A stretch of 54,331 nucleotides of DNA from Candidatus Omnitrophota bacterium (lineage in GTDB: Bacteria > Omnitrophota > Gorgyraeia > Aquiviventales > Aquiviventaceae), in contig JACPSR010000142.1 of the NCBI GenBank assembly GCA_016193175.1, positions 1 to 54,331 on the forward strand, read 5' to 3'. Positions 1 through 54,331 of this stretch are shown one piece after another. The position numbers and the translations under genes were made by a program. Each line of letters starts with the position of its first letter. The first letter of the stretch is position 1. Below the pieces are notes generated by a model. It worked only from the letters and a program-made list of their open reading frames with translations. It ran no database searches and was not told the DNA's origin.

Positions 1-2
1 CC

Positions 3-437
3 AACAGCCGCCTCGACGAGCTGCAAGCCGCCGTCCTCCGCGTCAAGCTCCGGCATCTGAACCGATGGAACGAAGCCCGTCGGCGCAACGCGCGCCGCTA
101 TGCCGATGCGTTCCGTCGGTGCAGGATCGGCGGGATCATCCTCCCCCGGGAGCAGCCGGGCTGCCGGCACGTCTACCACCTCTATGCGATCCGGACCCGC
201 CGCCGCAGCCGTGTCTGTGCCGCATTGACGAGAGCGGGCATCGACGCCCAGGTCGCCTATCCCTCGACGCTGCCAACCCAGCCGGCGCTGCGGCCGTACG
301 TGCGAGGCGCCGGACGGTTTCCCATCGCGGAAGCGGTCAGCCGCGAGATCCTCGCGCTGCCGATGTACCCAGAGCTGACCCCATCGCAGATCGAGCGCGT
401 GGTTGCGACGATCGCGGAGGCGCTTGCCGGCGCGTGA
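3..437 (+). CDS. DegT/DnrJ/EryC1/StrS family aminotransferase, C-terminal part (5' truncated by window edge)
   Basis: Frame 3 is open from the window start: NSRLDELQAAVLRVKLRHLNRWNEARRRNA...CRHVYHLYAIRT...LPMYPELTPSQIERVV, typical of the DegT C-terminus. Confidence 0.85.
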   Translation, partial: NSRLDELQAAVLRVKLRHLNRWNEARRRNARRYADAFRRCRIGGIILPREQPGCRHVYHLYAIRTRRRSRVCAALTRAGIDAQVAYPSTLPTQPALRPYVRGAGRFPIAEAVSREILALPMYPELTPSQIERVVATIAEALAGA

Positions 438-441
438 GGGC

Positions 442-1677
442 ATGCCTGTCTATGATGTCGCGGTGATCGGCGGCGGGATCGTCGGGTTGGCCACGGCCAT
501 GGAGTGGCTCACCCGCGTCCCGGGATCGAGGCTGGTCGTGGTGGAGAAAGAAACACACCTCGGCGCCCATCAGACCGGACACAATAGCGGGGTGATTCAC
601 TCCGGGATCTACTATCGGCCCGGTTCGGTCAAAGCCAGAACATGCGTTGAGGGAGCCCGGCTCCTCGTCGAGTTTTGCCGCGCGCACCGAATCCCCTACC
701 TCCTCTGCGGCAAGCTGGTGGTCGCGACCGAGCCGTCTGAGCTGCCGGCGCTCGAAACGCTGTATCAGCGGGGATGCGCCAACGGCGTGCCGGGACTGAG
801 GCTCCTCAGTCCAGAGGAGTTCCGAGAGATCGAGCCGCACGCCCGGGGGATCAAAGCGCTCCATGTCCCGCAGGCCGGCGTCGTTGATTATGGAGAGGTG
901 GCTCGGGCCTTTGCCGAGGTGATCCGGCAGCGCGGCGGGGAGATTCGCACCTCGGCGCGGGTGCAGCACCTCGAGCGACGAAACGGCGTCTGGGTGCTCG
1001 AGACCGCCGCGGGCGATCTCCAGGCTACGTTCCTGGTGACCTGCGGAGGGCTTCAGGCCGACCGGGTGGCGGTCATGGCTGGTGCCTCATCCGACGTGCG
1101 GATTGTCCCGTTCCGGGGGGAGTACTACGAGGTGGTGCCCGAGCGGCGATGCCTCGTGAAGGGGATGATTTACCCGGTGCCGGATCCCGCCCTGCCGTTT
1201 CTCGGCGTCCATTTCACCCGGACGGTGGATGGGCGCGTCCACGCCGGGCCAAACGCCGTGCTCGCGCTCAAGCGGGAAGGGTATCGCAAGAGCGACGTCA
1301 GCGTCACGGACACATGGGACCTGGTGAGCTACAGCGGGTTCTGGAAGATGGCGGGGCGATACTGGGTGACCGGCCTCGGCGAGCTCTATCGCTCGTGGAG
1401 CAGGCGAGCGTTCGTCAGGGCGCTGCAGCAACTCGTTCCTGAGGTGCGGCCAAACGATCTCTCGCCTGGGGGGAGCGGCGTGCGCGCTCAAGCCGTCGAT
1501 CCCCATGGCTCACTGTTGGACGATTTCGATATTGTCCAAGGACACCACGCGATCTATGTCCACAACGTCCCCTCGCCGGCCGCGACCGCCTCCATCGCTG
1601 TTGGACGCCGGATCGCCGACATGGCCGCCTCAGCATTTGATGAGAAACGGCTTGACCCTCTCGAGCGGCTGCGATAA
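442..1677 (+). CDS. lhgO: L-2-hydroxyglutarate oxidase (FAD-dependent DAO family)
   Basis: MPVYDVAVIGGGIVGLATAMEW...GAHQTGHNSGVIHSGIYYRPGS...PFRGEYYEV...HVHNVPSPAATASIAVG; start ATG at 442 follows the previous stop. Confidence 0.88.
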   Translation: MPVYDVAVIGGGIVGLATAMEWLTRVPGSRLVVVEKETHLGAHQTGHNSGVIHSGIYYRPGSVKARTCVEGARLLVEFCRAHRIPYLLCGKLVVATEPSELPALETLYQRGCANGVPGLRLLSPEEFREIEPHARGIKALHVPQAGVVDYGEVARAFAEVIRQRGGEIRTSARVQHLERRNGVWVLETAAGDLQATFLVTCGGLQADRVAVMAGASSDVRIVPFRGEYYEVVPERRCLVKGMIYPVPDPALPFLGVHFTRTVDGRVHAGPNAVLALKREGYRKSDVSVTDTWDLVSYSGFWKMAGRYWVTGLGELYRSWSRRAFVRALQQLVPEVRPNDLSPGGSGVRAQAVDPHGSLLDDFDIVQGHHAIYVHNVPSPAATASIAVGRRIADMAASAFDEKRLDPLERLR

Positions 1678-1732
1678 AGTGATAGCGCCTTTTCTGACGC
1701 TTGTATTGTAATTTTTGACTGGAGGATCCGGA

Positions 1733-2020
1733 ATGGCGAAGCTTACCCTCACGCAAAAGCAGCAGACGGTCTTCGAGTTTCTTCAACGCTACGTTAGCGA
1801 GCACCAGGGATCCCCGCTGATTCGGGAAATCCAGCAGGGGTGCCAGATCACCTCTTACAAATCCGCCATCGACCGCCTCAACGCCTTGGAGCGCAAAGGG
1901 TACATCAAACGGGCTCCCAATAAGCACCGCGGCATCACCCTCATCCAACGGGCGGTTCAAGAGCCTCAGCAGGCAGTCCACGTTGAGCAGGAGGCGGTCC
2001 AGGTTCAGGGCGCGCTCTAA
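1733..2020 (+). CDS. Stand-alone LexA-type winged-helix DNA-binding protein (no peptidase domain)
   Basis: [70 protein letters not shown] resembles LexA_DNA_bind; only about 95 aa. Confidence 0.75.
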
Positions 2021-2976
2021 TGCGTGTCCTGATCACGGGTGGTGCGGGGTTCATCGGCTCGCACCTGTGCGATCGTTTCCTGGAGGAAGGGCACACTGTC
2101 CTGTGCGTGGACAACTTCATCACGGGCAGCGAGTCCAACATCGCGCACCTTCTCTCCAAGCCGGCCTTCCAGTTGCTCCGTCACGATATCACCAAACCCC
2201 TTGAGCTCTCCGGCCCCATCGACTACGTCCTCCATTTCGCTTCCCCCGCCAGTCCTGTCGATTACCTTCGGTATCCCATCCAAACGCTCAAGGTGGGTTC
2301 GCTAGGGACGCTCAACAGCCTCGGGATTGCCAAGGCCAAGCAGGCCAAGTTCCTCCTTGCGTCAACCTCGGAGGTGTACGGCGATCCCCGCGTCCATCCC
2401 CAACTGGAGGACTACTGGGGGTATGTCAACCCCGTGGGCCCCCGTGGGGTCTACGACGAGGCGAAACGCTTCGCCGAAGCCCTCACCGTGGCTTATCACC
2501 GCGAGCACGGCGTCGACACGCGTATCGCGCGCATCTTCAATACGTACGGGCCCCGGATGAGGCTGGATGACGGCCGGGCGATCCCCACGTTCATCCGTCA
2601 GGCACTGAAGGGTGAGCCGCTGACGGTGTTTGGTCAGGGAAGCCAGACCCGTAGCTTCTGCTACATCGATGACCTGGTCGAAGGGATTCGTCGCCTCATG
2701 GACAGCTCAATCCATGATCCGGTGAACCTCGGCAATCCCGATGAGCGCTCCATCCTCGAGATCGCCAAGAAAGTCCTGACGCATTTCAACAAGGAGACGG
2801 CGGCCAGCCAGATCGAGTTCCGTCCGCTGCCGCAGGACGACCCCAAGCAGCGTTGCCCTGATATTACGAAGGCGCGCCGACTCCTGGGATGGCAACCGAC
2901 CATCACCCTGGACTTAGGTCTGCAGCGGACCGTCGTATGGTTCGCCCAAGATCTCCCGGTCAGGCCGTCCCGATGA
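2020..2976 (+). CDS. UDP-glucuronate decarboxylase-like NAD-dependent SDR
   Basis: [44 protein letters not shown]...[27 protein letters not shown]...[14 protein letters not shown] junction with the upstream gene. Confidence 0.85.
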
Positions 2977-2986
2977 TTCAGCCGCC

Positions 2987-3015
2987 TTGACCGATGGAGT
3001 GAAACACGGTAACAT
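2987..3015 (+). promoter_or_regulatory. Candidate sigma70 promoter for the 3044 gene
   Basis: TTGACC (2987-2992), 17 nt spacer, TAACAT (3010-3015), followed by AAAGAGGAGGAGG before ATG 3044. Confidence 0.45.
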
Positions 3016-3043
3016 TTCCCAAAAAGAGGAGGAGGGATCGGGC

Positions 3044-4855
3044 ATGAGATCGTGGAGAGGGCCTCTTGCCCTCGGAGCATGGCTCAGCGTGGCGGCCGTC
3101 TGGCCAACCGTGTGGCTGCCGATTGGCAGAACGAAGTTACTGTGGCCACCCCTCCTCATTGCGACATTGACCGTTCTCACCCTGATCCGTGGCCAGCGGC
3201 AGGGGTGGAGGGTCGCAGTCGGGCGCTCGTTATGGTTGTTTGCCGTGCTGACCATCGCGGCGTGGCTTCCATTCCTCCGCGGGACCCCGACCGGTCTGTC
3301 GTATCCCAAGGTCTACCAAGTCTACCTGCTCGCCTACGAACTCGGTCTCGCGACGCTCATCGGCTGGCAGGCGGCGCTGTCGGTGAGCTCGAGTCGGCAC
3401 TCGTGGTGGACCGTCGATGGCTGGAGCAGGCCGCTGGTCGTGGCTCCACTGCTGTTGGTGTTCCAGGGCCTACGGATCGGCCACTGGGTCATGCCTGTCT
3501 TGGGCCTGGGATGTGGCGCGATCCTGGGGGCCTGGCAGGGCTACCGAGGGTGGGCCATTCGGCTGTCACCCAAGGCCTGGCGACTCGTACCAGTTGGCCT
3601 CTTCGTTGGCGCCGCGCTCCTCGTCTGGGCTGCAGGCCTGCGGATCTACACCTTGACCGGACCGGGCCAACCCGGAGCTCAAGTCGGCTTTCCCTCAGGG
3701 AGTGATGACGGCCCGGCCTACTATTCCTTAGCGGTCGACTTCGCGAAAGACCCAAGCCGCTTCTTCACCTCCAAGATGGGGGACCAGGTCTTCTTCACGG
3801 GCTACTATCTCCTCATGGGGCTCTGGTTTTGGTTGGTTGGTGGACCGCATATTCCGTCTTGGCTGGTGTGGCAAGGGATGGCAGGAGGCTTACTGGCCGT
3901 CGCGGTCTACTGGATCGGCCGGAAGCTGACCGGCCAGGCCGTCTTCGGCGTGGTGGCCGGGCTGTTGGTGGTGGCGGATCACGTCATGCTCCACCTGCTC
4001 GCGACGATGAACCAGGAGACGTTCTTCTTTGCGTGGGTCTATTTGGCCCTGCTGTTGTGGTCGCTGGCGGCTGACCCGAACGCGCGCCTGCGTGTCGGGC
4101 TCTTCGCAGGGTTGGCGCTGGGGGTGTCTGTCATCTTTCGGACGACCTCGCTCATGCTGCCGCTGGTGTGGTATCTGTGCATGCTCTGGGAACGGCCTCG
4201 GCCTGGTGCGTGGACCGCGAGAAGACAAGCGGGTCTGCTGTGGCTGGGGGTATGCGTCCCCGTGGCACTGATGGTGATACGTCACCGGATGGCCTGGGGA
4301 TACTGGACCTTGAGCGGAGCCCACGCAGAATACAAAATTATCCAATGGAACTACGCCTTGCAGCTGCCCGGCGCCCACCTCTATGATATCGGTCTGGTCG
4401 AATGGCTGCGGCGATTGGCGGCTGAGCCCCACCTGCTCTGGCAGCATGTCATCCCAAGCTGGTGGAAGCAGGGGGTAGATCTGTGGACGCATCGTGGATT
4501 CGGTCAGATGGACTTGGTGCAGGGACTGAACGACGGGGGCCCCTATCAAACGGCCCTCGCCACGGTCCTCTCAGTCAGCGCGCTGGTGGGGATCGTCGCG
4601 GCGATTCGACGTCGTACGAGGCTGGATTTGGCGCTGCTGTCGTTGCCGTTGTGTTTCACGAGCTTGGTACTGATATTCTACGTGTTGAACTCCCGCTACC
4701 GCTCACCCTTCATTCCGGCCCTCTATCTCTTCTCGTGTTTGGGGTTCTCGCTCGCCGGGCCCCCCGCGCGGTCGCCCCGTGCCGCAGGAGGGTCGGGTGA
4801 TTCGACATCACAGATGCCTCGCAACGTACCTCTCCAGTTGGCACCGTCTCGATGA
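3044..4855 (+). CDS. Multi-pass membrane glycosyltransferase (GT39/ArnT-like)
   Basis: Many hydrophobic helices; DDGPAYYSLAVDFAKDPSRFF and FRTTSLMLPLVW; strong SD (GAGGAGGG) before ATG 3044. Confidence 0.7.
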   Translation: MRSWRGPLALGAWLSVAAVWPTVWLPIGRTKLLWPPLLIATLTVLTLIRGQRQGWRVAVGRSLWLFAVLTIAAWLPFLRGTPTGLSYPKVYQVYLLAYELGLATLIGWQAALSVSSSRHSWWTVDGWSRPLVVAPLLLVFQGLRIGHWVMPVLGLGCGAILGAWQGYRGWAIRLSPKAWRLVPVGLFVGAALLVWAAGLRIYTLTGPGQPGAQVGFPSGSDDGPAYYSLAVDFAKDPSRFFTSKMGDQVFFTGYYLLMGLWFWLVGGPHIPSWLVWQGMAGGLLAVAVYWIGRKLTGQAVFGVVAGLLVVADHVMLHLLATMNQETFFFAWVYLALLLWSLAADPNARLRVGLFAGLALGVSVIFRTTSLMLPLVWYLCMLWERPRPGAWTARRQAGLLWLGVCVPVALMVIRHRMAWGYWTLSGAHAEYKIIQWNYALQLPGAHLYDIGLVEWLRRLAAEPHLLWQHVIPSWWKQGVDLWTHRGFGQMDLVQGLNDGGPYQTALATVLSVSALVGIVAAIRRRTRLDLALLSLPLCFTSLVLIFYVLNSRYRSPFIPALYLFSCLGFSLAGPPARSPRAAGGSGDSTSQMPRNVPLQLAPSR

Positions 4856-5907
4856 GTGGCAGCAACACCCCCATGACGGGGTTGTTCGAGGTGGAGGTGG
4901 CCCACGGCCCACGGCCGACCCTGTCTGTGATCATCCCGGTCTTCAATGAGGAACAGATCCTGCCGGAGCTCTACCAGCGGCTCACCCGCTGCCTACAAGC
5001 GCTGGGGTTGTCCTACGAGATCATCGTGATTGACGACGGCAGCACCGACCGTTCCGGTGAGCTGCTGGAGCGCTTGGTCGCCACCGACTCCCGCGTACGC
5101 CTCATCCAGCTCTCGAGGAATTTCGGTCAGGCGGTGGCGGTGACCGCAGGTCTGGATGTCGCCGCCGGCGAGCTCGTGGCGCTGATGGATGGTGATCTCC
5201 AGGACCCACCGGAAGATGTGCCAAAGTTGGTGGCGACAGTGCAGGCGGGCTATGAGGTCGCGTATGCGATTCGCGTGAAACGCAAGGAATCGGTGCTCAA
5301 ACGCGCGGCGGTCTTCCTCTTCTATCGGCTGCTCAACCGGATCGCGTCCACGCCGCTGCCGGTTGATTCAGGGCTCTTCTGTGTGATGACGCGCCAAGTC
5401 GTGGAGGTGCTGAAGCAACTGCCCGAACGATCGCGCTATGTCAGCGGTCTACGGGCCTGGGTGGGATTCAAGCAGTGTGGCGTTCCGCTGGAGCGCACAG
5501 CCAGGCGCGCGGGTCGGCCAAAGTCGCTCGCAACACTCCTCCGGATGGCGGTCGATGGCCTGGTGTCGTTTTCCTATGTGCCCCTGCGTCTGGCGACGGT
5601 TGTGGGGGTGAGCACGGCGCTCCTGTCGATCGGAGGCATGGTCTGGGCGCTGTATCTGCGTTTGTTTACCACTGATCCCCCCTCGGGGTGGGCCTCGACC
5701 GTGTTGTTCATCTTGTTCATTGGCAGCATCCAGTTGCTGGCGCTTGGGGTGATCGGCGAGTACATCGGGCGGGTGCTTGACGAGGTCAAAGGACGTCCGC
5801 TCTATGTCGTCAGACGTCACGTGGGTTTTGAACGGGAGGCAGAACGCCATGGCGGGGCGGGGTCGTATGCGGATCGCGCTCGTCGAAGTCCGATCCAGGC
5901 GGCGTGA
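4852..5907 (+). CDS. GT2 glycosyltransferase, ArnC/GtrB/DPM1-like, with C-terminal TM helices
   Basis: LSVIIPVFNEEQILPELYQRL...YEIIVIDDGSTDRSGELLE...LSRNFGQAVAVTAGLD...MDGDLQDPPE; ATGA overlap with upstream gene. Confidence 0.88.
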   Translation: MSGSNTPMTGLFEVEVAHGPRPTLSVIIPVFNEEQILPELYQRLTRCLQALGLSYEIIVIDDGSTDRSGELLERLVATDSRVRLIQLSRNFGQAVAVTAGLDVAAGELVALMDGDLQDPPEDVPKLVATVQAGYEVAYAIRVKRKESVLKRAAVFLFYRLLNRIASTPLPVDSGLFCVMTRQVVEVLKQLPERSRYVSGLRAWVGFKQCGVPLERTARRAGRPKSLATLLRMAVDGLVSFSYVPLRLATVVGVSTALLSIGGMVWALYLRLFTTDPPSGWASTVLFILFIGSIQLLALGVIGEYIGRVLDEVKGRPLYVVRRHVGFEREAERHGGAGSYADRARRSPIQAA

Positions 5908-7183
5908 GTGCATCAATCGAGATTTCATGGCCGGTTACGGCTGGGCGTTTCACGTCGGCCGTTCCTGGCCCGCCAGGCTCATCGAGACCGCCAAGTGGCT
6001 GGGCGAGCGCGTCCCGCTGATGTCGTACGGGTATCTGTCGGCATTCTTCCGTCGCGCGGGGCACGAGGTCGTGGTCGACCCGACCGCCTTTACGGATGTG
6101 GATCTGGCGATCATCCATTCCTCGATGGTGGAGCATCGGGCGGAGCTGCACGCGGCCGACGAGATTCGACGCAGGAGCCGTGCGAAGATCGGGTTCATCG
6201 GGCCGTTTGCCGGGGCGCAACCAGAGCTCTACGAAGCCCGGGCCGATTTCATCATTCGCGGAGAGCCGGAGACGTGGGGAGCGCGACTGGCGAACGGCGA
6301 GTTTCCGTCTGGCGTCGTGAGCGAGAACGGGCGGTTCAACGCGGACGACTTGCCGTTTCCTGACTGGTCACCCTTTCCGGTCCGCGCCTACTCCTACCTC
6401 CCTGCGCTGCGCGATCGGCCGTTTCTGCCGGTGCTGGCCAGTCGAGGGTGCACGTTTTCGTGCAGCTACTGTCCCTATCCGGTCTTTTATCAGTGGAACA
6501 AGCGGAGCGCGGGGAATGTGGTCGCAGAGCTTCAGGAGCTCGTCGACCGATACCGAATTCGAGGGTTTCTCTTCCGCGATCCTTTGTTCACGGCCGATCG
6601 CAAGCGGGTGACCGCCATCTGCGAGGGGTTGTTGGCACGCCGCCTTCGCCTTCGGTGGGCTTGCGAAACGCGCCTCGATCTGCTCGATGAGCGGCTGCTG
6701 GACACGATGTATCAGGCCGGCCTGCGGGTGCTCAACGTGGCCGTGGAATCATCGGATGAGGCGGTGCTTGCCGGGGTCAAGCGCAAGAATGCGGCAGTCA
6801 GCCACCAGGAAGCCATGATTCGATACTGCGATCGAAAAGGCATCCGAGTGTCCGTCTTCTACGTGCTGGGTCTGCCAGAGGATAGCGAGGAGACGATTCG
6901 CCGAACCGTGCAGTACGCCAAGCGGTTGAACACGCACGTCGCCCAATTCTTCGTCTGCACGCCGTTTCCAGGGACCGCCTTCTATGAATCGCTGAAAGAT
7001 CGGATCTTCGAAACCAACTGGGAGCGCTTCGACTGCTACACCCCGACCTTTCGACACGATCACCTGGAACCCGCGCAGATCCTCCGGCTGAAGGAGTGGG
7101 CCTACTGTTCGTATTACTACCGTCCACGCTGGTTGCTGGCATTGGCCCGTCGCGCGACACGGGCGTTCATCGACTCGTCGTGA
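5849..7183 (+). CDS. B12-binding-domain radical SAM protein
   Basis: CTFSCSYC (CxxxCxxC), N-terminal cobalamin-binding-like region, VLGLPEDSEETIRRT; SD-like GGGAGG before ATG 5849. Confidence 0.85.
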   Translation: MAGRGRMRIALVEVRSRRRECINRDFMAGYGWAFHVGRSWPARLIETAKWLGERVPLMSYGYLSAFFRRAGHEVVVDPTAFTDVDLAIIHSSMVEHRAELHAADEIRRRSRAKIGFIGPFAGAQPELYEARADFIIRGEPETWGARLANGEFPSGVVSENGRFNADDLPFPDWSPFPVRAYSYLPALRDRPFLPVLASRGCTFSCSYCPYPVFYQWNKRSAGNVVAELQELVDRYRIRGFLFRDPLFTADRKRVTAICEGLLARRLRLRWACETRLDLLDERLLDTMYQAGLRVLNVAVESSDEAVLAGVKRKNAAVSHQEAMIRYCDRKGIRVSVFYVLGLPEDSEETIRRTVQYAKRLNTHVAQFFVCTPFPGTAFYESLKDRIFETNWERFDCYTPTFRHDHLEPAQILRLKEWAYCSYYYRPRWLLALARRATRAFIDSS

Positions 7184-7982
7184 CAGCCCTTCGGCTTTCT
7201 TGAACGGTTCTGGCCAGTCGGACTCCGAGATTCCGGGGCAACAGCCGCAGGGTCCAGACACTGAGGTGGTTTTTCCACCCCGGAACGACAACCGCCTGCT
7301 TCCGCATGAGTCCCCGGTATCCAAGCCACGCGATGGTCTCCGCACGCATCAGGTTGCCTTGAGTCAACCTTGACAACCCCATGCCCGCCCGCTGCTGAAA
7401 ACCTGTGGGCGTCGGCCCTGGACAGAGCGCGGTCACCGAGACTCCCAACTCACGCACCTCATTCGCCAACGCCTCAGAGAACGAGAGCACGTACGCTTTC
7501 GTCGCTGCGTAGACCGCCATGAGCGGCGTCGGCTGGAAGGCGGCGATGGACGCCACGTTGAGAATTTTCCCATGCGTCTGCACTAGATCGGGCAGCAACA
7601 GTTTTGTCAGGTGGGTGAGCGTCGCGACATGGACTTGGATCATGGCGAGTTCGGTGGTCAGGTCCGTCTTCATGAACGACCCGTGGAGGCCAAATCCCGC
7701 ATTGTTCACCAGCGCGTGGACCTGGAGGTGTTGACGCTTCAACTCGGTCACAATCTCTTCCGGAGCGTCGCGTCGTGACAGATCCGCGGCCAACGTCGTG
7801 ACGGTGGCCCCGGAGATTTGCGTCAGTGTTCGAGCCGCGTTGCGGAGCGCGTCGGCCGATCGCGCAATGAGGACCACATGGGAGCCGTCGCGCGCAAAAA
7901 GCTTCGAGAGCTCATAGCCGATCCCACTGGACGCACCAGTGATGACGGCCACGGGTGAGGGTGCTGTCTTCGGCTGAAGCAT
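7167..7982 (-). CDS. Classical short-chain dehydrogenase/reductase
   Basis: VAVITGASSGIGYELSKLFARDG...NNAGFGLHG...YAATKAYVLSFSEALANE; the only well-supported intact - strand gene. Confidence 0.88.
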   Translation of the reverse strand: MLQPKTAPSPVAVITGASSGIGYELSKLFARDGSHVVLIARSADALRNAARTLTQISGATVTTLAADLSRRDAPEEIVTELKRQHLQVHALVNNAGFGLHGSFMKTDLTTELAMIQVHVATLTHLTKLLLPDLVQTHGKILNVASIAAFQPTPLMAVYAATKAYVLSFSEALANEVRELGVSVTALCPGPTPTGFQQRAGMGLSRLTQGNLMRAETIAWLGYRGLMRKQAVVVPGWKNHLSVWTLRLLPRNLGVRLARTVQESRRAVTTSR

Positions 7983-8055
7983 CACCCTGCTATCATAGCA
8001 TACATGGGACGGGGGAGGGCGATGAGACCCCGTCCGATCTAGGGAAGCCACATCG

Positions 8056-9024
8056 ATGCCAACGAAGACCCATCAGTCGCCGCAGGGCATCACGGTCGAT
8101 TCAGAAGGGAATGAGTTCGAACTCCGTGAGAGATCGTGTCCCACCTGCGGTTCCTCGGCTCAACGAGTGCTTGGATACCGGGGTGGGAAGTGGCATCGTT
8201 ATGGCCTGGGGGTGGCCACGCGCATTGTCCAATGTCAGGCCTGCGGGCTCCTGTTTCCCAATCCCTTCCCCTACCCACGCGCTCCGCAACAACTGTACGG
8301 TGACCCGTCCACATACTTCCAGGGTCATGATGAAGTCGGTGGTCATGATGAACGCGGGAGAATCGCAGGGTTTTGTCGGCTCATTCAGGACATCAGACGA
8401 GCCACGGGGCAGGCGGTGCCTTCGATACTCGATGTGGGGAGCGGTCGAGGTGAGCTGCTCGAAGCGGCACGGCGTGAGGGACTGGACGACGTGGTCGGAC
8501 TTGAGTTTGCTCACGCGATGATCGAGCACGTGCGAGGGCGGTATGGGATATCCCTTGTGCCTCAAACCATTGAGCACTATGCCGCGACGAATTCGAGGAT
8601 CTTTGACGCGATTGTCCTGAATGCGGTCCTGGAACACGTGCATGATCCTGATGCCATGATGGCCGCGTGTGCAGCGCTGACAAGGCCAGGGGGCCTCGTG
8701 TACATCAACACCCCTAATGAGCCAAACCTCCTGACGATCCTGGGCAATGTGTTCAATCGACTACGAGGCAACCTCGCGGTGTTGAACCTCTCGCCCACGT
8801 GGATTCCATATCATGTGTACGGGTTTAACCCTCGTGCGCTGCGGGTCCTCCTGCACAAGCATGGGTTCGAGATGACCAGCCTGCGGATTTACGCCATCCC
8901 GACCATTCCATCGACCTCGGCATTTGCCGATCGACTCCAAGCGTTCGTCGCCACGCAAATCTGCCGCGTCGCCAACCTGACAGGGACCGCTGGCAATCTG
9001 TACGTCTGGGCACGACGGTATTAA
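8056..9024 (+). CDS. Class I SAM-dependent methyltransferase with N-terminal zinc-ribbon
   Basis: SCPTCGSSAQRVLG...VQCQACGLLFPNP then SILDVGSGRGELLEAARREG...NAVLEHVHDP. Confidence 0.85.
   Translation: MPTKTHQSPQGITVDSEGNEFELRERSCPTCGSSAQRVLGYRGGKWHRYGLGVATRIVQCQACGLLFPNPFPYPRAPQQLYGDPSTYFQGHDEVGGHDERGRIAGFCRLIQDIRRATGQAVPSILDVGSGRGELLEAARREGLDDVVGLEFAHAMIEHVRGRYGISLVPQTIEHYAATNSRIFDAIVLNAVLEHVHDPDAMMAACAALTRPGGLVYINTPNEPNLLTILGNVFNRLRGNLAVLNLSPTWIPYHVYGFNPRALRVLLHKHGFEMTSLRIYAIPTIPSTSAFADRLQAFVATQICRVANLTGTAGNLYVWARRY
8776..9024 (+). repeat. Direct repeat copy 1 (3' end of the intact methyltransferase)
   Basis: 249 bp aligning without gaps, at about 90% identity by eye, to 11917-12165. Confidence 0.92.
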
Positions 9025-9037
9025 CGAACGAGCCGAG

Positions 9038-9145
9038 TGGCTGCCCATCGGAAAAACGCAGTTGCTGTGGTTACCTCTCCTCGTTGCGACGCTGACCGTC
9101 CTCACCCTCGTGCGCGGCCGTCGGCAAGGATGTGGCAGTTCGTGA
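9038..9145 (+). pseudogene. Remnant of a GT39-like N-terminus, homologous to about 3112-3217
   Basis: WLPIGKTQLLWLPLLVATLTVLTLVRGRRQGCGSS* versus WLPIGRTKLLWPPLLIATLTVLTLIRGQRQGW in the 3044 gene. Confidence 0.85.
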
Positions 9146-9167
9146 CCATCGGCCTCTCTTGAAAGAG

Positions 9168-9212
9168 TGGAGCCGGCGAGAGGATTTGAACCTCCGACCC
9201 GCAGTTTACGAA
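9168..9212 (-). pseudogene. tRNA-Thr(CGT)-like 3'-half fragment (anticodon loop to CCA)
   Basis: Reverse complement TTCGTAAACTGCGGGTCGGAGGTTCAAATCCTCTCGCCGGCTCCA has an anticodon loop, GGAGG-TTCAAAT-CCTCT T-arm, acceptor 3' strand and CCA. The expected 5' half is absent. Confidence 0.75.
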
Positions 9213-9501
9213 GGCTCCAAATCACCTCCACCGTAATTGGCCTTCGTGCCTCGTATCGCACCGGCCTAGGACTTCCGTCAACGTTCTTTCGGCCTGACGA
9301 AACCTCATGATCCCTCATTTCGGGCTCTTCTGTTTGCGTCCCGTGCTGTCCATTTCCATGTCATCTGGCTCTCAGTCCCGAAGACGACAAACGCCGACGT
9401 GTCAGGAGCCCGATATCGCTTGCCTGCACCAGGCGGAGTCAAAAAATCGCTTGCGTACTGCTACGCTATCTGGTAGCCTGCACCGGGTAATAGGAGGGGC
9501 G

Positions 9502-11580
9502 ATGGCTTTAAAGGTGTACCTGGGTGACCTTGTCCATAACGTCACGGCGGGCGGGAATGTGATGAGCGGGAACATAGATTTCACCGTTCCCTTGAACGTC
9601 GGGTGTATCGCCGCCAACCTTAAGAAAGAGCTGGGGGGCCAGGTAGATGTACGCCTCTTTAAGTATGCGAGCGACCTGCTTGCGGCCGTTGACCGGACGC
9701 CACCCGCCGTCCTGGGGGTTTCGAACTACGCGTGGAATAATGACTTGAATGACCAAATCGGCCAATACGTCAAGAAGTATTATCCTAACGTGTTCATCGT
9801 CATGGGAGGGCCGGCGATCCGCTCAACCCCTGGTGACATCGAGCAGTTTCTCAAAGCGCGGCGATGGCTCGATGCCTACGTAATGTACGAGGGGGAACAA
9901 CCCTGCCTTGATCTCATCCGGCATGTTCTGGATCGCGGGCCTGTGTTGGAGCACGCCCCCGGCCACCCCTTGAGAAATATCGCCTATCTCGCGAACGGTC
10001 AGTTCTATTATGCCCATGTCTCCATCACGGACCTCGGCGACGTCAATGAGTTTCCATCCCCGTATCTCACCGGATTGATGGACGAATTTTTGGAACAGCA
10101 ACTGATCCCCCTGTTTGAAACGAATCGTGGTTGCCCGTTCACGTGCACGTTCTGTGATTGGGGAATGGCGGCGATGAATAAGGTCAGGAAGTTCACCACG
10201 GAACGCGTATTTGGTGAATTCGAATACGTCGCGACGCGTTTCCCGAACTTTCCCGTTTGGATTTTTGCTGACGCCAACTTTGGGATCCTGCCGCGTGACG
10301 TCGACATCGCCAGGAAAATTCGTGAGGTTAAGGAGCGAACGGCCCTGACGCGCGTGATGACGTTTGACAGCAAGAATACGCACGACCGCAATACCGAAAT
10401 TTCCGAGATCCTTGGTCGGTATGAGCAGGTCCAGCAAATTTCAAACACCGGGATGGCTTACATGGCTCTTCAACATCTGTCCCCGAAGGTGTTGAGCCAC
10501 ATCAAGCGAACCAATATCAAGCTGGGAGATATCCCCAAGGTCGTGGACCGGTATCACAGCAATGGCGTCCGAGTCTCGACGGATATCTTGTTCGGCCTCC
10601 CGAGTGAGACCCTGGAAGACGCCTTTGAGTGTATGCGCCAAGTTTTCCGCCTCAAGTTTGATTACATTAACCTCAACCCCATCCTGATGTTGCCAGGAAG
10701 CGAAATGGAAACGGACGCATCACGTGAGCGGTATGCGTTAAAGACGAAATTTCTCATACGGCGCGGATCCTATGGGGAGTATGCGGGGCGCCATGAGACC
10801 ATCCGGGCCATGGAATTTGACGAAGTCGTCTGTGCAACCGATACGTTTCCCGAGAACGACCTCCTCACCTTTTACATCATTCGATGGCTCGTGTACTTCA
10901 GCTGGAACCATGGCCGCTTCGCACCGCTCTTGAAATATTTGGTGTCCTCGGACACGATCAATCCCATTGATGCGTTGGTCAGCGTCATGGAAACTACGAA
11001 CGTCCACATCAGGGAATTCTTCGACAATCTCCGGCGAGACCTCGCCGCCGTCATGTTCGAGACACCGCAGACGATGCGGGAGCACTTTTACCAGGAAGAC
11101 AACTGGAATGAGTTGTTATCCTACGTCAAGATTGAATTACGATACAATGCGCTCCTGTACAGGGATGCGCGGTTACATCACGAGTTATGCGACGTGATCG
11201 GTGAGGCCGTACGGGGCGTGGGAGACGAGCGGGTGGCCAGGGAGCTCCTCACGTACCTCAAGGAAAATTATGTCGACCTGCACGCAATCGCCAATAACGA
11301 GCCGTGTCCCGAGAAACGGTTCACGATGGTGGGAGAGGCGCTCTCGTACATCAACAACAAAAATCTGAATGGCCACGCCCTTGACAGCAACAAGGAGTAT
11401 GAGGTCGTCCTATCTCAATCAGCCGCCGAGCAGTCCGTCACACGTGACCTGTTGCACAAGCATGGATATACCACGGATCCCATCAATGCGATTGAGCGGT
11501 TGCTCGGCGCCCGCTATGCCTCCGCGAACTACACGTGTCACGTTGCGGGTGCAGGCACGCACGTTCTGGTTGCCTCATAG
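9502..11580 (+). CDS. Large B12-binding-domain radical SAM protein
   Basis: RGCPFTCTFCDWG (CxxxCxxC), FIVMGGPAIRSTPGDIEQF, ILFGLPSETLEDAFECM; SD TAGGAGGGG before ATG 9502; visibly more AT-rich than flanking genes. Confidence 0.85.
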   Translation: MALKVYLGDLVHNVTAGGNVMSGNIDFTVPLNVGCIAANLKKELGGQVDVRLFKYASDLLAAVDRTPPAVLGVSNYAWNNDLNDQIGQYVKKYYPNVFIVMGGPAIRSTPGDIEQFLKARRWLDAYVMYEGEQPCLDLIRHVLDRGPVLEHAPGHPLRNIAYLANGQFYYAHVSITDLGDVNEFPSPYLTGLMDEFLEQQLIPLFETNRGCPFTCTFCDWGMAAMNKVRKFTTERVFGEFEYVATRFPNFPVWIFADANFGILPRDVDIARKIREVKERTALTRVMTFDSKNTHDRNTEISEILGRYEQVQQISNTGMAYMALQHLSPKVLSHIKRTNIKLGDIPKVVDRYHSNGVRVSTDILFGLPSETLEDAFECMRQVFRLKFDYINLNPILMLPGSEMETDASRERYALKTKFLIRRGSYGEYAGRHETIRAMEFDEVVCATDTFPENDLLTFYIIRWLVYFSWNHGRFAPLLKYLVSSDTINPIDALVSVMETTNVHIREFFDNLRRDLAAVMFETPQTMREHFYQEDNWNELLSYVKIELRYNALLYRDARLHHELCDVIGEAVRGVGDERVARELLTYLKENYVDLHAIANNEPCPEKRFTMVGEALSYINNKNLNGHALDSNKEYEVVLSQSAAEQSVTRDLLHKHGYTTDPINAIERLLGARYASANYTCHVAGAGTHVLVAS

Positions 11581-11704
11581 ATGGTGGCGCCGTGTCGAGT
11601 GAGCGGAATCTGACGGCTCACGTAGATCCCTCCTGACCATACCCCTGCTCCCGACATCTCGTTCATAGATCGTTGACACGCTCGCACGATTTCCCAGGTG
11701 ACGG

Positions 11705-11833
11705 TCAAGCAGCCAGGAGTTCGGCAGCCCCGGCCAGCTCCTCCTTGGTGATGTGCGTGGAGATCCGGGTCGTGGCAATATCCGCGTGGCCCAGGTAGTC
11801 CTGCGCCAGCGTAGCATTGTTCTCACTGCCCAT
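11705..11833 (-). pseudogene. Tyrosine recombinase (XerC/phage integrase) C-terminal remnant
   Basis: - strand reading MGSENNATLAQDYLGHADIATTRISTHITKEELAGAAELLAA*; LGHADIATTRISTHI is the recombinase motif containing the catalytic Tyr region (Tyr appears replaced by Ser here). Not in the supplied ORF track, which follows another frame. Confidence 0.8.
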
Positions 11834-11916
11834 CAAATCTACTGAGCGCGTTTCATGGTGCTAACGTCCCTACTATGGTTTGAAGCCGTACCCCTTGAAA
11901 AGATTGGGGTCACCCT

Positions 11917-12165
11917 GCGGTGTTGAACCTCTCGCCCACCTGGATTCCGTATCATCTGTATGGGTTTAACCCTCGCGCGTTGCGGGTCCTCCTGCACAAG
12001 CATGGCTTCGAGATGACCAGCGTGCGGATTTACGCCATCCCGACCATTCCAGCGACCTCGGCGTTCGAGGATCGCTTCAACGCGTCTGTCGCCACGCAAA
12101 TCTGCCGCGTCGCCAACCTGACAGGGACCGCCAGCAATCTGTACGTCTGGGCACGACGCTCGTAG
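11917..12165 (+). pseudogene. Truncated duplicate of the methyltransferase C-terminus (direct repeat copy 2)
   Basis: LNLSPTWIPYHLYGFNPRALRVLLHKHGFEMTSVRIYAIPTIP...VATQICRVANLTGTASNLYVWARRS* duplicates the end of 8056-9024; no N-terminal SAM domain. Confidence 0.9.
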
Positions 12166-12191
12166 GGAAGATTGCCGTGGTGCGTTTGTTG

Positions 12192-12219
12192 TTGACAAGC
12201 AGACTCTAAAGGGTACAAT
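12192..12219 (+). promoter_or_regulatory. Strong sigma70-like promoter
   Basis: TTGACA (12192-12197), 16 nt spacer, TACAAT (12214-12219). Confidence 0.72.
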
Positions 12220-12227
12220 AGCGCATG

Positions 12228-12248
12228 GTTGTTCACGGCGCGAACAAC
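12228..12248. promoter_or_regulatory. 21-bp dyad (candidate operator or RNA hairpin), copy 1
   Basis: GTTGTTC ACGGCGC GAACAAC, at the expected transcription start region. Confidence 0.6.
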
Positions 12249-12354
12249 GGGCTTGGCGATCAGGGCTCGTGGCGTGTCGTCAACCGTCTTGTCGTGGTTC
12301 CTCATCCGTAGTTGACATTTCATGCGCCTCCCAGGGATGAAGTGGTATGTCTAT

Positions 12355-12377
12355 GGCTGTTCATGGCGTGAACAGCC
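12355..12377. promoter_or_regulatory. Dyad copy 2 (GGCTGTTCA TGGCG TGAACAGCC)
   Basis: Perfect 9-nt arms; shares TGTTCAyGGCGyGAACA with copy 1; 40 bp before ATG 12417. Confidence 0.6.
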
Positions 12378-12416
12378 GACCTGCGTGATCGCCAGTTCTC
12401 TCCCTCCGCTCTCAAG

Positions 12417-13097
12417 ATGAACTCCAGTACCTACCGGGACATGCATCTCTTGAACGAGCTGACCTCCAGTCCCGGGGTGACCCAGCGAGAGCTCTCCAAG
12501 CGCATCGGCGTGGCCTTGGGGCTCACCAACCTCATGCTGCGCCGACTGGCCAAAAAAGGCTACATCAAGATCACGGGGACCAAACGCAGCCGCATCCGCT
12601 ATCTCATCACGCCGCAGGGCATCCTCGAGAAGACCCGCCTGACGTACGAGTTTATCCACTACTCCATGCAATTGTACGGTGGCGTGCGCCGCTTCCTGCG
12701 CGAGCGGCTGGCGATCTTGGCACGAGCCGGCGACCGACGGATTCTGCTTTACGGGACCGATGAGCTGGCCGAGATCGCTTTTCTCATCACTCAGGAGATG
12801 GGACTCGAATTGGTGGGCATCGTCGAAGAGCCTCCCACATGGCAGCGATTTCTTGGTCATTCGGTCCTCACGATCGGGGCGGTGTCCTCGCTGAGCTATG
12901 ATCGGATCATTGTGGCCTCGTTACGGGATCGGCGCGCACAGATCCAACAGTTGGTGGCGCTGGGGGTGAGTCCGGAGCGGATGATCATTCTGCCGATCCC
13001 CGGCATGCCGCTCGATCTGGAGGGGATCGTCGCAGCGCCGGCCACGGCGACGTGGGTTCCGGCAGACCTGGCGTTGACTCCGGGAGGCGCACCGTGA
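12417..13097 (+). CDS. MarR-like winged-helix regulator fused to a Rossmann-like (PglD_N/CoA-binding-like) domain
   Basis: N-term LLNELTSSPGVTQRELSKRIGVALGLTNLMLRRLAKKGYIKI; C-term RILLYGTDELAEIAFLITQEMGLELVGIVEE...YDRIIVASL. Confidence 0.7.
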   Translation: MNSSTYRDMHLLNELTSSPGVTQRELSKRIGVALGLTNLMLRRLAKKGYIKITGTKRSRIRYLITPQGILEKTRLTYEFIHYSMQLYGGVRRFLRERLAILARAGDRRILLYGTDELAEIAFLITQEMGLELVGIVEEPPTWQRFLGHSVLTIGAVSSLSYDRIIVASLRDRRAQIQQLVALGVSPERMIILPIPGMPLDLEGIVAAPATATWVPADLALTPGGAP

Positions 13098-13235
13098 TCC
13101 CACGCCCTGGCTGTCCCGCCGAAGGCGGGGCCAAACACCACGTGACGTACGACCAAAGGCAACTAGCCTCTGTGAATGCAGACTCCGAGAGTTTGGCGGG
13201 TTCGCCATGGGCGAACCCCAGCCAGGGCGTGGGAT
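13097..13235. repeat. Stop-to-start palindromic junction element, copy C
   Basis: Outer IR ATCCCACGCCCTGGCTG (13097-13113) / CAGCCAGGGCGTGGGAT (13219-13235); hairpins CCCGCC-GAA-GGCGGG (13115-13129) and GGGTTCGCC-ATG-GGCGAACCC (13198-13218). Confidence 0.85.
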
Positions 13236-14256
13236 GAAGCGCGTCCTGATCACGGGCGGTGCCGGCTACGTCGGCTGCATGGTGGTCCCCAAGTTACTGG
13301 AAGCCGGCTACGCCGTCGTGGTCTACGACCTGATGCTGTTTGGCTCACATGGCTTGCCCACCCACCCGCACCTGCGCGTTGTCGAAGCAGACATCCGAGA
13401 TACGGCGCGGTTCTCTTCAGCCCTCGACGGCGTGCACAGTGTGATCCACTTGGCGTGCATTTCCAACGATCCAAGTTTTGAATTGGATTCGGCGTTGGGC
13501 AAGTCGATTAACTTTGACTGCTTTGACTCCTTGGTGGCTGCCTGCCGGTCGGCCGGGGTACGACGTTTCATCTACGCCTCGACCAGTTCCGTGTATGGGC
13601 TCAGCGACGCTCCGGAGGTGAGCGAGGAGCATCCCCTGGCCCCGCTGACGGACTACAGCCGGTACAAAGCCTTGTGTGAACCGATCCTGCTGCGTTACCA
13701 ATCCCCTGAGTTCACCACGGTGGTGCTCAGACCGGCGACGGTCTGCGGCTACTCACCGCGCATGCGCTTTGACTTGACGGTCAACATCCTGACGAATCAC
13801 GCGGTGAACCGTCGCGTCATCACGATCTTTGGAGGATCCCAGCGGCGCCCCAACATGCACATTGACGATCTGGCGGAACTGTATGTGCAGCTCCTGCAGG
13901 TTCCTGATGACCTCGTGGCCGGAGAGGTGTTTAACGCCGGCTACCAGAACCGCACGGTGGCGGACCTTGCGGAGATGGTTCGCCGTGTCGTTGAACGCGA
14001 GATTCCTGAGACAATCCCCATCCAGATTCAGACGAGCCCGACGGATGATCTCCGGTCGTACCATATTTCGTCCAAGAAGATCGCTCAGCGACTCAGGTTT
14101 ATTCCCAAGCGGACGATCGAGGATGCCATCCGTGATCTCTGCCGCGCCTTCAAGGCAGGGAAACTCCCGAACAGCCTCACGGACGAGCGGTACGTGAACG
14201 TGAAGACGGTCAAACAGCTTGCCGCGCGCTTGCGCCTGGAGCCGGTTGGGTCATGA
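13234..14256 (+). CDS. NAD-dependent epimerase/dehydratase (extended SDR)
   Basis: [32 protein letters not shown]...YASTSSVYG...DYSRYKALCE; the upstream in-frame ATG 13207 lies in a hairpin loop, so 13234 is preferred. Confidence 0.85.
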   Translation: MKRVLITGGAGYVGCMVVPKLLEAGYAVVVYDLMLFGSHGLPTHPHLRVVEADIRDTARFSSALDGVHSVIHLACISNDPSFELDSALGKSINFDCFDSLVAACRSAGVRRFIYASTSSVYGLSDAPEVSEEHPLAPLTDYSRYKALCEPILLRYQSPEFTTVVLRPATVCGYSPRMRFDLTVNILTNHAVNRRVITIFGGSQRRPNMHIDDLAELYVQLLQVPDDLVAGEVFNAGYQNRTVADLAEMVRRVVEREIPETIPIQIQTSPTDDLRSYHISSKKIAQRLRFIPKRTIEDAIRDLCRAFKAGKLPNSLTDERYVNVKTVKQLAARLRLEPVGS

Positions 14257-14385
14257 TCCCCCCACCTACGGCGGGCTGTCAAAGACAGCCCATGCCACCT
14301 GAGCGCAGGACAAGCTGGCTCCCTCCCTACCGGAATGATGGGTGCATTGCCACGCCAAAGGCGTGGCAGCCGCAGGTGGGGGGAT
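14256..14385. repeat. Stop-to-start palindromic junction element, copy B
   Basis: Outer IR ATCCCCCCACCT (14256-14267) / AGGTGGGGGGAT (14374-14385); hairpins GGGCTGTC-AAA-GACAGCCC (14273-14291) and GCCACGCC-AAA-GGCGTGGC (14349-14367). Confidence 0.85.
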
Positions 14386-15382
14386 GAGTCCGATGCCCCC
14401 CTGTGCCGTGGTAACCGGAGGGGCAGGGTTCATCGGCAGCCACATGGTCGACCTGTTGCTCGATCAGGGCTATCAGGTCCGCGCGGTGGACAACCTCTCC
14501 TGCGGCCGCTGGGACAACCTCGCTCATCATGCCGACAATCCCCGCATGACGTTTGAGCAGCGGGACATCCGGACGCTGCGGCCTGATGAGACGCTCTTCC
14601 AGGGGGTGGAGTCCGTCTTTCATTTCGCCGGGGTCGCCGATATCGTCCCCTCCATTGAGCGGCCCGCCGACTACCTCTTGAACAATGTGATGGGAACCGT
14701 GTGTGTCCTGGAAGCCGCGCGGCACGCGAGGGCGCAGAAAGTGGTGTACGCCGCGTCCTCATCCTGCTACGGCCTTGCGACAGAACTTCCGACGACGGAG
14801 CACGCCCCGATCAGTCCGGAGTATCCGTACGCCCTGAGTAAGTTCTTAGGCGAGCAGGCGGTCCTGCACTGGGGCAAGGTGTACGGGATGCCTGTCGTGT
14901 CCCTTCGAATCTTCAACGCCTATGGCCCGCGCTCGCGCACCACCGGCGCCTATGGGGCGGTCTTTGGTGTGTTTCTGGCCCAGAAACTTGCCGGAAAGCC
15001 CTTCACGGTGGTCGGGGACGGAACCCAACGGCGGGACTTCGCGTTCGTGACGGATGTGGCGCGGGCGTTCTTCCTGGCCGCGGTATCTGACGTGGATCAC
15101 GGGGTCTTTAACGTGGGCACGGGCGCACCCCAATCGATCAACCGTCTCGTGGAGTTGCTCGGCGGCGAGGTGGTGCACATCCCAAAACGGCCCGGGGAGC
15201 CCGACTGTACGTGGGCTGACATCACGACGATCAAGCGACGTCTGGGTTGGGAATCCCACGTGTCGTTTGAAGAGGGGGTGAGGACCATGCTGGAGCGGAT
15301 CGAGGCCTGGCGCGATGCCCCCGTGTGGACGCCTGAGTCGATCGCCGAAGCCACCCAAGAATGGTTCGCATGCCTGAGATAA
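14384..15382 (+). CDS. NAD-dependent epimerase/dehydratase (UDP-glucose 4-epimerase-like SDR)
   Basis: [40 protein letters not shown]...AASSSCYG...YPYALSKFLGE; ATG 14384 at the right end of element B. Confidence 0.85.
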   Translation: MSPMPPCAVVTGGAGFIGSHMVDLLLDQGYQVRAVDNLSCGRWDNLAHHADNPRMTFEQRDIRTLRPDETLFQGVESVFHFAGVADIVPSIERPADYLLNNVMGTVCVLEAARHARAQKVVYAASSSCYGLATELPTTEHAPISPEYPYALSKFLGEQAVLHWGKVYGMPVVSLRIFNAYGPRSRTTGAYGAVFGVFLAQKLAGKPFTVVGDGTQRRDFAFVTDVARAFFLAAVSDVDHGVFNVGTGAPQSINRLVELLGGEVVHIPKRPGEPDCTWADITTIKRRLGWESHVSFEEGVRTMLERIEAWRDAPVWTPESIAEATQEWFACLR

Positions 15383-16947
15383 TTGCGCCCGCGTCACCGC
15401 TTCCTTCATCCCCGGCGACTCCAAGGACGACGGAGAAAATCAAACCCCTGGCTGAACTGGCTGCCATCATGACTGGCCTCAAGGCGCAGGGCCAGCGCGT
15501 CGTCCACTGTCATGGCGTGTTCGATCTGCTCCATGTGGGACACATCCGCCATTTCGAGATGGCCAAACGAGAGGGTGATGTCTTGGTGGTGACGGTGACG
15601 CCGGATGCGTTCGTGAACAAGGGGCCTGGGCGACCGCTCTTCAATCAACACCTGCGCGCGGAATCGCTGGCCGCGTTGGAGTGTGTCGCCTACGTGGCCA
15701 TCAACGAGTGGCCCACCGCCGTCGAGACGATTCGCCTCTTGCGGCCCGATGTGTATGCCAAAGGGAAGGAATACGCCGACGCGACCCAGGACGTGACGGG
15801 AAAGATCCGTGAGGAAACGCAGGCCGTCCAGGACGTGGGGGGACGCATCTGCTTCACGGACGACATCACCTTCAGCTCATCCCAGTTGATCAACGATGGC
15901 TTCAGCGTGTTCCCTCCGAAGACTGCGCAGTGGCTGCGGTCCTTCAAGCAGCGCTATTCGGTGGGCGATGTGACGGAGGCGTTGGACCGCACGACGACGC
16001 TCAAGGCCCTGGTTGTGGGGGAGGCGATCATCGATGAGTACGTCTTCTGTGACGGCTTGGGCAAATCCTCGAAAGATCCTGTCTTAGCCTTCCAGTACCG
16101 CTCCACAGAGACGTTTGCCGGCGGGAGCCTGGCAGTTGCGAACCACCTGGCTGGCTTCTGCCGCGAGGTGAGCCTGATCACGGCGCTCGGGGCTTCGGAT
16201 CGCAGCGAGGAGTTCGTGCGCCAGGCGCTGCGCTCGAACGTCCAGTCGCACTTCGTGACGTGGCATGGAGCGCCGACCATCCACAAGCGCCGCTTCGTCG
16301 ACACGCATACCAGCGCAAGGATGTTCGAGCTGTACCTGATGGTTGATGAGCCGCTGGCCAGGGCAACGCAAGCCGACATTCTCCGCGCCCTGCGGCGCGA
16401 GGTGGATCGCTATGATGTGGTCATTGTGGCGGATTACGGGCACGGGATGCTCACGCCGCCCGTGATCAAGCTGCTGTGCGACCGTGCGCGGTTCCTCGCG
16501 GTCAACACCCAGGCCAACGCCGGCAATCGAGGGTTCAACACGATCTCGAGGTACCCCCGCGCTGACTACGTGTGTCTCGCGGGGCATGAGGTGGCGCTGG
16601 AGACCCGCCTGCGGCACGCCGATCAGCGCGAGCTCATCCTGGAAGTCACCAAGCGGATCACCTGTCCGCGGTTCACGGTGACCCAGGGGAGAGGTGGGGT
16701 CCTCCATTACGAGTCAGGTGTGGGGTTCACCGAAGTCCCGGCCTTGGCGACCAAGGTGATCGATCGTGTGGGCGCGGGTGATGCGGTCTTGGCGGTGACC
16801 TCGCTGTTGGTGGCGCAGGGGATTCCCTGGGAGATCGTTGGGTTTGTGGGCAACGTCGCCGGTGCCCAGATGGTGGCGGAGCTTGGCAACCAGGTGACGA
16901 TCGATCGTGTCTCAATGACCAAGGGTGCCGTGGCGCTCATGAAGTGA
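15361..16947 (+). CDS. Bifunctional sugar-phosphate nucleotidyltransferase (N) / PfkB carbohydrate kinase (C), HldE-like with inverted domain order
   Basis: N-term VVHCHGVFDLLHVGHIRHFEMAKREGDVLVVTVT; C-term DRVGAGDAVLAVTSLLVAQG (PfkB signature). Confidence 0.87.
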   Translation: MVRMPEIIAPASPLPSSPATPRTTEKIKPLAELAAIMTGLKAQGQRVVHCHGVFDLLHVGHIRHFEMAKREGDVLVVTVTPDAFVNKGPGRPLFNQHLRAESLAALECVAYVAINEWPTAVETIRLLRPDVYAKGKEYADATQDVTGKIREETQAVQDVGGRICFTDDITFSSSQLINDGFSVFPPKTAQWLRSFKQRYSVGDVTEALDRTTTLKALVVGEAIIDEYVFCDGLGKSSKDPVLAFQYRSTETFAGGSLAVANHLAGFCREVSLITALGASDRSEEFVRQALRSNVQSHFVTWHGAPTIHKRRFVDTHTSARMFELYLMVDEPLARATQADILRALRREVDRYDVVIVADYGHGMLTPPVIKLLCDRARFLAVNTQANAGNRGFNTISRYPRADYVCLAGHEVALETRLRHADQRELILEVTKRITCPRFTVTQGRGGVLHYESGVGFTEVPALATKVIDRVGAGDAVLAVTSLLVAQGIPWEIVGFVGNVAGAQMVAELGNQVTIDRVSMTKGAVALMK

Positions 16948-17591
16948 GCTGGCCGCGGCAGAGCGCGAGGATGATCGGCGTCGATTTCGATAACACCGTC
17001 GTCCGCTACGATGACGTGATGTACCGCGAGGCGCGATCCAGAAGATTGATCGATCCCTCGACGGTTTCCTCGAAGCGCGCCATCCGCGATCAGATTCGGC
17101 GGCTGCCGGATGGTGAGCGGGAGTGGCAACAGCTGCAGGCCATCGTGTATGGGCCCGAAATCCATGAGGCGTCCCTCACCGACGGAGTCGAGGCATTCTT
17201 CCGGACCTGTCGGGAACACGACATCCGCGTGGTCATCATCAGTCACAAGACGACCTACGCCAGTGTCGATGAGACGCAGACGAATCTCCGGATCGCCGCC
17301 TTGGCGTGGATGCGCCGGCATCGAGTGTTCGACCGGAGTGGGTTCGGGTTGTCGAGCGCCGATGTGTATTTTGCCTCCAGTCGACAAGAGAAGATCGCGT
17401 GGATTTCCCGACTTGGGTGTACGGCCTTCATTGATGATCTGGAGGAGACGTTTGCTGAACCGGATTTTCCATCCGATGTCGACAAGATCCTGTACGCTCC
17501 CCACGGACCAATCTCGACGTTGCCGGCGGTGAAGACCATGACCAGTTGGCAGGAAATCCGCGATGCCCTCTTCGCTCCTGTTCAATCCTGA
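16944..17591 (+). CDS. HAD-superfamily hydrolase-like protein
   Basis: IGVDFDNTVVRYDDVM (DxDxT motif), VVIISHKTTYA, FIDDLEETF. Confidence 0.72.
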   Translation: MSWPRQSARMIGVDFDNTVVRYDDVMYREARSRRLIDPSTVSSKRAIRDQIRRLPDGEREWQQLQAIVYGPEIHEASLTDGVEAFFRTCREHDIRVVIISHKTTYASVDETQTNLRIAALAWMRRHRVFDRSGFGLSSADVYFASSRQEKIAWISRLGCTAFIDDLEETFAEPDFPSDVDKILYAPHGPISTLPAVKTMTSWQEIRDALFAPVQS

Positions 17592-18642
17592 GGTGAAGCC
17601 GATGGACCTGGCCGGAACGCTCGGCCATCTCCTCGGTGCGTCGGTGACGGACCTCGAGGCGATCGGGAATGGACGGAACAGCCAGGTGTATCGCGTGCGC
17701 TGCAGCGATCAACGCCTCTACGCGGCCAAGCGCTACCCCCGCCATCCGTCGGATGCGCGTGATCGATTGGCCACCGAGTTTGATAGCCTACAGTTTCTCT
17801 GGGATGCCGGAATCAGGACGATTCCCCAGCCGGTGGTCGAGGATCGGAGGGCAGGGATGGCCGTGTATGCGTTCATCGATGGAGCGCGGATCCATTCGGA
17901 GCACGTCACGCCTCACGACGTGGACGCGGCGGTTGAGTTTCTGGCAGCCCTGAGGGCGCTGCGAGACCACCCCGAGAGTCATCGGCTGCCGGCGGCTTCT
18001 GAAGCCTGTTTTACTCTTGGAGCCATCGGTGACACCATCGAGGCAAGACTCGGCCGACTGGCCGCGACGGATGCTGAGGGTCCACTGCGTGGGGCCCTTG
18101 AGGACTTCCTCCATCAGGAGTTCAGGCCGGCGTTCCATCGAGTCATGCGGTGGTGTGTGGAGTTGGCTGAACAGGCAGGCCAGTCGGTAACCGAAGAGCT
18201 GCCACAGACATTCAGGACGTTGAGTCCATCCGACGTTGGCTTCCATAACGCTTTGCGCTGTCCGGAAGGCCGGATCGTGTTTGTGGATTTTGAGCATTTC
18301 GGGTGGGACGACCCGGCGAAGATGATCGCCGACTTTCTTCTGCATCCCGCAATGGCGCTCTCCGAGGACCTCAAGCGGTATGTGGTGAGTCGGCTGCTCG
18401 CATGTTTCAAGGAGCAGGTGGCTCTCGGCCTTCGCCTCAGGCTGGTCTACCCCCTCTTTGGGTTGAAGTGGTGCATGATTTTGTTGAATGAGTTCGTCCC
18501 ACAGGATCGGCGGCGACGAGACTTCGCGACGTTTCCATTGCGCGTCCCTGAGGCACTTCAGGCCGAGCAGTTGGCCAAGGCTCGATGGAAACTCCAAAAG
18601 ATCCTTCAGACCTATGAGCGGTTCCCCTACGCTGATCACTGA
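17563..18642 (+). CDS. Aminoglycoside-phosphotransferase-like (APH) kinase
   Basis: NGRNSQVYRVRCSDQRLYAAKRYP...LSPSDVGFHNALRCPEGRIVFVDFEHFGWDDPAKMIADF. Confidence 0.78.
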   Translation: MPSSLLFNPEVKPMDLAGTLGHLLGASVTDLEAIGNGRNSQVYRVRCSDQRLYAAKRYPRHPSDARDRLATEFDSLQFLWDAGIRTIPQPVVEDRRAGMAVYAFIDGARIHSEHVTPHDVDAAVEFLAALRALRDHPESHRLPAASEACFTLGAIGDTIEARLGRLAATDAEGPLRGALEDFLHQEFRPAFHRVMRWCVELAEQAGQSVTEELPQTFRTLSPSDVGFHNALRCPEGRIVFVDFEHFGWDDPAKMIADFLLHPAMALSEDLKRYVVSRLLACFKEQVALGLRLRLVYPLFGLKWCMILLNEFVPQDRRRRDFATFPLRVPEALQAEQLAKARWKLQKILQTYERFPYADH

Positions 18643-19492
18643 CACTCAACCGCAGACGCGCTCGGCAACAAGGCTCGATGAGCGGTCACTCGCCTTGCGG
18701 CGGACGATCGTCCGGATGATGGCGGCAGGCTCGCGAGGCCATCTCGGCTCCGCCTGCTCGCTCGTCGAGATCCTGCGGGTCCTCTACGATGAGATCCTGC
18801 GGTATGACCCGCAGCAGCCCCGCTGGCCGTTGCGGGATCGTTGCATCCTCAGCAAGGGGCATGGCTGTCTTGCGCTCTACGCCATCCTGGCCGACAAGGG
18901 GTTTTTCCCCGTGGAGGAACTCGACAAATTTTGTCACGCCGATGGGATTCTGGGAGGCCATCCAGAGCATGGCAAGGTGCCTGGGGTGGAGGCATCAACG
19001 GGAAGCCTGGGACATGGCCTGGCCATCGGGATTGGGTTTGCCCTGGCGGCTGGGCATGACCGCTTGGGACATCGGGTGTTCGTGATCATGAGCGATGGGG
19101 AATGCAACGAAGGGTCGGTCTGGGAAGCCGCGCTGTATGCGAGCAAACACCAACTGAGCCGCCTGACCGTCCTCATTGACTACAACAAGCAACAGTCCTA
19201 CGGCAGCACGTTCGAGGTCTGCGACCTGGAGCCGCTGGCCGACAAGTGGGCCGCGTTCGGTTTTGCGGTTGAAGACGTTGACGGTCATTCCCTCAGCGCC
19301 CTGCGGTCGGTCTTGACGCGAATGCCGCTGCAGTCCTCCAAACCCAGCGCGATCATCTGCCACACGATTAAGGGTAAGGGGATCCCCTACGCGGAAAGCA
19401 ACCCTGAGTGGCACCACAAGAGCAAGATCAGCGATGACGAGGTGCAGCAACTGCTCGCCGTGTTAGCGTCCCCTCCGGGAGTTTCCAGCTGA
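18614..19492 (+). CDS. Transketolase N-terminal (TPP-binding) subunit
   Basis: AAGSRGHLGSACSLVEILRVLYDEIL...ILSKGHGCLALYAILADKG...GSLGHGLAIGIGFALA...MSDGECNEGSVWEAALYASKHQL. Confidence 0.92.
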   Translation: MSGSPTLITDTQPQTRSATRLDERSLALRRTIVRMMAAGSRGHLGSACSLVEILRVLYDEILRYDPQQPRWPLRDRCILSKGHGCLALYAILADKGFFPVEELDKFCHADGILGGHPEHGKVPGVEASTGSLGHGLAIGIGFALAAGHDRLGHRVFVIMSDGECNEGSVWEAALYASKHQLSRLTVLIDYNKQQSYGSTFEVCDLEPLADKWAAFGFAVEDVDGHSLSALRSVLTRMPLQSSKPSAIICHTIKGKGIPYAESNPEWHHKSKISDDEVQQLLAVLASPPGVSS

Positions 19493-20439
19493 TGCGCAAG
19501 GCATGTCTCGAAACCGTCTACGAACTCGCCAAGCAGGATCCTCGGGTCTTTTTCATCGGCTCGGACCTTGGCGCCGGGACCTTGGAGCAGTTCAAGCGGG
19601 AGATGCCGGAGCGCTTCTTCATGGAGGGTGTCAGCGAGGCGACCGTCATCGGCGTGGCGGCCGGCCTGGCGATGGAAGGGAAGATCGCCTATGTCAACAC
19701 CATCGCCACGTTTCTCACCCGACGATGCTTCGAGCAGATCGTCGTCGATCTGTGCCTCCACAACGCCAACGTCCGCCTGATCGGCAATGGGGGAGGGCTG
19801 GTGTACGCGCCGCTGGGGCCCACGCACCTGGCCATTGACGACATCGCGATCCTCCGCGCGCTCCCCAACATGACCATCGTGGCCCCTGCCGATGCCAACG
19901 AGATGCGCCGGTTCATGCTCGCGACACTCGCCCATGAGGGACCCATCTACATTCGACTCGCCAAGGGGGGCGATCCGATCGTGACCTCTGACCAGACGCC
20001 GTTCGAGATCGGCAAGGCCGTGCCGATGCGGGAAGGTGCTGACGCGCTGATCGTCACCACCGGCATCACCCTGAAGCCCGCTCTCGATGCGGCCGCGGCG
20101 CTCAGCCAGCACGGGATTGACGCCGCCGTCCTCCATTGCCCGACGGTCAAGCCGCTCGATGTCGAGGCCCTCAGGCAGGCCGCCTCGCCTGTCTGCGCCA
20201 TTGTCACCATTGAAGAGCACACCCTGATGGGCGGGCTGGGCAGCGCCGTTGCGGAGGTGGTGGCCGAGGCGGGCTTCAATCCCGCCAAGCGGTTCACGCG
20301 AATCGGGATCCCGGATGTTTTCCCGGATCAGTACGGCTCCCAAGCAAGCCTGATGCGGCGGTATGCGATCACCGCGGAGCAGCTTGTCTCCACCGTCACC
20401 AGCCTCTTGAGCGGCGCGATGCAAGCAACCCGTTCGTGA
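19492..20439 (+). CDS. Transketolase C-terminal subunit
   Basis: MRKACLETVYELAKQDPRVFFIGSDLG...GVSEATVIGVAAGLAMEGKIAYVNTIATFLTRRCFEQI; TGATG junction with upstream gene. Confidence 0.92.
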   Translation: MRKACLETVYELAKQDPRVFFIGSDLGAGTLEQFKREMPERFFMEGVSEATVIGVAAGLAMEGKIAYVNTIATFLTRRCFEQIVVDLCLHNANVRLIGNGGGLVYAPLGPTHLAIDDIAILRALPNMTIVAPADANEMRRFMLATLAHEGPIYIRLAKGGDPIVTSDQTPFEIGKAVPMREGADALIVTTGITLKPALDAAAALSQHGIDAAVLHCPTVKPLDVEALRQAASPVCAIVTIEEHTLMGGLGSAVAEVVAEAGFNPAKRFTRIGIPDVFPDQYGSQASLMRRYAITAEQLVSTVTSLLSGAMQATRS

Positions 20440-20447
20440 GGATCCCC

Positions 20448-21110
20448 ATGGCCTACGTTGATTTCGTGATGAAGCTGCACAAGAGCACCACGCGCGACTA
20501 CCTCGCGCGCGTCGTGAGCCATGACAAAGCCGCGTGCGCTGAGGTGGCGATTCAATACGGCCAGGACTACTGGGATGGAGATCGTCAGTACGGATACGGC
20601 GGCTACCGATACGATGGGCGCTGGCGCGCGATCGCTGAGGACATGGCGCGCCACTACCGGTTGCAATCGGGGGACAAGATTCTTGATGTGGGATGCGGCA
20701 AGGGATTTCTGCTGTATGAGTTCACGCAGGTCATTCCTGGTGTTGAGGTGGCCGGCATTGACATCTCGCAGTACGCCATTGATCACGCCAAGGAAGAGGT
20801 CAAGCCGTTCCTTCGGGTCGGCAGTGCGGTGAGCCTGCCGTGGCCTGACCGCACCTTTGATTTCGTCATCTCGATCACCACGCTGCACAACCTGTACAAC
20901 TACGAGCTCCGCAGCGCCCTGAAAGAGATCGGGCGGGTGGGGAAGACCAAGAAGCACGTCATCGTGGAAAGCTACCGCAACGAGCGGGAAAAGGCGAATC
21001 TGCTGTACTGGCAGCTCACCTGCCGATCCTTCTACACCCCGAAGGAATGGGAATGGATGTTCATGGAAAGCGGTTACACGGGCGACTACTCCTATATCGT
21101 GTTTGAATGA
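20448..21110 (+). CDS. SAM-dependent methyltransferase
   Basis: KILDVGCGKGFLLYEFTQVIPGVEVAGIDISQYAI...SLPWPDRTFDFVISI. Confidence 0.85.
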   Translation: MAYVDFVMKLHKSTTRDYLARVVSHDKAACAEVAIQYGQDYWDGDRQYGYGGYRYDGRWRAIAEDMARHYRLQSGDKILDVGCGKGFLLYEFTQVIPGVEVAGIDISQYAIDHAKEEVKPFLRVGSAVSLPWPDRTFDFVISITTLHNLYNYELRSALKEIGRVGKTKKHVIVESYRNEREKANLLYWQLTCRSFYTPKEWEWMFMESGYTGDYSYIVFE

Positions 21111-22159
21111 TGAACGCAAACGCTTCCTTAATGACGGCGGCGATCCTTGTCAGGCAGCGCGCCCCCCTGGAGGTAACCCAGGTCGAGATCCCTGAGTTGG
21201 GCGTCGGGCAGGTGCTGGTGCAGGTGAAAGCCAGCGGGATCTGCGGCAAGCAGCTCGATGAGATCAGCGGTCGGCGGGGGGATGACGCATTTCTCCCCCA
21301 CCTCTTGGGACATGAGGGTGCTGGGATCGTCGTGGAAGTTGGGCCAGGGGTACGGAAGGTGAAGCCTGGAGACCATGTGGTGTTGCACTGGATGAAAGGC
21401 GCTGGCATTGACTGCCTGCCTCCCCGGTTTACGCGCAACGGGACCATGATCAGCGCAGGCTGGGTGACCACGTTCAGTGAGTACACGATCGCCTCGGAGA
21501 ACCGCATGACCCCCATCCCGGATGATATCCCCTTCGACCTGGCGTTCCTGCTGGGGTGTGCGGTGACCACGGGGCTGGGGATTGTGTTCAATGACGCCGC
21601 TCTCATGCCGGGGCAGTCGATCGCCGTGTTCGGTGTCGGCGGTGTGGGCATCAACGTGATTCAGGGTGCTTCGCTCGTCAACGCCTACCCCATCGTGGCC
21701 ATTGATCTCCACGACACCAAACTCAAGCAGGCTGCCGCCTTCGGGGCGACGCATACCATCAATGCGAACCGCACCGATTCAGTGCAGGCGCTGATGGAGT
21801 TGTCTGATCGTCGGGGCGTGGATGTGGCGGTCGATCTCACCGGGCTGAGGGCGGTTCGGGAGACGGCCTACCGGGTCACGACGGCAACAGGGAAGACCAT
21901 CTTCGCCGGCGTTCCCTCCCATGGGGAACCCATGACGATTGACTCCTTTCCGCTCCACTTTGGGCGCCTGGTGACCGGTGTCCACGGCGGAGGCACGAGG
22001 CCGGACACCGACATCCCGCGCTATCTTCAGTTGTTTCGGTTGGGAAAGCTGAAGCTCGCCGAACAAGTGACGCATCGGTTTGCCCTTGAGGGGGTCAACG
22101 ACGCCATCGAGGTGGTGCGACAGGGCAAGGCCGGTCGATGTGTCCTGCAGATGTCGTGA
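21107..22159 (+). CDS. Zinc-binding medium-chain alcohol dehydrogenase
   Basis: VKASGICGKQLDEISGRRGDDAFLPHLLGHEGAGIVVEVGPGVRKVKPGDHVVLHW; GVGGVGINVIQGASLV. Confidence 0.9.
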   Translation: MMNANASLMTAAILVRQRAPLEVTQVEIPELGVGQVLVQVKASGICGKQLDEISGRRGDDAFLPHLLGHEGAGIVVEVGPGVRKVKPGDHVVLHWMKGAGIDCLPPRFTRNGTMISAGWVTTFSEYTIASENRMTPIPDDIPFDLAFLLGCAVTTGLGIVFNDAALMPGQSIAVFGVGGVGINVIQGASLVNAYPIVAIDLHDTKLKQAAAFGATHTINANRTDSVQALMELSDRRGVDVAVDLTGLRAVRETAYRVTTATGKTIFAGVPSHGEPMTIDSFPLHFGRLVTGVHGGGTRPDTDIPRYLQLFRLGKLKLAEQVTHRFALEGVNDAIEVVRQGKAGRCVLQMS

Positions 22160-22177
22160 AAGGAAGGAGAGTTGGCG

Positions 22178-23278
22178 ATGAGTTCCACAGTGACTGACCG
22201 GATGGTGAAGTTGCCAAGGCCCTATCCCGACCCTGAGTTCTTCAAGGCGACGCTGGCGGAAGGGTTTTCGGCTTTTCCAAAACGCCGGGACAATTACGAA
22301 CGATACAAAGCTGCTCAACGCGGGGAGGTCGTGGACTACCTGCCGATCCGTTTGGATATCGAGAATGTCAGCCGCTGCAACTATCACTGTACCATGTGCC
22401 AGGTCAGCGATTGGCCCGGCATGAAGCGGGCCGACGACATGACCTTTGACGACTACAAGGCGTTGATCGAAAGCCAAGAAGGGCTGGTTGAAATCAAGCT
22501 CCAGGGTATGGGCGAGCCGCTGATGGGGAAGTGCTACGTTGACATGATCCGCTTTGCCCGAGCGCGGCATCTCTGGGTGCGTTCCGTGACGAACGGGTCG
22601 CTGTTGCACCTCGCGAACAACTACCAACAGGTGATCGACGCGGATGTCTGTGAGTTCCACGTCTCAATCGATGGAGCGACTCAACAAACGTATGAGAAGA
22701 TTCGACGGGGTGGACAGTTTGAGAGGGTGATGGAGAACTGTCGACGCCTGAACCGGTACTGCCGGCAGATCAACCGCCGGCGGACGCGGATGTGGACGCT
22801 CGTGCAGAAGGACAATGTCTATGAGGTCGAGCAACTGCCTCTCCTGGCCGCTGAGCTGGGGTTTGATCGCCTCACCCTCTCGTTGGACATCAACGACTGG
22901 GGACAGGATCGCTGGCGAGCGATGAATGATCGAGTGGATGTGCACCGCAGCTTTGACCTCTCGCTGGTGGAGCGTCTGGTTGAGTTGGGCAAGGCGCGTG
23001 GAGTCGAGGTGACATTCTGGTTTATCGATGAGAAATACGACACAGATGATCCCGCCCACCTGTGCCAGTGGCCGTTTGAGCGCTTGTACATCTCCTCCGA
23101 TATGCGGATGGTCCCCTGCTGCATGATGGCCAATCCCGAGATCATGGATCTTGGGGATGCGCACGCCCTCACCACGGAATGGAATGGGGCGAAGATGGTC
23201 GCCTTCCGGCGGATGCACCTGAGCGGGCGGATTCCGAAGCCGTGTCAGTCGTGTTATAAGGCCCCTGCCCAAGGATGA
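22178..23278 (+). CDS. Radical SAM/SPASM protein
   Basis: VSRCNYHCTMCQVSDW (CxxxCxxC); C-terminal CQWPFERLYISSDMRMVPCCMMANP...CQSCYK. Confidence 0.87.
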   Translation: MSSTVTDRMVKLPRPYPDPEFFKATLAEGFSAFPKRRDNYERYKAAQRGEVVDYLPIRLDIENVSRCNYHCTMCQVSDWPGMKRADDMTFDDYKALIESQEGLVEIKLQGMGEPLMGKCYVDMIRFARARHLWVRSVTNGSLLHLANNYQQVIDADVCEFHVSIDGATQQTYEKIRRGGQFERVMENCRRLNRYCRQINRRRTRMWTLVQKDNVYEVEQLPLLAAELGFDRLTLSLDINDWGQDRWRAMNDRVDVHRSFDLSLVERLVELGKARGVEVTFWFIDEKYDTDDPAHLCQWPFERLYISSDMRMVPCCMMANPEIMDLGDAHALTTEWNGAKMVAFRRMHLSGRIPKPCQSCYKAPAQG

Positions 23279-23297
23279 GCCGCCAGCAGGTGGTGGG

Positions 23298-24464
23298 ATG
23301 ATCGAAACCTGTCCCGTGTGTGACACGGTGTTGCAAGAGCCGGTCTGGGTGCTCGAGCGCGTGCCCATCCTCCCGATGCTACGGCTTGACGAGTTGCCAC
23401 AGGCGGACCATTTCGCCACGCTCGAGGTGGTCCGGTGCCAGATGTGCGGCCATCTGTACAACCGGGCATACCATGCGGCCCTGGCCGACCGCATGTATCG
23501 CGGCGAGCTCTTGAGTAATGTGCCGGTGCATGTGACCATGACGAAGAACCTCGAGCAGATAGCGGACTGGATCGGTCGGTCCCAGTACGCGGACAAGCGG
23601 GTAATCGAGATCGGCGCAGGGAGCGGGCATCTGGCCCGCATCCTGGCACAGGTGGCCACGCAGGTACAGATCTTTGAGCCGTGCCGGGGTCTGCGAGCCG
23701 AGATGCTGCCGGAAGCGAACATCACCGTGATCCACGAGCCCTTTTCGTCGTCCGCCGTCGATCGGCCAGCGGACCTCATCGTCTGCCGCCAGGTGTTGGA
23801 GCATGTCGCGGATCCATTGGCGATGCTGCGGGACATCCGCGCGGCGCTCTCGGCGACGGGGTCGATCTATCTGGAAGTCCCTCGCGCAGAGTACATCGAA
23901 GAGCACGCCGCATTATTTGATCTCCATTACGCCCACGTCCAGTACTTTCACGAGCCGAACCTATTGAGATTGGCGGCCCGGGCCGGGTTCCAGGTCGTAC
24001 AGTCCTGGTGCCTCAAACAGGGGCATGACATGGGGGTCTTGTTGCGTCCACAACATTCTGTGACCGCGCAGGGGTTGGGCTTGGTCACGCACGACGCGGA
24101 GGGATTGCGTAGAGGTCTTGAGGGTCGTCGGGCTCTGGGCCACGCCTGGTTGAACTCGTTGGAGGGGACAGTCAGTCTCTACGGTGCTACGGCACAAGGC
24201 GTGGCGTTCCTTCACGTCTTCCAGTCTCATCGTCGATTTACGGCCGTCGCCGACGATAACCCTGCCTACGCGGGGTACGCGCTCTACACCACTGGACAAT
24301 CCGTTCCAATCGTGGATCCAACCCATGAGGCCATTCGCCGTTCCGATCATCTCATTATCACGGCCTACCTCCATGATGAGATCATTGCGGAGCGGTTGAG
24401 AGCCATCGGGTTCTCGGGCCGGATCTTCAGTATCAGGGAAGAAGCGCTGGCTCCTGCAGCATGA
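23298..24464 (+). CDS. Zinc-finger/SAM C-methyltransferase-type protein
   Basis: CPVCDTVLQEPVW...VRCQMCGHLYNRAYH...VIEIGAGSGHLARILAQ...CRQVLEHVADPLAML; C-terminal YGATAQGVAFLHVF region. Confidence 0.82.
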   Translation: MIETCPVCDTVLQEPVWVLERVPILPMLRLDELPQADHFATLEVVRCQMCGHLYNRAYHAALADRMYRGELLSNVPVHVTMTKNLEQIADWIGRSQYADKRVIEIGAGSGHLARILAQVATQVQIFEPCRGLRAEMLPEANITVIHEPFSSSAVDRPADLIVCRQVLEHVADPLAMLRDIRAALSATGSIYLEVPRAEYIEEHAALFDLHYAHVQYFHEPNLLRLAARAGFQVVQSWCLKQGHDMGVLLRPQHSVTAQGLGLVTHDAEGLRRGLEGRRALGHAWLNSLEGTVSLYGATAQGVAFLHVFQSHRRFTAVADDNPAYAGYALYTTGQSVPIVDPTHEAIRRSDHLIITAYLHDEIIAERLRAIGFSGRIFSIREEALAPAA

Positions 24465-24492
24465 GCCTCCCCATGAGGGGTCTTGCGGCCAG

Positions 24493-25713
24493 ATGCAGTC
24501 GGTCGGCTATTGGGGTGTTCGCATTGGTATGGGCGCCGCGGTGGAATTGAACGCAACGAGAGGAGCACCCCATGGGGCATCTGAGGTCCCGTGGTGGAGA
24601 ACCTCATTCGGTCAGGAAGAAATTCAGAGATTGCAAGAGGCCATTCGGGCTGAACACATTAGCCAGGGACCCGTGACCGCGCAGTTTGAGACGCGGATGG
24701 CGGAGGCTCTCCACGTGCCGTACGCTGTGGCAACGACCAGTGGGAGCGTCGCCCTCCTGATGGCCCTCATGGCCCTTGGTGTGGGGCGCGATGATGAAGT
24801 GATCCTCCCTAATCGGACGTTCATCGCGACGGCTCACGCTGTGCTGCTTGCCGGAGCCAGTGTGGTCTTGGTCGATGTGCGGCCGGATATCCCTGTCATG
24901 GACATCTCACGACTCAGGCAGAAGATTACGCCACGGACCAAAGCCATCATCCCCGTGCATCTCAATGGACGAGCGGTTGATCTGGAGGCGGTCCAGAGCG
25001 TCGCGAGGGAATACCACCTGCACGTGATCGAGGATGCTTGCCAGGCACTCTTTTCGAGAAGTGCCGCTGGATTCTTGGGGACTCAGTCGGACGCCGGCTG
25101 CTTCTCACTGGGGATGAACAAGCTGATGTCAACAGGTCAAGGTGGCCTCATCGTCACGAGGAATCCAGAGACGTATGAACGGTTGAAGCTCATCCGCAGT
25201 CATGGCGTGACGGACACCTTCGTCGCGACGTATCGCCAGATTGGGTGCAATTTCAAATTCACGGATTTGATGGCTTCTGTCGGTTTGGTCCAGCTCACCC
25301 GCGTACCAGCCCGAATCGCTCACGTGACCGCGATCTACTCGAAGTACACGGCGGCGGAGATGCCCTTTCTCCGATGGATCCCCGTAGAGGTATCGAAGGG
25401 CGAGCTGCCTCTCTATGCCGAGGCCCGTTGTCGTGACAGGAAGGACCTCGTGGAGTTTCTCGGTTCGCAGGGCATTCAGACGCGGCCATTCCTTCCAGAC
25501 TTGCATCTCTCACCCCATTTGCACAACGGCGGGGTCTTTCCAAACTCGAAGCCCTTCGGGGAGGAGGGATTGTATCTCCCATGCGGACCTGAGCAGCCGC
25601 TGGAGAATATCGACCGTGTCATCGAAGCCTTACGCTTGTATGGGAGGCGTTCATGCGGTTCGTCGTCTTGGGGGCGTCAGAATTCGCCCTCCGCTGTGCC
25701 GGTGCCATTATAG
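24493..25713 (+). CDS. DegT/DnrJ/EryC1/StrS PLP aminotransferase
   Basis: VPYAVATTSGSVALLMALMALGVGRDDEVILPNRTFIATAHAV...IEDACQALFS...FSLGMNKLMSTGQGG (candidate catalytic Lys retained). Start could be 24532. Confidence 0.85.
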   Translation: MQSVGYWGVRIGMGAAVELNATRGAPHGASEVPWWRTSFGQEEIQRLQEAIRAEHISQGPVTAQFETRMAEALHVPYAVATTSGSVALLMALMALGVGRDDEVILPNRTFIATAHAVLLAGASVVLVDVRPDIPVMDISRLRQKITPRTKAIIPVHLNGRAVDLEAVQSVAREYHLHVIEDACQALFSRSAAGFLGTQSDAGCFSLGMNKLMSTGQGGLIVTRNPETYERLKLIRSHGVTDTFVATYRQIGCNFKFTDLMASVGLVQLTRVPARIAHVTAIYSKYTAAEMPFLRWIPVEVSKGELPLYAEARCRDRKDLVEFLGSQGIQTRPFLPDLHLSPHLHNGGVFPNSKPFGEEGLYLPCGPEQPLENIDRVIEALRLYGRRSCGSSSWGRQNSPSAVPVPL

Positions 25714-26606
25714 ATAGCCGCGCGGAGGTCCGTGCGCTGATTTCGACCCCACCGCACGCACGACCCAACAATTCAACCGACGTGAGCGCATTCGCGAGTG
25801 AGCGGCGCATCCCCTACTACGAGATGGAGGACGTGAACGTGCCTGACAGTGCCAACCTCATCAGGGAGCTGTCACCGGACTATATCTTGTCGGCCTGGCA
25901 TAAGATCCTGAAGCGTGAGATTTTGGGGATTCCTCGGTTCGGCTGTATCGGGACCCACCCGACGGAACTTCCCTTCAACCGCGGGAGGCATCCGCTCCAT
26001 TGGCTCATCGCATTGGGTATCTCGAACACGACGCTGACGTTCTTCCGGATGGATGAGGGCGTTGATTCGGGGAACGTGCTCCTGCAAATCCCCTTTCAGA
26101 TCGCTCCTGACGACTGCATCGACGACGCGGTGTCAGCCATGAACGAGGCGGCGTACGAGGGGACGAAATCCCTCTGTGCGCGTCTCCTCCGCGACCCTGA
26201 CTACGCGGGGACCAAACAGGACCACACCGTGGCAAACTCTTGGCGGAAGCGGACACCCCACGATGTCACGATCGACCTGCGGATGTCGGCGGACATAATT
26301 CGGAGGACCATCCAATCCTTCGCACCGCCCTACCCGTGCGCAAACCTCCTCTTCGAGGGCCACATGATCAAAGTCTCCAGGGCGTCCATTGCCGCGCTCA
26401 CGACGGAACTCGCTCCTGATCAACTTCGTCGCCTGGAACCAGGACGGGTTATCGCTGTTGCAGGGAATACCGTGAGAGTCAAAGTGGATGACGCCATTAT
26501 GGATCTTGAATGCCGGGGGCCCCTGCCCTCACGTGTGTTCGAGGCAAAGTATATTCACCCCCCTTCGAAATATCTCGCCGAATGGCCTCGGGTGTTGGCC
26601 GCATAG
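25653..26606 (+). CDS. Formyltransferase-family protein (sugar N-formyltransferase candidate)
   Basis: MRFVVLGASEFALRCAGAIID...GCIGTHPTELPFNRGRHPLHWLIALG...TLTFFRMDEGVDSGNVLLQ, typical of Formyl_trans_N; follows an aminotransferase. Confidence 0.83.
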   Translation: MRFVVLGASEFALRCAGAIIDSRAEVRALISTPPHARPNNSTDVSAFASERRIPYYEMEDVNVPDSANLIRELSPDYILSAWHKILKREILGIPRFGCIGTHPTELPFNRGRHPLHWLIALGISNTTLTFFRMDEGVDSGNVLLQIPFQIAPDDCIDDAVSAMNEAAYEGTKSLCARLLRDPDYAGTKQDHTVANSWRKRTPHDVTIDLRMSADIIRRTIQSFAPPYPCANLLFEGHMIKVSRASIAALTTELAPDQLRRLEPGRVIAVAGNTVRVKVDDAIMDLECRGPLPSRVFEAKYIHPPSKYLAEWPRVLAA

Positions 26607-26621
26607 GAGGGAGGCCCGCCC

Positions 26622-27956
26622 ATGGGTGGAGAGACGCACATCGAGCCGTCGAAATCCCTGGAGACTGTGATGCCTCGCGCCTCCCTGGTTGTTGAGGCGA
26701 GTACGATCATCTCCCGTCGCGAGAACTGCCGCTTGTGCGGCGAGCCAAATCCGGAACGCGTGTGGCGGCTCGCACCGACGCCAATCGGCGATGCCTACAT
26801 CCCAACCGAGGGGCTTGGGGAAACTCAGGGGGTGTACCCCCTCGAGCTCTTCTTATGCCGACGGTGCGGCCATGCCCAATTGCTTGACGTCGTCAGCCCA
26901 GAGGTGCTCTATGGCAACTTCCTGTACGTGACGTCGATTTCACTCGGTTTAGTCGATCACTTTCACCGGTACGCGGACGACGTGCTTCAGCACGTCCATC
27001 TTGCGGAAGGGGCCCTCGCGGTTGACATTGGCAGCAACGACGGCACGTTATTGCGGTCCTTCCAGGAGCGCGGTCTGCGCGTGCTGGGTGTCGACCCAGC
27101 CCGAGAGATCTCCCGCAAAGCGACGCTGTCAGGCGTCGAAACGCTGGCTGCGCTCTTCACCGCTGAGCTGGCGCGACAGATCACGCGTGAACGCGGGCCG
27201 GCGACCATCGTGACAGCGAACAACACGTTTGCCAATGTTGATGATGTGGCCGATTTTGCCGAGGGCATCCGAAACCTCTTGGCTCCCGATGGGGTCTTCG
27301 TCTGCGAGACCGGCTACCTCGCCGATCTCATTCATGAGGGCCTGATCGACAACATCTATCATGAGCACCTGGGCTACTTCTCCGTGAAGCCGCTTGATGC
27401 GTTCTTCCGCCGTCATCATCTGGAATTGATCAACGCCCAGCACGTCTCGACCAAAGGCGGGTCCTTGCGCGTCATCGTGCAGCGAGCCGGTGGCCCGCGG
27501 CCGGTGTCCCCCTCTGTCAGGCACCTGATCGATGCTGAGATCCACCGTGGCATCGATCGGCCTGATGCCTTCAAGGAGCTAGCAGCTCGAATCGATCGCG
27601 TCAAGGACAGGCTGACCGGCCTGCTGCGCGACCTCAAGGTGCACGGAAAGATGCTCGCAGGATACGGGGCCTCGGTCGGCGTCACGACCCTGCTGTACTA
27701 CTTCGGTCTCGGTGACTCGCTGGACTTTCTTATCGATGATAATCCGGCGAAGCATGGCCGGTTTAGCCCAGGCTATCACCTCCCGGTACTGCCCCCAGCG
27801 GTCCTCTACCACCGGAAGCCGGACTACCTCCTCCTCCTCGCGTGGCGGTACGCCGAGCCCATCATGAAGAGGCATCAGGCGTATCTGGACCATGGCGGGC
27901 GTTTCATCATCCCTCTGCCCGAACTCCAGGTGGTGGGACCACGAGGTGAGCCGTGA
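26622..27956 (+). CDS. NovU/TylCIII-like sugar C-methyltransferase
   Basis: CRLCGEPNPERVWRLAPTPIGDAYI...LFLCRRCGHAQLLDVVSPEVLYGNFLYVTS...VDIGSNDGTLLRSF...YHEHLGYFSVKPL...GYGASVGVTTLLYYF. Confidence 0.87.
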   Translation: MGGETHIEPSKSLETVMPRASLVVEASTIISRRENCRLCGEPNPERVWRLAPTPIGDAYIPTEGLGETQGVYPLELFLCRRCGHAQLLDVVSPEVLYGNFLYVTSISLGLVDHFHRYADDVLQHVHLAEGALAVDIGSNDGTLLRSFQERGLRVLGVDPAREISRKATLSGVETLAALFTAELARQITRERGPATIVTANNTFANVDDVADFAEGIRNLLAPDGVFVCETGYLADLIHEGLIDNIYHEHLGYFSVKPLDAFFRRHHLELINAQHVSTKGGSLRVIVQRAGGPRPVSPSVRHLIDAEIHRGIDRPDAFKELAARIDRVKDRLTGLLRDLKVHGKMLAGYGASVGVTTLLYYFGLGDSLDFLIDDNPAKHGRFSPGYHLPVLPPAVLYHRKPDYLLLLAWRYAEPIMKRHQAYLDHGGRFIIPLPELQVVGPRGEP

Positions 27957-28381
27957 CGATGGTCAAGCGACTCTCCCACGTCTGTCTGAGCACGCCTGAC
28001 TTGCGTCAGACGATACAATTTTACTGCGGCCTCCTCGGTTGTACCGTGATCCATGAGTTCAGGAATCATGAGGGGGAGTTATACGGCGTGTTCCTCCTGG
28101 TGAAGAACGGGACGTTCCTGGAATTCTTTAAGACCCAGGAGCGACGGCAGACAGGTGGGGCGTTCCGACATCTCTGTTTCGAAGTGGAGGATATCCACCG
28201 GTGTGCAGACAGGGTCAGGGAAGCGGGGTTCGCGGTAGAGATCCAGAGAGGGAAAACCGACAGGGCACTCCAGTTCTGCATCGACGACCCTGACGGGAAC
28301 AGAGTCGAGTTCCATCAATACGATCCGCAGGCGGTCCAGTATAAGTACGCCGAGTTGCTCAGCCGCGTTATGTGCAGCTGA
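27953..28381 (+). CDS. VOC (glyoxalase/bleomycin resistance) family protein
   Basis: RLSHVCLSTPDLRQTIQFYCGLLGCTVIHEF...HLCFEVEDIHRCADRVREAGF...DPDGNRVEFHQ; GTG 27953 or ATG 27959 start. Confidence 0.83.
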   Translation: MTMVKRLSHVCLSTPDLRQTIQFYCGLLGCTVIHEFRNHEGELYGVFLLVKNGTFLEFFKTQERRQTGGAFRHLCFEVEDIHRCADRVREAGFAVEIQRGKTDRALQFCIDDPDGNRVEFHQYDPQAVQYKYAELLSRVMCS

Positions 28382-28411
28382 GCCGTTCGCTTCACATAGG
28401 GGGAGAACGTC

Positions 28412-29515
28412 ATGATAAAGGTGCTCGTCATCGGCGGGGGATTTGCGGGCTGCTGCGCGTCCCACCTGCTTTCGCAAAAGGGCTGGCACGTCACGCTGAT
28501 TGAAACGGCGCCGTTCCTAGGGGGCGGCTGTAAAACCTTCTTTTACGGGGGGCACCCCTTTACGTACGGACCGCGGCACTTCCTGACCAAGGACGAACGG
28601 CTCTTTGAGTTTCTCAACCAATACGTCCCGATGCGACGCTTTCCAGGACACGAGTTTCTGACGTACGTTGAGCGGGACCCCGGGTTCTATCACTTCCCGA
28701 TCCACCGGGACGACATCGAGCTGATGCCGGATCGCGACAAGATCCTCGGGGAGCTCCAGGGGCTCGACGGCGTGGAGGGAGCCCGGAATCTGGAGGAGTT
28801 CTGGCTGCGCTCGGTGGGATCGACCCTCTACAGCAAGTTCGTGGAAACCTACTCCAAGAAGATGTGGGACATCCCATCGAACACCGAGATCACCGACTTC
28901 GTCTTCACGACCAAAGGTGTGGCCCTCAAGACCGGCCCGAAGGCGGCATGGACGGAAGCGATCTCAGCCTTTCCGATGAAGATCAACGGCTACGATGACT
29001 ATTTCGAGATTGCGACGCGCGACGTTAGCGTCCACCTGAAGACAACGATCGACGCCTTCGACGTTGAGCACCATCGGGTGAACATTGAGGGGGTCTGGCA
29101 GACCTACGACCTCATCGTCAGCAGCATCTCACCGGAGATCATCCTCAACAATGCGTTCGGACCGCTGCGCTGGATCGGGCGCGACTTCTTCAAGATCGTC
29201 CTCCCGGTACCAGAGGTGTTCCCCCCGAACGTCTTCTTCCTCTACTATGCCAACCAGGAGCCCTTCACGCGGATCGTGGAGTACAAGAAGTTCTACCAGT
29301 ACGAGGCGCCGACCACCCTGCTGGGCCTGGAGATCCCGTCGTTCAACAACAAACTCTATCCCTATCCGGCGCGCCAGGATCAGGAGCGGGCCCAGCGGTA
29401 CCTGGACGCCCTGCCTCCGAAGGTCTTTTCCATCGGGCGGGCCGGGGTCTACCGGTATATCGACATTGACGACATCATTGCCCAATGCCTGGACCTGGCC
29501 AAACGAGTCTCGTAG
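28412..29515 (+). CDS. UDP-galactopyranose mutase-like FAD/NAD(P)-binding protein
   Basis: KVLVIGGGFAGCCASHLLSQKGWHVTLIE...YSKKMWDIPSNTEITDFVFT...INGYDDYFE. Confidence 0.7.
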   Translation: MIKVLVIGGGFAGCCASHLLSQKGWHVTLIETAPFLGGGCKTFFYGGHPFTYGPRHFLTKDERLFEFLNQYVPMRRFPGHEFLTYVERDPGFYHFPIHRDDIELMPDRDKILGELQGLDGVEGARNLEEFWLRSVGSTLYSKFVETYSKKMWDIPSNTEITDFVFTTKGVALKTGPKAAWTEAISAFPMKINGYDDYFEIATRDVSVHLKTTIDAFDVEHHRVNIEGVWQTYDLIVSSISPEIILNNAFGPLRWIGRDFFKIVLPVPEVFPPNVFFLYYANQEPFTRIVEYKKFYQYEAPTTLLGLEIPSFNNKLYPYPARQDQERAQRYLDALPPKVFSIGRAGVYRYIDIDDIIAQCLDLAKRVS

Positions 29516-30723
29516 ACGCACGCCTCGGTGAGTTGAGCGTGGCCGAGTACGATCAGGCTGAGCAAGAGGCCATGGTGCAAACGCCCAATCGGGCCATCAT
29601 GGCGTTCCAGCCGGTCGTCTTCCACCAGTATGGTTATCCCGCGCGCGTCCGAATGGGAGCCGAGTTGTTCAAGTATATCGATGTGATGCATGACCTGCGG
29701 TTTGAAGAGGACTTTCATCAGCTGTTGGGTGGGCTGACGAGGGAGGAGTTTGATCTGCTGCAGCGGCTCACAACGCTCATCTGCCGGTTCAGCGAGGCGC
29801 GGTTTGGGCGCAAGGCGCTGGCGCGCTCAAGCGTGTTGCGCCACCTGTACGTCTTGCGCCACATTCGTTACCTCTCCGGCGGCCGCCCCCTTCGGGTGTT
29901 GGAGATCGGGCCTGGGTGCGGGTACCTGGGTGCCATGCTCATGCTGGAGGGCTATTCCTATGCGGCCATGGATGTCACTCAGGCGTTCTATCTCTACCAG
30001 AACTGGTTTTGGAATTTCATTTCTGATGGACAAGTGACCGAGCTCGCCCGCGACAGCGGCTTAGCACCACGCGAGATGACAGCACCTCAGCCCGGCGGTA
30101 TCCTCCATGTGCCCTGGTGGGAGTTCGTCAGGTCGGCCCTCCGTTCAGGCGCGCCGTTCGATCTAGTGGTCTGCAATCACGCCTTGTGCGAGATGCACCG
30201 TGATAGCCTGGCGTTCATCCTGAAGAGTGCGCGCCGGTTGCTCGATGCCCAAGATGGAAGACCCAAGGCCTTCGTCCTCGAGGGATGGGGGGCGCGCTAC
30301 ATCAGTCTTTCCGAAGCCACCAAGAGTTTCTACCGTGCCGGATTCACCATGGTCCATAATGACGGAGGGATCATCGTCTTCGCGCCCACCGGAACATCGT
30401 GGGCCACCAATGGCCTCCGGTTGCCGCACCACACGCCGTTGAAGCGGCGGTACGTGCGGGGAGTACGGCGCCTGTTGCGACGAGGGATCAATGTGGTGCG
30501 ACGGGCGATGTGGGAGTCGCCGCTGCCCGATATGTCGTACGAGCCTTGCGAGTACCGCGCCTCTGGCAACCCGTTCTCGCGAGCCATTCATGAGGGTCGG
30601 TCGGCTGAGCGTGGCACCAAGACGGTTGGTCTGGAGCAGGTGAACCGGTTCTACACCGAGCTGCTCGGGAGCGAAAATCACCTCAATCCTGATGAGCGGT
30701 TTCTGACGGAGCTGAGACCCTAA
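29485..30723 (+). CDS. Putative sugar methyltransferase (Rossmann SAM-binding)
   Basis: LRVLEIGPGCGYLGAMLMLEGYSYAAMDVTQAFYLYQ...FDLVVCNHALCEMH. Confidence 0.65.
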   Translation: MPGPGQTSLVDARLGELSVAEYDQAEQEAMVQTPNRAIMAFQPVVFHQYGYPARVRMGAELFKYIDVMHDLRFEEDFHQLLGGLTREEFDLLQRLTTLICRFSEARFGRKALARSSVLRHLYVLRHIRYLSGGRPLRVLEIGPGCGYLGAMLMLEGYSYAAMDVTQAFYLYQNWFWNFISDGQVTELARDSGLAPREMTAPQPGGILHVPWWEFVRSALRSGAPFDLVVCNHALCEMHRDSLAFILKSARRLLDAQDGRPKAFVLEGWGARYISLSEATKSFYRAGFTMVHNDGGIIVFAPTGTSWATNGLRLPHHTPLKRRYVRGVRRLLRRGINVVRRAMWESPLPDMSYEPCEYRASGNPFSRAIHEGRSAERGTKTVGLEQVNRFYTELLGSENHLNPDERFLTELRP

Positions 30724-30728
30724 AGAGG

Positions 30729-31712
30729 ATGTCCAGTCAGCGGTACGATCCCTCGGCGGTTGGCTCAGACATTCCACGTTCTTGGCGGCAGTACATGGCC
30801 CGGCGGTACGCCTCCTGGGTCATCGCGGCCCTGGGCCTGAACCGACAGGGGTTCCTCTCGACGGAGATCGTGCAGCAAATCCGCCCAATCTGCACGACCC
30901 CAACCCGCAGCGGTCCGCTGCGCTGTGTCGCCGGCCACGGGCGGTTGCGCTGGAGAGCACTGACGTTCTACACCGAGGAGCCGCAGACCATCACGTGGCT
31001 GGACAGCCTGAAAGAGCACGATCTGCTGTGGGATGTGGGAGCGAATGTCGGCCTCTACGCGATCTACGCCGCCAAGGTCGCCCGCTGCAAGGTGGTGGCG
31101 TTTGAGCCGGAGGCGCAGAACTACGCGCTCCTGTTGGAGAACATCGTGCTCAATGGGGTGCAGGCGTTGGTGGACGCCACGAACCTCCCGGTGACGCGGC
31201 AAACGGGTTTCGGCCGGCTCCACGTCCACGCCCTGACGAAGGGAGGAGCCTACAACCAGTTCGAGCTCTCTGGCTCGGCTGCGTCCGGTGGTGATGGAGA
31301 TCGCCTTCCATCGTCGATTCCTGTGACGCAGGTGCAGCTCGGGGTGTCATTGGACGATCTGATCACCACGTTTCAGTTCCCGTGCCCGACACACATCAAA
31401 GTGGATGTGGATGGCAATGAGCCCGACATCATTGCGGGGGCCCAACGTGTGCTGGCGCACCCGAGGTGCCGGAGCGTGCTCGTGGAGGTGCGCCAGGACG
31501 ACGCGGCACACCAGCGGATCATCAAAGTGCTCCAAGGGCTGGGCTACCGCTGCGTCTCGCAGCAGAACAACTGGGATTTCCGCGCGAATCGCGAGCGGGA
31601 GCACCAGCATCCTGCGCTCAATATGATCTTCACAAAGGGTGCTGGTCACGAGGAGAGGGATTGCGCTGCCGTGAGCGGACAAGGAATCTCCAATGGTGAG
31701 GCGTCACACTGA
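30729..31712 (+). CDS. FkbM-family methyltransferase
   Basis: LLWDVGANVGLYAIYAAKVARCKVVAFEPEAQNYALLLENIVLNG...THIKVDVDGNEPDIIAGAQRVL. Confidence 0.88.
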   Translation: MSSQRYDPSAVGSDIPRSWRQYMARRYASWVIAALGLNRQGFLSTEIVQQIRPICTTPTRSGPLRCVAGHGRLRWRALTFYTEEPQTITWLDSLKEHDLLWDVGANVGLYAIYAAKVARCKVVAFEPEAQNYALLLENIVLNGVQALVDATNLPVTRQTGFGRLHVHALTKGGAYNQFELSGSAASGGDGDRLPSSIPVTQVQLGVSLDDLITTFQFPCPTHIKVDVDGNEPDIIAGAQRVLAHPRCRSVLVEVRQDDAAHQRIIKVLQGLGYRCVSQQNNWDFRANREREHQHPALNMIFTKGAGHEERDCAAVSGQGISNGEASH

Positions 31713-33000
31713 GATGGATGTCGCACAACGGTGGAGAAGAGTTGTGGCGTTCGTGCGACGCCAGCCCCGAGACATTTGGGAGGGCGGTTGGCACGCGCTG
31801 CTTCGGAAAATTCTCATGACGCTGGACATCATCCTGGCCGTTCCGTTGGTCTTCGCCGCCAGGCTGCTGCGTCCGTTCGTGCTCATCCGGTTCGCCGGCT
31901 TGCCGATGCAGGGGATCGGACACCTGGCCACTGATATGGAGCTGGTGCTGTGCCGGCGGGACGCCGGCCTCTATGGGCGGACACTTGACCTGTTCTGCAT
32001 CGGCATGCCGGTGTGCAACCAGCAACTCACGCGCATGTGGCAGCGGACGGTGCATGTCAGCCGGTTCGCCCGCACGGCGGAGCGGGTCAATCGATGGCTC
32101 CCAGGTGGATGGCGCAACCGCATCCCCTTCGATGGGGAACCCAGCGACACGCACGGCCTCTTCGCAATGACGACGCCCCACCTATCCTTCATCCCTGAGG
32201 AGCAACGCCAAGGAACCGACGCGTTGCGGCGGCTCAGTGTGCCTGAGGGCCAACCATTTATATGCTTCCACGCCCGCGACTTGGCCTACTATGTGGAGAA
32301 GTCGAGGCGTCTCGATCTCTACCTTAATTCAGACATCCAGACGTATCGGCTTGCCGTTGAAGCCCTGGCGCAACGAGGCTACGTCCTGTTCCGGATGGGT
32401 GCTGTGGTGCAGCGGCCGCTGGTGACCCACAACCCCCGGATCATTGATTATGCCAGCATCGCCCGCACCGATTTCTTGGACATCTTCCTGCCGGCGCACT
32501 GCCGGTTCTACCTGGGCGACGCGAGCGGGTTGCATAACGTCCCACTGATCTTCCGAAGACCGATCGCGATCGTCAACCACAGTTCGTTGGAGTACACGGT
32601 CAGTTGGAACCCCTACGACCTCTTCATCCCCAAGAAGTTGTGGCTGCGGTTGGAGCGACGGCTGATGACATTCCGAGAGATCCTGGGGTCCGGTGCCGGG
32701 CGATTTGCGAGAGACCACCAGTATGCTGAGATGGGCCTTGAGCTGATCAACAACACCCCGGAGGAGATCGCCGCGCTGGCCCTGGAGATGGACGCCAGGC
32801 TCAACGGCACATGGCAGCCGACAGCGGAAGACGAAGAGCTGCAGCGACGCTTTTGGGAGATCTTCCGGTCCTGCACGAGGGTATATGCTTCCGCCCCCTG
32901 GCGGGTCCACCGGCGCATTGGCGCGGAGTTCCTGCGGCAACACCAGGCGTTATTGGAAGAGCGCACGACACCACAGCCGACATTGGTATGCGCGAGTTAA
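31693..33000 (+). CDS. Putative glycosyltransferase (TIGR04372-like)
   Basis: GIGHLATDMELVLCRRDAGLYGRTLDLFC...PFICFHARDLAYYVEKSRRLDLYLNSDIQTYRLAVEALAQRGYVLFRMGAVV...YLGDASGLHNVPLIFRRPIAIVNHS. Confidence 0.65.
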   Translation: MVRRHTEMDVAQRWRRVVAFVRRQPRDIWEGGWHALLRKILMTLDIILAVPLVFAARLLRPFVLIRFAGLPMQGIGHLATDMELVLCRRDAGLYGRTLDLFCIGMPVCNQQLTRMWQRTVHVSRFARTAERVNRWLPGGWRNRIPFDGEPSDTHGLFAMTTPHLSFIPEEQRQGTDALRRLSVPEGQPFICFHARDLAYYVEKSRRLDLYLNSDIQTYRLAVEALAQRGYVLFRMGAVVQRPLVTHNPRIIDYASIARTDFLDIFLPAHCRFYLGDASGLHNVPLIFRRPIAIVNHSSLEYTVSWNPYDLFIPKKLWLRLERRLMTFREILGSGAGRFARDHQYAEMGLELINNTPEEIAALALEMDARLNGTWQPTAEDEELQRRFWEIFRSCTRVYASAPWRVHRRIGAEFLRQHQALLEERTTPQPTLVCAS

Positions 33001-33029
33001 GCCATCGAACGGAAGAACTCATTCCACGG

Positions 33030-33749
33030 ATGACAGATGTCGTGATCCTATGCGGGGGCAGGGGCACGCGGTTGGGGAGGCTCACGGCGGACACGCCGAA
33101 ACCGCTGTTGCCGGTCGGGGGGGGTCCGTTTCTGTTGCGCCGCTTGACGGCCCTCAGGAGGGAAGGTTTCTCGCGCTTCCTGCTGGCGGCACACTATCTG
33201 GCCGGCCAGTTCCATGTGTTTGCAGAGCACTACGGGCGTGTGGTGCCTGGCCTCGAGGTGATCGAGGAGCCCAAGCCGCTCGGGACCGGCGGGGCCCTGC
33301 GTCACGCCGCCTCGCTCGTCCGCTCGCCGGTCTTCGTCGCCTTGAACGGCGACTCATGGATGGCGCAGCCGGCGGCCCCGGTCCTCGCGGCGCATGGGCA
33401 GGGCAGCCGGCTGATGAGCATGGTCGTCGTGCGCGCCGGGCGCGTGGTAGGCAGCCGCAGCGCGAAGGGGGTCGTGACATTCAGTCCTGAGGGACGGCTT
33501 CTGGGATTCTCGACAGGCGAAGCAGGCATGGACGCATGGGTGAACAGCGGCCTGTATGTCCTGGATCGGGCCATGGTGCAGGGCTGGCCTGAGGGGTCGT
33601 ATGATCTCGAGTCGCATGTGAGCGACCTCGTGCCGTCCGGCGGCTTCGTGTTTCCGTCGGAGGGAACATTCCTCGACATCGGCACCCCGGAGTGCTACGC
33701 GCGCGCCCAGCAGGTCTGGGAGGGATCGGAGGCGGTGGCGAGGCGATGA
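33030..33749 (+). CDS. Sugar-1-phosphate nucleotidyltransferase, HddC-like
   Basis: MTDVVILCGGRGTRLGRLTADTPKPLLPVGGGPFLLRRL...EPKPLGTGGALRHAASLV...LNGDSWM. Confidence 0.8.
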   Translation: MTDVVILCGGRGTRLGRLTADTPKPLLPVGGGPFLLRRLTALRREGFSRFLLAAHYLAGQFHVFAEHYGRVVPGLEVIEEPKPLGTGGALRHAASLVRSPVFVALNGDSWMAQPAAPVLAAHGQGSRLMSMVVVRAGRVVGSRSAKGVVTFSPEGRLLGFSTGEAGMDAWVNSGLYVLDRAMVQGWPEGSYDLESHVSDLVPSGGFVFPSEGTFLDIGTPECYARAQQVWEGSEAVARR

Positions 33750-34945
33750 GTGCGCACACCACAGCCGCAAGACCAGACGCCGCGCAGCCGTCGTACCGGA
33801 TCACCTTCGGCCATATCGAAATTGGCGAGGCAGGCCGCCGATTCCTCTCGGAGGCGTTGAGCCGCAACTGGGTCTCCGAGGGCCCGAACGTCCGGCGATT
33901 TGAAGCCGGCTTCGCCAGGAAGTTCGGCTACGGCCATGCCGTGGCGACCAGCTCCGGGACCGATGCGGGGATCGTGGCGATGAGCGCCCTGTTGGAACGG
34001 GGGGCCAAGCGTGGAGAGGAAGTGATCACGCCAGCGCTCGCCTTCGTCTCGACGGCGAACTGCATCCTCGCCGCCGGATTGGTCCCACGGTTCGTCGACG
34101 TGGAGCTTGAGACGCTGAACATCGATCCCGCGAAGATGGAGGCGGCGATGACATCCAAGACGCGGGCGATCCAGGTCGTCCACACGATGGGCAAGCCCTG
34201 CGCGATGGGCGAGATCCTTGCGATCGCGAAGCGCCATCATCTGCTCGTCATCGAGGATTGCTGCGAGGCTCATGGGGCGACGCTCAACGGCCAGGTGATC
34301 GGGTCCTTCGGCGCGATGGGGCTCTTCAGCTTCTACGCCGCCCATCTCATCTGCAGCGGCGAGGGCGGGATGATCTCCACCAACGACGCGGAGCTGGCGG
34401 GGTTGTGCCGCTCGATCCGGTCGCACGGTCGGCGGGGCGGGCAACCGTACTTTCACTTCGACCAGGTCGGCTTCAACTCCAAGATGAACGATCTGGAAGC
34501 CGCCATCGGCCTCGAGGGGCTTGAGCTGTTTGACCAGACCTTCGCCATCCGTCGGCGGCATCTCGCCCGCCTGAGGGAGCTGCTGTCGCCGCTGGAGGAC
34601 AGGGTGATCCTCTATCCCGATGGGCGCGGGGAGGTCATCAGTCCGCATGCGATGCCGTTGGTCCTGCGGGACGAGCGGGCATCCATTGAGCCGCTCTATC
34701 GGCATCTCGAGCACGCTGGCATTCAGTGCAAGACGCTCTTTGGCTCACTCCCCACTCAGCACCGGGCATTTGCGTTTCTCGGCTACCGGCCAGGGGACTT
34801 CCCGGTCGCAGAGCGGATCGGCCGAACGGGTCTCCATTTTGGGGTGCACCAGTATTTGACGGAGGACGACGTGGAGTATGCGGCTGATACCGTGCGGTCA
34901 TACTTCACCAGGAGCAACGCGATGAGTCACTCCCGGAGCCGATGA
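33746..34945 (+). CDS. DegT-fold PLP enzyme with His at the catalytic Lys position: probable sugar 3-dehydratase (ColD-like)
   Basis: VIEDCCEAHGATLNGQVIGSFGAMGLFSFYAAHLICSGEGG; the usual SF(x)ATKNITTGEGG Lys is His; no CxC...C iron-sulfur motif. Confidence 0.78.
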   Translation: MSAHTTAARPDAAQPSYRITFGHIEIGEAGRRFLSEALSRNWVSEGPNVRRFEAGFARKFGYGHAVATSSGTDAGIVAMSALLERGAKRGEEVITPALAFVSTANCILAAGLVPRFVDVELETLNIDPAKMEAAMTSKTRAIQVVHTMGKPCAMGEILAIAKRHHLLVIEDCCEAHGATLNGQVIGSFGAMGLFSFYAAHLICSGEGGMISTNDAELAGLCRSIRSHGRRGGQPYFHFDQVGFNSKMNDLEAAIGLEGLELFDQTFAIRRRHLARLRELLSPLEDRVILYPDGRGEVISPHAMPLVLRDERASIEPLYRHLEHAGIQCKTLFGSLPTQHRAFAFLGYRPGDFPVAERIGRTGLHFGVHQYLTEDDVEYAADTVRSYFTRSNAMSHSRSR

Positions 34946-35778
34946 ACAACGCGCCAGTCTTGGTAACCGGAGCCCATGGATTTTTGGGCCGCAATGTTGT
35001 TGAAGCGCTGAACGATTTCAAGGTCTTTGCCCCTCCTCGCAGCGAACTGGATTGCCGTGATGTTGGGGAGCTATCCGATTATGTCGCTCGTCACGCCATT
35101 CGATTCGTGGTGCATTGCGCCGGGCCGGGCACGCAGCCAAAGCGCGACGAGCCCGGCTGTTTCGACAACATCGTCGGTATGTTTTTCAATCTCGTGCGGC
35201 TGCGAGAGCGGTTTGACAAGGTCATTTGCGTAGGAACGGGCCATGAGTTTCTCGCGCAAGGCCGTCTGAGTGATCTGCCCTGCGTGAAGAGCTACCGGCT
35301 TCTGCCTGAGAATCTGTATGGCTTCGCCAAGCTGATCTGCAACAACTTCATCCATGACCATGGGCTGCAGAACTTCATCAATGTGCGCATCTTCTACGCG
35401 TTTGGCAAGCATGAGGATCCCGACGCGCGTCTCATGCCGCGTGCAATCAGCCATCTGCTGGACAACACAGACGTCTTCATCGATCACGATGCGTTGTTGA
35501 GCTTCATCTACGCCACGGATTTCGCGCGGTTCATCGCCACGCTGCTCACGGCTGAGCGGTATCGCGCGAGCTATCACGCCTGCTACCGGCAGCCGATGCG
35601 CCTGAGCGCCCTCTTGGCGCAAGCGAAGGATCTGTGCGGTTCACGCTCCAAGATCGTCATGCAAGATCGCCGTTGCGAGGTCTACACGTCAGCGGCTTAC
35701 TTGCCAGGCTTTCAGCACAGCGAGAAGAATGTGGTTGAACTCCTTGAGCATTACACGCAACCGGCGGTCGCGGCATGA
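34942..35778 (+). CDS. NAD-dependent epimerase/reductase (SDR; ColC-like candidate)
   Basis: [37 protein letters not shown]...NLYGFAKLICNNFI. Confidence 0.78.
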   Translation: MNNAPVLVTGAHGFLGRNVVEALNDFKVFAPPRSELDCRDVGELSDYVARHAIRFVVHCAGPGTQPKRDEPGCFDNIVGMFFNLVRLRERFDKVICVGTGHEFLAQGRLSDLPCVKSYRLLPENLYGFAKLICNNFIHDHGLQNFINVRIFYAFGKHEDPDARLMPRAISHLLDNTDVFIDHDALLSFIYATDFARFIATLLTAERYRASYHACYRQPMRLSALLAQAKDLCGSRSKIVMQDRRCEVYTSAAYLPGFQHSEKNVVELLEHYTQPAVAA

Positions 35779-36158
35779 TGCATCCCATCGAATCGTTTGC
35801 CGATGATCGCGTGCGCCGGTATTTCGACGTCTTTCCTCAACTCAGTCCCGAGCAGGTCACGGTGTCCAAAATCTCCAAAGCTGGCACGATTAACGCGTGG
35901 CATCGGCATAAGCGCCAGACCGATTGGTTCGTCGTCATCGAGGGCCGGCTGGAAGCCTTCATTCTCACCAAAGAGAAACACCTGACCCGGCATATGTTGG
36001 ACGGGGCCAGTCCGCAATGCTTGGAGATTCAGCCAGGACTCTACCACGGCTGGAAATCGCTTCAAGATAACACCATCCTGGTCTATTGCCTGAGTCACAA
36101 GCACGACGAGAAGGATGAGGAACGGGTGCCCTACGAGACGATGGGGGTGCCGCTGTGA
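35775..36158 (+). CDS. RmlC/WxcM-like cupin (sugar epimerase-like)
   Basis: SKISKAGTINAWHRHKRQTDWFVVIEGRLEAFILT...IQPGLYHGWKSLQDNTILVYCLSHKHDEKDEER. Confidence 0.83.
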   Translation: MMHPIESFADDRVRRYFDVFPQLSPEQVTVSKISKAGTINAWHRHKRQTDWFVVIEGRLEAFILTKEKHLTRHMLDGASPQCLEIQPGLYHGWKSLQDNTILVYCLSHKHDEKDEERVPYETMGVPL

Positions 36159-36300
36159 TCCCCCCACCTGCTGGCGGCAGTGCCGCCAACAACAAGAAAC
36201 AGCGAGTTGGCACTGCCGGGGTTGGCTGGCAGGTGCCCGTTACGGAGGGATGCCAACCCACGGCTCCGCCGCTGGCGGAGCCTCCAGCAGGTGGGGGGAT
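36158..36300. repeat. Stop-to-start palindromic junction element, copy A
   Basis: Outer IR ATCCCCCCACCTGCTGG (36158-36174) / CCAGCAGGTGGGGGGAT (36284-36300); hairpins GGCGGC-AGT-GCCGCC (36173-36187) and GGCTCCGCC-GCT-GGCGGAGCC (36262-36282). Confidence 0.88.
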
Positions 36301-37534
36301 GAAGCTGCGCCGCTGCCGCATGTGCCATGGCTCAAGGCTTGAAACCTATCTTGATTTGGGAGCGACTCCGCTCGCGGACGGTTTTTTGAGGGCGGATCAG
36401 CTACACGAACCTGAAGCTGTCTATCCGCTGGCGGTGGCGCTGTGCAAAAATTGTGGCCTGTCCCAATTAACCCATGTGGTCAGCCCGGAAATTCTCTACT
36501 GCCGTAATTATCCCTACGAATCCTCCACTACCGTGACCGGTCGCCAACACTGGGCCGAATTCGCAGCCACCGTGACGCGCAAATTGTCGCTTCAACGTAA
36601 GGATCTTGTCGTGGATATCGGCAGCAACGTCGGCGTGCTGTTGGCGATGTTTCGCAAGCAGGGGGTGCGCGTGGTGGGGGTTGACCCGGCTTCCAATATT
36701 GTGGCCATCGCGCGCCGGCGCGGTATCCCCACCGAGTGCGGGTTTTTTGATGTCGCGATCGCCCGCACGATCGTGACGGCATGGGGTCGAGCGGCTCTGG
36801 CGACAGCGACCAACACCTTCGCCCATATCAATGATTTGGATCGGGTTGCCCAAGCCCTCAAGATTTTGTTACAAGAAGACGGGGTGTTCGTGCTGGAAGC
36901 CCCCCATTTCTTGAGGCTGCTTCAACACCTGGAGTATGACACGATTTACCATGAGCATCTGTCGTATCTGACGGTCAAATCGCTCGCGCGATTTTTTCAT
37001 CGGTTTCGCATGGAAGTCTTTGACGTCGAAGAGCGTCCGATTCACGGAGGGTCCATCAGGGTGTACGTCCAAATGCCCAAGGGCAGGCGCCGGGTTCAAG
37101 GCATCGTCGGTCGCTTGATACGCGAGGAGGAGCGTCACGGAGCGTTCAGCCTTCAGAGGCTCAGGAAATTTGCCGCAGCCGTTCGGCAACACCGCGACGC
37201 GCTTCAGAGGCGTCTGCAATGGCTCAAACGCCAAGGCAACGTCATCGCGGGCGTCAGCGCTCCGGCCAAAGGCATGACGCTGCTGAATTACTGCCGCCTG
37301 GGCCCTGACGTGCTCGATTTCATCAGTGAAAAGTCGACACTCAAGATCGGCCGGTTTACGCCGGGGGTCCATGTCCCCGTGGTGAGCGACGAGAAGCTCC
37401 TCAAACGCCAACCAGATTACGCGCTGATTCTGGCATGGAATTTCGCACCCGAGATCATGGGCAATCTGGAATCATACCGGCGCCGCGGGGGAAAGTTTAT
37501 CATCCCGATCCCCAGGCCGCGTATCATCGCCTGA
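36299..37534 (+). CDS. NovU/TylCIII-like sugar C-methyltransferase (second copy)
   Basis: CRMCHGSRLETYLDLGATPLADGFL...LCKNCGLSQLTHVVSPEILY...VDIGSNVGVLLAMFRKQG...YHEHLSYLTVKSL...GVSAPAKGMTLLNYC. Confidence 0.87.
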   Translation: MKLRRCRMCHGSRLETYLDLGATPLADGFLRADQLHEPEAVYPLAVALCKNCGLSQLTHVVSPEILYCRNYPYESSTTVTGRQHWAEFAATVTRKLSLQRKDLVVDIGSNVGVLLAMFRKQGVRVVGVDPASNIVAIARRRGIPTECGFFDVAIARTIVTAWGRAALATATNTFAHINDLDRVAQALKILLQEDGVFVLEAPHFLRLLQHLEYDTIYHEHLSYLTVKSLARFFHRFRMEVFDVEERPIHGGSIRVYVQMPKGRRRVQGIVGRLIREEERHGAFSLQRLRKFAAAVRQHRDALQRRLQWLKRQGNVIAGVSAPAKGMTLLNYCRLGPDVLDFISEKSTLKIGRFTPGVHVPVVSDEKLLKRQPDYALILAWNFAPEIMGNLESYRRRGGKFIIPIPRPRIIA

Positions 37535-37548
37535 CATGTGCTGGATGC

Positions 37549-38265
37549 ATGATTTCCATTGTCACGCCGACGTATAACGAGGCGGAGAATGTTGAGGCGT
37601 TTACGGAAGGCATCGCCGGCATTGTCGAGGACATCCCCGAGCCGGTGGAGCTGCTCTTTGTCGATGCCGAGAGTCCCGATGGCACAGCCGGCGTCATCCG
37701 GCGACTGCAGGCGACGTATCCTTTCGTGCGGCTGCTGGAACGGCCCAAGCAAAGTTTTGGGCACGCCCTGTTGGCGGGATGTGATCAGGCGAAGGGTGAC
37801 TACTTGACGGTGATGGACGCGGACCGGTGTCAAGACCCTCATGACCTGGTCCGGTTGTACGCCAAGCTGCAGGAGGGCTCCGCGGACATGGTGATCGGTT
37901 CTCGCTACGCGAAGGGCAGCCGCACGATCGGGAAATCCTGGTGGCGGGTGTTGGGCAGCCGGATCCTCAATCGCGTGAGCATTATCGCCTTGAAGCTTCC
38001 ACTGTCCGATGCGACGCATCCCTTCCGGCTGTTTCGCCGCCGTGTCTATGAGCAGGTCAGAAACCACATTCATGTCACGGGACATCCCTCCCTGATCGTT
38101 GAGTTGACCTACCGGGCGTATCGGGCGGGTTTTACGTTCGACGAAATTCCCGTGGTGTACCGAGAGAGAAACACCGGGCGTTCCAAGCTGAACCTGCTGC
38201 CCGAAACCTGGAATTTTCTTCGGTATCTCGTGGACTTGAAAAACGAGAGGCGCGCCTCGCAATGA
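37549..38265 (+). CDS. GT2 glycosyltransferase (polyprenol-monophosphomannose synthase-like)
   Basis: [50 protein letters not shown]...[13 protein letters not shown]...[16 protein letters not shown]. Confidence 0.87.
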
Positions 38266-39305
38266 ACAAGGCCCTGATTACCGGCGTCACCGGTCAAGAC
38301 GGCTCGTATTTGGCGGAATTGCTGTTACGCAAGGGATATGAGGTGCATGGCGTGATCCGCCGCTCAAGCGCGATTGCGATCCCGCGAGTCATTCATCTCT
38401 ATCAGGATCCCCACGAGGTTCTCGACGTGCGTTTTCACATGCATTATGGGGATATGTCGGATGGCAGTGTCATCAATCAGCTGATTAAGACCATCAGGCC
38501 CGATGAAGTGTATCACTTGGCCGCGCAAAGCCATGTGCGCGTGAGTTTCGACATTCCGGAATATACGGGAGATATCACGGCCCTCGGCGCCACGCGCGTG
38601 TTGGATGCCATCCGCAACTGCGGGTATCCGATCAAGTTTTACCAAGCCTCCTCATCGGAGATGTTCGGGCAGGCCGTGGAAACTCCCCAAACGGAGACCA
38701 CGCCCTTGCGCCCGCGCAGCCCCTACGCCTGCGCCAAGGCGTACGCCTATTGGTTGACGGTCAATTATCGGGAAGCGTATGGCATGTTTGCGGTCAACGG
38801 GATTCTGTTTAATCACGAGTCTCCTCGGCGCGGCGAGACCTTTGTAAGCCGCAAAATCACGCGCGGCATTGCCCGAATCAAGGCGGGCCTGGACAAAAAA
38901 ATCTATTTGGGCAATGTGAAGGCGAGGAGAGACTGGGGTTACGCTCCCGATTACGTGGAGGCCATGTGGAGGATGCTGCAACAGGACACACCCGATGATT
39001 ATGTGATCGCAACGGGAGAGTCCCATTCCGTTGAAGAGTTTCTGACCGAGGCGTTCAAGCACGCCGGCCTCGGTGACTGGCGGCCGTATGTGGAGATTGA
39101 TCCCCGGTATTTTCGTCCCACCGAAGTGGATCATCTGGTCGGCGATGCCTCCAAAGCTGAGCGGATGTTGGGCTGGAAGCCCACCGTCACCTTTCAGGAA
39201 TTGGTGGCGATCATGGTGGACGCTGATCTGAAGGCCCATGGGGTGTTGCGCAGACCTCGCAGGAGGCCCGCGCGTGTGAAGCCCCTGGAGACGGCGGTCC
39301 GATGA
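38262..39305 (+). CDS. gmd: GDP-mannose 4,6-dehydratase (possible GDP-heptose 4,6-dehydratase)
   Basis: [36 protein letters not shown]...[10 protein letters not shown]...[48 protein letters not shown]. Confidence 0.93.
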
Positions 39306-41431
39306 GGCGAGGGCTCGGGGCAACGGTCGAGGAAGATCGGCCTAAGGGATCGTCGGCAACCTCTTCCGGCAGCCTGGAGAAGCCCGAGGTCCTGAGACTG
39401 TACCGGAAGCTGATGCTGGCGCGTCGGGCAGAAGAGCGGATCCGGCAGGAGTACGGGAAGGACGAGATGAAGACGCCGGTCCACCTCGGGATTGGCCAGG
39501 AGGCGATCCCCGCGGGGGTCTGCTCTGCCGTACCGCCAGGGACGACCTTCTTCGGCACCTACCGCAACCACGCGTTGTTCCTCGCACTGACCGAGGATAG
39601 CGACAGGTTGTTTGGCGAGCTCTACGGCAAGGTCACCGGGACAGCCAAGGGCAAGGCGGGATCCATGCACTTGGGGGCTCCTGCGGATGGTCTGATGGCC
39701 ACGTCGGCGGTGGTTGGGACGACGATCCCGGTGGCTGTGGGCGTGGCCTTGGCGAATCAGTATCGGCAGTCGGATGCGCTGGTGGTGAGCTTCTTTGGTG
39801 ATGGAGCCGTGGAGGAAGGCGTCTTCTGGGAGAGCTTCAACTTTGCGTGTCTCAAGAAGCTGCGGCTCTTGTTCGTGTGCGAGGATAATGGACTGGCGAT
39901 TCATACCCCGGCCGACCAGCGACAGGGGTTTCGATCTCTTCCTGAAGCGGCGAGGGGATTTCACTGCCATGTCGCCAGTGGTGATGGAAGCGACCTGTTG
40001 AGTGTCGTGGCTCTGACGCGGCAGATGCTTGAACGGATGGCGAAGGAGGTGCGTCCAGGACTGCTGCATTTCACCTATTTCCGATTCCTTGAGCACGTGG
40101 GTCCTCGCGAGGATTTCGATGCGGGCTACCGTCCGCGGCCCTCTGATGAAGAACGCCAGCGGCTCGATCCGGTCACCCGCCTGGAGCGCGCCTTATGCCA
40201 GAGCGGATGCCGCCCTGAGGAGTTGGCTGTTATTCGAAAGGCCGTGGAGGAACAGCTTGAGCGTAGTGTCCGTTCAGCCCGCGCAGCCCCGTTTGCTCCC
40301 GAGGAGGAGCTCATCCGCGATGTGTTTTCCGTCGACGGCCAGCCATCTGCCACGGACATCCGACCGCCCAGATGTCCTGGCCGTGGCGAGCCGAAGCAGG
40401 TCCTGTCGTTTCGCCGCGCCATTAACCTTGCGCTGGAGCACGAGATGGACGACGATCCCACCGTCTTCGTGTTTGGACTGGATGTGCCTGACCACAAGCG
40501 GATCTACGGCAGTACGAGAGGGCTTGTGGAGCGCTTCGGCCCCAGGCGCTGCTTCGGCACGCCGCTGTCTGAGGACGCGATGACCGGTGTCGCGTTGGGT
40601 GCGGCGATCTCCGGGCTGCGTCCGGTGCACGTCCACATCCGGGTGGACTTCCTGCTGTTAGCCATGAACCAGATTGCGAACATGGTGTCCACCTTGCGCT
40701 ATATGAGCGGCGGAACCCTGCGGATTCCGTTGGTGATCCGCGCGGTGATCGGGCGCGGCTGGGGTCAATCCGCGCAGCATAGCAAATCGCTGCACAGTGT
40801 CTTTGCGCATCTGCCCGGCTTAAAAGTCGTCATGCCGGCCTCTCCTCAAGATGCGTATAGCCTCTTGCGGGCGTCAATTCGTGACGACAATCCCGTCATC
40901 TTCCTCGAACACCGGTGGCTCTACGATGTCGAGGGGGAGGTGGATGAGGGGCACGTCGCGCCGCTTGAATCCTCGCTCGTTCGGCGCGCGGGCAAGGACG
41001 TGACCGCCGTCTGTACGTCGTGGATGGTGATTGAGGCGATGAAAGCCGCTGAGGTGCTTGCGAGGCGAGGCATTGAGCTTGAGGTCATCGATGTGCGGAC
41101 CATTACGCCCCTCGATGAGCAGACGATTGTCGACTCCGTGAAGAAGACCCGACGCTGCGTGGTCGCGGACTACGACTGGGTCTTCTGCGGCTTCAGCGCC
41201 GAGATCGCCGCGCTCGTCGGCGCCCGATGTTTTGGGGAGCTGGCGCAACCGATTGAGCGGCTCGGATTTGCCCATGTGCCATGCCCGACGACGCGCCCGC
41301 TGGAGAATCTGTTTTACCCCTCGGCCGTGACCATCATCCGCACGGTCGAGCGGATGCTTGAATTGGAGGAAGCCGATGTCACGGGCGAGTCGTTCTACAG
41401 CTACGAGCAGCGGTTCAAGGGGCCGTTTTGA
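39302..41431 (+). CDS. Fused alpha-beta 2-oxoacid dehydrogenase E1-type (TPP-dependent) protein
   Basis: N-half [18 protein letters not shown]...[14 protein letters not shown]...GKAGSMHLG...[22 protein letters not shown]-half [28 protein letters not shown]...[23 protein letters not shown]. Confidence 0.9.
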
Positions 41432-41480
41432 GGAGTCGGGATCATGACGGGTGAAGCGTTCATCCAGGAGCCGTTGACCG

Positions 41481-42497
41481 ATGGCTAAGCGGGACAAGAT
41501 TCGCCGCGCGCTGATCACGGGCATGGCTGGATCGGGCGGCAGTTACTTGGCTGAGCACATCGTGGAAGATCATCCTGAGGTTGAGATCCATGGGATTTCC
41601 CGCTGGCACAGTACGACGGCAGCTCAGAATTTGGCACGGGTGCGGGATCGGGTGGTACTCCATGAGTGTGATCTGACCGATTTTAGTTCGGTGTTTTCGA
41701 TCCTCCGCTCCGTCCAGCCCGACGTGGTCTTCCATCTGGCCTCGCACGCGAACGTTCGGGCCTCGTTCCTCACACCGCTCTCCGTCATACAGAACAACGT
41801 CTTGGGCACCGCCAATCTCTTGGAAGCAGTTCGCCTGGCTGGCACGAATCCGGTCATTCAAATCTGCAGCACTTCGGAAGTCTATGGCCAAGTCGATCCA
41901 AAGGACGTGCCCATTGCAGAGGAGGCGCCCTTCAGACCGGCGAGCCCTTATGCGGTCTCCAAAGCGGTACAGGATCTGTTGGGGATGGCGTACTTTAGGA
42001 GCTACCGGATGCCGATCGTCGTCACGCGGATGTTTGCCTATTTGAATCCCCGACGAACCGACTTGTTCGCGACCTCGTTTGCCAAACAGATCGCGATGAT
42101 TGAATGCGGCCTCCAGGATGAGCTCGTCCATGGCAATTTGGACTCGATCCGGACGTTGATTGATGTCCGGGATGCGATGGTGGCCTACTGGGAAGCGGTG
42201 GTCCATTGTGAACCAGGCGAGGCGTACAACATCGGCGGGACGACGACGATCAGCGTCGGGAAGTTTTTGGAGCTGCTCGTCAAGCGGAGTCGCGTGCCCA
42301 TTCGCACGCGGCTTGACCCAAACCTCCTGCGCCCGGCCGATGTCACGCTCCAAATCCCTCGAGTGGACAAGTTCACGCGGGCCACGGGATGGGCCCCTCG
42401 GTATTCGTTCGAGGAGAGTGTGGAGTTCCTGCTCTCCTACTGGCGGAGCCAGGTGGAACAGTTCGTGCATGAGACCCGCACGGTGTTGAGTCCATAA
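41481..42497 (+). CDS. GDP-mannose 4,6-dehydratase-like extended SDR
   Basis: RRALITGMAGSGGSYLAEHIVEDHPEVEIHGISRWHS...ICSTSEVYG...SPYAVSKAVQDLLGMAYF. Confidence 0.83.
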   Translation: MAKRDKIRRALITGMAGSGGSYLAEHIVEDHPEVEIHGISRWHSTTAAQNLARVRDRVVLHECDLTDFSSVFSILRSVQPDVVFHLASHANVRASFLTPLSVIQNNVLGTANLLEAVRLAGTNPVIQICSTSEVYGQVDPKDVPIAEEAPFRPASPYAVSKAVQDLLGMAYFRSYRMPIVVTRMFAYLNPRRTDLFATSFAKQIAMIECGLQDELVHGNLDSIRTLIDVRDAMVAYWEAVVHCEPGEAYNIGGTTTISVGKFLELLVKRSRVPIRTRLDPNLLRPADVTLQIPRVDKFTRATGWAPRYSFEESVEFLLSYWRSQVEQFVHETRTVLSP

Positions 42498-42530
42498 TGC
42501 GTATTTTCGTGACCGGGGGGGCAGGGTCCA
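42497..42530 (+). pseudogene. Vestigial SDR N-terminus (MRIFVTGGAG) interrupted by a palindrome-rich sequence
   Basis: ATG overlaps the upstream TAA (TAATG) and encodes MRIFVTGGAG before losing SDR similarity; an intact MKILVTGGAGYIGS start lies at 42738. Confidence 0.65.
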
Positions 42531-42670
42531 CCCCGCCCCTCATTCGACCCCGCCGTCGGGCCACGGCCTGCGGCCGTGGGCCCGTCGCTTCAGCGAGCGG
42601 GTGGGCGCGGGATGTCGCCCCACGCGGGGCGTGGTCTCGGGTGCCACGGGCTCTGCCCGTGGGGCTCCAC
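42520..42670. repeat. Palindrome-rich intergenic element with several hairpins
   Basis: CCACGGCC-TGC-GGCCGTGG (42561-42579), CGCT-TC-AGCG (near 42587-42595), CGCCCC-ACGC-GGGGCG (near 42616-42631), CCACGGGC-TCT-GCCCGTGG (42644-42662). Confidence 0.7.
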
Positions 42671-42737
42671 TCGGTGGTAAGGTGGCGGTGTGTATTTCAG
42701 CACGTGGGCCTCATCGCATTGTCGTGAAGGAGCTCGC

Positions 42738-43670
42738 ATGAAGATTCTCGTCACTGGAGGGGCGGGGTACATCGGCTCAGTGCTCGTGCCGACACTGTTG
42801 GCGCAGGGGCATGACGTCACCGTAGTCGACAATTTTCTGTATGAGCAAAGCGCGCTGTTGGACTGCTGCCATTACCCGACGCTATCGATCGTCAGGGGCG
42901 ATGCCCGCGACCGCAGCGTGATCGCCGAGTGCCTGCGGTCGGCCGATGCGATTCTTCCGCTGGCGTGTCTGACCGGAGCGCCGCTGTGCGATCGAGATCC
43001 CTTGGAAGCGAAAAGCGTGAATCTCGATGCCATCCAGATGCTCCTGGAGCTGCGCAGCCGCACCCAGCGCATTATCTTCCCCACGACCAACAGCGGCTAC
43101 GGCATCGGGCAGGAGGGCATCTATTGCACGGAGACGACACCGCTGCGCCCCGTCTCGACGTACGGACGATTAAAGGTGGACGCTGAGCGCATGATCCTTG
43201 AGGCCGGCAACAGCGTGACCTTGCGGTTGGCAACGGTCTTCGGCGTCAGCCCGCGGATGCGCCTGGATCTCTTGGTCAACGATTTCGTTTACCGAGCCGT
43301 GACGGATGGCTTCGTCGTGCTGTTCCAGGGGCATTTCAAGCGCAACTACATCCATGTGCGTGACGTAGCACGAGTCTTCCTCCATGTCCTGACGAAGTTC
43401 GATGCGATGCAGGGTCAGCCGTACAACGTCGGCCTCAGCGATGCCAACCTCTCGAAGCGGGAGCTGTGCGAAGAGATTAAGAAGCAAGTTCCGCACTTCT
43501 ATTTCACCGAGGCCGAGATCGGCGAAGACCCGGATCAACGCAACTATCTCGTCAGCAATGAGAAGATCGAGCGGACCGGCTTCACCCCGCAGATTGCTCT
43601 GCAGGAGGGGATTGCGGAGCTGATCAAGGGCTACCAGGTCGTGCGGCGGTATGGCTATGCCAACGTGTGA
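42738..43670 (+). CDS. NAD-dependent epimerase/dehydratase (extended SDR)
   Basis: MKILVTGGAGYIGSVLVPTLLAQGHDVTVVDNFLYEQSALLDCC...FPTTNSGYG...STYGRLKVDAE. Confidence 0.86.
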   Translation: MKILVTGGAGYIGSVLVPTLLAQGHDVTVVDNFLYEQSALLDCCHYPTLSIVRGDARDRSVIAECLRSADAILPLACLTGAPLCDRDPLEAKSVNLDAIQMLLELRSRTQRIIFPTTNSGYGIGQEGIYCTETTPLRPVSTYGRLKVDAERMILEAGNSVTLRLATVFGVSPRMRLDLLVNDFVYRAVTDGFVVLFQGHFKRNYIHVRDVARVFLHVLTKFDAMQGQPYNVGLSDANLSKRELCEEIKKQVPHFYFTEAEIGEDPDQRNYLVSNEKIERTGFTPQIALQEGIAELIKGYQVVRRYGYANV

Positions 43671-43676
43671 AATGAC

Positions 43677-43794
43677 ATTGCGGATTGCGAATTGCGTCCA
43701 CCAAACTGATTGGCGGATCCGCCATGCACGGTGGCGGAGACTGCGGATTGAAAAACCCCAAATCCGAAATCCGCAATCCGAAATCCGAAATGAG
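43677..43794. repeat. Intergenic inverted heptamer-repeat element
   Basis: Left ATTGCGGATTGCGAATTGCG; right AAATCCG-AAATCCG-CAATCCG-AAATCCG-AAATGAG (43760-43794); central palindrome GGCGGATCCGCC (43712-43723). Confidence 0.75.
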
Positions 43795-43802
43795 AGGATG
43801 GC

Positions 43803-45323
43803 ATGAGTCAAGCGAAGCTCGACGCGGTTCTGATCAATCCGGGTGGTCGGTCACGAATCTACCAAGCCCTCGGCTTGGCACTCACCGCCATCGAGCCGCC
43901 CGTGTGGGCGGGTCTGATGGCGACGTTCGTGCGGCGGCGCGGCCACTCCGTGACCATCATTGATGCTGAAGCCGAAGAGCTGACGCCGGAGGAGGTCGCC
44001 GCGCGGATCGAAGCGCTCTCGCCGCTGTTGGCCGCCGTGGTCGTCTATGGCCATCAGCCCTCCGCCTCGACGCAGAACATGACCGGGGCAAGCGCCATCT
44101 GCATGGCGATCAAGCAGCGCACGCCCACCCAACACGTGTTGCTCGTCGGCGGCCACGTGGCGGCACTGCCTGAGCGCACGCTGCGAGAGGAAGCTGTGGA
44201 CTTCGTGTGCAGCGGAGAAGGGCCGGTCACGCTCCTCGAACTCCTCGAGGCGCTCAAGGCCAACGGCTGCGGAGACCTCAGCAAGGTTCGTGGACTGTGG
44301 TATCGGAAGGACGGCGAGATTCAGTGGAATCCGGCCGCTCCATTGGTGAAGGATCTGGATGGCGAAATGCCCGGCATGGCATGGGACCTGCTGCCCATGG
44401 AGAAGTACCGGGCGCACAACTGGCACGCGCTCGACGGCCTGCAGCGTCAGCCCTACGCCAGCCTCTATACGACTATTGGGTGCCCGTTCCACTGCCAATT
44501 CTGCTGCATTCAAGCTCCGTTCAAGAGCGGCGAGAAGGAACTCGGCTACAAGGCGAGCACGAACAGCTACCGCTTCTGGAGTCCCCAGACGGTCATCGCG
44601 CAGCTCGATACGCTGGTGACCCGCTACGGTGTCCGGAATATCAAAATCGCCGATGAGATGTTCGTGCTCCACCCCAAGCATGTCCTCGGCATCTGCGAAG
44701 CGATCATCGAGCGCGGCTATGACCTGAACATCTGGGCGTACGCACGCGTGGATACCGTGCGGGATGACATGGTGGACAAGCTGAAGCGGGCCGGCTTCAA
44801 TTGGCTGGCGTTCGGCATCGAGGCCGCGAACGAGCGCGTCCGCAACGATGTCCAAAAAGGCTTCGACCAAGACGATATCTTCCGGACGATCAGCCGGGTA
44901 CGCGAGGCAGGCATCAACGTGATCGGCAACTACATCTTCGGGTTGCCGGAGGACGACCTGCAGACGATGCAGGAAACGCTGGATCTGGCCCTGGAGCTCA
45001 ACTGCGAGTTCGCCAACCTGTATAGCACCATGGCCTATCCGGGCAGCGCGTTGTATGAACTGGCGCTCAAAGAGGGCTGGCCGCTGCCCGAACGATGGTC
45101 CGGCTACTCCCAGCATGCGGTGGACACCCTGCCGCTGCCGACGAAGCACATTTCTGGCGCCGAGGTGCTGCGCTTCCGCGACCACGCCTTCCAGATCTAC
45201 TTCAGCAGCCCGCGGTATCTCGAGATGGTCGAGCGGAAGTTCGGCCCTGAGACGGTAGCTCATGTGAAGGAGATGGCGTCTCACAAGCTTGAGCGACAGT
45301 ACGCCGAGGAATCACGGACATGA
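43803..45323 (+). CDS. B12-binding-domain radical SAM protein
   Basis: IGCPFHCQFCCIQ (CxxxCxxC); N-terminal cobalamin-binding-like region (VLLVGGHVAALPERTLREEAVDFVCSGEGPVTLLELLEAL). Confidence 0.9.
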   Translation: MSQAKLDAVLINPGGRSRIYQALGLALTAIEPPVWAGLMATFVRRRGHSVTIIDAEAEELTPEEVAARIEALSPLLAAVVVYGHQPSASTQNMTGASAICMAIKQRTPTQHVLLVGGHVAALPERTLREEAVDFVCSGEGPVTLLELLEALKANGCGDLSKVRGLWYRKDGEIQWNPAAPLVKDLDGEMPGMAWDLLPMEKYRAHNWHALDGLQRQPYASLYTTIGCPFHCQFCCIQAPFKSGEKELGYKASTNSYRFWSPQTVIAQLDTLVTRYGVRNIKIADEMFVLHPKHVLGICEAIIERGYDLNIWAYARVDTVRDDMVDKLKRAGFNWLAFGIEAANERVRNDVQKGFDQDDIFRTISRVREAGINVIGNYIFGLPEDDLQTMQETLDLALELNCEFANLYSTMAYPGSALYELALKEGWPLPERWSGYSQHAVDTLPLPTKHISGAEVLRFRDHAFQIYFSSPRYLEMVERKFGPETVAHVKEMASHKLERQYAEESRT

Positions 45324-46366
45324 TCATTAGTCGAACGCCATTCCGTATCTCGTTTTTTGGCGGGGGGACGGACTACCCGGTGTGGTATCGAGAACACGGC
45401 GGGGCGGTGCTGGCCACGACCATCAACAAGTACTGCTACATCACGTGCCGCTGGTTGCCGCCGTTCTTTGAGCATCGGAGTCGCATCGTGTACTCCAAGG
45501 TGGAAACGGTGGCCTCCAACGGCCAGATCGAGCACCCCGCCGTGCGGGGCGTCCTGCAGTTCCTCCAGATCGAGCGGGGGGTGGAGGTCCATCACGACGG
45601 GGACCTCCCGGCGCGGACGGGCCTTGGATCCAGCTCGTCCTTCACCGTCGGGCTGCTGCATGCCCTGTACGGGCTGAAGGGGATCATGCCCAGCAAGCCT
45701 CAGTTGGCCCGTGATGCGACCTACATGGAACAGGAGCTCCTCAAAGAGCATGTCGGATCGCAGGACCAGATCATGGCGGCATTCGGCGGGTTCAACCGGA
45801 TCGATTTCTCCACTGATGGATCGTTTCGCGTCTCGCCTGTCATCCTTGACGAGGAGCGCCTCGCCCTGTTGGAGGATCACCTGATGCTGGTCTTCACGGG
45901 GCTCTCCCGCACCGCCTCGGAGATCGCGGCGGCCCAGGTGGAGGCCATCCCCGAGAAGCGACGGCAGCTGCATGCCATGTGCGGGATGGTCGAGGAAGCG
46001 ATGCGTCTCCTCCAAGGCCGAGACGATCTGGAGCGGTTCGGCCGGCTCCTCCATGAGGGGTGGCTGCTCAAACGGAGCCTCACGAACCGGATTTCCACGC
46101 CGTTGATCGATGAGCTCTATGAGGCCTCGCGGCGTGCGGGCGCTCTCGGCGGTAAACTCCTGGGGGCAGGCGGTGGGGGATTCCTGTTACTCTTCGTCAG
46201 ACCGGAGGAGCAGGCGCAGGTGAGGCAGGCTCTCGGCGGTCTGTTGCATGTTCCGTTTCGTGTTGAGCACTCCGGCAGCCGGGTGATCTTCTACGAGCCG
46301 GAAGCGGTTCCCACACCTCCTCCGAAGGAAGCACGACTGATGAGCGTGGCGGTCAACCGGACCTAA
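45320..46366 (+). CDS. hddA: GHMP-family sugar kinase, HddA-like (D-glycero-alpha-D-manno-heptose 7-phosphate kinase)
   Basis: MIISRTPFRISFFGGGTDYPVWYREHGGAVLATTINKYCYI...PARTGLGSSSSFTVGLLHAL...GALGGKLLGAGGGGFLLLF. Confidence 0.87.
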   Translation: MIISRTPFRISFFGGGTDYPVWYREHGGAVLATTINKYCYITCRWLPPFFEHRSRIVYSKVETVASNGQIEHPAVRGVLQFLQIERGVEVHHDGDLPARTGLGSSSSFTVGLLHALYGLKGIMPSKPQLARDATYMEQELLKEHVGSQDQIMAAFGGFNRIDFSTDGSFRVSPVILDEERLALLEDHLMLVFTGLSRTASEIAAAQVEAIPEKRRQLHAMCGMVEEAMRLLQGRDDLERFGRLLHEGWLLKRSLTNRISTPLIDELYEASRRAGALGGKLLGAGGGGFLLLFVRPEEQAQVRQALGGLLHVPFRVEHSGSRVIFYEPEAVPTPPPKEARLMSVAVNRT

Positions 46367-46370
46367 CCCC

Positions 46371-48230
46371 ATGGATGAAACGGCTTCTGATCAGCTCGCG
46401 TTGAAAGAGTTCGGCACGATTCGGTTCTGCTGGCGGATGGCCGCCCGGCGTTACCCAAAGGAGTTGGCGACCCTCTTGTGTCTGGTGGTGGGAGGAGCCC
46501 TGCTGGAAGTCGTGACGGTGGGCCTGACGGTGCCGCTGTTGGATTCGGTGACGCATGCGGAGGGTGCCGCGCAGCCGGGTGCCATCGTAGCCTTTGTCAG
46601 CAGGACGTTGCAGGCGGCGGGGGTGGTCCCGACGAGCGGGGTCGTGGCCTTTGCCCTGCTGGGGATTGCGGGCGTGTTCTTTGTGGTCTGGGGCATCGTG
46701 ACGCTGCTGAACCTGCACTACACGGCAGCGATTGCCGTGAAGCTGAGGCGGATCGCCAAGGCCGACCTCTTTGGGCAATTTCTGCATGCGCGGTATGAGC
46801 CGATGTCCCGGCGGGCGCGCGGCACGGTGGTCAACGATATCAATGCGCCAGGGGACTCCTTGGCCGGTGTGATGACGCAACTCGGCAGCCTGCTGACGAA
46901 TGTGTTCAACAGCCTTCTGCTCCTGGGGTTACTCATGTATCTGTCGTGGGGCGCTACGCTCCTCATCGGCATCCTGGCCATCGGAGGTGTCCACGGGTGG
47001 CGGCGGTACGCCGACCATCGGGCGGCGGTCCACGGTCGCGCCCTGTACGACTTACGGGGCGCGCAACATCAACTGCAGGTCGATGCCATTGATGGACTCA
47101 AGGTCGTCAAGGCCCATGGCCTTGAGGACCGGATGGTCAAGCGGCAAGACGATTTGCTGGCTCGGGAGCTGAGACCCGAGTTGCAGCTCGTGTGGTTCAG
47201 GAACGGGCCGACCTTGATGAATGAATTGATTGCCGTCACGATTGTGCTGGGACTTGGCGCTGCCACGTTTCTCTGGCCGTCACTCGGCATTCGCTTCTCG
47301 ATGCTTGGCGCCTTCCTGTTCGCGATCCGTCGGCTGGCCCCCTCGCTGGCCGCCATCAACAAAGCCAGCGTTGAGCTGAGCCGGTACCGGCGGACTCTCG
47401 AGGTGATCGAGGATGTCTTGGAACGACTCCCTCGAGAGCGACGCGGCGGGAAGGGCATTCACGAGGTGAGGGATATCCAGCTTGCCCGCGTGGGCTTTGC
47501 CTACGCCGCACGGCCCGATCATCGCGTTCTGGAGGACGTGACGGCGACGTTCCATCGGGGGATGGTCACGGCCATCGTCGGCTCAACAGGATCAGGGAAG
47601 AGCACGGTCGCCCATCTCTTGCTGGGGCTCTACGCGCCCTCGACCGGCTCCCTCCTGATCAATGGCATCGATCTGGGGCAGGTGGACCTGCGGGCGTGGA
47701 GGCAGCGGGTCGGCTATGTGCCGCAGGACATCTTCGTCTTCAATACCACCATCAGGGAGAACATCGCGCTCGGAGACGACGCGGTCTCTCTGGCTCAGGT
47801 TGAAGGGGCGGCGCGTCTGGCGCAGGTGCACGACTTTGTCATTTCGCTGCCTGATGGCTATGACACGGTGGTGGGGGATCGTGGGCTTCGGTTGTCGGGA
47901 GGCCAGTGCCAGCGTCTCGCGATTGCGCGGGCGATCCTCAGGCGGCCGGAGGTCCTGATCTTCGATGAAGCCACCAGTGCGTTGGACAACCTGACCGAGC
48001 GGGCCGTCTATGATGCGATGAGCACCCTGCAGGGTCATGCGACCATCATCGTCATCGCCCATCGACTGAGCACGATCCGGAGCGCCAGCCAGATCGTGTT
48101 CCTGGAGGGGGGACGAATCGTTGAAGTCGGCACCCATGACGCGCTGATGGGTCAGCGTGGGAAATACGCCAGGTTGTATGAGCAGGACGTGCGGACGCGG
48201 GTCGACGAGCCCGCGGCGTTGGGGTCGTAA
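46371..48230 (+). CDS. ABC transporter, fused TMD-NBD (MsbA/PglK-like exporter)
   Basis: Walker A IVGSTGSGKSTVAHLL; signature LSGGQCQRLAIARAILRRPEVLIFDEATSALDNLTE. Confidence 0.92.
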   Translation: MDETASDQLALKEFGTIRFCWRMAARRYPKELATLLCLVVGGALLEVVTVGLTVPLLDSVTHAEGAAQPGAIVAFVSRTLQAAGVVPTSGVVAFALLGIAGVFFVVWGIVTLLNLHYTAAIAVKLRRIAKADLFGQFLHARYEPMSRRARGTVVNDINAPGDSLAGVMTQLGSLLTNVFNSLLLLGLLMYLSWGATLLIGILAIGGVHGWRRYADHRAAVHGRALYDLRGAQHQLQVDAIDGLKVVKAHGLEDRMVKRQDDLLARELRPELQLVWFRNGPTLMNELIAVTIVLGLGAATFLWPSLGIRFSMLGAFLFAIRRLAPSLAAINKASVELSRYRRTLEVIEDVLERLPRERRGGKGIHEVRDIQLARVGFAYAARPDHRVLEDVTATFHRGMVTAIVGSTGSGKSTVAHLLLGLYAPSTGSLLINGIDLGQVDLRAWRQRVGYVPQDIFVFNTTIRENIALGDDAVSLAQVEGAARLAQVHDFVISLPDGYDTVVGDRGLRLSGGQCQRLAIARAILRRPEVLIFDEATSALDNLTERAVYDAMSTLQGHATIIVIAHRLSTIRSASQIVFLEGGRIVEVGTHDALMGQRGKYARLYEQDVRTRVDEPAALGS

Positions 48231-48233
48231 CCG

Positions 48234-48932
48234 ATGGCGAGCGCTGGGACAAGCTCCATCCGAACACGACGGCCTTCCCGTGTGGCGGCCGGCCAGGCTT
48301 CGGCAACGACGACAGGAGAGGAACGCACATTCCTTCAGCAGTATGCGGCGCAATTTCAACGCCTCTGCCAGGGGTCCGAGCACTGGATGTCCGCGTTGAT
48401 CAGGGTGAAGGCCGTTCTGCTGGAAGCCTCACGCGCTGGGAAGAAGATCATCCTGGCCGGCAACGGGGGGAGTGCTGCCATCGCCAGTCACGTCGCGGTG
48501 GACTTAACCAAGAACGCGGGCATCCGGGCCGTGAACTTTAACGAGGCGGACCTCATTACCTGCTTCGCCAACGACTACGGCTATGAGCACTGGCTGGCCA
48601 AGGCCATTGAGTGCTACGGCGAGCCGGGTGATGTGCTGATCGCGGTGTCGTCCAGCGGACGGTCCCAAAACATGCTCGAGGCGTGCCATGCGGCCAGGCG
48701 GCGAGGCTTTGCGTCGATCGTGACCCTTTCCGGCTTCTCGTCGGAGAATCCGTTGCGCCAATTGGGCGATCATAACTTGTGGGTCGAGAGCAAGGCGTAC
48801 AATCTGGTGGAGTTGACACATCTCTTTTGGCTGCTGGCCCTCGTGGATCTGATCATCGGTCGAACCGAATATTCGGCCTCTCCTGGGAGCGCGGTCTCGT
48901 CATGCAGCGACCCACGCAGGCCGTCATCCTAG
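48234..48932 (+). CDS. gmhA: SIS-domain sedoheptulose-7-phosphate isomerase-like protein
   Basis: LAGNGGSAAIASHVAVDLTKN...ITCFANDYGYEHWLAKAIECYGEPGDVLIAVSSSGRSQNMLEACHAARRRGF. Confidence 0.83.
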   Translation: MASAGTSSIRTRRPSRVAAGQASATTTGEERTFLQQYAAQFQRLCQGSEHWMSALIRVKAVLLEASRAGKKIILAGNGGSAAIASHVAVDLTKNAGIRAVNFNEADLITCFANDYGYEHWLAKAIECYGEPGDVLIAVSSSGRSQNMLEACHAARRRGFASIVTLSGFSSENPLRQLGDHNLWVESKAYNLVELTHLFWLLALVDLIIGRTEYSASPGSAVSSCSDPRRPSS

Positions 48933-50125
48933 CTGGCGGGCGAGGCGTGCGGTTGCGTCCGCTCACCGACACGGTGCCGAAGTCGATGATCGAGTTCCAT
49001 GGAAAGCCGTTCCTGGCCTATCTCTTGGAGCTGCTCAAGGAGCAAGGCTTCGAGCGGGTCCTGCTGTTGCTGGGCTACCTGCCGGAGGCCATTCAGGCCT
49101 ATGTGGGCGATGGGTGGAGGTGGGGCCTGTCGGTCGAGTATGCGGTGTCCTCGGTGGAGGATGACACCGGACGCCGCCTGAAGCAGGCGGCCGGACGGAT
49201 CGACCCGGTCTTCTTCTTGCTCTACTGCGACAACTACTGGCCCATGGACATGGCGCGAATGTGGCGGCAGTACACGAGCTCCGGGGCGGCGGCCCTCCTG
49301 ACGATCTATCGCAATGCGGATGGCTACAGCCGGGACAACGTGCGCGTGGACGCGGAGGGCTTCGTCGCGGCCTACGACAAGCACCGCGCCACAGCAGGCC
49401 TGTCCGGCGTGGAGATCGGCTTTGCCATCCTGCGCCGCGAGGCGCTGGAGCGGCTGCCGGAGGAGAACGTGTCGTTTGAGCGCGTCGTCTATCCTGAGCT
49501 GGCCGCGGAGCGTCGGCTGGCCGCGTTTGTCACCGACCACCGCTATTACAGCGTCAGCACCCCGGGGCGTCTGCCGCTGACTGAGCAGTTCTTGGCGCGT
49601 CGTCCCGCCGTGATCCTGGACCGCGACGGCGTGCTGAATCGACGGCCTCCGCGCGCCCAGTATGTCCGTCACTGGGAAGAGTGGGAGTGGCTCCCTGGAG
49701 CGAAAGAGGCGCTACGGCTTCTGAAGGAGGCCGGCTACCGCGTGATTGTCGTGTCCAATCAAGCGGGGATTGCCCGCGGGCTGATGACTGTGGGAGAGGT
49801 GGAACGGATCCACGAGAACATGAAAGCCGATCTCCGGCAGGCCGGGGGTGAGATCGACGCCGTGTACTACTGCCCGCATGGGTGGGACTCTCCGTGTGAA
49901 TGTCGCAAGCCGAAGCCTGGCATGCTCTTCCAGGCGCAGCGGGATTTTCACCTCGATTTGAGCCGCACACCCTTCATTGGAGATGACGACCGGGATGGGC
50001 AGGCGGCTGAGGCGGCAGGTTGTCCATGGATCCAGGTGACTGACCAGCGCAGCCTGCTCAATGTCGTCCGAGAACTCCTCAGTGGCCGGCGCGAGAGGCT
50101 CCGTCAGGAGCTCGCGCATGCCTAA
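48902..50125 (+). CDS. Fusion: sugar-1-P nucleotidyltransferase (N) + GmhB-like HAD heptose-bisphosphate phosphatase (C)
   Basis: AVILAGGRGVRLRPLTDTVPKSMIEFHGKPFLAYLLELL then PAVILDRDGVLNRRPPRAQYV...VIVVSNQAGIARGLMT...CPHGWDSPCECRKPKPGMLFQA...FIGDDDRDGQAAEAAG. Confidence 0.9.
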   Translation: MQRPTQAVILAGGRGVRLRPLTDTVPKSMIEFHGKPFLAYLLELLKEQGFERVLLLLGYLPEAIQAYVGDGWRWGLSVEYAVSSVEDDTGRRLKQAAGRIDPVFFLLYCDNYWPMDMARMWRQYTSSGAAALLTIYRNADGYSRDNVRVDAEGFVAAYDKHRATAGLSGVEIGFAILRREALERLPEENVSFERVVYPELAAERRLAAFVTDHRYYSVSTPGRLPLTEQFLARRPAVILDRDGVLNRRPPRAQYVRHWEEWEWLPGAKEALRLLKEAGYRVIVVSNQAGIARGLMTVGEVERIHENMKADLRQAGGEIDAVYYCPHGWDSPCECRKPKPGMLFQAQRDFHLDLSRTPFIGDDDRDGQAAEAAGCPWIQVTDQRSLLNVVRELLSGRRERLRQELAHA

Positions 50126-50981
50126 GCCGGCCATGAAAGTCGTCATTCTCTGCGGGGGGCTGGGAACGCGCTTGCGGGAGGAGACCGAGTATCGGCCGAA
50201 ACCCATGGTGCCCATCGGGGGCCGGCCGATCCTCTGGCACATCATGAACCGCTATGCGGCCTACGGCTTTCACGAGTTCATCTTGTGCCTTGGCTACAAG
50301 GGCGAGATGATTAAAGATTACTTCCTGCGCTATCGAACGCACACAAGCGATTTCACGCTCAAGCTGGGATTGGACGGGGAAGCGGCCGTCGAGTACCACA
50401 GCCCCTCCCGCGAGCGGGAGTGGTCCGTTACCTTCGTCGACACCGGTGAGCGGGCGATGACCGGGGCCCGGATCAAGCGGATTGAACGCTTCATCGATGG
50501 AGAAACCTTCCTGCTGACGTACGGCGACGGCCTGGCGGACATCAATCTCTCGGCCCTGCTGGCGTTTCACCGTCGCCACGGCCGGATCGCCACTGTCACG
50601 GGCGTTCATCCGGGGTCCAGCCGGTTTGGCGAGCTCGCGCTGGACGGGGACCGGATTGTCCAATTCGTGGAAAAGCCCGAGGCGCACGATGGGTACATCA
50701 GCGGAGGGTTTTTCGTCTTCCAGCGGGAGTTCTTCCGGTATGTGAGCGAGGATGACGACTGCGTGTTGGAGCGGAAGCCGCTGCAGCAGCTGACGAAGGA
50801 CGGCCAGCTCATGGCCTACCGCCACCACGGCTACTGGCAGTGCATGGATACCTATCGTGATTACCAGCAATTGAATGAGGTGTGGGAGCGCGGCCAGGCG
50901 CCGTGGACGGTGGTGGTGGCACCGCCGGCGACGCGCAGGAAACGTTCCCGGTCGTTCGCACAGACATCTCGCGCCGCATGA
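50118..50981 (+). CDS. rfbF: Glucose-1-phosphate cytidylyltransferase
   Basis: MKVVILCGGLGTRLREETEYRPKPMVPIGGRPILWHIMNRYAAYGFHEFILCLGYKGEMIKDYFLRYRTHTSDFTL. Confidence 0.94.
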   Translation: MPKPAMKVVILCGGLGTRLREETEYRPKPMVPIGGRPILWHIMNRYAAYGFHEFILCLGYKGEMIKDYFLRYRTHTSDFTLKLGLDGEAAVEYHSPSREREWSVTFVDTGERAMTGARIKRIERFIDGETFLLTYGDGLADINLSALLAFHRRHGRIATVTGVHPGSSRFGELALDGDRIVQFVEKPEAHDGYISGGFFVFQREFFRYVSEDDDCVLERKPLQQLTKDGQLMAYRHHGYWQCMDTYRDYQQLNEVWERGQAPWTVVVAPPATRRKRSRSFAQTSRAA

Positions 50982-52324
50982 GCCACGACAAGATGGCACG
51001 ACTGAGGGACGAGATTTCGACGAGGGTCCGCGAGTATTACGAGCTGGCGCACGCCCCCAAGCGGTTCGTGCCGTTTGAGAGCAAGGTGCCCTACGCGGGC
51101 CGTCATTTTGGTCCCGAAGAGATGCAAAGCCTGATGGGCGCAACGCTCGACTTCTGGCTGACGCTGGGACCCTACGGCCATCGGTTTGAGCGCGCGCTGA
51201 AGGCCTGCTTCGACGCCCGCGATGCCATCTTCGTGAACTCGGGCTCATCCGCGAACCTTTTGGCGATTGCCACGCTCTGCTGCCCGACCCTGGAAGGGCA
51301 TCTGCGGCCGGGCGATGAGGTGATCACGCCGGCGGTGACGTTCCCAACAACCGTAGCCCCGCTGGTGCAGCATCAACTCGTCCCGGTCTTCGTGGATTGC
51401 GAGCTGGGGACGTACAACCTGGATCCGGAATTGGTCGCGCAGGCCATCTCGCCTAGGACGCGCGCCATCGTGGTGCCGCACACCCTCGGCAACCCCTGCG
51501 ATCTCGACGCGCTGACGCAGCTGGCCCAACAGCACGGGCTGTGGTTGATGGAGGACTGCTGCGATGCGCTCGGCTCGACCTTCGCGGGCAAGCGCGTGGG
51601 CACGTTCGGGGATCTGGCCACCCTCAGTTTCTATCCGGCCCACCACATCACCACCGGCGAGGGCGGCGGGCTCATCGTCAACCGGCAGCGGTTCATGAAG
51701 ATCGCCCGCTCGATCCGCGACTGGGGGCGGGATTGCTGGTGCGAGCCGGGGGTGAGCAACACGTGCGGCCAGCGCTTCGGCTGGCAGCTCGGCGATCTCC
51801 CCCTCGGCTATGACCACAAGTACATCTATTCGCGGATCGGCTACAACCTCAAACCGACCGACCTGCAGGCGGCGATTGGGTGCGCCCAGCTCGCCAAGCT
51901 CGATGCGTTCATCGCTGCACGGCGGCGGAACTTCCAGCGCCTTCGCGAGGGGCTGGCGCCGTGTGAAGAGTTCCTGATCTTTCCGCAGGCGCATCCCAAG
52001 GCCGAGCCGTCCTGGTTCGGATTCCCGCTGACCGTCCGCGCCGGCGTGCGCCGCGCGGAGCTCGTGCGCTGGCTTGAGGAGGCGAAGATCGAGACGCGGA
52101 TGATCTTCGCCGGCAACCTGCTCAGGCAGCCCGCGTTCCAGGAGATCGCGCACCGGGTCGCAGGATCGCTGGCACAGACGGATCGGGTGATGCAGGACAC
52201 GTTCTTCATCGGGGTGTATCCGGGGCTGACCGACGAGATGATCGATTTCATCGTGGAGCGCTTCAGGCAGTTTTTTCAGCGGGCGGCGAGGTCACGGCCG
52301 CAGACCGCGGCTGTCGGCTTCTAA
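50978..52324 (+). CDS. rfbH: CDP-6-deoxy-4-hexulose-3-dehydrase (E1), PLP and [2Fe-2S]
   Basis: [28 protein letters not shown]...[16 protein letters not shown] (His replaces Lys) and [11 protein letters not shown]. Confidence 0.95.
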
Positions 52325-52326
52325 CA

Positions 52327-53364
52327 ATGCCACGAGGCCGATCAATGCTGTCCGAAAGCTCCCGCGCCTTCTGGCGGGATCGGCCGGTGTGCGTGACCGG
52401 TGCGACCGGGTTGGTCGGTTCGTGGGTCGTGAAGCGGCTGCTGGCGTTGGGCGCCGACATCGTGTGTCTGGTGAGAGATTGGGTGCCGCAGTCGGAGCTG
52501 GCGCGCTCCGGCGCCATTGAGCGCGTGAAGGTGGTGCGCGGCGACGTGCGGGATCAAACCCTCCTTGAGCGAGTGCTCGGCGAGCAGGAAATTGATTCCG
52601 TCATCCATCTGGCGGCGCAGACCATCGTGGGGGTCGCGAATCGCAACCCGATCAGCACCTTCGAGACGAACATCCAGGGCACATGGTCGCTGCTGGAAGC
52701 CTGCCGGCGCAGCCCTTCGGTGAAGCAGGTCGTGATCGCTTCTTCGGACAAGGCGTACGGCGATCAGGAGCGGCTCCCCTATGAGGAAGACGCCCCCTTA
52801 CAGGGACAGCACCCGTACGATGTCAGCAAATCATGCGCGGACCTGCTGGCCCACGCGTACGCCACCACCTATCACGTGCCGGTGTGCATCACCCGCTGCG
52901 GGAACTTCTATGGGGGAGGCGATCTCAACTGGAACCGGATCGTGCCGGGAACGATCCGCTCGATCCTGCGAGGCGCGCGTCCGGTGATTCGCTCTGACGG
53001 CAGCTTCGTGCGGGACTACATCTATGTGGAAGATGCGGCCGCCGCGTACACGTTGCTCATCGAGCGGCTCGCAGGCTGCCCGGATCTTCGGGGGGAAGCG
53101 TTCAACTTCTCCAACGAGCGCCCGATGACGGTGATGGAGCTGGTGGCCGCGATCCTGTCGCTGATGGGATCGACGCTCGAGCCGGAGATTCGCAACGAAG
53201 CCTCTCATGAGATCAAAGCGCAGTACCTCAGCGCCCGCAAAGCGAGAGAGCTGCTTCACTGGCGGCCGTTGTGCTCGCTCGAGGAAGGGCTGCGGCGGAC
53301 CATCCGGTGGTACGAGACCGCCATGAGTATGAGGGCCACACGCCATGCGGTTCGCGTTCATTGA
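52327..53364 (+). CDS. rfbG: CDP-glucose 4,6-dehydratase
   Basis: [37 protein letters not shown]...[37 protein letters not shown]...[21 protein letters not shown]. Confidence 0.93.
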
Positions 53365-54304
53365 CGCCCCGGTCCTCGTGACGGGCGCGACAGGCTTCGT
53401 CGGGTCGAACCTGACGCGCCGGCTGCTTCAGGAGCAGGCCGAGGTCCATCTCCTGGTCCGGGAACAGTCGGATCTGTGGCGGCTTGAGGGCGTCGTGGAT
53501 CAGGTCCACCTGCATCGCGTCGACTTGGGCGAGGCCTCGCGGCTTCGGGACGTGATCTCCACTATCAAGCCCTCTGTCATCTATCACTGTGTGGCATTCG
53601 GAGGTTATCCCGACGAGCGTGATCCCCAGGCGATGATTGAGGCGAACGTTCGAGGCACCCTCAATCTCCTGCAGGCCGCCGCGGTGGCCCCGCAGGCTTG
53701 GGTGATCAACACCGGCAGCTCCTCCGAGTACGGCATGAAATCCGCTCCCATGAAAGAAGACGATCGCCTTGAGCCGATCAGCGTGTACGGGGTGACCAAA
53801 GCGGCGGCCACGCTCTTCTGCCAGATGACGGCGCGGGCCACGCGGCAACCCATCGTGACGACGCGGCTCTTCTCGCCCTACGGCCCCTATGAGCACTCCG
53901 CTCGATTGATCCCATCGGTGATTCGGTCATGCCTGCTCGGCCACGCTCCTGACGTGACCTCCGGCGAACAGGTGAGAGACTTCATCTTCATTGACGACGT
54001 CGTGGACTGCTTCCTCCGGATTCCCGGCGCATCACTTCAGCCGGGGGACGTGCTCAATGTCGGGTCCGGGCGGCAAACGAGCGTTCGAGGGGTCATCCAG
54101 CAGATCGTCGAGCTGTGCGGGACCTCCGTCCAACCCCGCTGGGGGGCCATCCCGCGGCGTCCCAACGAGACGACGACATGGGTTGCGGATCTTTCGAAGG
54201 TCACGACGAACCTGGGCTGGCGGCCTGCGACCAGTCTGGATGAAGGATTGCGCAAGACGATCGCCTGGTTCAGCGCCCACATGAGCCTCTATGCCTGCGC
54301 GTGA
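53345..54304 (+). CDS. NAD-dependent SDR (CDP-abequose/paratose synthase-like candidate)
   Basis: [41 protein letters not shown]...NTGSSSEYG...[13 protein letters not shown]; directly after rfbF-rfbH-rfbG. Confidence 0.82.
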
Positions 54305-54331
54305 GTTGCTGTCGGCACCGGTGTCGGAGCG

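Follow-up and report, generated by a model that had tools for sequence, protein, structure and literature searches.

How can a palindrome with a core of 139 bp sit at the junction of two genes and leave both of them intact? This question is raised by an element, here called copy A, at 36158-36300 of a 54,331-nucleotide stretch of Candidatus Omnitrophota DNA, which we call the window; all window features described below lie on its forward strand. The perfect 17-bp outer repeat reported in the preliminary description is indeed there, with ATCCCCCCACCTGCTGG as left arm (36158-36174) and CCAGCAGGTGGGGGGAT as right arm (36284-36300), and when extended it becomes a repeat of 21 bp at 95%. The right arm contains an SD-like AGGTGG before the ATG. 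We also recovered the inner hairpins, hairpin 1 on the left at 36173-36187 and hairpin 3 on the right at 36262-36282, where a 9-bp stem, GGCTCCGCC/GGCGGAGCC, closes a loop of 3 nt. This loop reads GCT in one genome and AGC in the other (orthologous hairpin L076 in the relative G022); the stem is identical and the two loops are reverse complements of each other, which resembles a flip of the loop. Rfam gave no match in the window above the gathering score, so that the element is not a known RNA family.

The element proper consists of a T, the core (36160-36298, 139 bp, 1 mod 3) and an A, and spans 36159-36299. It is flanked by a duplicated TGA, the first one (36156-36158) being the stop of the upstream gene (35775-36158, 127 aa) and the second one lying at 36300-36302. 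The terminal A of the element (36299) and the second TGA together give the ATG(A) that starts a C-methyltransferase gene (36299-37534). Additionally, a GTG at 36155 overlaps the upstream TGA and opens a frame, which we call the mini-ORF, that runs through the element and into the methyltransferase gene without a stop (36155-37534), giving a fusion frame of 459 aa (VIPPPAGG...PPAGGG-MKLRR). The same element is present at this site in both the window genome and G022, and among the distant homologues of the methyltransferase we found no close empty site. We infer that the site read GTGA before insertion.

Copy A is a member of a real family of interspersed palindromic elements, of which we collected 131 distinct copies from this genome, G022 and other relatives; these MAGs are fragmented and partly strain-mixed, and the gene calls are mechanical (ORF- and codon-based). 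The 11-mer ATCCCCCCACC, with one mismatch allowed, occurs 96 times in the genome versus 20 times for the reversed control, which together with the 131 copies shows that the repeat is not due to chance. Decayed copies are under-counted because the detector needed paired arms. A covariance model built from 18 of our own copies and used for genome searches found matches in 24 of the 27 genomes belonging to one Omnitrophota family, frequently with tens of copies per genome, and outside this family in only 4 genomes of a 197-genome sample of the class. Related elements outside the family (L304 in G067, and in G179, G147 and G054) are often shorter (about 75 bp); the elements outside the family are possibly of the in-gene type described below or the result of horizontal spread.

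The element is about 80-160 bp long. Its cores measure about 60-160 bp, too small for a transposase, and the inverted repeats at the ends are at least about 14 bp. The predicted folds are cloverleaf-like: an outer stem encloses two hairpins, one close to either end, and a central part that varies. In the 18-copy alignment, the cells of the outer stem and the two hairpins are paired in 93% versus 77% after shuffling, and double changes in the stems number 71 versus 25 in shuffles, although such covariation is partly expected of any inverted repeat. Two single copies stand apart. A variant at L235:943-1085, upstream of a gene judged by eye to be RNase PH, is without the ATGACGCCGCAA segment, and the GTG codons of its right arm are in frame with that gene and could be its start. 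The copy at L002:1446-1540 (G000 C73) lies directly 5' of an apparent tRNA gene, likewise judged by eye, and has no clear duplication.

Inside the window, the pattern TG-[ATCCC...GGGAT]-G was verified for all three copies (13097-13235, 14256-14385, 36158-36300). The second copy (13098-13234; core 13099-13233, 135 bp) lies at the junction of a winged-helix gene and an epimerase gene, between TGA duplicates at 13095-13097 and 13235-13237. Its mini-ORF is complete, running from GTG to TGA (13094-13237, 47 codons plus stop), and the stop overlaps the ATG at 13234. The third copy (14257-14384; core 14258-14383, 126 bp) separates two sugar-nucleotide epimerase/dehydratase genes, with the TGA duplication at 14254-14256 and 14385-14387 and a complete mini-ORF from ATG to TGA (14253-14387, 44 codons plus stop), whose stop overlaps the ATG at 14384. 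A remnant at 23275-23301, placed between a TGA and an ATG, retains only the right arm (23279-23298) and is still a complete 8-codon mini-ORF, ATGAGCCGCCAGCAGGTGGTGGGATGA (MSRQQVVG*). An element-free TGATG, joining the N and C halves of transketolase, exists at 19490-19494 as had been described.

Across the collection the element reads T-CCC...GGG-A (or C...G), and 114 of the 131 copies show an exact 3-bp target duplication. On the coding strand this is TGA in 103 of the 114, and CCA/TGG, TTA, CGA or TTG in the remaining 11. The preliminary description had proposed insertion into TGATG, a one-base-overlapping stop/start, with duplication of AT. Because the non-palindromic duplications (CCA, TGG, CGA, TTG, TTA) show 3 bp, a duplication of AT is excluded for the collected copies; the AT...AT ends are the T-A closing pair plus part of the TGA duplication. 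Nor did TGATG prove to be the target. Of the 65 junction copies, only 10 have it after the element. All four independent empty sites consist of a 4-nt ATGA overlap and none of TGATG, and further copies lie in frame inside genes, unrelated to TGATG. Non-TGATG empty sites and copies without relation to TGATG were the very observations that the preliminary description had named as speaking against its model, which we consequently abandon. Among the T..A copies, the first TGA is preceded by A in 71, G in 20, C in 3 and T in 2, which matches start-codon usage (ATG, GTG).

The proposal that insertion leaves both neighbouring genes intact is supported, since we found orthologous sites in filled and in empty form. 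The empty sites, all ATGA, read CGATGATC (L058), CGAATGACAG (L253, also L185), CCATGAAGATCGC (L061) and CGATGAGCC (L057, about 19610). At L061 the filled form GCATGA-T..A-TGAAAATCGCC can be set against the empty CCATGAAGATCGC; the downstream gene begins with ATG AAA ATC GCC when filled and with ATG AAG ATC GCG when empty, showing that the element leaves the start of the downstream protein unchanged. We infer that the direction of change was insertion and not precise loss. The copy B site in G022, which is without the element and reads TGATATG, is only 72% alike and hence too diverged to be judged, and L070, at 74%, is likewise too diverged to be judged as an empty site.

Five sites carry different elements in close relatives, among them the window copy at 13099 versus L204 in G022 and C145 versus C129 within one MAG, and the interiors of copies at the same site are wholly different. 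Moreover, tandem copies sharing one TGA occur at L287 and L122. Different elements at fixed sites, together with these tandem copies, indicate that turnover at fixed sites is common. The contig pairs L015/L149 (G000 C145/C129) and L003/L235 (C160/C78) are 91-98% identical and have different elements at the same site; the MAG bin that contains them probably mixes strains.

Copies whose length is 1 mod 3, so that insert plus duplication is divisible by 3, occur within genes and keep their reading frame; Pfam domains run across these inserts or are split by them. In a RibF, the flavokinase domain spans such an insert, with 153 residues over 124 profile positions, and the HhH-GPD domain of an OGG and an AsmA likewise span theirs. 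The PEPCK match falls into two stretches that part at the insert, and in a penicillin-binding protein the interruption comes close to where the match ends. By codon statistics, 9 of the 11 in-gene copies are at 1 mod 3 versus 69 of the 81 start-site copies at 0 mod 3.

The element had been described as a structured spacer. The structure holds, the untranslated kind of spacer does not, as most start-codon sites have an open reading frame through the element. The layout is gene A-NTGA-[mini-ORF]-ATGA-gene B. The mini-ORF has as its start codon the old NTG within the NTGA overlap, encodes (M)IPPP or (M)IPRP at its beginning and QVVG, QVGG or QGVG at its end, and stops at the second TGA, and the A preceding that TGA makes the new ATG. 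At the 81 start-codon sites, 67 mini-ORFs are complete, 7, copy A among them, read on in frame into the gene downstream, and 7 stop early. The shuffled null predicts a complete mini-ORF in 16% (p 4e-40), and the excess of cores at 0 mod 3 gives p 7e-22, both of which overstate independence because the copies are related (they form 41 similarity clusters, of which 24 are 0 mod 3). The mini-ORF frame contains 2 stops over the 81 sites, versus 62 and 48 in the other two frames. Where two long ORFs meet (65 junctions), 56 cores are 0 mod 3, and one frame has 4 stops versus 48 and 48 in the others.

The four CTGA junctions, which lack a start codon ahead of the element, behave differently: 1 mini-ORF is complete and 3 stop early, and the fraction of complete frames (1/4 versus 53/61 at start-codon junctions) differs with p 0.014. 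The constraint on the mini-ORF thus relaxes at CTGA junctions. A tandem pair is crossed by a single ORF of 82 codons that ends at the last ATGA, and at the L056 remnant the frame of a 528-codon upstream ORF passes through and still ends in an ATGA overlap. Solo right-arm remnants before start codons were seen at L056:12445, L148 (minus strand, about 1468) and L113:673; the frame ending at their GGATGA stop is open upstream for 528, 438 and 227 codons, respectively.

Shared MIPPP and QVVG ends could suggest that we are dealing with true small genes and functional peptides, but these ends are the translated inverted repeat, and the interiors differ wholly between copies at one site. More importantly, in 18 nearest-neighbour pairs the substitutions fall on codon positions 1, 2 and 3 as 61:75:70, and 35 of the 127 codons with a single change are synonymous (27.6% versus 28.0% expected by chance). 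Even positions and a chance-level synonymous fraction mean that the peptide is not constrained, and we reject a functional peptide, which we regard as very improbable. The elements with a neighbour contain 0 stops in 29 versus 10.6 expected under neutrality (mean 12 substitutions), from which it follows that the openness of the frame is selected. Judged by these substitution patterns, selection appears to act on the open mini-ORF and not on its product.

From the sequence comparisons, we consider the element to be quite probably a non-autonomous, MITE-like and coding-compatible palindrome at start codons, whose mini-ORF would preserve translational coupling. It would insert with a 3-bp duplication, mainly at a start codon followed by A (ATGA or GTGA) and most commonly where this forms a 4-nt overlap with the TGA stop of the upstream gene, changing NTGA into NTGA-[T CCC...GGG A]-TGA. 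At filled sites the TGA of the upstream gene is retained and the start of the downstream protein is unaltered, and the old NTG, still preceded by its own SD region, has become the start of a mini-ORF across the element. Ribosomes that end the upstream gene would reinitiate on the mini-ORF, open the stem of the element by translating it, and then reinitiate on the downstream gene, so that termination-reinitiation coupling would survive the insertion; the peptide made on the way would not be selected, only its open frame. In experiments on native gene pairs, short overlaps gave tight coupling, and setting the genes about 20 nt apart nearly eliminated it (PMC6728339, PMC10666635). An untranslated insert of 130 bp should therefore break it, since gaps of about 20 nt suffice (PMC10666635), whereas coupling should survive a mini-ORF that overlaps its neighbours on either side. 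Each end of the element recreates the native ATGA/TGATG geometry of termination-reinitiation (PMC6728339, PMC10666635), with the difference that here a mobile element supplies the intervening ORF.

The right arm could also be given a larger role. Its SD-like duplex has a mean of -9.8 kcal/mol, compared to -6.5 at native junctions and -6.8 for the original SD region upstream of the mini-ORF start. This strong SD may help the restart or, because right arms are such strong SD-like sequences, permit independent initiation of the downstream gene. Taken further, the element would be a non-coding regulatory spacer that brings a strong SD and a start, and whose stem tunes or uncouples the downstream gene, the open frame being incidental. 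The covariation of outer stem and hairpins fits such a spacer, as do the solo remnants found, which all keep the right arm and never the left. However, a spacer predicts neither lengths of 0 mod 3, nor the frame-specific loss of stops, nor the relaxation at CTGA, and we regard it as unlikely. A different question is whether the element targets start codons at all. Insertion might occur at TGA-like 3-mers anywhere, with copies elsewhere purged or decayed and those at start codons retained, as they could not be lost without loss of the start. Such retention concerns the targeting and is compatible with the coupling model; it agrees with the CCA/TGG, TTA and CGA duplications and with remnants at start codons that keep the ATG end. 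Yet closely related copies (94% or more, at different sites) are also at start codons, which leans towards targeting or very strong early selection. Moreover, a 192-kb MAG contig (C110) has about 9 copies at NTGA junctions, where 52 such junctions are free, and 0 at up to 209 non-coding, non-junction TGA/TCA sites. We rate retention alone as a serious possibility, somewhat below even.

The mobilising enzyme would act in trans. In these incomplete assemblies, the loci examined showed no transposase flanked by element ends, and no such ends turned up beside Y1, DDE_Tnp_1 or IS110 genes. REPIN/RAYT, DDE_Tnp_1 and IS110 were rejected as the mover, as their presence is not tied to the element copy number. 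A REPIN-type element moved by a RAYT (Y1) transposase would account for the two hairpins in an inverted array, a trait shared with interspersed REP/REPIN sequences. The long TIR and the 3-bp duplication set our element apart from these, and such a duplication is not expected of Y1 transposition. Additionally, several copy-rich genomes, one of them 93% complete, yielded no Y1_Tnp (e.g. G018, G020, G024, G016), which makes this origin highly unlikely.

In anatomy the element is a MITE-like palindrome: short and non-autonomous, with terminal inverted repeats, a 3-bp duplication and filled and empty sites. Bacterial MITEs with ORFs (ERIC, Correia/NEMIS, YPAL) are likewise small, non-autonomous elements with inverted ends, stable RNA folds and some ORFs fused in frame (PMC2229807). 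Most MITEs listed in that paper end in TA and are AT-rich, whereas ours is GC-rich, duplicates TGA/NNN and is placed at start codons. Its lifestyle is closest to the Rickettsia palindromic elements (RPE). These palindromes of 105-146 bp have inverted ends and contain an open frame, and they occur in intergenic DNA as well as within protein genes, where they keep the reading frame (PMC2229807, PMC10969869). Our element is palindromic too, and in frame inside RibF, OGG and PEPCK. It differs in its defined 3-bp duplication, which is marked "?" for RPE (PMC2229807), and in its main habitat, the start codon or NTGA stop/start overlap, with an ORF bounded by ATG and TGA overlaps. By description it thus works like an RPE, and we do not file it as a member, its host being Omnitrophota and not Rickettsia. 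In the open-licence literature we found no description of a start-codon/NTGA niche with a peptide-indifferent mini-ORF, and nothing relevant on Omnitrophota repeats.

In summary, we lean towards a class of mobile elements that have specialised in start codons and stop/start overlaps. They would carry a translated "transit ORF", kept open by selection although its peptide is irrelevant, so that termination and reinitiation continue unbroken along the operon. A selfish element could in this manner colonise the ATGA overlaps of a gene-dense genome without breaking the operon. Mini-ORFs that are open but indifferent to their peptide are what one expects if the passage of ribosomes is itself selected. 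The importance of translational coupling would become testable by comparative genomics over hundreds of natural insertions, and if the transit-ORF reading is true, each site, including the CTGA exceptions, is a natural experiment on coupling. Besides Rickettsia, Omnitrophota are a second lineage with palindromes in frame inside genes.
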